Positions 1-35,940 of a stretch of 35,940 bases of DNA are shown in pieces. The position numbers and the translations under genes were made by a program. Source of the DNA: an uncultured Pseudomonadota bacterium (GTDB taxonomy: Bacteria > Myxococcota_A > Bradymonadia > Bradymonadales > Bradymonadaceae); assembly GCA_950059285.1 (NCBI GenBank), contig CATLTV010000033.1, forward strand, positions 1 to 35,940. Reading direction: 5' to 3'. How positions within the stretch are numbered: the first letter of the stretch is position 1; every line of letters starts with the position of its first letter. The notes under the pieces were generated by a model. That model ran no database searches. It had not been told where the DNA came from and worked only from the letters and a program-made list of their open reading frames with translations.

Positions 1-113
1 CAAGAATAGTAGCCGTGTTACATTCTGTTTTTGCGACACCAAAATACGCGGTTTCTACGAGCTTTTCCGACCAGCTATTTCTTTATTATGCTCTATGCTT
101 TAGTTACAATAAC

Positions 114-3100
114 TTACTGACACACAAACGAATCGCACGACTCACCATCATGGAATGTGCCGTTTGGATACTTTGCACAGTCCTCGGTTGTTACAACATC
201 CACACACACGGGCACGTCCTGTCGATAAGTACAACATACACCGCCCTGCTCATCTCCGCCGCCATTGCCCTCGGACTTCTTACACGTCGTGGAGCAACCA
301 TCGCCTGGGAGCGTGTTTCCGTCATCGCACTCCTCGCCATCCTGCAACACACCATCACCACAGCAGAGCTCAAACTCTGGCTCCGTGGCAAGCTGAATCA
401 CGGGACACTCGGCATAGGAGCTTGCATCAAGCAAACAGTAACCCGATGCACTACACACCGCACCATCCTGCTCGCAATCACTGTCCACGGCACATTCACA
501 ACGGCTCTCAAGCTCATGACGTGCATCAAAACAAGCCTGTACGCTCTGCATCCAGAGGAACCCTGTCACAGGTGGGAAACCTGAGAACAAATACTGTGGT
601 TTGATATTGTTGATCGCAAACTCACCTGAGGGGTCCATCATCAGCGCAGCAGCATCAAACTGCTGACCCATGTTGGTCGTGATCGCTGCACCATGTGCAC
701 CAGCAAGCGCGATGGCATGACTGTTCATGTCTGTGTCCAGACAACCCCACAACTCCAGCAACTTCGTGGGAGTAGATGCACAGGGGAAGGTCGTAATCAC
801 ACCTGTATCAGGATCGGTCCAGGCACACTCAAGGTTATCCAGCGAGCCATTGGCGTTCTGCGCCCACATGTACCAGGGCTCTCCGCCCACACACATCTGG
901 CCTGCTTGCCACAACTCAAGACCAATCTCCTCACCCCAATCAAGCGTATCCGTCAATGAGTCCGTCAAGTCCTCAAACTCTGGCCCCTCGGGGTTGTACA
1001 CATTCTCGGGAAGCTCATCCAAACACCAGTCCACAAGATCCTTCCATGTACAGTGGTTGGGATCTCCTTCAGGATTACACGCATTGCCCTCCTGGTTGGG
1101 ATCAAGCATTGGGTTGTTGGGATCAGGATAACGGTTCACATACCCCGCAAAGAAACCATCCGTTGGAATGTTCAAACCATAACTATCCGTGTGTGCCGCA
1201 GGCATTCTGTTGGTGACAAGTTGCGTCGCAAAATCATAACACTCCGTCTGATAGCGGGCCTCCAGACCTGCCTGATACCACGCCTTCTTCAAGGAACCGA
1301 GGTCAAGCACCTTACTGAGGTCAAACAATGTAAGACTGATCGTTTTGCCAAAGATCTTGATCGTCAGCCCCATATCAAGGCCAAACTTCAAGTACGCCAA
1401 CACGGTCAACTCGGAGAGCGCATAACTGCTGATCGCATGCAATGGTGCTGTACCATTTTGCATGCCCCAGATCACAGATTCTGCGGTGGGGATATCATGC
1501 TTTGGCTTGCACGCACCTGCGGTCGCATCACACGCCATCGTGCCAGGACAATCCGCATCCACAGCACACTCCTTGTGACAACCACCATCCACACAGACAC
1601 GACCCGCCACACAAGACGAGGTATCCGCAGGATCACACATACAGGCATAACCCGATGCGCCTTCACACACACCATCCTCATTACATGTTTCTCCAGCAAC
1701 GCAGTCACTGTCTGAACTACAACCACACGCCGAGGGGAAACCCTCCTGCAAGGGGTGGCAACCATCGCCTTCCCAACCAGTCACCTCAACCTCTGGAGAG
1801 GTCACACACTGGTAAGGCACAAAGATGTTGTTCGCGCTGCCAAGCTTGGAGTCATCAGGGTTGGAACAGTCCTTCATGCTCACGCTGTCTGAGCATACGC
1901 CACCCTCCACAAATACACCCTGACTTGCTTCACAATCTTCCTCGCTCACCATGCATTGTACTGACGCATAGACACCTTGCTGTGCACTGAACTTGCTACA
2001 GCAACGCCCCTGGCCAGTTGCGTCTTGACTGCTTAAACACTCACTCTCCGTCACATCATGTGAGAGGATCGTGCCATCCTCATCCGTACAGTAACCATGT
2101 TGAGCACACTCGGAAGCGTTCTCCCAGGATGGCAATGGAATGGTCACACCACAGGATGAATCAGCACACGTCTGACCACTGTTCCACTGCGAACTGAGTT
2201 GCTCGCCAAAATTCACAGCGCTCACAAAGAAATCATAGGCTTCGGCACCAATCACACCCTTGATCTTATCCAGGATCTTGAGCACATCGTCCTTGTTATC
2301 ACCCACCGTGTTAAAGACCTTGCAATCCTCCTCGGACATACCAGTCCAGTCACCCACACAAATCTCCTTGTCACCCACGCTGATACAGCATGATGACCTC
2401 TCATCTGGTTGACAGGAGAACGTGCCTGATGAGTCCTCACCCCAGTATGTATTGGAGCATGTCTGAACCTCGGTCTGCTCATATACAGGTGTACAGGGCG
2501 CGTCCACAGGTGGATTGCTGTTGTTGAGCGCCTGAACCATCGCATAGTTCAAGTCCACAACACCACCCCAACCACCTGGCTCAACATTCACGCTCACGCC
2601 AAGTGATGCGCCAATACCAAGGCGTACAAACTTCGCAAGCTGTAGACCAAACGTCAGCATCGCACCAAGCTCGGGCTCCACAAACGCAGTTGTGCCATTG
2701 TCCTCTGTCACATCAGGAGCCTGAAGATCATGCATCTCCCTTGCCCAATCTGCCTCGCTCAAACCAGCGCTCGCAGGCAAGTTCTCATTGACGACCTCTT
2801 CAAGACGATTCCTCAGGTTGAAGTCCTCATGAATCCACTCCACACCTGCGGCAAGCTTGAAGTACGGCACCAGTGAGGCCAGCGGTGGGAAGATTGGAAT
2901 GGGTGGCAAGGTCTTCTCAATCGGCTTGATTGCCAGTGGCAAATTCAAACCTGCCGAGAATACCGCGCGGCTAGTGCCTTCACCCTCCCAACCTGTCCAG
3001 GGAAGCCATGATTGAGGCGGATCATTCTCACTCCTTGGCCAGCTATAAGTCATCATATCCGTGGCCGAGTCATATGGCGCAGGGAAGTAACCATCAATAA

Positions 3101-4442
3101 AGAAGTCCCCTGCCTGCAACACACCATCACCACCCGCAAGATCTGTGACCTGCGTCTCATCCACGAGGTTAAACACATCATACTGCTCCACATCCGCAGG
3201 ATCGATCCCACCTGCGGGGAACGGAATGCCAAACGGCTTGTTCACATTCCATACCCTGAAGCCATCAATCTGAATATTCGCCTCGGGTGTGGGCAATAAA
3301 CTCAAACCCTTACCAAACGCCTGCGCACCAAAACCACCCGAGCGGAACTGCGCGCGATGCTTGCGCGCAAGATGATGCGAGGTATAACGCGCACCAATAC
3401 TAAAACGATCACCGCCAAGATTCCCCATTTGCGCATACGCACCATGCCCCGCATAACCCACACACAGGTGCAAATCAGGACGTTGCGTGGAGTAACCACC
3501 AAGATGATAACCTTCTGTAAACATATTAATTTGCTCAAAAATATTACTGAGCGTCATGATGAACATCTGCGTCTTATCCGCCAAGTCAGCTCCCGCAGCA
3601 CTCAACGTGTCGAGCACCTGCCTCAAGCCTGACTTACATGTGCCCATGTCACACACAGCGTTGCTCCCCGAGCAGTCCGAATCCATCATACAACTTCCCG
3701 AAGTGGACAAAAATCCTGTCACTTCATCCAGAAAATCGATCAACTTCAACGCATACTGCGGGTCCAGAGATGGCTTTGTAAAAATGTCCGAGGGGGACCA
3801 GATAAACTCCTTGTTCACAGGGACAACGCCCCCAGACACAGACGCAAACGTCGACGAAGTCACCAGATCGCACTTGGCAATACAGGCATCTCGGGTCAAC
3901 CCATCCTCATAACATTGCATCTCAAACGCTGCGGGCTGAGCTGATGCCCAGGTCCCAATATCCGAAAAACTCTCAAGATCCTTGAAGTCATCCCATGCAG
4001 TACCTACCAACGCGACCGCGTCACAGCTACACACACAGACCCCTTCGTTATCCTCATCCGCCGCCGTCTGAATCGCATTCAGACCAGCCACAGCCTTCTC
4101 CATCATGCTCGCCAATAACCTCAAACTATCCAGTATGTTAAAGTTATTCATCACGTTCTGATAGTCAGGATACCCCAGCGTCAGCTCACCCCACTTCGGA
4201 CGACTTGGCCAGTCCGCTGGCTCCTGATCACAAAGCTCCAGCGGCACAACTGCCATGTCCACATCCATGTCTGCTGAAGACATATCTCCAGACATATCTG
4301 AAGGACCCATATCACTGCCCCCGCCAGACATGTCTGACTCCGACATATCCAGGCCAGACATATCGGGCCCGCTGGAGTTATTATCTGCGCAACTTGCCAG
4401 CATGATAAGTGCGGACAACACGTACAACCACTTACATCTCAT
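114..4442 (-). CDS. Large cysteine-rich surface lipoprotein, function unknown
   Basis: This encodes about 1442 residues. I chose the ATG at 4442 because AGGAG lies just upstream and the product then opens with a short signal ending in a lipobox (L-A-S-C, Cys18). A longer reading from 4529 adds 29 residues with no signal logic. After the Cys comes a linker of about 50 residues built from repeated Asp-Met pairs. The body has several cysteine clusters of the DSDC...C...G.C type (for example near residues 255-275 and 920-990). Near the C-terminus is a Myxococcus-type disulfide repeat (CCGDG...GEECDDGN...GDGCS..C, compare TIGR02232). By family analogy it is an outer-surface lipoprotein; its role is not recognised. 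A palindromic hairpin separates it from sanA upstream, so it is probably monocistronic. Confidence 0.85.
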   Translation of the reverse strand: MRCKWLYVLSALIMLASCADNNSSGPDMSGLDMSESDMSGGGSDMGPSDMSGDMSSADMDVDMAVVPLELCDQEPADWPSRPKWGELTLGYPDYQNVMNNFNILDSLRLLASMMEKAVAGLNAIQTAADEDNEGVCVCSCDAVALVGTAWDDFKDLESFSDIGTWASAQPAAFEMQCYEDGLTRDACIAKCDLVTSSTFASVSGGVVPVNKEFIWSPSDIFTKPSLDPQYALKLIDFLDEVTGFLSTSGSCMMDSDCSGSNAVCDMGTCKSGLRQVLDTLSAAGADLADKTQMFIMTLSNIFEQINMFTEGYHLGGYSTQRPDLHLCVGYAGHGAYAQMGNLGGDRFSIGARYTSHHLARKHRAQFRSGGFGAQAFGKGLSLLPTPEANIQIDGFRVWNVNKPFGIPFPAGGIDPADVEQYDVFNLVDETQVTDLAGGDGVLQAGDFFIDGYFPAPYDSATDMMTYSWPRSENDPPQSWLPWTGWEGEGTSRAVFSAGLNLPLAIKPIEKTLPPIPIFPPLASLVPYFKLAAGVEWIHEDFNLRNRLEEVVNENLPASAGLSEADWAREMHDLQAPDVTEDNGTTAFVEPELGAMLTFGLQLAKFVRLGIGASLGVSVNVEPGGWGGVVDLNYAMVQALNNSNPPVDAPCTPVYEQTEVQTCSNTYWGEDSSGTFSCQPDERSSCCISVGDKEICVGDWTGMSEEDCKVFNTVGDNKDDVLKILDKIKGVIGAEAYDFFVSAVNFGEQLSSQWNSGQTCADSSCGVTIPLPSWENASECAQHGYCTDEDGTILSHDVTESECLSSQDATGQGRCCSKFSAQQGVYASVQCMVSEEDCEASQGVFVEGGVCSDSVSMKDCSNPDDSKLGSANNIFVPYQCVTSPEVEVTGWEGDGCHPLQEGFPSACGCSSDSDCVAGETCNEDGVCEGASGYACMCDPADTSSCVAGRVCVDGGCHKECAVDADCPGTMACDATAGACKPKHDIPTAESVIWGMQNGTAPLHAISSYALSELTVLAYLKFGLDMGLTIKIFGKTISLTLFDLSKVLDLGSLKKAWYQAGLEARYQTECYDFATQLVTNRMPAAHTDSYGLNIPTDGFFAGYVNRYPDPNNPMLDPNQEGNACNPEGDPNHCTWKDLVDWCLDELPENVYNPEGPEFEDLTDSLTDTLDWGEEIGLELWQAGQMCVGGEPWYMWAQNANGSLDNLECAWTDPDTGVITTFPCASTPTKLLELWGCLDTDMNSHAIALAGAHGAAITTNMGQQFDAAALMMDPSGEFAINNIKPQYLFSGFPPVTGFLWMQSVQACFDARHELESRCECAVDSDCEQDGAVCSASGYCLLDASSYAECPVIQLATEPEFELCCGDGVLQDGEECDDGNTLPGDGCSTTCKKSEGNGGGDEQGGVCCTYRQDVPVCVDVVTTEDCAKYPNGTFHDGESCDSFVCQ

Positions 4443-4629
4443 AGCTACTCCTACTTCGTTTAGACACAACAACTTACACATGCAAAACAAGTTCACATGT
4501 GCACTGTTTAACCTTATGGTTAACGACATGTAGAAAAGCCTAAGTAAAACAAATTCGCATTACAACAACTTGATGCAAAAAACCTTACAGGACACCCCAT
4601 AACTCACTGAAAAAACTAAATTTAAAAAC

Positions 4630-4695
4630 ATAAAAAAGAAGCCAAAGAGGGCGGCCTTGACATGTCAAGGCCGCCCTCTTTGGCTTCTTTTTTAT
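4630..4695. terminator. Perfect 66-bp palindrome, bidirectional terminator-like
   Basis: Two 33-bp arms are perfectly complementary with no loop (centre between 4662 and 4663). Each arm has an A6 tract at its base and a GAGGGCGGCC core, so either transcript would form a GC-rich stem ending in U6. It lies 26 bp past the 3' end of sanA and probably ends the recN-sanA transcript. The arms are far longer than in a usual intrinsic terminator. Confidence 0.85.
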
Positions 4696-4721
4696 CAATC
4701 GATCTAAAACAGACACACGCA

Positions 4722-5450
4722 CTACAAGGTGTGATCCTGACGCTTCTTGATCACCGACACAATCGCCTCATCCCAACTCAACGATGCATCACCCTTGATC
4801 GGGATCTTATCTCCACCAAAGCGAGGCTTTCGACCTAGCAAATACACATCTGCCACGGCCACTGTACGAGCAATAAACTCACGCCGTGCGTCCTGGTTTC
4901 GCTTGGCATACACGCGCCTGTCCGCGATCGCCCCTACAGCACGGATGCCGTGTTTTTTGGCCAGAAAAATCGACCTCGCCAGATGAAACTCCTGCGTACA
5001 AATGATCGCGTCCTTGACCTCAAAGACGTGCTTTGCACGATGCATGGAGTCAAACGTTCTCAAGCCTGCGTGATCTGCGAAAATATGCTTTGCAGGTACA
5101 CCGCGTTTGTGAAGCCACCTGAACATGACCAATACTTCATTATAATGATCCTGCGCGTTATCCCCTGTCACAAGGATTCTCTTGACCTTGCCTCGTTTGT
5201 ACAGATCAAGTGCAGCATATAAGCGATCACGCAGCGCCGAGGATGGTGTACCATCAGGCATCGCACGCGCCCCCAAGACAATCGCAGTATGCATCTCGGG
5301 AATGTTTGGGTCTTCAAGCTCATACATCTTCTCTCTTGCCTGAGAGCTTACATACAGATTGGACCCCACCGCTCCTGTGACACCAAACACACCGACCAGT
5401 ACGCTGGCAACGATGAAACGACTTGACCACTTCTTAATATTTTTCAACAT
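4722..5450 (-). CDS. sanA: SanA/YdcF-family (DUF218) membrane-anchored protein
   Basis: The 242-residue protein has one N-terminal membrane segment (about residues 11-32) and a DUF218 domain. Visible hallmarks are AIVLGA near residue 56, the SSALRDRL stretch, ILVTGDN and the CTQEFHLARS segment followed by a conserved GI.A.G region. In E. coli SanA is an inner-membrane envelope protein whose loss gives vancomycin sensitivity at high temperature; its biochemical activity is not settled. The length matches the family (about 240). It lies 82 bp downstream of recN on the same strand, so cotranscription is plausible. No strong ribosome-binding site is visible before this ATG. Confidence 0.85.
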   Translation of the reverse strand: MLKNIKKWSSRFIVASVLVGVFGVTGAVGSNLYVSSQAREKMYELEDPNIPEMHTAIVLGARAMPDGTPSSALRDRLYAALDLYKRGKVKRILVTGDNAQDHYNEVLVMFRWLHKRGVPAKHIFADHAGLRTFDSMHRAKHVFEVKDAIICTQEFHLARSIFLAKKHGIRAVGAIADRRVYAKRNQDARREFIARTVAVADVYLLGRKPRFGGDKIPIKGDASLSWDEAIVSVIKKRQDHTL

Positions 5451-5532
5451 GTTACAAAGAACTCACACACAGGTTATCACGATGTACGGCATCTTCCAGT
5501 AACAAGTATAACACACATCCTCAGCAAGTATT

Positions 5533-7269
5533 TCATGCCAGACGTACACGCGAGGTGATCATCTCGCGGGCGGCCTCAATTGTAGTGGAGGTCACGCGAG
5601 CCCCGCCCAACATGCGCGCGATCTCTTCCACACGCTCCTGCTCATCAAGCGGTCTGATCGTGGACTGTGTACGACCATCTACCAACAACTTCTCCACCAT
5701 GTAATGACGATCACTACGTGATGCAATCTGGGGCAAGTGCGTAATACACAACACCTGATGATCCTGCGCGGTCTTCTGAATTTTGAGCCCCACCATGTCT
5801 GCGGTAGAACCACCAATACCCGTATCAACCTCATCAAAGATGTAGGTGTCCACACTGTCGCGATCCATCAGAGCGCTCTTCATCACCAACATGATCCTTG
5901 AGAGCTCACCACCACTTGCAATCTTGGCCAGTGGCTTTGGCTCCTCACCAAGGTTGGGCGAGATGAGGAACTCGATCTGATCAAAACCCTTGGGACCAAG
6001 CTCAAGACCCGAGACGTTGTTCCCTTCCTCATCCGAGAGAAACTGCTCCTCGTGTGGAAGCTCATCGGGTGCAAAGGAGACAATAAAGCGTGTGCGCGCC
6101 ATGTTCAGATCTGTCAGTTCTTGCTCCACACATTGCTCCAACAACCTCGCGGCCTCTCGGCGTGCTCGGCTCAAGTGGCGCGCGATCTTGTACGCCTCGT
6201 ACTCCGCCTCAACAAGCTCCTGAGCAAGATGCTCACCGCGCTCTTCCGCGCCCTCAAGCTCATCAAGTTCATCGCGCATCCTGCTGGCATGTGCCAGGAT
6301 CTCTTCGATCGACTCACCATGCTTGCGCTTGAGACGTTTGATCACCTCATGGCGCTCAATTAATCGGTTCAAACGCCCTGGATCAGCATCGATATTCATC
6401 ACATGACTGACCATGTCACGAGATACCTCTTCCAATGCGATCTGAATCTCTTCAAGTTGACCCGCAAAACCTCCCATCCGTTCATCATAATGAGCGATCT
6501 TGTTGAGCACTCCCACCGCCTCGGAGATCTGCTGGGTCGCTGAATGCTCAGCCTCATAACCAAGATACAGCGCCTTTCGACCTGCATCCTGAATCTTCTC
6601 CGCGTGCCTCAACACGCCAAGCTCATCTTCAATCTCCTGATCCTCACCAGGCGTCAGTTGCACGCTCTCAATCTCAGAGATCTGGAACCTCAAATAATCA
6701 ATCCTGTTGGCGCGCTCTCGTATATTCTTCTTGATCCTCGCCAGCTCACTCCTGACCTTGCTCACTCGCCCATAAGCAACCTGCATCCTGACGTTCAACT
6801 CTTCTAACTCGGCAAAGTCATCCAGAATATCCACGTGACGCTCGGGCTCAAGCAAGCTGTAATGCTCATGCTGACCACTGATGTCCACCAATCCCTGCGC
6901 AAGCTCTGCCAAGGTGCTCACTGTCGTCAAACTGCCGTTGACAAACACCTTGTTTCGCCCACTTCGACTCACAATACGTCGCACCATGAACTGGTCATCC
7001 AGCGCCTCAATCCCTCGCTCATCTAACATCGCGTTGATGCGCTTGAGCTGAATCTCTCCAGGCGCAAAGATCCCCTCCACTACCGCAGACTCCTCATCGG
7101 TCCTGATCACGTCCGTTAACGCCCTGCCTCCCAATAACAGGTTCAACGCGTCAATGATGATCGACTTGCCCGCCCCCGTCTCACCTGTCAACACCGTGAA
7201 TCCACTCTTGAATGGAATCTCAAGATGCTCAATGATAGCAAAGTTTCTAATGATAAGGTGTGTTAACAT
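5533..7269 (-). CDS. recN: DNA repair protein RecN
   Basis: This is an SMC-like ATPase that acts in recombinational repair of double-strand breaks in the cytoplasm. I see Walker A GETGAGKS near residues 29-36, a long central charged coiled-coil region (about 150-390), the ABC signature SGGELSRIML and Walker B YIFDEVDTGIGG, ending in a conserved THLPQIA block. The 578-residue length fits RecN. A TTG at 7290 would add seven residues, but the ATG at 7269 gives the typical RecN opening (ML..L.I.NFAII). A LexA-like box at 7329-7345 lies about 60 bp upstream, consistent with recN being a classic SOS gene. sanA follows. Confidence 0.97.
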   Translation of the reverse strand: MLTHLIIRNFAIIEHLEIPFKSGFTVLTGETGAGKSIIIDALNLLLGGRALTDVIRTDEESAVVEGIFAPGEIQLKRINAMLDERGIEALDDQFMVRRIVSRSGRNKVFVNGSLTTVSTLAELAQGLVDISGQHEHYSLLEPERHVDILDDFAELEELNVRMQVAYGRVSKVRSELARIKKNIRERANRIDYLRFQISEIESVQLTPGEDQEIEDELGVLRHAEKIQDAGRKALYLGYEAEHSATQQISEAVGVLNKIAHYDERMGGFAGQLEEIQIALEEVSRDMVSHVMNIDADPGRLNRLIERHEVIKRLKRKHGESIEEILAHASRMRDELDELEGAEERGEHLAQELVEAEYEAYKIARHLSRARREAARLLEQCVEQELTDLNMARTRFIVSFAPDELPHEEQFLSDEEGNNVSGLELGPKGFDQIEFLISPNLGEEPKPLAKIASGGELSRIMLVMKSALMDRDSVDTYIFDEVDTGIGGSTADMVGLKIQKTAQDHQVLCITHLPQIASRSDRHYMVEKLLVDGRTQSTIRPLDEQERVEEIARMLGGARVTSTTIEAAREMITSRVRLA

Positions 7270-7328
7270 CGCCTGCTGCTCTCGCTTCAATGATCACGTT
7301 ATAATGTGTCGAATTTTCAAAACAAACA

Positions 7329-7345
7329 CTAACCATACGTTCAGT
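7329..7345 (-). promoter_or_regulatory. LexA-like SOS box upstream of recN
   Basis: On the plus strand the site reads CTAACCATACGTTCAGT. Against the Myxococcus LexA consensus as I recall it (CTRHAMRYBYGTTCAGS) I count 14 of 17 matches, including the full GTTCAG half. It lies about 60 bp upstream of the recN start, a sensible operator position. Assigning it to LexA is inference from sequence and from recN being an SOS gene. Confidence 0.5.
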
Positions 7346-7447
7346 ACGCATCGCTTGCTCCTCCCTCCCTGTGACTCATGATTTTTCATGCCTCACACAT
7401 CATTCACCCCCTCATGTTCAAGGTGACTTTGAGGAACAACTTCGAAT

Positions 7448-7464
7448 ACTGAACAGAAATGCAG
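7448..7464 (+). promoter_or_regulatory. Second LexA-like box, upstream of the HAD gene
   Basis: The plus strand reads ACTGAACAGAAATGCAG. In reverse complement it matches the remembered Myxococcus LexA consensus at 14 of 17 positions and shares the ACTGAAC half with the recN-proximal site read on the other strand. It is 63 bp upstream of the HAD phosphatase start. The two sites point outward from a shared intergenic region. Confidence 0.4.
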
Positions 7465-7526
7465 AAGTGTGCAAGTGAAATTCATTCCTTTCTTGAAAGT
7501 ATGTTCACCATAGAGGACTTAAACCC

Positions 7527-8372
7527 ATGTTTAACCACATAAAATCTGACTGCAATTTATTGCTTCTTGACCTCGATGGAACCCTCGTGGGCCACTCAGG
7601 ACAGATGACACACACGATCCAGGACGCGCTCCTTCGCCTCAAAGCACAACGCCCAGACATCCATCTCGTGGTCTGCACGGGCCGCCCTTATGGCGGAATT
7701 GCTCAATCTATCAGCGAGCTTATCTCCTCACCATCTACGCCTCACATCTTTCATGGCGGTGCCCTGGTGCGCTCAAAAGACACGATCTTACACGCCGAAC
7801 CCCTCGCCAAAGATGTCTTACTCAACCTCCTCAAGACACATTCGCAACACCCTGAATTTACTCTTGAATTCTACTCACCCTCAACGATTTACGTACAGCA
7901 CAACTCGTCTCTGGCTCAACAACACGCTCGCCTGATCAACATGACAAACACCACCACCGATCTACACGAGCTGATCGCACAAGAATCGATCATCAAGGCT
8001 CAATGGATCCTTCACAAGGACCTCCTCCCCTCACTTCGTCCTCACTACCTCGACTCCTGCTATCAGGCCGAGGCCACCAGCGATGTCATGCCCGATGCCG
8101 CATTTGTCACCATCACTTCTCTTCACGCACACAAGGGCGCTGCTGTCCAACGTATCCCAGCCCTGATCCCAGGCACATCACTCGACAGAGCCATCGCCAT
8201 CGGTGACTCCACAGGCGACATCCCCATGCTTGATGCGGTCAAGTTCCCCTTCGCCATGCAAAACTCACCACCAAACCTGCTCCAGGCCTACCCCAACCTC
8301 GGACACATCGATGATGACGGTGTCATGCCCCTGATTGAGCATCTGATCGCGCTGCCACCCCTGTCGCAGTAA
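7527..8372 (+). CDS. HAD-superfamily hydrolase, Cof/type IIB (probable sugar phosphatase)
   Basis: This is a 281-residue phosphatase of the Cof-like HAD IIB group. Motif I is DLDGT (residues 15-19, nucleophile D15 and acid/base D17), motif II is the Thr of CTGRP (T51), motif III Lys is in HAHKGAA (K203), and motif IV is GDSTGD (226-231). The cap domain lies between motifs II and III. Such enzymes hydrolyse phosphorylated sugars or cofactors in the cytoplasm; the substrate cannot be read from sequence. AGAGGA precedes the ATG by about 9 bases. The last 50 bp overlap the 3' end of the convergent GT-C gene. A LexA-like site lies upstream. Confidence 0.9.
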   Translation: MFNHIKSDCNLLLLDLDGTLVGHSGQMTHTIQDALLRLKAQRPDIHLVVCTGRPYGGIAQSISELISSPSTPHIFHGGALVRSKDTILHAEPLAKDVLLNLLKTHSQHPEFTLEFYSPSTIYVQHNSSLAQQHARLINMTNTTTDLHELIAQESIIKAQWILHKDLLPSLRPHYLDSCYQAEATSDVMPDAAFVTITSLHAHKGAAVQRIPALIPGTSLDRAIAIGDSTGDIPMLDAVKFPFAMQNSPPNLLQAYPNLGHIDDDGVMPLIEHLIALPPLSQ

Positions 8373-9942
8373 CATCAAACCACGCCACAAAAAGCACAGC
8401 CAGCGCTGATACAAACACCACCCAGTCTGGCACGTGCCACTCCCCTCCTGCCTTCACCGACACCCACGCCACATACGCACTCAAACTAGTCATGCTGAAC
8501 ACCAATAAAGACCATGGCAGCGCCCTTCTTCGCCCCTCACCCGACTGCATCGCAGCCAGTGGCACCAACCACGCCACATACCAGGGATACACCGTTGGCG
8601 ATAAAAAGAAGAACGCTCCAAACAACACTGCCCCACCAACCATCACACTCCGCGTCACGATCAGTAGCCACAACATGACCAATCCCAACACAAATACGAC
8701 CCCCAACTTACCCACGCTCTGACCAATCTGATCCGATGCAAAGGTCGTGTCTGCAATCTCCTTGCCTTCCCACATCCTCGTCTTACCAAGCTTGATAAAC
8801 GTCTCATCAAGCGCCTCAAACCTCACATACACCTTTGGCTTGACCTCACCATCCTCACTCTTGTAGCGCCTCAAGCTCTCCTCAGATAACTCGGACATCG
8901 CCCTGAACGCGCCATCGTTGGCTCTCCACTTTGATGCATACGTCCCAAAACCCTTGAATAAATCCCCACCCACATCCACATAAGGTACATACGCCACACC
9001 CACGACGCCAAGCACACACGCCACCAACGACAATCGCTTTGCGCTCTCCTTGAGCCAGTGTGTGCCATGTCGCATGGGCGAGAAAACCATCAGCGGTAAT
9101 GCAATCAGAGGCAGCATTTTTGCGGCCACACTCACGCCTAAAAGCAGCGCCGCCACAACCTGTGCTCGATATGTTCTGTCACCCTCTTTATCTCCGTGCG
9201 CACGTTCCACACCCCAGAACCATACCATCAACGCAAGACTCAGCGTCCCATACGCCAACACATCCAGGTGACCGCTCCACGCTAACTCCACGCACACCAC
9301 AGGGTTTAGCGCATACACACATAATGCCTGAACCCCACGCCTCTCAAGCCACGCTCTCGAAGCTTGCCACTGACGCAACACTCGCCAGGCCATCACCAGA
9401 CATACGCCCTCAATCAGCACGAACAGCGCCTTCAGCCCCACGACGCCACCACCCAGCCAGGCGTTCAACTCAAACACACCCTGCGCCACGGGCGGATAAA
9501 TCGTGGGCACCTCCTTGTGATTAATCAGAGGCCACACATAATCATCCCTCAATACGCTCAACGCCTCATGGTCAGGCGCATAACGAAATGGGTTAATCCC
9601 ATGCAACGCAACTCGTCCGTCCCAGACATAACGGTACACATCGTCTGACAGTAGCGGCTCGGACACGACCATCGCCACACGCACCACACACGCAGCAATA
9701 ACCACAAGCGCGCACAGTTGCCTCCTGTTCATGCCTTTCCAAAACGCCCCACCACCAAGGCCATAAACAACTATAAAATAAGGAATAAATGCAAACAGAT
9801 AAGCACCAAGCACAAGCCATGGCGTACTTGATAACCTCTCTCCCCCAAGACTCAAACCTGCAAGGCTCACGCCCCACACCACGACCAAAAACAGCAGCGA
9901 TACGGGCCGTGACAACTGAGCCTTATGTGCTCGTAAAGACAT
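8323..9942 (-). CDS. GT-C polytopic glycosyltransferase (GT87/mannosyltransferase-like)
   Basis: This is a multi-pass membrane protein of 539 residues with at least ten hydrophobic segments. The first large loop has the pattern LLSDDVYRYVWDGR...GINPF.YAP (about residues 97-123), typical of GT87/DUF2029-like and other GT-C mannosyltransferases that take sugar from a polyprenyl-phosphate donor at the outer face of the inner membrane. The acidic SDD pair fits the catalytic loop position. A GTG at 9948, directly after the upstream stop, is an alternative start, so translation is probably coupled to the GT2 gene. The pair lies opposite a UbiA-type phosphoribosyltransferase, suggesting envelope glycan synthesis. 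The 3' end overlaps the HAD gene. Confidence 0.8.
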   Translation of the reverse strand: MSLRAHKAQLSRPVSLLFLVVVWGVSLAGLSLGGERLSSTPWLVLGAYLFAFIPYFIVVYGLGGGAFWKGMNRRQLCALVVIAACVVRVAMVVSEPLLSDDVYRYVWDGRVALHGINPFRYAPDHEALSVLRDDYVWPLINHKEVPTIYPPVAQGVFELNAWLGGGVVGLKALFVLIEGVCLVMAWRVLRQWQASRAWLERRGVQALCVYALNPVVCVELAWSGHLDVLAYGTLSLALMVWFWGVERAHGDKEGDRTYRAQVVAALLLGVSVAAKMLPLIALPLMVFSPMRHGTHWLKESAKRLSLVACVLGVVGVAYVPYVDVGGDLFKGFGTYASKWRANDGAFRAMSELSEESLRRYKSEDGEVKPKVYVRFEALDETFIKLGKTRMWEGKEIADTTFASDQIGQSVGKLGVVFVLGLVMLWLLIVTRSVMVGGAVLFGAFFFLSPTVYPWYVAWLVPLAAMQSGEGRRRALPWSLLVFSMTSLSAYVAWVSVKAGGEWHVPDWVVFVSALAVLFVAWFDVTATGVAARSDAQSGA

Positions 9943-9948
9943 CCGCAC

Positions 9949-11481
9949 TCACTCGGTCACGGACTCGCGTTTGCCCGAAAACAGACGACGCCCCACGCCC
10001 TGAAACAGGCTCGTCGCCGCCACATAAAAGAACCCAAACTGAAACAACATCAAGAACGGCAAGCTAAACAAGCTCCCCTTGGGAGAGAGCAGCACATGCA
10101 CAATCGCATACGTGAACCATGCCCCCAACAACGCCTCGATCACGGTCAACACCGTGGATTTCTTGATGTACAACTTTTTGTGCCATGACTCACCCGAGCT
10201 ATGAATCCCGTACTTGGGCGTCCTCACAAAAGGAGTGTCAAACCCGACCACAGCCTCCATCACGGCCTTTGCATTGTTCAGAGATAACCCAATACCAATC
10301 CCCAGCACAGCAGGGATCATGCGCAATGTATCCCACGCCGAACGACCAATTTCTCGCTGTGATACCCAGTAGAAATAACAGATCGACACCGTCGCACTCA
10401 AAAACACGGGAAGGTCAATAACAAGCGTCTCGTACAACCCCTGATGCACCCTCACAATAGTCGCAAGCGGCATCAACACGGACAACAAAACCATCAACAA
10501 ATACGCGAAGTTGGCGGTCATGTGATAAAACGCCTCGACCTTCACAAACCAGGGCACGTTTGATTTCATGATACGAGGCAATAACTTGAGCGCAGTCTGA
10601 ATAGAACCCTTGGCCCAGCGGTGTTGCTGGGCCTTGAACGCATTCATCTCCACAGGAATCTCACTTGGCGCGGTGACATCTCTGAGGAACACAAACTTCC
10701 ATCCCTTGAGCTGCGCCCTGTAAGACAGGTCCAGATCCTCGGTCAGCGTGTCATGCTCCCAACCTCCTGCATCTGCGATCGTCTCCTTTCGCCACACGCC
10801 CGCCGTACCATTGAAGTTAAAGAAGCGCCCCGAGCGATTCCTTGCAGTGTGTTCCAACACAAAGTGACCATCCAACAAGATCGCCTGAGCCCTGGTCAAC
10901 AAACTGTACTCGCGGTTGATATGCTCCCAGCGCGTTTGCACCATCCCAACCTGCTCATCCGAGAAGTAATGCACCGTCTTGCGTAGAAAATCAGGCTCGG
11001 GAATGAAGTCTGCATCAAACACTGCAACCAGAGAACCTCGACACTCAGAGAGTCCATTCTCAAGCGCACCTGCCTTGTATCCTGTACGATCAACGCGATG
11101 AATGAGTTTGATATCAAACCCTTGCGCCTGGAGTTCCTCGACGCGCTTTTCGCAAATTTTCACCGTGTCATCGGTGGAGTCGTCAAGCACCTGTATCTCA
11201 AGCTTTTCAAGGGGATAATCCATCCTTGAAACGGCATCAATCAACCGTGTCGCGACGTAGCGCTCATTGAACATGGGGAGCTGCACTGTGACCACAGGTA
11301 ACGCATCATCATGCACGACCTTTGCGGGCGCTGGATCAGGTTTATTTGCCGCAAACTTCTTGTACAAGTACACGATCGTATAACGATGCGATCCATAAAA
11401 AGACAGCACCAACAGGATCGAAAAATACACCCCCAACAAGACCAACGTCGGCGTATTGTATAGCGTCAAATAAGACCACAT
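9949..11481 (-). CDS. Cellulose-synthase-like processive glycosyltransferase, family GT2
   Basis: The 510-residue protein has an N-terminal membrane helix (about 10-30), a cytosolic GT2 domain and a cluster of C-terminal helices (about 310-500). Catalytic signatures are complete: DDS at 100-102, FDADF at 155-159 (the DXD), TED at 247-249 and QQHRW at 285-289. The QxxRW motif marks processive synthases such as cellulose, glucan or mannan synthases; the polymer made here is not deducible. It is the first gene of a two-gene minus-strand operon with the GT-C protein (TGA followed at once by GTG). It diverges from the phosphoribosyltransferase across a 393-bp gap. Confidence 0.9.
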   Translation of the reverse strand: MWSYLTLYNTPTLVLLGVYFSILLVLSFYGSHRYTIVYLYKKFAANKPDPAPAKVVHDDALPVVTVQLPMFNERYVATRLIDAVSRMDYPLEKLEIQVLDDSTDDTVKICEKRVEELQAQGFDIKLIHRVDRTGYKAGALENGLSECRGSLVAVFDADFIPEPDFLRKTVHYFSDEQVGMVQTRWEHINREYSLLTRAQAILLDGHFVLEHTARNRSGRFFNFNGTAGVWRKETIADAGGWEHDTLTEDLDLSYRAQLKGWKFVFLRDVTAPSEIPVEMNAFKAQQHRWAKGSIQTALKLLPRIMKSNVPWFVKVEAFYHMTANFAYLLMVLLSVLMPLATIVRVHQGLYETLVIDLPVFLSATVSICYFYWVSQREIGRSAWDTLRMIPAVLGIGIGLSLNNAKAVMEAVVGFDTPFVRTPKYGIHSSGESWHKKLYIKKSTVLTVIEALLGAWFTYAIVHVLLSPKGSLFSLPFLMLFQFGFFYVAATSLFQGVGRRLFSGKRESVTE

Positions 11482-11874
11482 ACTGACTCATCACTCCAAA
11501 TCAAGTCACGCGCTCAAGTAAGAACCTGCTCAAAAACCTACCAGATTTTTCATCTGACCAGTAGCACTCCATGTATCACAAAACATCCGCCTGACACACC
11601 ACTCTTGATACGTTTTGTTCAGGACCAACTCCTGACAACAACAAATTCCGCCAGACTCCAAGCTCCAATGCACAAATCTCCAACATGTTTCATAAAACAT
11701 TCGCGCATCACCGCTGTACAAGCCCGTGCTTGCATCAAACTTGCTTCCAATCTAAAACTTGCTACCATGACCGCTTAAATATCGCGCATGCAACCTACAC
11801 ATCAGGTTGATCGCCTCAAAGAGGTTCCTTGATGCGCCCTCCCCCCCTCATTCTCACATCATTCAAGAGCGCCG
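11482..11874. other. 393-bp divergent intergenic region, no gene seen
   Basis: This separates the GT2 operon (minus) from the UbiA-type gene (plus) and must hold both promoters. I found no long inverted repeat, RNA gene or convincing small protein. A 63-codon minus-strand frame at 11530-11721 has no ribosome-binding site and a Cys/Trp-rich, non-protein-like composition. The region is AT-richer than the flanking genes. Confidence 0.6.
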
Positions 11875-12837
11875 ATGACCTCGACCTCACCCCAACACAA
11901 TCAGGAAAACTCGCACGGTGTCACCCTCCCTGGCATCCTCGCAGGCATCATCAAAACATTACGCCCAAAGCAATGGGTCAAAAACGTGTTTGTGCTCGCA
12001 CCCCTCTTCTTTTCACGATCCTACATGGACCCCGAAAAGCTTGGAATGGGCGTGCTCGCTGCGCTCCTGTTTAGCTTCATGGCGGGCACCGTCTACATCG
12101 TCAACGATATCCTTGATGTTGAAAAAGACCGTCATCACCCCACCAAGTGCAAGCGCCCCATTCCTTCAGGACAACTCCCCGTGAAGATTGCCTGGCTCGC
12201 TGCACTCTTGCTTGGCGGATGCACTCTCTGTGGCGCCTGGCTCTGGTCCTGGCAAGTTGGCGCAGCACTCACATCCTATTTTGTCCTGAACCTTGCCTAC
12301 TCCTTCAGACTCAAGGAGGTCGCCTACCTCGATGTCACCATCATCTCGGTTGGTTTTGTGTTACGCGTCATCGCTGGCGCGGTGGGAATCCAGGTCTTCA
12401 TCTCGGAGTGGTTGCTCGCATGTACATTCTTGCTGACCCTCTATCTTGGCCTTGGGAAACGCCTCCATGAGCTCAGATTACTTGAAGCAGGGAAGTCCAA
12501 AAAGACTCGCCCTGTGCTCGAAAAGTACCACCACAACGGCGTCAGCTTTGCGGCACTCTTTATCGCAGGCTTGACCATCGCATCTTATACCATTTACACC
12601 TTGACAGCTTCCTTACCGGAGCAACCTTTGAGGAGCCAGCAGACCCCTTTTAGTTCTCCTCTGCTCCTTGCAACCATCCCGTTTACGGTCTTTGGAATCA
12701 CGCGCTTCCACACCCTTATTGACTCGGACGCGCCAGAGAGCCCCACGGATCTTATCCTCAAGGACAAGATTTTTATTGCAAATATCTTACTCTGGGTAGG
12801 GCTCATGACCTGGATTGCCCTCTCACCCATCAAATAA
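11875..12837 (+). CDS. UbiA-family decaprenyl-phosphate phosphoribosyltransferase-like protein
   Basis: This 320-residue polytopic membrane enzyme has the opening LRPKQWVKN (29-37), the Asp motif NDILDVEKD (77-85) and HPTKCKRPIPSG (88-99). This combination is characteristic of the mycobacterial Rv3806c type, which transfers phosphoribose from PRPP to decaprenyl phosphate, the first step to decaprenyl-phosphoryl-arabinose. A second Asp-rich loop would be expected mid-protein; the segment near 195-215 (LGLGKRLHEL) fits that family. No DprE1/DprE2 epimerase is in the window. The start is the ATG at 11875 with only a weak AAGAG upstream. It may serve the same glycan pathway as the divergent GT2/GT-C pair. 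Confidence 0.85.
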   Translation: MTSTSPQHNQENSHGVTLPGILAGIIKTLRPKQWVKNVFVLAPLFFSRSYMDPEKLGMGVLAALLFSFMAGTVYIVNDILDVEKDRHHPTKCKRPIPSGQLPVKIAWLAALLLGGCTLCGAWLWSWQVGAALTSYFVLNLAYSFRLKEVAYLDVTIISVGFVLRVIAGAVGIQVFISEWLLACTFLLTLYLGLGKRLHELRLLEAGKSKKTRPVLEKYHHNGVSFAALFIAGLTIASYTIYTLTASLPEQPLRSQQTPFSSPLLLATIPFTVFGITRFHTLIDSDAPESPTDLILKDKIFIANILLWVGLMTWIALSPIK

Positions 12838-12913
12838 AAACAATTACATTACAAGACCTTAAAACATATGCACACACAACCAACCTCGACACTATCCACA
12901 GGAGCGCCCCATC

Positions 12914-14014
12914 ATGAGGTCTGAGACCAAGGGTAAACAGCTGTGGTTATATCTTGAGGGTGAGCTCTCCGCACAGGAGGCCACCACACTCCACAAGGAG
13001 CTCAAGTCCATTTCAGGTCATCAGGAGGTGATCCTGGACTTCAGCGCCGTCGAGAGTTTTGACTCCTCCATTATTGCTGTCATCTCTATCTGCGTGGAAG
13101 AGTTGGCGCAGCGCAACATTGTACTCCACGTGGAAAACATCACGGACGCACAGGAAGAAGCGCTGGCGCTCATGCCCGCAAAACATGACAACTTCGGACT
13201 CTCCCCCGAGAAAGAATCCATCCTCTTCACGTTAGGGGAGTCCACGCTCAAGAAAAGCAGAGACGTGCTGCTCTACATCAGGTTTTGCGCACGTATCGCC
13301 CTTGAAACCTTTCGTATCATGTTCATGGGCAAGCGCTACGCCAAAGGCGAATTGACGAACCAGAGCGTGGCCATAGGGGTGAATGCTTTTCCTATTATCG
13401 CACTATGCAGTGTGTTGATTGGTCTTGTGCTCGGCTTTCAGGCCGCCGCTCAAATGACCGAGTTTGGCGGCATTGAATATGTCGCAAACCTTGTGGGCGT
13501 GGGTATGGCCAGGGAGTTTGGTCCGTTGATGACAGCGATTGTGCTGGCAGGACGCTCTGGCTCGGCCATGGCCGCCGAGCTTGGCACCATGCAAGTTCAG
13601 GAAGAGCTTGATGCATTGCGTGTGATGGGACTTGACCCCGAGCGCTACCTTGTTGTGCCACGCATGTTTGCCATCATTATCATGGGCCCTGGACTGACGT
13701 TGTTATCAATCTTACTTGGCATCTTTGGCGGCATGTTGATCGGTGTGTTTTATGTGGACATGACTGCGCTCTTTTATGCATACCGCACCATCACGGCGGT
13801 TGGCCCCAATGATATATGGCATGGGGTGTGGAAGAGCTTTGTCTTCTCTTACTTGATTGGCTCCATTGCCTGTTACTGCGGCATGCAGATTCAGGGTGGT
13901 GCAAGTGGTGTGGGTAAAGCGACCACGAAGGCTGTGGTCATGAGCATCTTCATGATTATCTTCGCGGACAGCATCGCCACAGGACTCTCCACTGTGGTTG
14001 GTGGCTGGCTCTAA
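12914..14014 (+). CDS. mlaE: MlaE-type ABC permease with N-terminal STAS domain
   Basis: Residues 1-105 form a STAS domain (strand-helix pattern with VILDFSAVESFDSS, the DSS site near 52-54). Residues about 130-366 are an MlaE permease with the typical core FGPLMTAIVLAGRSGSAMAAELGTM followed by VQEELDAL and VPRMFA. In E. coli the STAS protein MlaB is a separate subunit; here it is fused to the permease. The protein sits in the inner membrane and moves phospholipid between the inner membrane and a periplasmic MCE assembly. AGGAG lies 9 bases before the ATG. It is followed by the ATPase, MCE and lipoprotein genes, so it heads the transport operon. Confidence 0.95.
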   Translation: MRSETKGKQLWLYLEGELSAQEATTLHKELKSISGHQEVILDFSAVESFDSSIIAVISICVEELAQRNIVLHVENITDAQEEALALMPAKHDNFGLSPEKESILFTLGESTLKKSRDVLLYIRFCARIALETFRIMFMGKRYAKGELTNQSVAIGVNAFPIIALCSVLIGLVLGFQAAAQMTEFGGIEYVANLVGVGMAREFGPLMTAIVLAGRSGSAMAAELGTMQVQEELDALRVMGLDPERYLVVPRMFAIIIMGPGLTLLSILLGIFGGMLIGVFYVDMTALFYAYRTITAVGPNDIWHGVWKSFVFSYLIGSIACYCGMQIQGGASGVGKATTKAVVMSIFMIIFADSIATGLSTVVGGWL

Positions 14015-14054
14015 ACGCCCTGGTTGCTCCTGTTCAAAAACCCTTAACGTATCA

Positions 14055-14897
14055 ATGACAAACACCATGGAAACCTCGACATACAAGAGCAAGGAAGCGG
14101 TGATCTCACTCAAAGGAGTGGACGCAGGTTATGGCGACACCGTTATTCTGAGCAATGTGAACCTCGAAATCTGGCGAGGAGAAATCACAGCACTACTGGG
14201 CGGCTCAGGATCGGGTAAATCCACGCTTTTAAAGACAATTATCGGACTCCTCCCACCCATCAAGGGTGAGGTCAGACTGCTTGGTGAGGACATCTATGGG
14301 ATGGATGATCTCACGCGCGCAAGTTTCATGAAGCGCATCGGCATGCTCTTTCAGTATGGTGCGCTCTTTGGCTCGCAGAGCAACCTTGATAACGTCGCAC
14401 TTCCACTGAGAGAGCACACCAATTTGCCCGAGGAAGTCGTCCGAGAGATGGTGCGCATGAAGCTTGAGTTGGTGGGCCTCAAGGGGCTTGAAAACAGGCT
14501 CCCGGCGGATGTCTCTGGTGGACAGCGCAAGCGCGTCGCGCTTGCACGCGCAGCAATTCTTGATCCTGAGATTATTTTTTGCGATGAGCCCTCGGCAGGA
14601 CTTGATCCCATTGTGGCCGCAGGTCTTGATGATGTGCTAAGGCGTTTTCAACGACTCTTTGGCATGTCGATGGTGATCATTACACATGAGCTTGAGAGCA
14701 TTAAAATCCTTGCTGACCGCGTGGTCATGCTCGCAGACGGCAAAATTCAGGCGGTGGGCACCGTCGACGACCTTTCTCAATCAGACAACGAACGCGTGTA
14801 TGACTTTTTCCATCGTATTGCCCCTCACGATGATGGGGAAGATGGCCAGGGAAGCGTCCTTGAGCGTGTAAGCGGAGAGTGGGCAAGAGAACAATAG
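14055..14897 (+). CDS. mlaF: MlaF-type ABC transporter ATPase
   Basis: This is a 280-residue ATPase with Walker A GGSGSGKST, Q-loop MLFQYGALF, signature VSGGQRKRVALARA, Walker B IIFCDEPSAGLDP and H-loop ITHE. The GALF-type stretch after the Q-loop and the DEPSAGLDP Walker B are typical of Mla/Mkl-type ATPases, which power MCE lipid transporters. I start at the ATG at 14055; an in-frame GTG at 13998 would overlap the permease and give a Cys-rich leader unlike the family, and ATG 14067 is also possible. It begins 40 bp after mlaE. Confidence 0.95.
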   Translation: MTNTMETSTYKSKEAVISLKGVDAGYGDTVILSNVNLEIWRGEITALLGGSGSGKSTLLKTIIGLLPPIKGEVRLLGEDIYGMDDLTRASFMKRIGMLFQYGALFGSQSNLDNVALPLREHTNLPEEVVREMVRMKLELVGLKGLENRLPADVSGGQRKRVALARAAILDPEIIFCDEPSAGLDPIVAAGLDDVLRRFQRLFGMSMVIITHELESIKILADRVVMLADGKIQAVGTVDDLSQSDNERVYDFFHRIAPHDDGEDGQGSVLERVSGEWAREQ

Positions 14898-14930
14898 ATC
14901 CTTGTCTACACACCGTTGGTCACCACTATT

Positions 14931-14986
14931 GGAGCACTTGCTCAGACCTGAGCAGATAAGATGACAGGGCTTTCCTGCACTGCTCC
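14931..14986 (+). other. Possible structured RNA leader before the MCE gene
   Basis: In the 154-bp gap between mlaF and the MCE gene, an outer pairing GGAGCA (14931-14936) with TGCTCC (14981-14986) encloses a 7-bp hairpin with a 2-nt loop (14939-14954) and a short CAGG/CCTG hairpin. It resembles a small three-way junction. It could be a processing or attenuation element within the operon. This is seen by eye only, without energy calculation. Confidence 0.25.
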
Positions 14987-15051
14987 AGGTTCAATTCACA
15001 TCAAGTAGGTTTAAGGCTGACTGACTTGATCTTTATTTTTTCGAGAGGCTT

Positions 15052-16080
15052 ATGGCAGCGAGTTCACGGCAGGACAAAGTAAAACTGGGCATCTTTATGG
15101 CGCTTGTAATCGCTGCTGGCGCAACGATCCTCATCTTCTTTGTAGGTGTCTCTCTTGGTGAAGAAACCAAGTCCTACACAGTCTATTTTGAACAGAGCAT
15201 CACAGGACTCACACCAGGCTCCCAGGTGACGCTCAACGGCGTGCGTGTCGGCGAGGTGCATCGAATCGGCGTGGACCCAGAGAATGTGGAGCGTGTGATT
15301 GTCAAGCTCTCCGTCAAGGAAGAGACACCAGTCAAGGTGGACACCAAGGCGTTCCTCTCCAGCCAGGGCATCACAGGATTGAAGTATGTGGACCTTCAGG
15401 AGAGCACGCATAAAGCCGCCTTGCTCGAAGCTGACAACGTCATCCCTACAGGAAAAGGACTCCTTGATAAGCTCACCGATCGCGCAGACGATGTGACCAA
15501 AACCACCGACGATATCATCAACCAAATCGGCAAGGTCGCAAGCGACGAGAACATTGAGCACGTCAACCACATGCTCGCCCAGAGCGACGAGCTCATCACC
15601 AACGCAAATCAGACCAGCAAGGAGCTCAACAAAACACTCACCGTGGTGCGTGAACTACTTGAGCGCAATCAGTCCGAGATCGACACCACCATCAAGAACG
15701 TCAGCGTTGCTAGCCGCGAGTTTGATGATGTCCTGCGCGAGGCAAAAGCCACGATCAAAACAGGCCGCACAAAAATCGAAGAAGCTGATGTACAGCAACT
15801 CATCGCGGGGCTGAATGACACCAACACAACCATCCAGACAAAGCTTGCACAGCTTGATGTGAAGAGCCTCGTACAGACACTTGCCACACTACAAGGGCTC
15901 GTCGTCGAACTCTCAACATCACTGGGCCAGAACCAGGAACAACTCAGGGTCATGCTCCTGAATATGCGACGCACCTCGGACAACCTCAAGGATCTAAGTC
16001 GCGAGGTTCGAGACCAACCCTCTTCACTTGTCTTTGACAAGTCACCCAAGGCGCGAAAAGTCCCCGCCCCCACACCCTGA
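15052..16080 (+). CDS. mlaD: MCE-domain (MlaD family) substrate-binding protein
   Basis: The 342-residue protein has an N-terminal membrane anchor (about 13-33), one MCE domain (about 38-125; YFEQSITGLTPGSQVTLNGVRVGEV and SSQGITGLKYVDL), then a long, largely helical, coiled-coil region (about 135-320). MCE proteins form hexameric rings that bind lipid in the periplasm; the long helical tail could extend a tunnel or shaft, as in PqiB-like proteins. The end is Pro/Lys-rich. AGAGG precedes the ATG. Its stop overlaps a possible upstream ATG of the next gene (TGATG). Confidence 0.93.
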   Translation: MAASSRQDKVKLGIFMALVIAAGATILIFFVGVSLGEETKSYTVYFEQSITGLTPGSQVTLNGVRVGEVHRIGVDPENVERVIVKLSVKEETPVKVDTKAFLSSQGITGLKYVDLQESTHKAALLEADNVIPTGKGLLDKLTDRADDVTKTTDDIINQIGKVASDENIEHVNHMLAQSDELITNANQTSKELNKTLTVVRELLERNQSEIDTTIKNVSVASREFDDVLREAKATIKTGRTKIEEADVQQLIAGLNDTNTTIQTKLAQLDVKSLVQTLATLQGLVVELSTSLGQNQEQLRVMLLNMRRTSDNLKDLSREVRDQPSSLVFDKSPKARKVPAPTP

Positions 16081-16118
16081 TGCACCTGCAACTTATGACT
16101 CACCAAGGAGCCCTGACG

Positions 16119-16811
16119 ATGTGCGCCCCAACACACACAGCAAAAACAAAATACATTCAATCACTTGCAGCCACACTCCTTTTGGCAACCTTTGCCATCG
16201 GCTGCAAGAGCACACCTGAAGTACACCACTACCAGCTCAACGTTACAGAACATCAGGCAGATATCTCAGCATCACTCAACGCCACACAAACACAGGCATT
16301 GGTGCTTGGCGTGGAGCCTCTCAAAGCAGAGTCATCTTACGATGATATCCGCATGGTATATCGCAAGAGCCCCTACCGCATTGACTACTACCATTATCAT
16401 CGCTGGAGCGCGCCACCGAGCATCATGCTCACCGATCAGCTCCGAGCAGCGCTGTCTAACACGGGCAAGTTCAAACGTGTCACAGGTGGTTATGGCCGCG
16501 ATGTGGATATTGTCCTGAAAGGCCGCGTGGTCGCGCTTGAAGAGGTCGATACCAGCGAGGACGCGTGGCAAGCACGACTTGTCCTTGAGCTTGAGCTTGA
16601 GGATATGCGCACAGGTGATGTGCTGTGGTCCGAAACACTTCAGCAGGTCAAGGATGTTGAAACCTTGAACCCCGAGGGGGTGACCATCGCTGCAAGCCAG
16701 GCGTTGGGCGATATCATTGTAACTCTTGTACCCAAAATTAGCGCGGCAGCAAGCGCGCGTCGACCATCTCAAACTGCGATAGAAGCAGACCCGAGCATGC
16801 AAGAATTTTGA
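16119..16811 (+). CDS. ABC-type transport auxiliary lipoprotein (PqiC-like)
   Basis: I choose the ATG at 16119 because AAGGAG lies eight bases upstream and the product then has a clean signal with a lipobox (F-A-I-G-C). An ATG at 16080 overlaps the mlaD stop but gives an extended leader. The mature part of about 200 residues resembles the ABC_trans_aux family (PF03886): the HYQL opening, a YRKSPYRIDYYHYHRWSAPP block, then L...L..TGKF.RV. The family includes PqiC, an outer-membrane lipoprotein that docks MCE tunnels. It is the last gene of the operon and probably supplies the outer-membrane end. Confidence 0.85.
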   Translation: MCAPTHTAKTKYIQSLAATLLLATFAIGCKSTPEVHHYQLNVTEHQADISASLNATQTQALVLGVEPLKAESSYDDIRMVYRKSPYRIDYYHYHRWSAPPSIMLTDQLRAALSNTGKFKRVTGGYGRDVDIVLKGRVVALEEVDTSEDAWQARLVLELELEDMRTGDVLWSETLQQVKDVETLNPEGVTIAASQALGDIIVTLVPKISAAASARRPSQTAIEADPSMQEF

Positions 16812-16866
16812 ATTTGCATGAATGAGCTTTGCTCGTTGAACACTCTTGATGTAAGTCTGGTATATA

Positions 16867-16928
16867 AAGCTCTTGTCATATCGAGCTTAACCACATAGTG
16901 TGGCCTTCAAAGTTATTCATACTTTGAA
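16867..16928. repeat. Cluster of short inverted repeats upstream of the kinase
   Basis: The 209-bp gap between the lipoprotein and kinase genes holds three adjacent short inverted repeats: AAGCTC/GAGCTT (within 16867-16888), CCACA/TGTGG with a TAG spacer (about 16890-16903) and TTCAAAGT/ACTTTGAA with a 7-nt spacer (16906-16928). The last could be an operator or a weak terminator for the mla operon. None has a U-tract. No further assignment is supported. Confidence 0.3.
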
Positions 16929-17020
16929 CACAAAAGTCTCCCTTGCCTGACATGTGCACCACACACAAGCACACAACTTAATCTCAAGTGTTTACAAACC
17001 TTTAGCGACAGAGAACATCC

Positions 17021-19414
17021 GTGTCCGAAAAAGCCCGTGAATGGACAACATTTGGAAGGTATCTACTCCTCGAGAAAATCGGCACAGGGGGCATGGCCGA
17101 GATCTTTCGGGCCAAGACCTTCGGCGCGGCTGGTTTTGAGAAAGAGTTTGCAATCAAACTCATCCTCCCAGCACTGATCGACGACAAGGAATTCGTCGAC
17201 ATGTTCATCAACGAAGCCAAGATCGCCGTCAGCCTCTATCACGCTAATATCGTTCAGGTTTTCGACCTCGGCGAAATCGATTCACACTACTACATCGCCA
17301 TGGAGTTCGTGCATGGTAAGGACTTGTTGGATGTGCTCGCCAGGTGTGCAGAGCTTCAGATCCACGTCCCGTTGCACATCGTCCTCTTTGCCACGATGGA
17401 AATGCTCAAGGGCCTCGACTTCGCCCACCGCGCCAAGGACTCCTTCGGCGAGGATCTCGGCATTATTCACCGCGATGTTTCCCCTTCAAACATCATGATC
17501 AGCTACGCTGGCGACGTGAAGATTGGCGACTTTGGTGTGGCCAAGGCCGCCATTCAACGCAACCTCACCGAGAGCGGTACGCTCAAGGGCAAGGTAGGTT
17601 ACATGAGCCCCGAACAGGTCATGGGCGAGCGCATCGATGCTCGTAGTGACGTCTTTGCTGCAGGCATTGTGTTCTTTGAGGCGTTGAGCATGAGCCGCCT
17701 GTTCACTGGTGGTTCTGACCTTGATGTCATGCTTCGCGTACGTGATGCTGACATTCGTGAGAACCTCAAGCGCGCCGAACCCATCCCAAGTGATCTGCGT
17801 GATATCGTGAAGAAGGCGCTCTCCAAACACCGCGAGGAGCGCTACCAGAGCGCGGGTGAGTTCTATCAGGCGCTCGTCGATTTCTGTTTCAAGCACAACA
17901 TCAAAGTCACAGGATCGGACCTCTCAAACTTCATGCGCCGCGTCTTCTCCGAGGAAATCGAGAAGGAAAAGGCTCGCCGTCGCGCCGATCCACACGCACC
18001 GATGGCAAGCGTACTGGTCCGTTCAAGCGAAGTGATGCAACACTCTGTCACTGATACGCTTGAAGAAAATGGCAGCCACATCTCCGAGATCCTCTCCGGG
18101 GCATCTTCGCCAAGCGAGATCTCAGGCGCGCCTCCCACCAAGTACCACTACCAAAATAAAGATGGCCAGACACACGGCCCAATGACGCTCACCTCACTGA
18201 TTGCGCTGGTCAAGGATAAGCCCCCTGTCAATGGCGATCGCGTCTCCATTGACGGACTTGAATGGATCAAACCCGAGGATCTCTCGGAGCTGTCCGATAT
18301 CCTCGGCGCACAAACATCACAGGCACAGCTCGTCAGCGGCTACTCTGACACGGACATTCAGTCGGCAGACGAACTCAATGTGGAGCGCAGTCTTAATCTT
18401 GAGTCCTCGGGCACGCTCGACACCATGGAGGTGTCCCCTGCTTCTGCGGTCTTCAAGGCTCACTCCAAGAAAAGCAAGGCGCTCTCGGATGAGATTCTCA
18501 GCCACAGGGCCTACCACAACCTCGCCACACAGGACACCATCGACATCTCTGCACTTGGTGAGCTGACAAGCGAGTCCCCTGATGAAGAAGGACAGGGCAT
18601 TCTACTTCGCTCAGGCTCACAACTTTCTGTGGAAGATGTCGAAGCATTGCGCGAGGAGTTTGCAAGCTATGAGGGCTCAATGGAGGATATCTCCTTCGCC
18701 CGTATGCTCACACGTCTGCATCGCAGCAAGAGCACTGGCAAGCTTCAACTCAAGGACAGCCCCAAAGAAAAATCCATCTTCTTTGAGCAAGGTGAGATCA
18801 TCCTTGTCGACTCAAACGTCGAAGATGAACTCCTTGGAAACTTCCTTATAAACCAACATATTATCACACCCACACAGCTCTCTGACGGCCTCGCCAGATT
18901 AAGTGAATGGGGTGGTCGACTTGGTGATGCGCTCGTCGCGACGGGTGCCATTCCTGCTCACGAGATCTTCCGTTTGCTCGCAGAGCAGATGTCAGAAAAA
19001 CTCCTTGAGATCTTCACCTGGGGGAATGATGGAAGGTTCGCGTTCTTTGAAAACCAGGAGCCACATACACATGGCTATCCCCTTGGCGTGAACAGTTATG
19101 ACATCCTCGTACGAGGCTGCCGTGACTACATTAACATCGAGTTTCTGACCAACTACTACAAGTCCCGTCAGCACACGACAATGAAGCTTAGCACTCCTCC
19201 TCCTGTAGATCTCAACAGCCTCAAGCTTCGCGCCAACGAGCTCAGGATCGTCAAACAGATCGGTGAAGGAATGAGCTTGCATGGACTCCTCAGGAAGTTC
19301 CCACCATCTCAGCGTAACGTCATTTACAGCACAATCTACCTGCTGCATCAAAGTGAGCTCCTTTGCTTTGAACAGGTTGATGCTCCCCCCGAGTCCATCA
19401 ACTTCCCAAGCTAG
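17021..19414 (+). CDS. Ser/Thr protein kinase with GYF_2 and DUF4388-like regions
   Basis: This is a 797-residue soluble protein starting at GTG. The kinase domain (about 13-290) is complete: glycine loop GTGGMAEIF (21-29), lysine K46, HRDVSPSNIM (150-159), DFG (170-172) and GYMSPEQ (193-199). Residues about 374-425 match GYF_2/DUF4339 (YHYQNKDGQTHGPMTL). Residues about 555-680 resemble DUF4388/PATAN (F..ML..LHRSK.TGKL.L....EKSIFFEQGEIILVDS). No membrane helix is present. Kinases with a HRDxSPxN loop are abundant in myxobacteria. It should phosphorylate Ser/Thr of unknown targets. It follows the mla operon by 209 bp, probably with its own promoter. Confidence 0.92.
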   Translation: MSEKAREWTTFGRYLLLEKIGTGGMAEIFRAKTFGAAGFEKEFAIKLILPALIDDKEFVDMFINEAKIAVSLYHANIVQVFDLGEIDSHYYIAMEFVHGKDLLDVLARCAELQIHVPLHIVLFATMEMLKGLDFAHRAKDSFGEDLGIIHRDVSPSNIMISYAGDVKIGDFGVAKAAIQRNLTESGTLKGKVGYMSPEQVMGERIDARSDVFAAGIVFFEALSMSRLFTGGSDLDVMLRVRDADIRENLKRAEPIPSDLRDIVKKALSKHREERYQSAGEFYQALVDFCFKHNIKVTGSDLSNFMRRVFSEEIEKEKARRRADPHAPMASVLVRSSEVMQHSVTDTLEENGSHISEILSGASSPSEISGAPPTKYHYQNKDGQTHGPMTLTSLIALVKDKPPVNGDRVSIDGLEWIKPEDLSELSDILGAQTSQAQLVSGYSDTDIQSADELNVERSLNLESSGTLDTMEVSPASAVFKAHSKKSKALSDEILSHRAYHNLATQDTIDISALGELTSESPDEEGQGILLRSGSQLSVEDVEALREEFASYEGSMEDISFARMLTRLHRSKSTGKLQLKDSPKEKSIFFEQGEIILVDSNVEDELLGNFLINQHIITPTQLSDGLARLSEWGGRLGDALVATGAIPAHEIFRLLAEQMSEKLLEIFTWGNDGRFAFFENQEPHTHGYPLGVNSYDILVRGCRDYINIEFLTNYYKSRQHTTMKLSTPPPVDLNSLKLRANELRIVKQIGEGMSLHGLLRKFPPSQRNVIYSTIYLLHQSELLCFEQVDAPPESINFPS

Positions 19415-19420
19415 ATCTCC

Positions 19421-19843
19421 TTACTGACAGCGCTCCGCCACACCCTCTCCATCCAACTGAAGAGCGATCGTGGACGGAGCGTTTGCGCCTCTGAAGGTCG
19501 ACAGCTCTTCCTTCATCTCATAATCAATCCCACAACGAAGCACAGGATCAGGTCTGGCAGTAAAGTAATACTCCATACCATCATCCAGACGTTCCTTGAA
19601 TGTGATCTCCCCACGTGTAGTCACGCCAAGCACTTGATGTCCTGCTACCTTGACCACATCCGAACCATCACCACCGGGCTCTCGCTCAAACAGCTCAACC
19701 AGAATGGTGCGTTCCATGGGTGATGTTGGGTTTAATGTCACGGTGACCTCCACCGTTCTCATTGTCCCCTCTTCACCACATGACATGAACAACATGGCTA
19801 CCATGAACAAACTCCATATATACGCCATCGCCCTTACATTCAT
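19421..19843 (-). CDS. Small lipoprotein, function unknown
   Basis: The 140-residue product has a signal with lipobox M-L-F-M-S-C (Cys22). The rest reads as one compact beta-rich domain with strands such as VEVTVTLNP and ILVELFERE and two further cysteines near the C-terminal half. AGGGAG lies seven bases before the ATG. It ends only 6 bp from the stop of the convergent kinase gene, with no terminator hairpin between them. No family is recognised. Confidence 0.75.
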   Translation of the reverse strand: MNVRAMAYIWSLFMVAMLFMSCGEEGTMRTVEVTVTLNPTSPMERTILVELFEREPGGDGSDVVKVAGHQVLGVTTRGEITFKERLDDGMEYYFTARPDPVLRCGIDYEMKEELSTFRGANAPSTIALQLDGEGVAERCQ

Positions 19844-20204
19844 TGTATTCTCCCTCTGTATTTATTGACCTCAAAGAACTCATTTGAAAACCAATAGCTT
19901 TACCTATCTATCAGTTCTGTTGTACGATGTACCTGGCATGAAGCCAACTCACCACAATTCGGTTTGATTCGATCTTCACTCGTCTGGCATTCTAATAATC
20001 TATGGATCTTGGCGAGCGCCTTGTCCGTATATGTAAAGATACCACAGGATGACAGGATCAACATGCGCGTACACCACACCTTGAGATCCTGTGTACTCCT
20101 TGCTCATGTTCCTGTAGATTGCTCTTTTCAACATCAAAGAGACTGAGCAATGGTCACCTGGCAGGCAGTGCTCATAATAACTCCATTTGTATAGGCAACC
20201 CCTT
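19844..20204. other. 361-bp divergent intergenic region
   Basis: This lies between the small lipoprotein (minus) and the TetR-type gene (plus). It holds an 8-bp inverted repeat ACAGGATC (20052-20059) / GATCCTGT (20085-20092) and a 7-bp pair ATTGCTC (20118-20124) / GAGCAAT (20145-20151). These could be regulator sites, as TetR proteins often bind near their own gene, but the spacers are long. I see no convincing small gene or RNA. Confidence 0.5.
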
Positions 20205-20792
20205 ATGACGAAACATAAAAGCGCCGATGAGCGCACCACTCAAATTCTTGACGCAGCGCGTATCTGTTTTATTGAGAAGGGCTATTTTGCAACAAAAATG
20301 GATGAAATTGCCAAAACAGCGGGCCTCTCCAAGGGTGGGGTGTACTTCCACTTTAACTCCAAACAGGACATCTTCCACACGCTCGTGGAGTCAGAGTGCC
20401 AGAAAACTCAGGACTTCCTTGACTCTGTCGTGATTGAGCAGGCGTCTCTGTCTGACAAGTTGCTGCACATTGGACAGCACTTCGTCGAGTTGTTCGCATC
20501 ATCAGATAACCCACGCTTTATTGCTGTGATCACAGAGATGACATTGCGCGATCAGGAAATCGCCGACATTTACCAGCGCATGCAAGACTCATACATCGAG
20601 AAGATCCAGGAGCTCCTGGAGTCGAGCAAGGAACTTCCTGATGGTGTGGACACGCAGAAGATTGCATTCCTCCTCATGGCCTTGATGGATGGCATCCAGC
20701 TCTCATACATTCACCCGCCCACGTTTACCTCGGTTGAAGATGTGCTGCAAAGCGGACTGGACATGATCCTTCATGGATTGATCAAATCCTGA
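20205..20792 (+). CDS. TetR/AcrR-family transcriptional regulator
   Basis: The 195-residue protein has an N-terminal TetR helix-turn-helix (about 8-55): TTQILDAARICFIEKGYFATKMDEIAKTAGLSKGGVYFHFNSKQ is covered by these positions and shows the canonical pattern A...F...G...T....IA..AG.S.G..Y.HF..K. The C-terminal ligand domain is helical and resembles the TetR_C_6/YcdC group only loosely. It is probably a ligand-responsive repressor of its own gene or neighbours. The ATG at 20205 is preferred to a TTG at 20187. The gene ends in a 74-bp palindromic hairpin. Confidence 0.92.
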   Translation: MTKHKSADERTTQILDAARICFIEKGYFATKMDEIAKTAGLSKGGVYFHFNSKQDIFHTLVESECQKTQDFLDSVVIEQASLSDKLLHIGQHFVELFASSDNPRFIAVITEMTLRDQEIADIYQRMQDSYIEKIQELLESSKELPDGVDTQKIAFLLMALMDGIQLSYIHPPTFTSVEDVLQSGLDMILHGLIKS

Positions 20793-20800
20793 TCATTCTG

Positions 20801-20874
20801 GACAAGAAAAGAGAACGCGGGAGGGGGCGGATGAACTAGTTCATCCGCCCCCTCCCGCGTTCTCTTTTCTTGTC
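20801..20874. terminator. Perfect 74-bp palindrome between convergent genes
   Basis: Two 37-bp arms pair perfectly with no loop (centre between 20837 and 20838). The base is GACAAGAAAA and the core GGGAGGGGGCGG. It lies between the convergent TetR gene and the small His-rich gene, so it can terminate both. The base sequence GACAAGAAA is shared with the palindrome at 32734. Confidence 0.85.
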
Positions 20875-20882
20875 TGAAAGGC

Positions 20883-21128
20883 TTACTCTTTAGGAGCAGC
20901 TTCACCTTCTGCGGCGGCATCGCCTTCTGCAGCAGCGGCATCGCCTTCTGCAGCGTGAGTATCACCCTCAGCAGCGTGACCAGCAGCATCGCCATGACCT
21001 TCATCATGATGGCCAAGGGACACAGACGAACCAATCACGGAACCAATGGACGCCACAATCAAGATCATCACAAGACCACCGAAGATCCCCTGAACGATCT
21101 CTTTTTTCATCGCAACATGACCAGCCAT
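20883..21128 (-). CDS. Small membrane protein with His-rich and AAEGD-repeat tail
   Basis: The 81-residue product has a basic N-terminus, one membrane helix (about 12-36), then a segment with His/Asp/Glu (GHHDEGHGD, about 39-47) and an Ala-Glu-Gly-Asp repeat tail of period seven. The DNA shows this as a 20-bp direct repeat at 20914-20933 and 20935-20954. AGGAG lies six bases before the ATG. Positive charges before the helix suggest the tail faces the periplasm, where the His cluster might bind metal (inference). No family is recognised. Confidence 0.75.
   Translation of the reverse strand: MAGHVAMKKEIVQGIFGGLVMILIVASIGSVIGSSVSLGHHDEGHGDAAGHAAEGDTHAAEGDAAAAEGDAAAEGEAAPKE
20914..20954. repeat. 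Tandem 20-bp direct repeat within the small-membrane-protein gene
   Basis: GCGGCATCGCCTTCTGCAGC occurs at 20914-20933 and again at 20935-20954, a 21-bp period that keeps the reading frame and encodes the seven-residue Ala/Glu/Gly/Asp repeat. Such an array can change copy number by slippage without a frameshift. Confidence 0.85.
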
Positions 21129-21285
21129 ATGCTCTCCTCTTATGTATCAAAAACGCAAAAAACATCTTACTTTTAAACCACTTAAAAACGAGACAAACAT
21201 GTATTCTTTCACATTTTCATCAGCGTTCCCTGTTGAATCGCAGCGATTTATGACATGATTTCCAGAATCTGTCAAAGTCCCTGTA

Positions 21286-22089
21286 TTACTTGTTCTCCAT
21301 AGCAGCGATGATCTCGCGTGCAAGATGAGCCATCTTCACAAGTTCTTTTCTCACCAGCTCAGTGCGTGTCGCAGGCTCCTCAAACATAAACCGAAGATAA
21401 TCGGTTCGTGTCTGCCCTTCATCGGACCAGATCGCTTCAACCTGAAATCCAAGTTCATCAAGCCCCACCATCAACGCCCGATCAGGTCTCGACTCACATC
21501 TTGCGTGCACATAATCCATGAGGTTTGTACCGTGATCATCATTCATATGTTCAAGCACAGGCGCAATCGATCCAGCAAGCGCCGAGACATGTCCTTGCTT
21601 CCACACATCCTGCTCAATCCACCCCATCTGTCCAAAGCCCCCCACATAGCGTGCACGCTTCACATGAAGACGATAAAAATGAAAGTCCGTAAAGCCCATA
21701 TAACCCTGCGCAGCAGGATGCCTTGATAACCACGCTTGAACGTACTCCTCGGGCCTGCCTTCGATCATCTCGACGTCACCCATGAGCGTCAAACGAGGCA
21801 GGCCCAGCACAGATTCGGCCTGCCCTGCCATGGGATCGTTTAACAACACGCTGGCCAAACTGCTCTTGAGCAGGTTTGTGCTATGAGCAGCTAACATACT
21901 CAAAAACATCAATACATCACCCTGCGAGTCAGGACAGGGGACAACCTCCACAAGTGAGACGTAAGGTGTACCATCACGCGGATCAAGCGTACTCAATGCG
22001 CCTGTACTACTCACATGCAACAGGGTGCGTCCTGCATCTTGTAACTCGGGGTAACTTAACTCTTTATCAAAGATTGTATGCTCACTCAT
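21286..22089 (-). CDS. HugZ-like haem-utilisation protein (PNPOx fold plus DUF2470)
   Basis: The 267-residue protein has an N-terminal split-barrel domain of the pyridoxamine-phosphate-oxidase-like fold (about 15-160; GALSTLDPRDGTPYVSLV, SVLLNDPMAG, RLTLMGDVE) and a C-terminal DUF2470-like domain (about 180-265; EHMNDDHGTNLMDYV). This two-domain order is that of HugZ/HutZ haem oxygenase-like proteins, which bind and degrade haem in the cytoplasm. GGAGGAGG precedes the ATG, a strong site. It is divergent from the propeller lipoprotein with 214 bp between them. Haem cleavage itself is inferred from the family. Confidence 0.88.
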   Translation of the reverse strand: MSEHTIFDKELSYPELQDAGRTLLHVSSTGALSTLDPRDGTPYVSLVEVVPCPDSQGDVLMFLSMLAAHSTNLLKSSLASVLLNDPMAGQAESVLGLPRLTLMGDVEMIEGRPEEYVQAWLSRHPAAQGYMGFTDFHFYRLHVKRARYVGGFGQMGWIEQDVWKQGHVSALAGSIAPVLEHMNDDHGTNLMDYVHARCESRPDRALMVGLDELGFQVEAIWSDEGQTRTDYLRFMFEEPATRTELVRKELVKMAHLAREIIAAMENK

Positions 22090-22303
22090 TCTTCACTCCT
22101 CCTCCGTAAATCAACAACAACGCGGCAGATCTTACCACAGATAAGCATCACAGGTAGAGCAGTTCTCAAGAGAGGGATTGATTTGTCTGGCGTCTTGATT
22201 CACACTGCCACTCCAAGAAAGTGTGAAGACCTGAAGTGCTGGAGATACAGCGCGGTCTGGTTCGGTTTTGAATGAATTTGATCTTAGATGAAGGGAGTCT
22301 ATT

Positions 22304-24955
22304 GTGTTCTGTTCTCACTCACCACGCATAACATGGGTTGTGCTCACTGGCCTCGTGGCGCTCAACCTCGCAGCTTGTCAACCCGAGGACACAACCTCCA
22401 CTGACAGCACCAATACACCAGCAGCAACCACAGATGTTGTGGAACAGCAGCCATCCACTGGCGATGAGACACTCACCAATCAACAGGCAGTCACCGATCA
22501 AAACGGCCCAAACTACATGGTGCTCGGCGGTCCTTATGTCGACCTTGTGGGAGAAGATGGTGAACCCGACAAGCTCGCCGGTCGACTGGTCAACGGTGGC
22601 ACTGGCGTGACCACAGGTTCTGCAAACGAGAACGTATGGCTCCTTCTTGGCCCCACGGGTAAGCTCACGTACCTTGATGAAGATGGTCGCCCACTTCGCG
22701 GCGAGCTCCTGAACGTGCTTGAAAACAATGGCGTGCTCTTCTCCTCTCTTGGCGAGCGCAATATTCCTAACATCGGCGTGCAGAGCACATGGCTGATTGG
22801 CGGCGAGGATGGTCGCGTCCAGCTTGTTAACCGAGATGGTGAGCCCGAGCTAGAGCTCAAGAACCAACTCTTTGAAGATCAAGCAGAAACCACACCAGCA
22901 ACACTTATCGCAGGTGGTTACAGCAAGGCCGCAGAACAGTGGCTTGTGGGCACAAACAAGGGCGTCCTCACAGGACTCAACACCACGCTTGATCCCATCA
23001 CCAACGAGAACGCAACCTTCTCAGGCACAGCCATTGCGGGCATCGTGGGGAACCCCGACGAAAACGCCGCGTCAAACATGCGTTGGGCTGTCGCAGGCGG
23101 TGATAAAGTCACCTATTTCCCTGGCAACACACCTGTCGTGTTTGCTGGCGAGACATTCTCTTCTCTGAATGAAGCCAATGGAACACTGGTCGCGGGTACT
23201 GAGTCGGGCCGGGTCGCGATCTGGGACTTTGATGCTCTTGATGACACCCCGACCTGGATTGATGCCCTTGAGGGGGAAGCAGTACAGGCTGCATTCTGGA
23301 ATGGCGCAGACTGGGTTATTCTTGGAGAGCAAGGTAGCGCACGTCTGATTTCTGATGGCTCCGCACAGGGTCAGATCGCACACCTTGGTGATGGCACAGC
23401 GCTTGTATCTGCACGCTGGGCAAACGAGCGCTGGCTCTTTGCCACGGCCAACGGCCTTATCTTTGAAACAGACGCGTCCTTGAACCTGCTCTTCAACTAC
23501 AATCAACCCCTTGATGGCGCCACCTTGCGTGATAGCGCACCAGGAAAGGATCTTGTGGTCGTCGCAGGTGACGAAGGAAAATACGCTATCCTCACACCTC
23601 GTGGTGAGCGCATGGGTGATGTGCACTCTGTTGCAGGTTCATCCATGCTCTACGCCGCAGAGTGGAGCGGTTCAAACTTCATCGTCGCAGGAGATCAGGG
23701 CATCGCCCAGCTCCTTGATGAGAACGGCGACGCTATCGATGCTCCCATCACCCTGCTTGAGGGCAACACTATCCGCACGGCATCCTGGAGCGGAAACGTC
23801 TGGCTCATTGCAGGTGATGGTGGAAAAACACAACGCGTACGACCAGATGGCGAGGTCATTGGCACGCAAGACCTTGAAGGATTTGCTCAAATTAACGCGC
23901 TCAAATGGAGTGGTTCTGAGTGGCTTGCTGTTGGGTTCTCGGACGAAAACGAAGCCCTCGTACAGCGTATCAAGAGTGATGGTACACCCATTGGCAATCT
24001 CCTGACCTTCACCACCATTGAGTCCTTCAACGCCATTGAATGGAGCGGGCGAGAGTGGATCGTGGGTGGCAGTGGCGGTTTCGTACAGATCATCAGCAAC
24101 GCAGGCGAGCCTCGTACTCAGCCAGGTCCGCAGCCAAGAAACGTGTTGCTGGGTGCAGACATTCACAGCATCGATTTCCATGACAACAAATACCTTGTCG
24201 CAGGTGAGAATGGACTCACACTCCTGATCACACAGGATCTCCTCACCAGCGTTCCTCCAGTCGCCGTTGTTGGCCTTGAGACCATTTACGAAGCGCGCTG
24301 GACACGTGCTCGTGGCTATGGACAGGGTGAATGTCTGACCAACGATCTGTGTTATGCAGGCGAATGTATTGGCAACAGTATTCAAACAGGGTTCTGCTGT
24401 GACAGGGCATGTGACAGAGCCTGTGAGTCCTGTCTTGCATCCGACACGGGCGGACAGGATGGTATCTGTGCGCCTATCCCTGCAGGAGAGATGCCTGCAA
24501 AAGATGGATGTACTGCAGAAGATCCCTCAACCTGTGGCCAGACTGGATTGTGTGATGGCGCAGGCGAATGTGCCCTTCACGGCACAGATGTCAGCTGTAG
24601 TGACGCATCTTGTGAAGCAGGCGCAGTCACACCAGAGGGTCTGTGCGACGGCGCAGGTACATGCAACACCCCTGAAGCGGTGATGTGTTCACCTTACCTC
24701 ACCTGTGATGGAGCCGATTGTGGCACAACCTGCTCCAGCGATGATGAGTGCTCCGAAGGTTATGAGTGTGGCGAAGAAGGCACCTGTGTGACTGAAATGG
24801 AAGAGATGGAGGAAATGCCCGAACCCGAAACACCACCTGAAGAAGGTTGCTGTGCGGTCGTTGCTCCAAAATCCAGTCAGCCAAAATCACTCCTGTTCGC
24901 AGCACTCGGACTTCTTGGTGCTGTGCTCCTGCGTCGCAGACGTCGTCAGGGCTAG
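22304..24955 (+). CDS. Beta-propeller-like lipoprotein with MYXO-CTERM-like tail
   Basis: This 883-residue protein starts at GTG with AGGGAG upstream. It opens with a lipobox (N-L-A-A-C, Cys25) and a Thr/Ser/Pro-rich linker. Residues about 70-670 contain some 13 repeats of the form W.G..WL.AGD.G..Q....DG, suggesting one or two beta-propellers. Residues about 680-830 are cysteine-rich with CCDRACDRACESC and CDGAGEC units. The end (about 845-883) is Gly-Cys-Cys, a hydrophobic helix and RRRRR, as in MYXO-CTERM sorting signals cut by myxosortase. It is probably surface-exposed. The stop TAG lies at the edge of a MITE-like element. Confidence 0.88.
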   Translation: MFCSHSPRITWVVLTGLVALNLAACQPEDTTSTDSTNTPAATTDVVEQQPSTGDETLTNQQAVTDQNGPNYMVLGGPYVDLVGEDGEPDKLAGRLVNGGTGVTTGSANENVWLLLGPTGKLTYLDEDGRPLRGELLNVLENNGVLFSSLGERNIPNIGVQSTWLIGGEDGRVQLVNRDGEPELELKNQLFEDQAETTPATLIAGGYSKAAEQWLVGTNKGVLTGLNTTLDPITNENATFSGTAIAGIVGNPDENAASNMRWAVAGGDKVTYFPGNTPVVFAGETFSSLNEANGTLVAGTESGRVAIWDFDALDDTPTWIDALEGEAVQAAFWNGADWVILGEQGSARLISDGSAQGQIAHLGDGTALVSARWANERWLFATANGLIFETDASLNLLFNYNQPLDGATLRDSAPGKDLVVVAGDEGKYAILTPRGERMGDVHSVAGSSMLYAAEWSGSNFIVAGDQGIAQLLDENGDAIDAPITLLEGNTIRTASWSGNVWLIAGDGGKTQRVRPDGEVIGTQDLEGFAQINALKWSGSEWLAVGFSDENEALVQRIKSDGTPIGNLLTFTTIESFNAIEWSGREWIVGGSGGFVQIISNAGEPRTQPGPQPRNVLLGADIHSIDFHDNKYLVAGENGLTLLITQDLLTSVPPVAVVGLETIYEARWTRARGYGQGECLTNDLCYAGECIGNSIQTGFCCDRACDRACESCLASDTGGQDGICAPIPAGEMPAKDGCTAEDPSTCGQTGLCDGAGECALHGTDVSCSDASCEAGAVTPEGLCDGAGTCNTPEAVMCSPYLTCDGADCGTTCSSDDECSEGYECGEEGTCVTEMEEMEEMPEPETPPEEGCCAVVAPKSSQPKSLLFAALGLLGAVLLRRRRRQG

Positions 24956-25094
24956 GTTCTGTTGACGTAGGCGGACCGAGCAGAGCGACGGCACGGGAGA
25001 GAGGCAATGAAGGGCGATCGGGATCGCCTGAAGATGCTTCTCCTCTTTTCTTCGGGGCAAGCTCCGCGACGGGAGCTTAGGTCAACAGAACCTA
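24953..25094. mobile_element. MITE-like 142-bp element with inverted ends and TA duplication
   Basis: GGTTCTGTTGAC (24955-24966) and GTCAACAGAACC (25081-25092) are perfect 12-bp inverted ends, each flanked outside by TA, so the element looks inserted at a TA target with duplication. The inside holds further hairpins (GGCGATC/GATCGCC near 25014-25029 and AAGCTCC/GGAGCTT near 25059-25079) and no gene. TA targeting is typical of IS630/Tc1-mariner and some IS5-group elements; the parent is unknown. The left TA+G forms the stop codon of the upstream gene. Confidence 0.6.
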
Positions 25095-25122
25095 AACCGT
25101 TCCTGACACAACCAGTTAGCTC

Positions 25123-25158
25123 AAGTGAAAGGAGGACGCATGCGTCCTCCTTTCACTT
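25123..25158. terminator. 36-bp palindromic hairpin between convergent genes
   Basis: Perfect 18-bp arms meet at GCATGC (centre between 25140 and 25141). The core is GAAAGGAGGACG. It lies between the propeller gene (plus) and the AstE-like gene (minus). It is the shortest member of the palindrome family in this window and lacks the GGGCGG core. Confidence 0.7.
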
Positions 25159-25330
25159 ATACCCACAAAAACAAAATAAAATCATAACCTTACAACAACA
25201 CTCACACACATATTTCTGCGCTTACTGATGTGCTGCATCACATGTACATTGAGCTTTGCTCCTGCCATGGACCCTCTTCAGGGATTACAACGTGGAGGAC
25301 GTGTCACCTATGGTCTTACCTTTTAAACGA

Positions 25331-26329
25331 TCACTCCTCTTCCTCGTCTTCATCCTGGTCCAGACGTGCGACATTAACAATCGCATCCCCTTGATACACA
25401 AGGGGATTTAGCGCATGACCAATAATCACACCATAACGTGTGGACTTCACCTTCACGGTATTGTTGCCAAGGATATCCTCGATCGCGCCAAGCTCCTCGC
25501 CTTTCTCCACAATATCACCCATGTGACGAAACAGACGTAACACACCCGCTCGACGAGCTCTGATCCACGAGGTCTTGCCCACAAACATTGAGTTCGCATG
25601 AATCTGTGGACGATCATATTCACGCATCTTCAAGTAGTGGAGCACCCTCAATATCCCCTCTCTCCCTACCTCGATGACTTGTTCGTTCAGACGCATGGAC
25701 TCGCCGCCTTCAAAGAGCAACACCTTTTTGCCAAGCTTGGTCGCCGCCTTGCGCAACGTCCCCTCCCGATTTCGACTGTGCATCATGACAGGCGCGGCAA
25801 ATGCTCTGGCCAGTTCAAAGGTCTCCTTGTCACGCATGTTGCCACGAATTTGCGGCAAATTCGTGCGGTTATCCGAGCCTGTATGTAAATCAATGCCCAG
25901 ATCACAGCGTGAGACGATCTCCTCCATAAACAGATGCGCCACTCGTGAGGCCAGAGATCCTTTCTCCCTACCTGGAAAACTACGATTCAGATCACGACGA
26001 TCTGGGGTGTAACGTGACTCGTTTAAAAAACCAAACAGGTTGACTACAGGAACTGCGATCAGGGTGCCATGAAACTCCCTGGGATCAATGCGCTCCAGAA
26101 CGCTCCTGACAATCTCCACACCATTTAACTCGTCGCCGTGCAAAGCAGCGCTCAACCATATCGATGGCCCTGGTTTTACGCCGCGCACAACCACCACAGG
26201 TAAACCAACTTCAGTGCCCGTGGGCAAACGACTCATGGGTAAATTAAACCTCGCTCGCGTACCTGGCTTGACCTCTGCTCCTCCAAATGAAATCGGCCCC
26301 CATGACTCTGCTGCATCCTCTTGCGTCAC
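25331..26329 (-). CDS. Succinylglutamate desuccinylase/aspartoacylase-family protein
   Basis: This 332-residue zinc carboxypeptidase-like protein of the AstE/AspA family has zinc ligands in HGDE (H64, E67) and DLHTG (H149), the substrate-binding RRDLNRSFPG (111-120) and a late FEGG with the likely catalytic Glu. A C-terminal beta-rich domain (about 240-320) follows, then an Asp/Glu-rich end. Family members hydrolyse N-acyl amino acids; this subgroup often lies beside RimK-type ligases elsewhere, but none is here. The start is GTG with AAGGA seven bases upstream. It is divergent from deoC with a 141-bp gap. Confidence 0.88.
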   Translation of the reverse strand: MTQEDAAESWGPISFGGAEVKPGTRARFNLPMSRLPTGTEVGLPVVVVRGVKPGPSIWLSAALHGDELNGVEIVRSVLERIDPREFHGTLIAVPVVNLFGFLNESRYTPDRRDLNRSFPGREKGSLASRVAHLFMEEIVSRCDLGIDLHTGSDNRTNLPQIRGNMRDKETFELARAFAAPVMMHSRNREGTLRKAATKLGKKVLLFEGGESMRLNEQVIEVGREGILRVLHYLKMREYDRPQIHANSMFVGKTSWIRARRAGVLRLFRHMGDIVEKGEELGAIEDILGNNTVKVKSTRYGVIIGHALNPLVYQGDAIVNVARLDQDEDEEEE

Positions 26330-26470
26330 CTTACTATCCTTGTTGCGTTTGTTTGTGTACAGTGTCCTCCAAAAGACTCGACACTTTTACCATAAAGTCG
26401 TCACAAAAATACACTGTCGAGGTGATCAAGGCTCACCCTTACAACCTCATCAGCCCACGGAGAACACACC

Positions 26471-27244
26471 ATGCATACCACACAGCCATTCTCAACAAGC
26501 AGCTCTCGCACAGGCATGAAACCCAAAAAAGAAACAGGGCTTGGACCTGTAACAAACACCTTATCTCCAAAGGAGATAGCACACTACATTGACCACACCA
26601 TACTCAAGGCAGATGCCACGCGTGATGAGATCGCAAAGCTCTGTGATGAAGCAAAAACGCACCAGTTCTTCAGTGTTTGTGTTAACGCCGCCAATGTCGC
26701 CATGGCCAAGGAATTTGTCCTCGGATCAGATGTGCGCGTCTGCGCTGTCGTGGGATTTCCTCTGGGCGCTACAACACCACAGGTCAAGGCATTTGAAACA
26801 CACGAAGCTGTCCGTGCAGGTGCCGAAGAGGTCGACATGGTCATCAATGTTGGTGCGCTCAAATCAGGTGACTTTGAACTCGTCGCTCAGGATATTCAGG
26901 CCGTCGTGGACGCGGCCCATGGTAAACTCGTCAAGGTCATCCTTGAGTGTGCCCTGCTTACCCCTGAACAAATCACCATCGCAAGCTCTCTGGCCAAAGG
27001 TGCTGGTGCTGACTTCGTCAAGACATCCACAGGCTTTGGTCCTGGTGGAGCCACCACTCAAGACGTCGAGTTGATGCGCTCCATCGTCGGCGACGACATG
27101 GGCGTCAAAGCAAGCGGTGGTATCCGCGATTACGACACCGCCATGGCCATGATCAAGGCAGGTGCAAACCGTCTTGGCTGTTCTTCGGGTGTCAAAATCG
27201 TCTCTGGTGAAGACAATTCAAACCAGAGCGACTCAACTTACTAG
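26471..27244 (+). CDS. deoC: Deoxyribose-phosphate aldolase
   Basis: This class I aldolase of 257 residues cleaves 2-deoxyribose 5-phosphate to glyceraldehyde 3-phosphate and acetaldehyde. Catalytic residues are visible: Schiff-base K184 in VKTSTGF, K213 in VKASGG and D122 in EEVDMVIN. The TIM-barrel pattern is complete (IDHTIL, VCVNAANV, VVGFPLGA). GGAG stands eight bases before the ATG at 26471; the first 30 residues are an extension without clear structure, and M16 is an alternative start. It heads a three-gene plus-strand run with the acyl-CoA-synthetase-like and zinc-ribbon genes. Confidence 0.95.
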   Translation: MHTTQPFSTSSSRTGMKPKKETGLGPVTNTLSPKEIAHYIDHTILKADATRDEIAKLCDEAKTHQFFSVCVNAANVAMAKEFVLGSDVRVCAVVGFPLGATTPQVKAFETHEAVRAGAEEVDMVINVGALKSGDFELVAQDIQAVVDAAHGKLVKVILECALLTPEQITIASSLAKGAGADFVKTSTGFGPGGATTQDVELMRSIVGDDMGVKASGGIRDYDTAMAMIKAGANRLGCSSGVKIVSGEDNSNQSDSTY

Positions 27245-27287
27245 TTAGAACACATTTCACAACCACCCCGATCCAGGAGACCCCATC

Positions 27288-28658
27288 ATGCGCAACTTTC
27301 CCATGCACTTCTGGCGACAGTTCATTCAACACAAGGACCTCATCGCGTTACGCTCCGAACATGCCACGGAGCAGACCGAAATCAACTTCGCGACATGGGG
27401 CAAAACACTACAACGTGTAGCGATTGCCCTTATGGAACAAGGGCTTGAACAGGGCTCACGTGTAGGTCTTGTGGCCGATGCATCCTTTGAATGGTTCACA
27501 CTTGCCATGGCTACATGGCTCGCGGGTGGTTGTGTCGTCCCCATCAGACATGACCTTGAAAGACGCCCCACGCTGCGCGCGCTCGCGCGCAGTGGGTGCG
27601 ATCTTATCGCCATCTCCACCACAAAAAAACTGGATCAACTTCGTGGCCAGGGACAGCTCCCCGATCACCTCAAATGGTTTGTACTCCATCAGCAAGACAA
27701 CCTCCCCTCCACAGAACGTATCACCTCCTGGAAAGACCTGCTTGAGCAGGGCCGCTTCAGGGAGTTGCGTGGCGGAGACAAGCAACTTGCCAAGCGCATG
27801 TACGACGCGCCCACCACAAACCCCACCTTGATCCTCTTTGATCCCGAGCACACAGAAGACCCTCATGGGGCGTTCTTCTCAGGCGAGCAACTTGCACATT
27901 ATCTTGATGCGCTGGGTCAGGATCTTCGTTTTGATGCGCAGGAAACTCTGGCTCTGGCGATGAACCCCGGCTGGTTCCACGCCCTTCTTCTTGGCGTTTC
28001 CGCGCTCCTTCAAGGACATACGCTCTGTGTCGAGCCATCAGGACAACACACCATTGATGCGCTCCCAACACACCATCCCACCAAGCTGCTTGTGCACACC
28101 GACTACCTTGAGCAAAAAGGGCAGGCATTAAGGGAAATTCTTGAAAAACAACCCGATATCTTACAAAAAATTGAAGAAGCCCCCACACAAGAGGCAAAAA
28201 AATTCAGCCTGCTTGGCGCGTTAAACACGCTTGGAAAACAAGCTGCTCTCAACTCTCTCTACGAACCAATCCGCAAAGAGCTTGGCAAAAACCTGAATCA
28301 AATCTTCAAGGTTGGCCCGTCACTCTCGGAAGGTGTTGTTGAACTGTTTGAAAAGCTTGATATTGAAGTCCTCTCACTTCATGGTTACCCAGAGGTTGGA
28401 CTCACACATATGGAGCGACCAGGCACCACAAAAAAAGGCTCCGTGGGACGTCCTGTACTTGGCGTCAGCGCACGTATTGAAGGCTCAAAGCAAGAAGAAG
28501 ATCAGGGACAACTCCTGATCAAGACCTCATTCTCCATGCTCGGTTACTGGGATGGATCAGGGCCTCGCACCATTCAGGATGAGTGGCTTCACACCACACA
28601 ACAAGCCTACATTAAATCTGGATTCCTCTACCTTGTTCAGGATGATTCCACACCATGA
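27288..28658 (+). CDS. Degenerate, truncated acyl-CoA synthetase-like protein
   Basis: The 456-residue protein aligns in outline with long-chain acyl-CoA synthetases (FadD15/LACS type), including the helical insert near 275-340 followed by KVGPSLSEGV. Key adenylation motifs have decayed: the phosphate loop TSGTTGxPK is replaced by LFDPEHTEDPHGAFFS (182-197), the YGxTE motif by HGYPEVGLT (365-373), and the TGD of A7 by HTTQ (435-438). It ends at the hinge, so the C-terminal subdomain with the catalytic lysine is absent. The frame is intact and the neighbours are tight, so it is probably a maintained pseudoenzyme or a regulator, not a fresh pseudogene. Confidence 0.75.
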   Translation: MRNFPMHFWRQFIQHKDLIALRSEHATEQTEINFATWGKTLQRVAIALMEQGLEQGSRVGLVADASFEWFTLAMATWLAGGCVVPIRHDLERRPTLRALARSGCDLIAISTTKKLDQLRGQGQLPDHLKWFVLHQQDNLPSTERITSWKDLLEQGRFRELRGGDKQLAKRMYDAPTTNPTLILFDPEHTEDPHGAFFSGEQLAHYLDALGQDLRFDAQETLALAMNPGWFHALLLGVSALLQGHTLCVEPSGQHTIDALPTHHPTKLLVHTDYLEQKGQALREILEKQPDILQKIEEAPTQEAKKFSLLGALNTLGKQAALNSLYEPIRKELGKNLNQIFKVGPSLSEGVVELFEKLDIEVLSLHGYPEVGLTHMERPGTTKKGSVGRPVLGVSARIEGSKQEEDQGQLLIKTSFSMLGYWDGSGPRTIQDEWLHTTQQAYIKSGFLYLVQDDSTP

Positions 28659-29056
28659 CACAGGACTCGCCACAGAATCACAACACCCCTGCCATGATAC
28701 CCGAACAAACCGCACACATCCTTGAGAAAGCCAAAAAGGATGCCGAGGTTTTCCTTCGCGATGAATGGCAGGCACGGCAACGTGAGGTCTTATTTGGCCC
28801 AGGTGGACTGCTGATCATTGGCGCGCTCCTGTCTATCTGCGTTGGTCCGATCTTTGACCTCGACATCACCACGCTCGCAATCGGAGTCGGAGGTATTATC
28901 CTTGCGTCGATGGTGTGGACCGCGCTCAGATGGCGCTGCCCACGCTGTGAAAAGATCCCCCTGCAACATGTCACACTGCTTGTACACAAGGTCTACACCC
29001 CCACATCCTGTCCTCACTGTGGGCTCCCCCTGATGGAAGATGAGAGCGCGTCATAA
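28655..29056 (+). CDS. Two-helix membrane protein with C-terminal zinc ribbon
   Basis: The 133-residue protein has an N-terminal amphipathic helical stretch (about 16-45), two membrane helices (about 48-66 and 71-92) and a cytosolic zinc ribbon made by CPRC (C95, C98) and CPHC (C119, C122). Its ATG overlaps the stop of the synthetase-like gene by 4 bp (ATGA), which implies translational coupling and a shared role. Its stop lies in the base of the hairpin at 29053. No named family is recognised. Confidence 0.8.
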   Translation: MTQDSPQNHNTPAMIPEQTAHILEKAKKDAEVFLRDEWQARQREVLFGPGGLLIIGALLSICVGPIFDLDITTLAIGVGGIILASMVWTALRWRCPRCEKIPLQHVTLLVHKVYTPTSCPHCGLPLMEDESAS

Positions 29057-29100
29057 AAAAGAGGGCTGATTTGTTTTCACAAATCAGCCCTCTTTTTTAT
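29053..29100. terminator. Hairpin with 21-bp arms between convergent genes
   Basis: Arms 29053-29073 and 29080-29100 pair perfectly around a 6-nt loop TTTTCA. The base has A6 and T6 tracts and a GAGGGCTG core, so it reads as an intrinsic terminator on both strands. The left arm includes the TAA stop of the zinc-ribbon gene. Confidence 0.9.
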
Positions 29101-29136
29101 CTTATTTTTGATCGTTGGAGCGTTGTGCTCCTGTGC

Positions 29137-29265
29137 TCATGCAAGTTGCTTGAGCACCATGATCAATGCGGTCACACCGAAGCAGATTGCCACTGTGAGG
29201 ATAGGCACCCAGGGAGCCTGGTGTACTGCTGGATCGTCATGTCCGTGATCGTGATGGTCTGCCAT
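29137..29265 (-). CDS. 42-residue His-rich single-pass membrane protein
   Basis: The reverse strand from 29265 reads ATG and gives MADHHDHGHDDPAVHQAPW, then one hydrophobic helix (about 20-38) and KQLA before a TGA. CGGAG lies about seven bases upstream, a good ribosome-binding site. Five His and four Asp fall within the first 15 residues. The C-terminal Lys suggests the His-rich end faces the periplasm. It resembles the tail of the 81-residue protein at 20883 in style. Small membrane subunits of respiratory complexes can look like this, but no family is recognised. Confidence 0.7.
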   Translation of the reverse strand: MADHHDHGHDDPAVHQAPWVPILTVAICFGVTALIMVLKQLA

Positions 29266-29491
29266 CGTTATACTCCGTAAATGAATGTATCAACCAGTAA
29301 ACGCCCTTATGACAAGGGCCGTAAAACCTCAAATCCTGTTCTGCATCGCAGGATAACCAATGATCCTGCTGATGAGAAGTGTGCACGCACCATGAACATG
29401 AAATTCCTGGCGCGGCGCTGGCAGGAATGATGCTCAATCATCGTCCACTTGTAAAGATGCGATTTCCAATCTTCAGGTTCTCACTGAAAAA

Positions 29492-31111
29492 TCAACGCTT
29501 CTTCTCTCGACCATAACGCTCCAACAGAGGCAAGCGGTTGGCCTTGATGTCGTACTTCTTCTGCCACAAGGAGAAGTTGAGGTCCAGTATTCTCCCCTCC
29601 AGAGAGGTGAGAAACTGCTCCCTGTACGTGGCATAAGATTTTGAAAAATTTTCCATATCTGGGCGCTCTCTTTCGACCAATTTACCAATCCAAATATACT
29701 GATCCACGCCCACACCTTTGGACATCACGTCACCTTTGTCCTTGAGCTTAAATACCTGCTCAAGGAGCTCAGGCGAGGTGCCAACAGAGATGATGAACCC
29801 CTCGGGATGACGTTCAATCCATGGGCTTTCGCTGACTTTGACACGCACATCACGGGGCAACTCCGCCTTGATTTTGCGCGTCAACGCATCAGCAGAGACT
29901 GTGGGCTTGCTTGACTCAAGCAGTGTCTTTGCCTGTTTCACAGCAGCGTTCACAGACGACACCGACCGGGTCTGACGCATAAGTTCCGCAGCGATCTCGC
30001 GCTTGATGGAGCGCGTCAACTCAAGAGGTCTTTCGCCAAACTTCTCGCGGGCGATCCAGAGATAATTTCCACGTGGAGCCCCCACAGATACGCCTTGCTC
30101 ACCAGGCTTTGCGCGAAAGAGCGCGCTGTCTTCTTTCATGATCACGGTTTGTTCCGTGTGCACTTCAAGCTTGTTTTGGGCGGCGACCTGTTCAAGCGTC
30201 TTACCCTCCTTGAGCTGTAGAGCAGCATCCTTCAGGACACGTACAGCCTCGTGTTGAGGCAACGTGGGAGGAGCCATAAGCAGGTCAGCTAACATATGCG
30301 CGGGCGCTCTGAAACGACGGGGATTTTGCTCAAAAAACGTGCGTATTTTCTTTTGATTTTCAGGCTCTTTGAGAAATGCATCGATCTCGCTGGATTGTGG
30401 CACATTAAAGAACCTGACCCAGAGCATTTTTGCGCGATCATGAGCCTGAATATAGGCATCCTGAACCTGTTGACGCGAGACTTCATCAGGGAGCGCCTGC
30501 TCAAGCTTTTTGCGCAGCACCATATCGCGCGCGACCTGATACACATCCAGAGGCTCAAGCCCAAGCTCTTTGAGTGAAATGTTGAATGTGTCCTTGTTTT
30601 GAGCAAGTTCGGGAGGCAAGAGGTTGGCATCCACAGTCTCAGGAGCAAATCGACGCAGGCGCTCGTGATCAAGGATTTGAGCAGTGACCTCTGTCAAGGA
30701 AGCGTCAATTTGACGCGCCTTGGCCTCCAACTCTACGAGCCTGGTCTCTACCATGCTCTTGAGGATGGTCTGCTGAAACATGGGCTTCTTGAGTTGCGCA
30801 GGTCCAACGCCACGCACACCTTTTTCAAGCACATCATCAGGCGCAAACAGAATGGTGCGGCGCACCGCCTGATCAAAGTCACCGAGCGTCAATGTAAGCT
30901 CGCTGTGATTGGAAGAGACGAGCACATCCTCATCAGATGGCGATTTCTTTGCAGGTTTCAAAGAAGCGGCATCAGCAACAGAATCACTTGACATATCAGC
31001 AACTTGAAGCACATCATCCTGAGATTGTTGTTCAGGAGACCTCTCACATGCAGACACAAGGAGGAGGAGGATGGTGGTCAAAATTTTCAGGGGAGTACCA
31101 GTGGGGTTCAT
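29492..31111 (-). CDS. SurA/PpiC-like periplasmic peptidyl-prolyl isomerase lipoprotein
   Basis: With the ATG at 31111 the product is 539 residues and begins with a signal ending in lipobox L-V-S-A-C (Cys22). An upstream reading to 31252 adds a non-signal leader. The N-terminal helical region (about 70-235) and the following F.....P.RFRAP.HMLADLLMAPP segment (from about 260) resemble the SurA/parvulin chaperone layout, with one parvulin-like domain (about 262-363) and a more divergent C-terminal region. Its likely role is folding of outer-membrane or secreted proteins. Parvulin catalytic residues are not clearly conserved, so it may act as a chaperone only. Confidence 0.75.
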   Translation of the reverse strand: MNPTGTPLKILTTILLLLVSACERSPEQQSQDDVLQVADMSSDSVADAASLKPAKKSPSDEDVLVSSNHSELTLTLGDFDQAVRRTILFAPDDVLEKGVRGVGPAQLKKPMFQQTILKSMVETRLVELEAKARQIDASLTEVTAQILDHERLRRFAPETVDANLLPPELAQNKDTFNISLKELGLEPLDVYQVARDMVLRKKLEQALPDEVSRQQVQDAYIQAHDRAKMLWVRFFNVPQSSEIDAFLKEPENQKKIRTFFEQNPRRFRAPAHMLADLLMAPPTLPQHEAVRVLKDAALQLKEGKTLEQVAAQNKLEVHTEQTVIMKEDSALFRAKPGEQGVSVGAPRGNYLWIAREKFGERPLELTRSIKREIAAELMRQTRSVSSVNAAVKQAKTLLESSKPTVSADALTRKIKAELPRDVRVKVSESPWIERHPEGFIISVGTSPELLEQVFKLKDKGDVMSKGVGVDQYIWIGKLVERERPDMENFSKSYATYREQFLTSLEGRILDLNFSLWQKKYDIKANRLPLLERYGREKKR

Positions 31112-31466
31112 CTCATAACCACAATGAAAAGAGTAGAAAAAGGCTTGTCTCATGCGGGGCGCTCTGTTAGGAGTGTCCGCTGCGATTTGCGGCATCATGC
31201 TCGCCGATCGAGACAATGACGTGAAACGGTTCACGTTGATGTGATAGAACATAGAAAAAACATCGTGACAACAAGCACATATGGAGCAACACGGTGTCGG
31301 GGAGTGGTCATCCCGCCCCTCTTCACAGCAAGGTCCATGGACATGGCGAAGGTCACGTGAACACGTTCTATCGCACTACACCAACATTGAAGTGTACGCA
31401 AACCACAGCGCCTTGGGCGAATTAATTTGTAGATTTGCATACACCCAGACACAAGAGAGAAACATC
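31112..31466. promoter_or_regulatory. 355-bp divergent promoter region with operator-like palindromes
   Basis: Between the SurA-like gene (minus) and the small basic protein gene (plus) are ACGTGAAACGGTTCACGT at 31219-31236 (7-bp arms, 4-nt spacer) and a related CACGTGAACACGTTC at 31354-31368, which also carries ACGTGAA. A separate palindrome GTCCATGGAC sits at 31333-31342. The repeated ACGTGAA element suggests a shared regulator. No gene is supported here. Confidence 0.35.
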
Positions 31467-31793
31467 ATGGCAAAGTTAAGCCCACACCAGCTCGTCAAGT
31501 CCAAGCACGGAAGCAAAGCAAAGCTTGCAGACAAAGTGCTTGAATTCCTCACCGCTCCAGAAGGCGAAGATCAGGCTGACTTCGACGCACGCATCCGCGG
31601 ACTCTCCAACGCCAAGCTTCAGCGTCTCTTCGTTGCTCACGAGCGCGTTGAGAACGACTTCGGTGGCAAGGACGCTCTCGTTGAGAAGATCGTCAGCGCC
31701 AAGTTCTCTGGCGGAAACGCTCCTTACGCGACAAAGATCTCCACATTCTCCGAGCCTCGTCTTCTCGACCTCGCTCGTCAGGTTGGTCTGTAA
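31467..31793 (+). CDS. Small basic protein of unknown function, probably highly expressed
   Basis: The 108-residue soluble protein starts at the ATG at 31467 with AGAGA upstream; a longer reading from 31281 is implausible. It is Lys-rich at the N-terminus (VKSKHGSKAKLADKV), helical, and has a repeated LSNAKLQRLF / FSEPRLLDLARQ style. Codon use is strikingly selective (GCT, CGT, CTC, GTT, AAC, TTC), unlike neighbouring genes, which suggests strong expression. A 56-bp hairpin follows. No family is recognised; a nucleoid or translation-associated role is only a guess. Confidence 0.75.
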   Translation: MAKLSPHQLVKSKHGSKAKLADKVLEFLTAPEGEDQADFDARIRGLSNAKLQRLFVAHERVENDFGGKDALVEKIVSAKFSGGNAPYATKISTFSEPRLLDLARQVGL

Positions 31794-31829
31794 GATCATC
31801 ACGTCTGGTTGGCGCTAGCTGACACATAA

Positions 31830-31885
31830 AGACGAAAGAAGAGACCCTGCGATGGTTCACCATCGCAGGGTCTCTTCTTTCGTCT
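31830..31885. terminator. Long hairpin after the small basic protein gene
   Basis: Arms of 27 bp (31830-31856 and 31859-31885) pair perfectly around a 2-nt loop TC. The base is AGACGAAAGAAGAGA and the right arm is TCTCTTCTTTCGTCT. It lies 37 bp past the stop and should end the transcript before carD. Unlike most of the others it is not between convergent genes. Confidence 0.85.
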
Positions 31886-32227
31886 CTGTCACATTCTGAC
31901 ATGAAGTTCGCATGAAATCCGTAACATGACCTTGTCACCATCAGGTGTTGAGCTTAGAATCAGATGTCGTATGTCGTCTGCGCCAGAGTCAGGGACCAAG
32001 TCACGTCAAGGACAACGCCCAACTCCACCAGACAAACAGTAAAGATCGTCTTTGCGAATCAGGATTCGCCGTTGTAAGATAGGGTGCTTGTTTTTGAGTA
32101 TACAAAGACACGTCCAATGCGCACACAAACCAAAGTGTGACGATACATACATACAGAATTTATCCACAAAACCCGCGGACACTACTTCCCAGGTGTCCCA
32201 TAACACAAAAACTATTCAAGGAGTTAC
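31886..32227. other. 342-bp leader region upstream of carD
   Basis: This follows the hairpin and precedes carD on the same strand, so it must contain the carD promoter and leader. It holds a 7-bp hairpin with a 2-nt loop, GCGAATCAGGATTCGC, at 32054-32069. I see no small gene, tRNA or recognisable riboswitch. Confidence 0.5.
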
Positions 32228-32719
32228 ATGACTACGCGGTTTGATGTCGGAGATAGAGCCGTCTACCCTGCCCAAGGTGTCGCGGAGGTCGTCAGGATTG
32301 AAACCAAGGAGATCATGGGAACCAGCCAAACCTTCTATGTGCTGAGCGTCATGGACTCGGACAAGAAGATCATGATCCCCGTCAACAATGTAGATAACGT
32401 CGGCCTTCGCAGCATCATTAGCAAAGCAGAAGTCGAACAAGTCTATGATATCTTGCGCGAGCGCGATGTTGATCTCAATCAACAGACCTGGAACAGACGT
32501 TACCGAGCTTATGTCGAAAAAATTCAGACAGGCTCACCTTTTGAAATCGCTGAAGTAATGCGTGACTTGAACCTCCTCAAGTTCCACAAAACACTTAGCT
32601 TCGGCGAACGCAAAATGCTTGATACCGCACGCCGATTACTCATCCAGGAAATCGCCGTGGCCAAGGACTCCACTGAAGAAGAGATCCTTGAAGAGCTTGA
32701 GCACATCTTTACCGCTTAA
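32228..32719 (+). CDS. carD: CarD/CdnL-family RNA polymerase-binding regulator
   Basis: The 163-residue protein has an N-terminal Tudor-like RNA-polymerase-interaction domain (about 1-65; F.VGD.AVYPAQGVAEV and the FYVLSVMDSDKKIMIPV segment) and a helical DNA-binding C-terminal domain (about 70-160; NRRYRAYVEKIQTGSPFEIAEVMRDL followed by LSFGERKMLD). The length matches Myxococcus CdnL and mycobacterial CarD, which stabilise open promoter complexes at rRNA and housekeeping promoters. AAGGAG is five bases before the ATG. It ends in a 62-bp palindrome shared with the convergent lipoprotein gene. Confidence 0.95.
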   Translation: MTTRFDVGDRAVYPAQGVAEVVRIETKEIMGTSQTFYVLSVMDSDKKIMIPVNNVDNVGLRSIISKAEVEQVYDILRERDVDLNQQTWNRRYRAYVEKIQTGSPFEIAEVMRDLNLLKFHKTLSFGERKMLDTARRLLIQEIAVAKDSTEEEILEELEHIFTA

Positions 32720-32733
32720 AGCCTCCTATCCAG

Positions 32734-32795
32734 GACAAGAAACGCCAGAGGGGGCGGCCTTACTTGTAAGGCCGCCCCCTCTGGCGTTTCTTGTC
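32734..32795. terminator. 62-bp palindrome between carD and a convergent lipoprotein gene
   Basis: Arms of 30 bp pair perfectly around a TT loop (32764-32765). The base is GGACAAGAAA and the core GAGGGGGCGGCC; the base matches the palindrome at 20801. It is placed to end both convergent transcripts. Confidence 0.88.
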
Positions 32796-32829
32796 TGGCT
32801 CAGCCCCCCACCTGAACCAAACCACTCAC

Positions 32830-34866
32830 TTACGGCTGAATCGTCGAGCACAAACCCACTTCGTCCTGATTAATATCCTGACAGAACTGACCTGGCATAC
32901 AATCACTGCCACCCTCGGCAAGCCTACATACGCGACGACAACGATTACCGCCCCCAATCGCTGCTGGATAACATCCCACAGCATCCTCTCCACACGATGT
33001 GTTCTGCTGCCCACAGATGTCAAATTCAGACTGGCCGTTGTCCGCAAAACACACACCAATATCCGCTCCCAGCGCTCCACAGTAAGAGCCAGATGGACAG
33101 TCCGTACCATTACCGTCAAACGCAAATGGACGACACGTCTCAAGACACTCACCTGTGCCTGAACCATCTAAATCCACACAGGCAGCAGAACCTGCACAGG
33201 AGAGGAAATCATCAGGATCACACGCGCTCCCAACAGGAAGCGGCCCTTTGGGTACACACACTCCAGCAAACATACTGCCTGTATCATACTTGAAGCACCC
33301 TTCGGCCGCGCCTGCCTGGCAGTCTTCCGAGGTGTTGCACTCATCAAAGCACAAGCCTGGCCCTTGCGCCTGAGGATCACCAAACACACACTGCTGAACC
33401 GCTGGCTCAGGACATGTGGAAGAGGGGTTCGGGAACCCTTGATCACACAGCCCCACACAACTCCCCTCTCCATTGCCTGACAAATCAACGCAGTAATAAC
33501 CATTGTCAAACGAATCAAGGTTCACACAAGGCTGGTTTGTCATCGTACATGTGAACGGGTCATATGGCACACACTGACAATCCTGGCAGAACTGGTTCGC
33601 ACCACACGCCGAAGCACCTGTACAACATCCTGCCTCACAACCATCATCAATCTGGCCGTTGCAATCATTATCCAGACCGTCACCACACACCTCCGAGTTG
33701 ATCAAAGGTGATTCATTGGCGTTTGAGTCATTGCAATCAAATGGCGCACAGTTATCAAACGTGCCATCACCATCCTGATCCATACATTGATCTACACATT
33801 GACCATCCTCACAGAATGTGTCCGCTGGACAGCCAAACGGCACATATTGCCCTCGACCATTCGCAGTCTCCACACAGATTTCATAAGCTCCTGTCGCAAT
33901 ACAGTGGCTCTCACCCAACACACAATCTGGCTGAGGGGGTCCCTCCACACAATTGCCCTCGGCACAGGAAAACCCATCAGGACAGGTCAGCTCCGTGAAG
34001 ACATATTTCCCACTCGCATCCTGTCGACACACCTCACGTGTTGTATCATCAAGGCACACACGGTCATCAGGGAAGCAGTCGTCCTCAATCGGGTCAAAAC
34101 ACTGCCCCTCAAAACAGACGTCGTTTACACCTTCACATCTGGCCACATCCACAAACGCAGTGCCATCCTCTACACGACAGTACTCATAGGACTGCGGTCC
34201 AAGACAGGTGCGCTCACCGGGCACACACTCGGGGTCTGCAACACAGAAACCTCCCAGGCAGATCTCGTTATCATCACAAAAGCTCACGTCATACACGGTG
34301 CCATCGTTGTTATCTTCACGACAATACTGGCGCGCTTGATCGCTGATACAGAAGTCATCAATGCCACCAAGCTGACACTCATGCACAACCTGTGGTCGAC
34401 AGGCACCTTCGCGACAGGTCTCACTTGAGTCACACTCCTGAATAGGGATGTACACACCCGCATCACAGAGCCACACGCTGTTGTCATCACGACACTCAAA
34501 CTGACCCGTGCTTACACATTCAGACATATCAAACCATGGCATGTCTACATTCCATGGCATATCCTCAGGCCCAAAATCAACAGGACCAGGCATATCTGTT
34601 GGGCCAGGCATATCCTCAGGACCAGAGTCCAACAAAGGTCCCATATCCCCCTGATCTTGCTCAGGAACTACACCCGTCACAGCACCAGGAATACACACCC
34701 TCCCCTGACCACACACCAGACCAGACAGACAATCTTCATCAGCAAAACAATGCTGACCTACACTCTGACTCCCCTCCACAGTGTCCACCGAACATCCAGC
34801 AACCATGCCCACAGGCAATGCCAACAAACACGCGATAAGCGCCTGATTTACATCCACTATCTTCAT
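32830..34866 (-). CDS. Cysteine-rich surface lipoprotein with Asp-Met linker and MopE-like motif
   Basis: The 678-residue protein starts with a signal and lipobox V-A-G-C (Cys25). An Asp-Met/Pro-rich linker (about 70-115) precedes many repeats of about 40-55 residues of the type C..G...C......C...G.Y....C......C..G.C. Around residues 370-410 is DCNDSNANESP...EVCGDGLDNDCNG.IDDGC, a MopE-like motif (PF11617) common in Myxococcota surface proteins and linked to copper binding in Methylococcus MopE. No enzyme domain is seen. It is likely anchored at the outer surface. It resembles the protein at 114-4442 in architecture but not closely in sequence. Confidence 0.87.
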   Translation of the reverse strand: MKIVDVNQALIACLLALPVGMVAGCSVDTVEGSQSVGQHCFADEDCLSGLVCGQGRVCIPGAVTGVVPEQDQGDMGPLLDSGPEDMPGPTDMPGPVDFGPEDMPWNVDMPWFDMSECVSTGQFECRDDNSVWLCDAGVYIPIQECDSSETCREGACRPQVVHECQLGGIDDFCISDQARQYCREDNNDGTVYDVSFCDDNEICLGGFCVADPECVPGERTCLGPQSYEYCRVEDGTAFVDVARCEGVNDVCFEGQCFDPIEDDCFPDDRVCLDDTTREVCRQDASGKYVFTELTCPDGFSCAEGNCVEGPPQPDCVLGESHCIATGAYEICVETANGRGQYVPFGCPADTFCEDGQCVDQCMDQDGDGTFDNCAPFDCNDSNANESPLINSEVCGDGLDNDCNGQIDDGCEAGCCTGASACGANQFCQDCQCVPYDPFTCTMTNQPCVNLDSFDNGYYCVDLSGNGEGSCVGLCDQGFPNPSSTCPEPAVQQCVFGDPQAQGPGLCFDECNTSEDCQAGAAEGCFKYDTGSMFAGVCVPKGPLPVGSACDPDDFLSCAGSAACVDLDGSGTGECLETCRPFAFDGNGTDCPSGSYCGALGADIGVCFADNGQSEFDICGQQNTSCGEDAVGCYPAAIGGGNRCRRVCRLAEGGSDCMPGQFCQDINQDEVGLCSTIQP

Positions 34867-35012
34867 AACAACCTACTCCATCCTGCAAATCCAAGATTCC
34901 TTTTGCATTCCTCATTACAACTACTATGTTCTAGTGGAATTATCACCGGGATGCAATTTATCCGCGCAAAGCATTCCTCACCCTGACATACACCTCTTAC
35001 CCAAAGCATGTC

Positions 35013-35876
35013 ATGATGTCCTGGCTCATCAAGAGCAACCTCTATGTCTCCCTCTGTGCCGCCTCACTGGCATGGGTGACTTACTGTGCCCTGGACATGC
35101 CATTACACACATTAATCCCGCCACAACCTGCCGTGGTGCTGCTCTTTTTTGCCACCCTCTTTATCTACAACCTCGACCGACTCTCTCCCGCATCTCTGGA
35201 AGATCACGTTGAACTTCCCAACACGCCAAAGTCCACATCGACACCACGCTACCGACACATGATGCTCATCATGTTCGCGCTTAGCATCCCTGGAATGATC
35301 TGGAGCGCATTACAGCTCCCCCCCAAACTCATCCTCACGCTGGTCCCCCTCGGGCTCATCGCCATCGCCTACTCCATCCCCATGCTCCCCTTCAAGGGCA
35401 AGCTCTGGCGTCTCAAGGAAGTCCCTGGCATCAAAATCTTTCTTATCGCGCTGGTCTGGGCCATCGCCACCGTCACGCTTCCTGGCTGGGAGGCGGGCGC
35501 ACATCCACTCTCCACAACTATGATCCTGGAGACAATCTCACGGCTACTCTTCATCTTTGCCATCACCCTCCCCTTTGATGTGCGCGACATGTACAAAGAC
35601 AAAGCCCTCAACATCCAGACCATACCTATTGCCATCGGTGTCAAACGCACTCGCCTACTTGCACACACCCTGATCCTCGTATTTGCACTGATGCAGGCTT
35701 TCCTACATGGCATCTCAATGCGCTCAATACTCTGGCCCACCCTGCTCGTCTCCATCGTGTGTGTTGCCCTCTTCCAACGCCTGAACGAGGACCAACCCGA
35801 ACACTATTACTCGGTCTATATTGAAGGCACCATGGGGCTCTACAGCGCCCTTGTGGTGCTCTGGTCAATGCATTAG
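35013..35876 (+). CDS. UbiA-like polytopic membrane protein
   Basis: The 287-residue protein has about eight hydrophobic helices. The first Asp-rich site of UbiA enzymes (NDxxD) is reduced to YNLDRL (near 52-57), whereas the second is kept as LPFDVRDMYKDK (near 188-199), followed by the typical TIPIAIGV. It may be a prenyltransferase with altered substrate or metal binding. Two tandem ATGs (35013 and 35016) are possible, with no clear ribosome-binding site. Its last codons and TAG lie within the terminal palindrome. Confidence 0.75.
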   Translation: MMSWLIKSNLYVSLCAASLAWVTYCALDMPLHTLIPPQPAVVLLFFATLFIYNLDRLSPASLEDHVELPNTPKSTSTPRYRHMMLIMFALSIPGMIWSALQLPPKLILTLVPLGLIAIAYSIPMLPFKGKLWRLKEVPGIKIFLIALVWAIATVTLPGWEAGAHPLSTTMILETISRLLFIFAITLPFDVRDMYKDKALNIQTIPIAIGVKRTRLLAHTLILVFALMQAFLHGISMRSILWPTLLVSIVCVALFQRLNEDQPEHYYSVYIEGTMGLYSALVVLWSMH

Positions 35877-35940
35877 ACGCGACAAGGGGGCGGCCCATTG
35901 CTTAAGCAATGGGCCGCCCCCTTGTCGCGTCTAATGCATT
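35867..35940. terminator. Palindrome of at least 74 bp reaching the window edge
   Basis: Arms of at least 37 bp are perfectly complementary with no loop (centre between 35903 and 35904). The core is GACAAGGGGGCGGCCC, matching the other terminator-like palindromes. The left arm includes the last three codons and stop of the UbiA-like gene. Because the right arm runs to the last base, its true length is unknown. Confidence 0.75.

Follow-up and report, generated by a model that had tools for sequence, protein, structure and literature searches.

How can a mobile element land within the stop codon of a gene and leave the encoded protein as it was, and is such a placement an accident of one locus or a property of the element? 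This question is raised by a 35,940-nucleotide stretch of DNA (hereafter the window) from an uncultured bacterium of the Bradymonadaceae, in which a short element with inverted ends begins exactly where a long gene stops. A first-pass annotation of the window had described the insertion of a MITE-like element into a TA of this stop codon, with a stop being kept, a description that is borne out by the sequence, by the end of the ORF, and by the repeat family to which the element belongs. Here, we report the structure of the element, its relatives within and beyond the genome, and the distribution of the family with respect to stop codons.

The element and its host gene

The features of the locus are listed in Table 1. 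The 12-bp ends are perfectly inverted and have TA on both sides, as had been seen at first reading, and a repeat search that includes the TAs delimits 20-nt arms that are 90% complementary. Exact matches to the 12-mer within the window are limited to the two ends of the element. By chance, about 0.6 exact 12-bp inverted pairs within 300 bp would be expected in 36 kb, and hence such a pair is not rare alone; it is the repeat family in the genome, not the inverted pair by itself, that indicates that the element is real. The element has a strong predicted fold (-72.2 kcal/mol, z = -6.6), a result that any palindromic MITE would give.

The host gene stops at a TAG (24953-24955) whose G is already the first base of the element. 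When the element and one TA are removed, the reconstructed empty site reads GGC-TAA-ACC, which agrees with the earlier proposal that a TAA had been converted to TAG by the insertion. The C-terminus of the host protein matches the MYXO-CTERM sorting tail TIGR03901 (25.5 bits, cut-off 20, residues 847-881 of 883), and since this tail ends two residues before the stop, the protein is complete. Two further statements of the first-pass annotation did not hold. The designation of the protein as a propeller lipoprotein has no support from Pfam, in which a search with the host protein gave no match, and the feature that it does carry is the MYXO-CTERM tail. The 3' region of the gene was said to have been replaced; nothing is visibly replaced, and the element lies between the host stop and a separate inverted repeat (25123-25158) that was probably the hairpin at the 3' ends of the converging genes before the insertion. 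Apart from the change from TAA to TAG and an added structured stretch toward the 3' end of the mRNA, the insertion most likely has almost no effect on the host.

Table 1. Features of the element and its surroundings (positions in the window)
Feature	Position	Strand	Remark	Basis
Host gene, 883 aa	22304-24955	+	Intact; MYXO-CTERM C-terminal sorting tail	ORF list, Pfam, TIGR03901
Left TA flank	24953-24954		With G24955, forms the TAG stop of the upstream gene	Sequence, ORF end
MITE proper, 138 bp	24955-25092			Sequence, alignments with own-genome copies
Left terminal inverted repeat, 12 bp	24955-24966	+	GGTTCTGTTGAC, perfect	Sequence
Right terminal inverted repeat, 12 bp	25081-25092	-	GTCAACAGAACC, perfect	Sequence
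Right TA flank	25093-25094		Presumed target dinucleotide, second copy	
18-bp perfect inverted repeat	25123-25158		28 bp past the right TA; not part of the MITE	Repeat search

A MITE family in the genome

The genome (6.65 Mb in 441 contigs) contains 43 matches to the element at E<=0.001, with near-complete copies down to E=1e-39, so that the search for other copies of the 142-bp sequence suggested by the first-pass annotation was successful. Twelve copies are near-complete (the window copy and 11 others), and about a dozen more are cut by contig ends. The usual form of the family is 155 bp long, or 159 in all with the two flanking dinucleotides; according to the alignments, the window copy lacks 12 bp (AGGAATGAGGGG or equivalent) and another 5 bp (TTCTC). 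Over ungapped positions, 10 of the 11 other near-complete copies are 96.5-98.6% identical to the window copy and the remaining one (L012) is 89% identical, and three copies (L003, L004, and L005) are mutually 99-100% identical. Such near identity points to a fairly recent spread of the family, which also includes old, diverged copies (L024, L028, and L029). The members have the attributes expected of MITEs, including short length (138 bp here, 155 bp typically) without a transposase ORF, terminal inverted repeats, dispersed copies with differing flanks, and ends shared with an autonomous element.

Several copies have been remodeled. In L012 (1501-1643), the interior is a perfect long hairpin in which the left arm has taken on the sequence of the right arm, as would happen in hairpin-templated repair. 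Mini-forms of 50 bp that are built from the right end only were found at three loci (L026, L030, and L119), and L092 is also among the near-perfect right-end palindromes of approximately 50 bp. An inner position differs between L026 and L030 on both arms, and these two therefore arose or were homogenized separately.

None of 57 relatives carries the element, the sole trace being a 28-bp match to an end in one of them (G023); one of these relatives shares only the phylum, and the others share the family, order, or class. The genus is represented by this genome alone, and the comparison thus covers relatives at the family level and above. No match to the element was present in a plasmid collection. 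Among viral contigs, the 18-bp core had one match, which was taken as chance, since it has no inverted ends and is located in an apparently phage-type coding region.

A second interspersed repeat of approximately 165 bp was observed in the same genome, with ends YA-GAGCGTRATRRAGAAGGA...TCCTTCTTTATTACGCTC-TR and flanks of TA or CA. Its copies include positions 1-93 of the window (minus strand), where the left end of the window breaks inside a copy, and L155, L157, L159, L162, L163, L164, and L168. Copies of the second family lie at stops of long ORFs in L006, L075, and L164, and in L002, L006, L030, and L075, members of the two families are inserted into or directly next to each other at a common TA; in L075, the TA at the right end of an insertion sequence (IS) is followed by a 53-bp hairpin of the second family and then by TA.

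The probable parent insertion sequence

The ends of the MITE also occur on a longer element, at or close to which 13 contig edges are located (8 left ends and 5 right ends), all 13 with TA, and each copy is seen with one end per contig, the interior being absent from the assembly. The left ends at contig ends read TA-GGTTCYGTTGACATAAGCTAAAGG... in all 8 cases. In the right end, the C-terminal 34 residues of a transposase can be read (...RIATRYDKLDLTYLNFLHLACCIIWLR, followed by the stop); they match positions 226-258 of NF033580 (transpos_IS5_3) with E=4.6e-8, a score under the whole-protein cut-off because no more than these 34 residues are assembled. The IS left end shares a 21-bp segment, TAGGTTCTGTTGACATAAGCT, with several MITE copies at their right end; the window copy carries a CTAAGCT variant of it. 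A query with the 34-residue C-terminus across the class recovered only the two contig ends. Other NF033580 matches in the genome (L093-L095) were considered as the interior of the IS; none of them carries a closely similar version of these ends, and they seem to belong to other IS5 elements. Judging from its two assembled ends, the parent is an IS of the IS5 family, within which the IS427 group, whose features include 2-bp repeats (PMC3281130), seems to be the best fit on the basis of the 2-bp TA flanks.

The first-pass annotation had anticipated a full IS with the same ends from either the IS630 or the IS5 group, and had named the lack of any other copy or related IS as the outcome that would speak against its reading. 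Both a repeat family and an IS with the same ends were found, and the assignment to IS5 (IS427-like, from the NF033580 match of the right end) stood. The assignment to IS630 did not. TA flanks are typical of the IS630/Tc1-mariner superfamily, and mobilization by a transposase of this type, as is thought for the TA-flanked RUP and Correia-type elements, would fit them. However, the C-terminus encoded by the IS with these ends is of the IS5 type, and the parallel case in Endozoicomonas is also IS5: there, the same inverted repeat with its TA lies no more than 30 bp past the end of an IS5 transposase (...RIATRFEKKAVNYMGMLALAALMLWLR, then the stop). Judged from the right end of the IS and from this parallel, an IS630 origin is extremely improbable. 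The repeat family and the IS5-type shared ends, which are observed, together with movement of the MITE by the IS transposase, which would follow from them, are best explained jointly if the element is a non-autonomous MITE, and we hold this to be very probable. It is a new MITE family of a known kind of element, with its parent type identified as IS5.

Placement at stop codons

Stop-codon placement recurs across the MITE/IS family. At 21 of the 67 MITE and IS edges, an ORF of at least 100 codons ends in a TAG that is formed by the flanking TA and the first G of the element. Twenty of these 21 ORFs were counted as credible genes and one (L186), which belongs to no family, was dropped, so that 20 of 57 TA edges form the TAG stop of a genuine gene, which in most cases is full-length. 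Pfam domains reach the protein end at most of the stop edges, including thiolase, FtsX, AstA, NADAR, DUF6178, histidine kinases, S66 peptidase, and others. DUF6178 and the thiolase C-domain both end 3 residues before the stop, and FtsX, AstA, NADAR, Metalloenzyme, S66, and two histidine kinases extend to or near the ends of their profiles. Truncation within genes was considered as a cause of the ORF ends at these edges and was rejected, since the Pfam domains mostly reach the protein end and an in-frame TAR is impossible inside a gene.

As a null, TA sites that are in stops or intergenic were counted in 400 kb of the same genome, in which 7.1% are stops, or 13.6% in the YTAR context, both values being approximate because the simple ORF caller used misses short genes. 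Considering 3'-facing edges, 20 of 41 are at a stop, compared with 67 of 415 for YTAR sites that follow genes (p=5e-6); L003, L180, and L076, whose ORFs are open into the element, were not counted as stop cases, and L181 was added. If the distance is limited to 100 bp, the corresponding numbers are 20 of 36 edges and 67 of 244 YTAR sites (p=0.0016). Complete copies alone have a modest excess (7/20 at a stop; p=0.013 against 13.6% and p=0.09 against 20%). The two MITE ends are found at stops equally often (left 6/20, right 10/34, p=1), and 4 of the 13 IS edges are also at stops, of genes that have Pfam support. For four complete copies that have a TA at either end, the reconstructed empty site contains a stop, which is TAA in the window, L007, and L011 and TAG in L002.

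Mechanism and possible causes of the bias

A simple sequence of events would account for the copy in the window. The IS transposase would move the gene-less MITE by acting on the shared ends. Insertion occurs at YTAR and in most cases leaves a TA at each end. Any TAA or TAG stop preceded by a pyrimidine is such a target. Insertion into either stop rebuilds TAG and leaves the protein unchanged, TAG being always regenerated because G is the first letter of the element whichever strand is read. In the window, the insertion hit the TAA of the MYXO-CTERM protein gene. Insertions of this kind are harmless and accumulate, which would explain why about one-third of the edges are located exactly at a stop.

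The flanks do not always follow the simplest pattern. Most copies have two TA flanks. CA replaces TA at 6 of 20 left-type MITE edges, the right flank being TA at 30 of 34 right-type edges, and about one in three complete copies combines CA at one end with TA at the other. Copies with such mixed flanks are L005, L006, L012, L028, L029, and L030, of which L005 is otherwise nearly identical to copies with TA. Such flanks are not the product of a plain 2-bp TA duplication. Insertion beside another repeat accounts for some of them (L006 and L030), not for L005, L012, L028, and L029.

Tolerance, in which stop codons are a safe landing site, explains much of the bias. It could also be that the transposase, or a host factor used by it, actively targets stop codons or gene ends, and the threefold higher odds relative to the remaining 3' YTAR sites up to 100 bp away (20/36 vs. 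67/244), which should be about equally harmless, argue in this direction, as does the occurrence of the same placement at IS edges (4/13, with Pfam-supported genes). On the other hand, the flank logos contain only YTA outside each edge (that is, YTAR) and a weak GC(T) preference, and for elements with the same ends in Endozoicomonas elysicola the excess is only slight (7/57 TA edges, including a nested one, vs. 5.3%, p=0.03; 6/57, p=0.08). Moreover, the unrelated TA-flanked repeat family of the same genome is also found at stops, which indicates a general cause. Active targeting beyond tolerance is thus rather unlikely. The same tentative standing, on the doubtful side, applies to the wider idea of an IS5-family system whose target choice is biased to stops and whose G-starting ends rebuild the stop, a self-effacing and gene-sparing behavior common to the IS and its MITEs.

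A different cause would be selection at gene ends for a functional RNA or a 3' transcript feature, such as a terminator, an RNase III site, or an mRNA stabilizer. The first-pass annotation had suggested that the strongly structured inside could act as an RNA or terminator, and the structure itself is confirmed (z = -6.6); the perfect 52-bp palindromes of the mini-forms and the location of the element after genes would also suit such a role. However, the window has no Rfam match at the gathering score, no terminator pattern (GC-rich hairpin and T run) is found inside the element, and left and right edges lie equally often at stops (6/20 vs. 10/34), that is, with no preference for direction. A separate hairpin already follows at 25123-25158. 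A conserved RNA was rejected on pair counts, since no more than 2 of 51 pairs have changed on both sides, and the term for covariation is unfavorable (+2.13). The suggested role is thus unsupported, and selection for an RNA is very unlikely, tolerance of harmless insertions remaining the preferred explanation for much of the bias.

Significance and comparison with known elements

The family illustrates that a G-starting, TA-targeting element can colonize the stops of ordinary, apparently intact genes while their proteins stay unchanged. If the bias reflects real targeting, it would represent a gene-sparing insertion rule that may be used for 3'-end tagging; if it reflects tolerance only, it would be a clean quantitative example of selection shaping the sites at which mobile DNA survives.

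A literature search for an IS or MITE that inserts into stop codons found no general description; a single-gene parallel is the Coxiella MITE at the 3' end of enhC (PMC5896051). Well-known MITEs such as RUP (pneumococcus), Correia/NEMIS (Neisseria), ERIC, and QMITE (Coxiella) resemble the present family in their length of 100-200 bp, absence of genes, inverted ends, TA flanks, hairpin-like form, and mostly intergenic sites (PMC2229807, PMC5896051). They differ in sequence, the element described here having IS5-linked ends, and recurrent exact placement at stop codons is a feature of the present family that we did not find described for them (PMC2229807, PMC5896051). The IS427 group of the IS5 family (IS1248 and ISPaes1 of Paracoccus; PMC3281130) shares with the parent IS the IS5-type transposase end, inverted repeats of approximately 13-20 bp, and a 2-bp flanking repeat (TA here). 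Members of this group have a two-ORF frameshift layout of approximately 830-865 bp; of the parent IS, the assembly contains the two ends.

A scan of genome contigs for the ends, from which the window's own records were excluded, returned other genomes with the same ends. E. elysicola has 76 end matches. Same-ended elements of 32-265 bp were observed at seven loci (L099, L100, L101, L102, L103, L104, and L107) in Endozoicomonas and Pyrinomonadaceae, which belong to two further, unrelated phyla, and a 136-bp element in a Pyrinomonadaceae MAG (L101:7483-7618), with ends GGTTSTGTTGACATTTCA, is a further sub-type of the same ends. The MITE-like elements of Endozoicomonas and Pyrinomonadaceae differ from ours in the interior, in the stretches compared, and their stop bias is weak in E. 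elysicola, yet they have the same GGTTCTGTTGACATAAG ends with TA and a similar size of approximately 137-265 bp.
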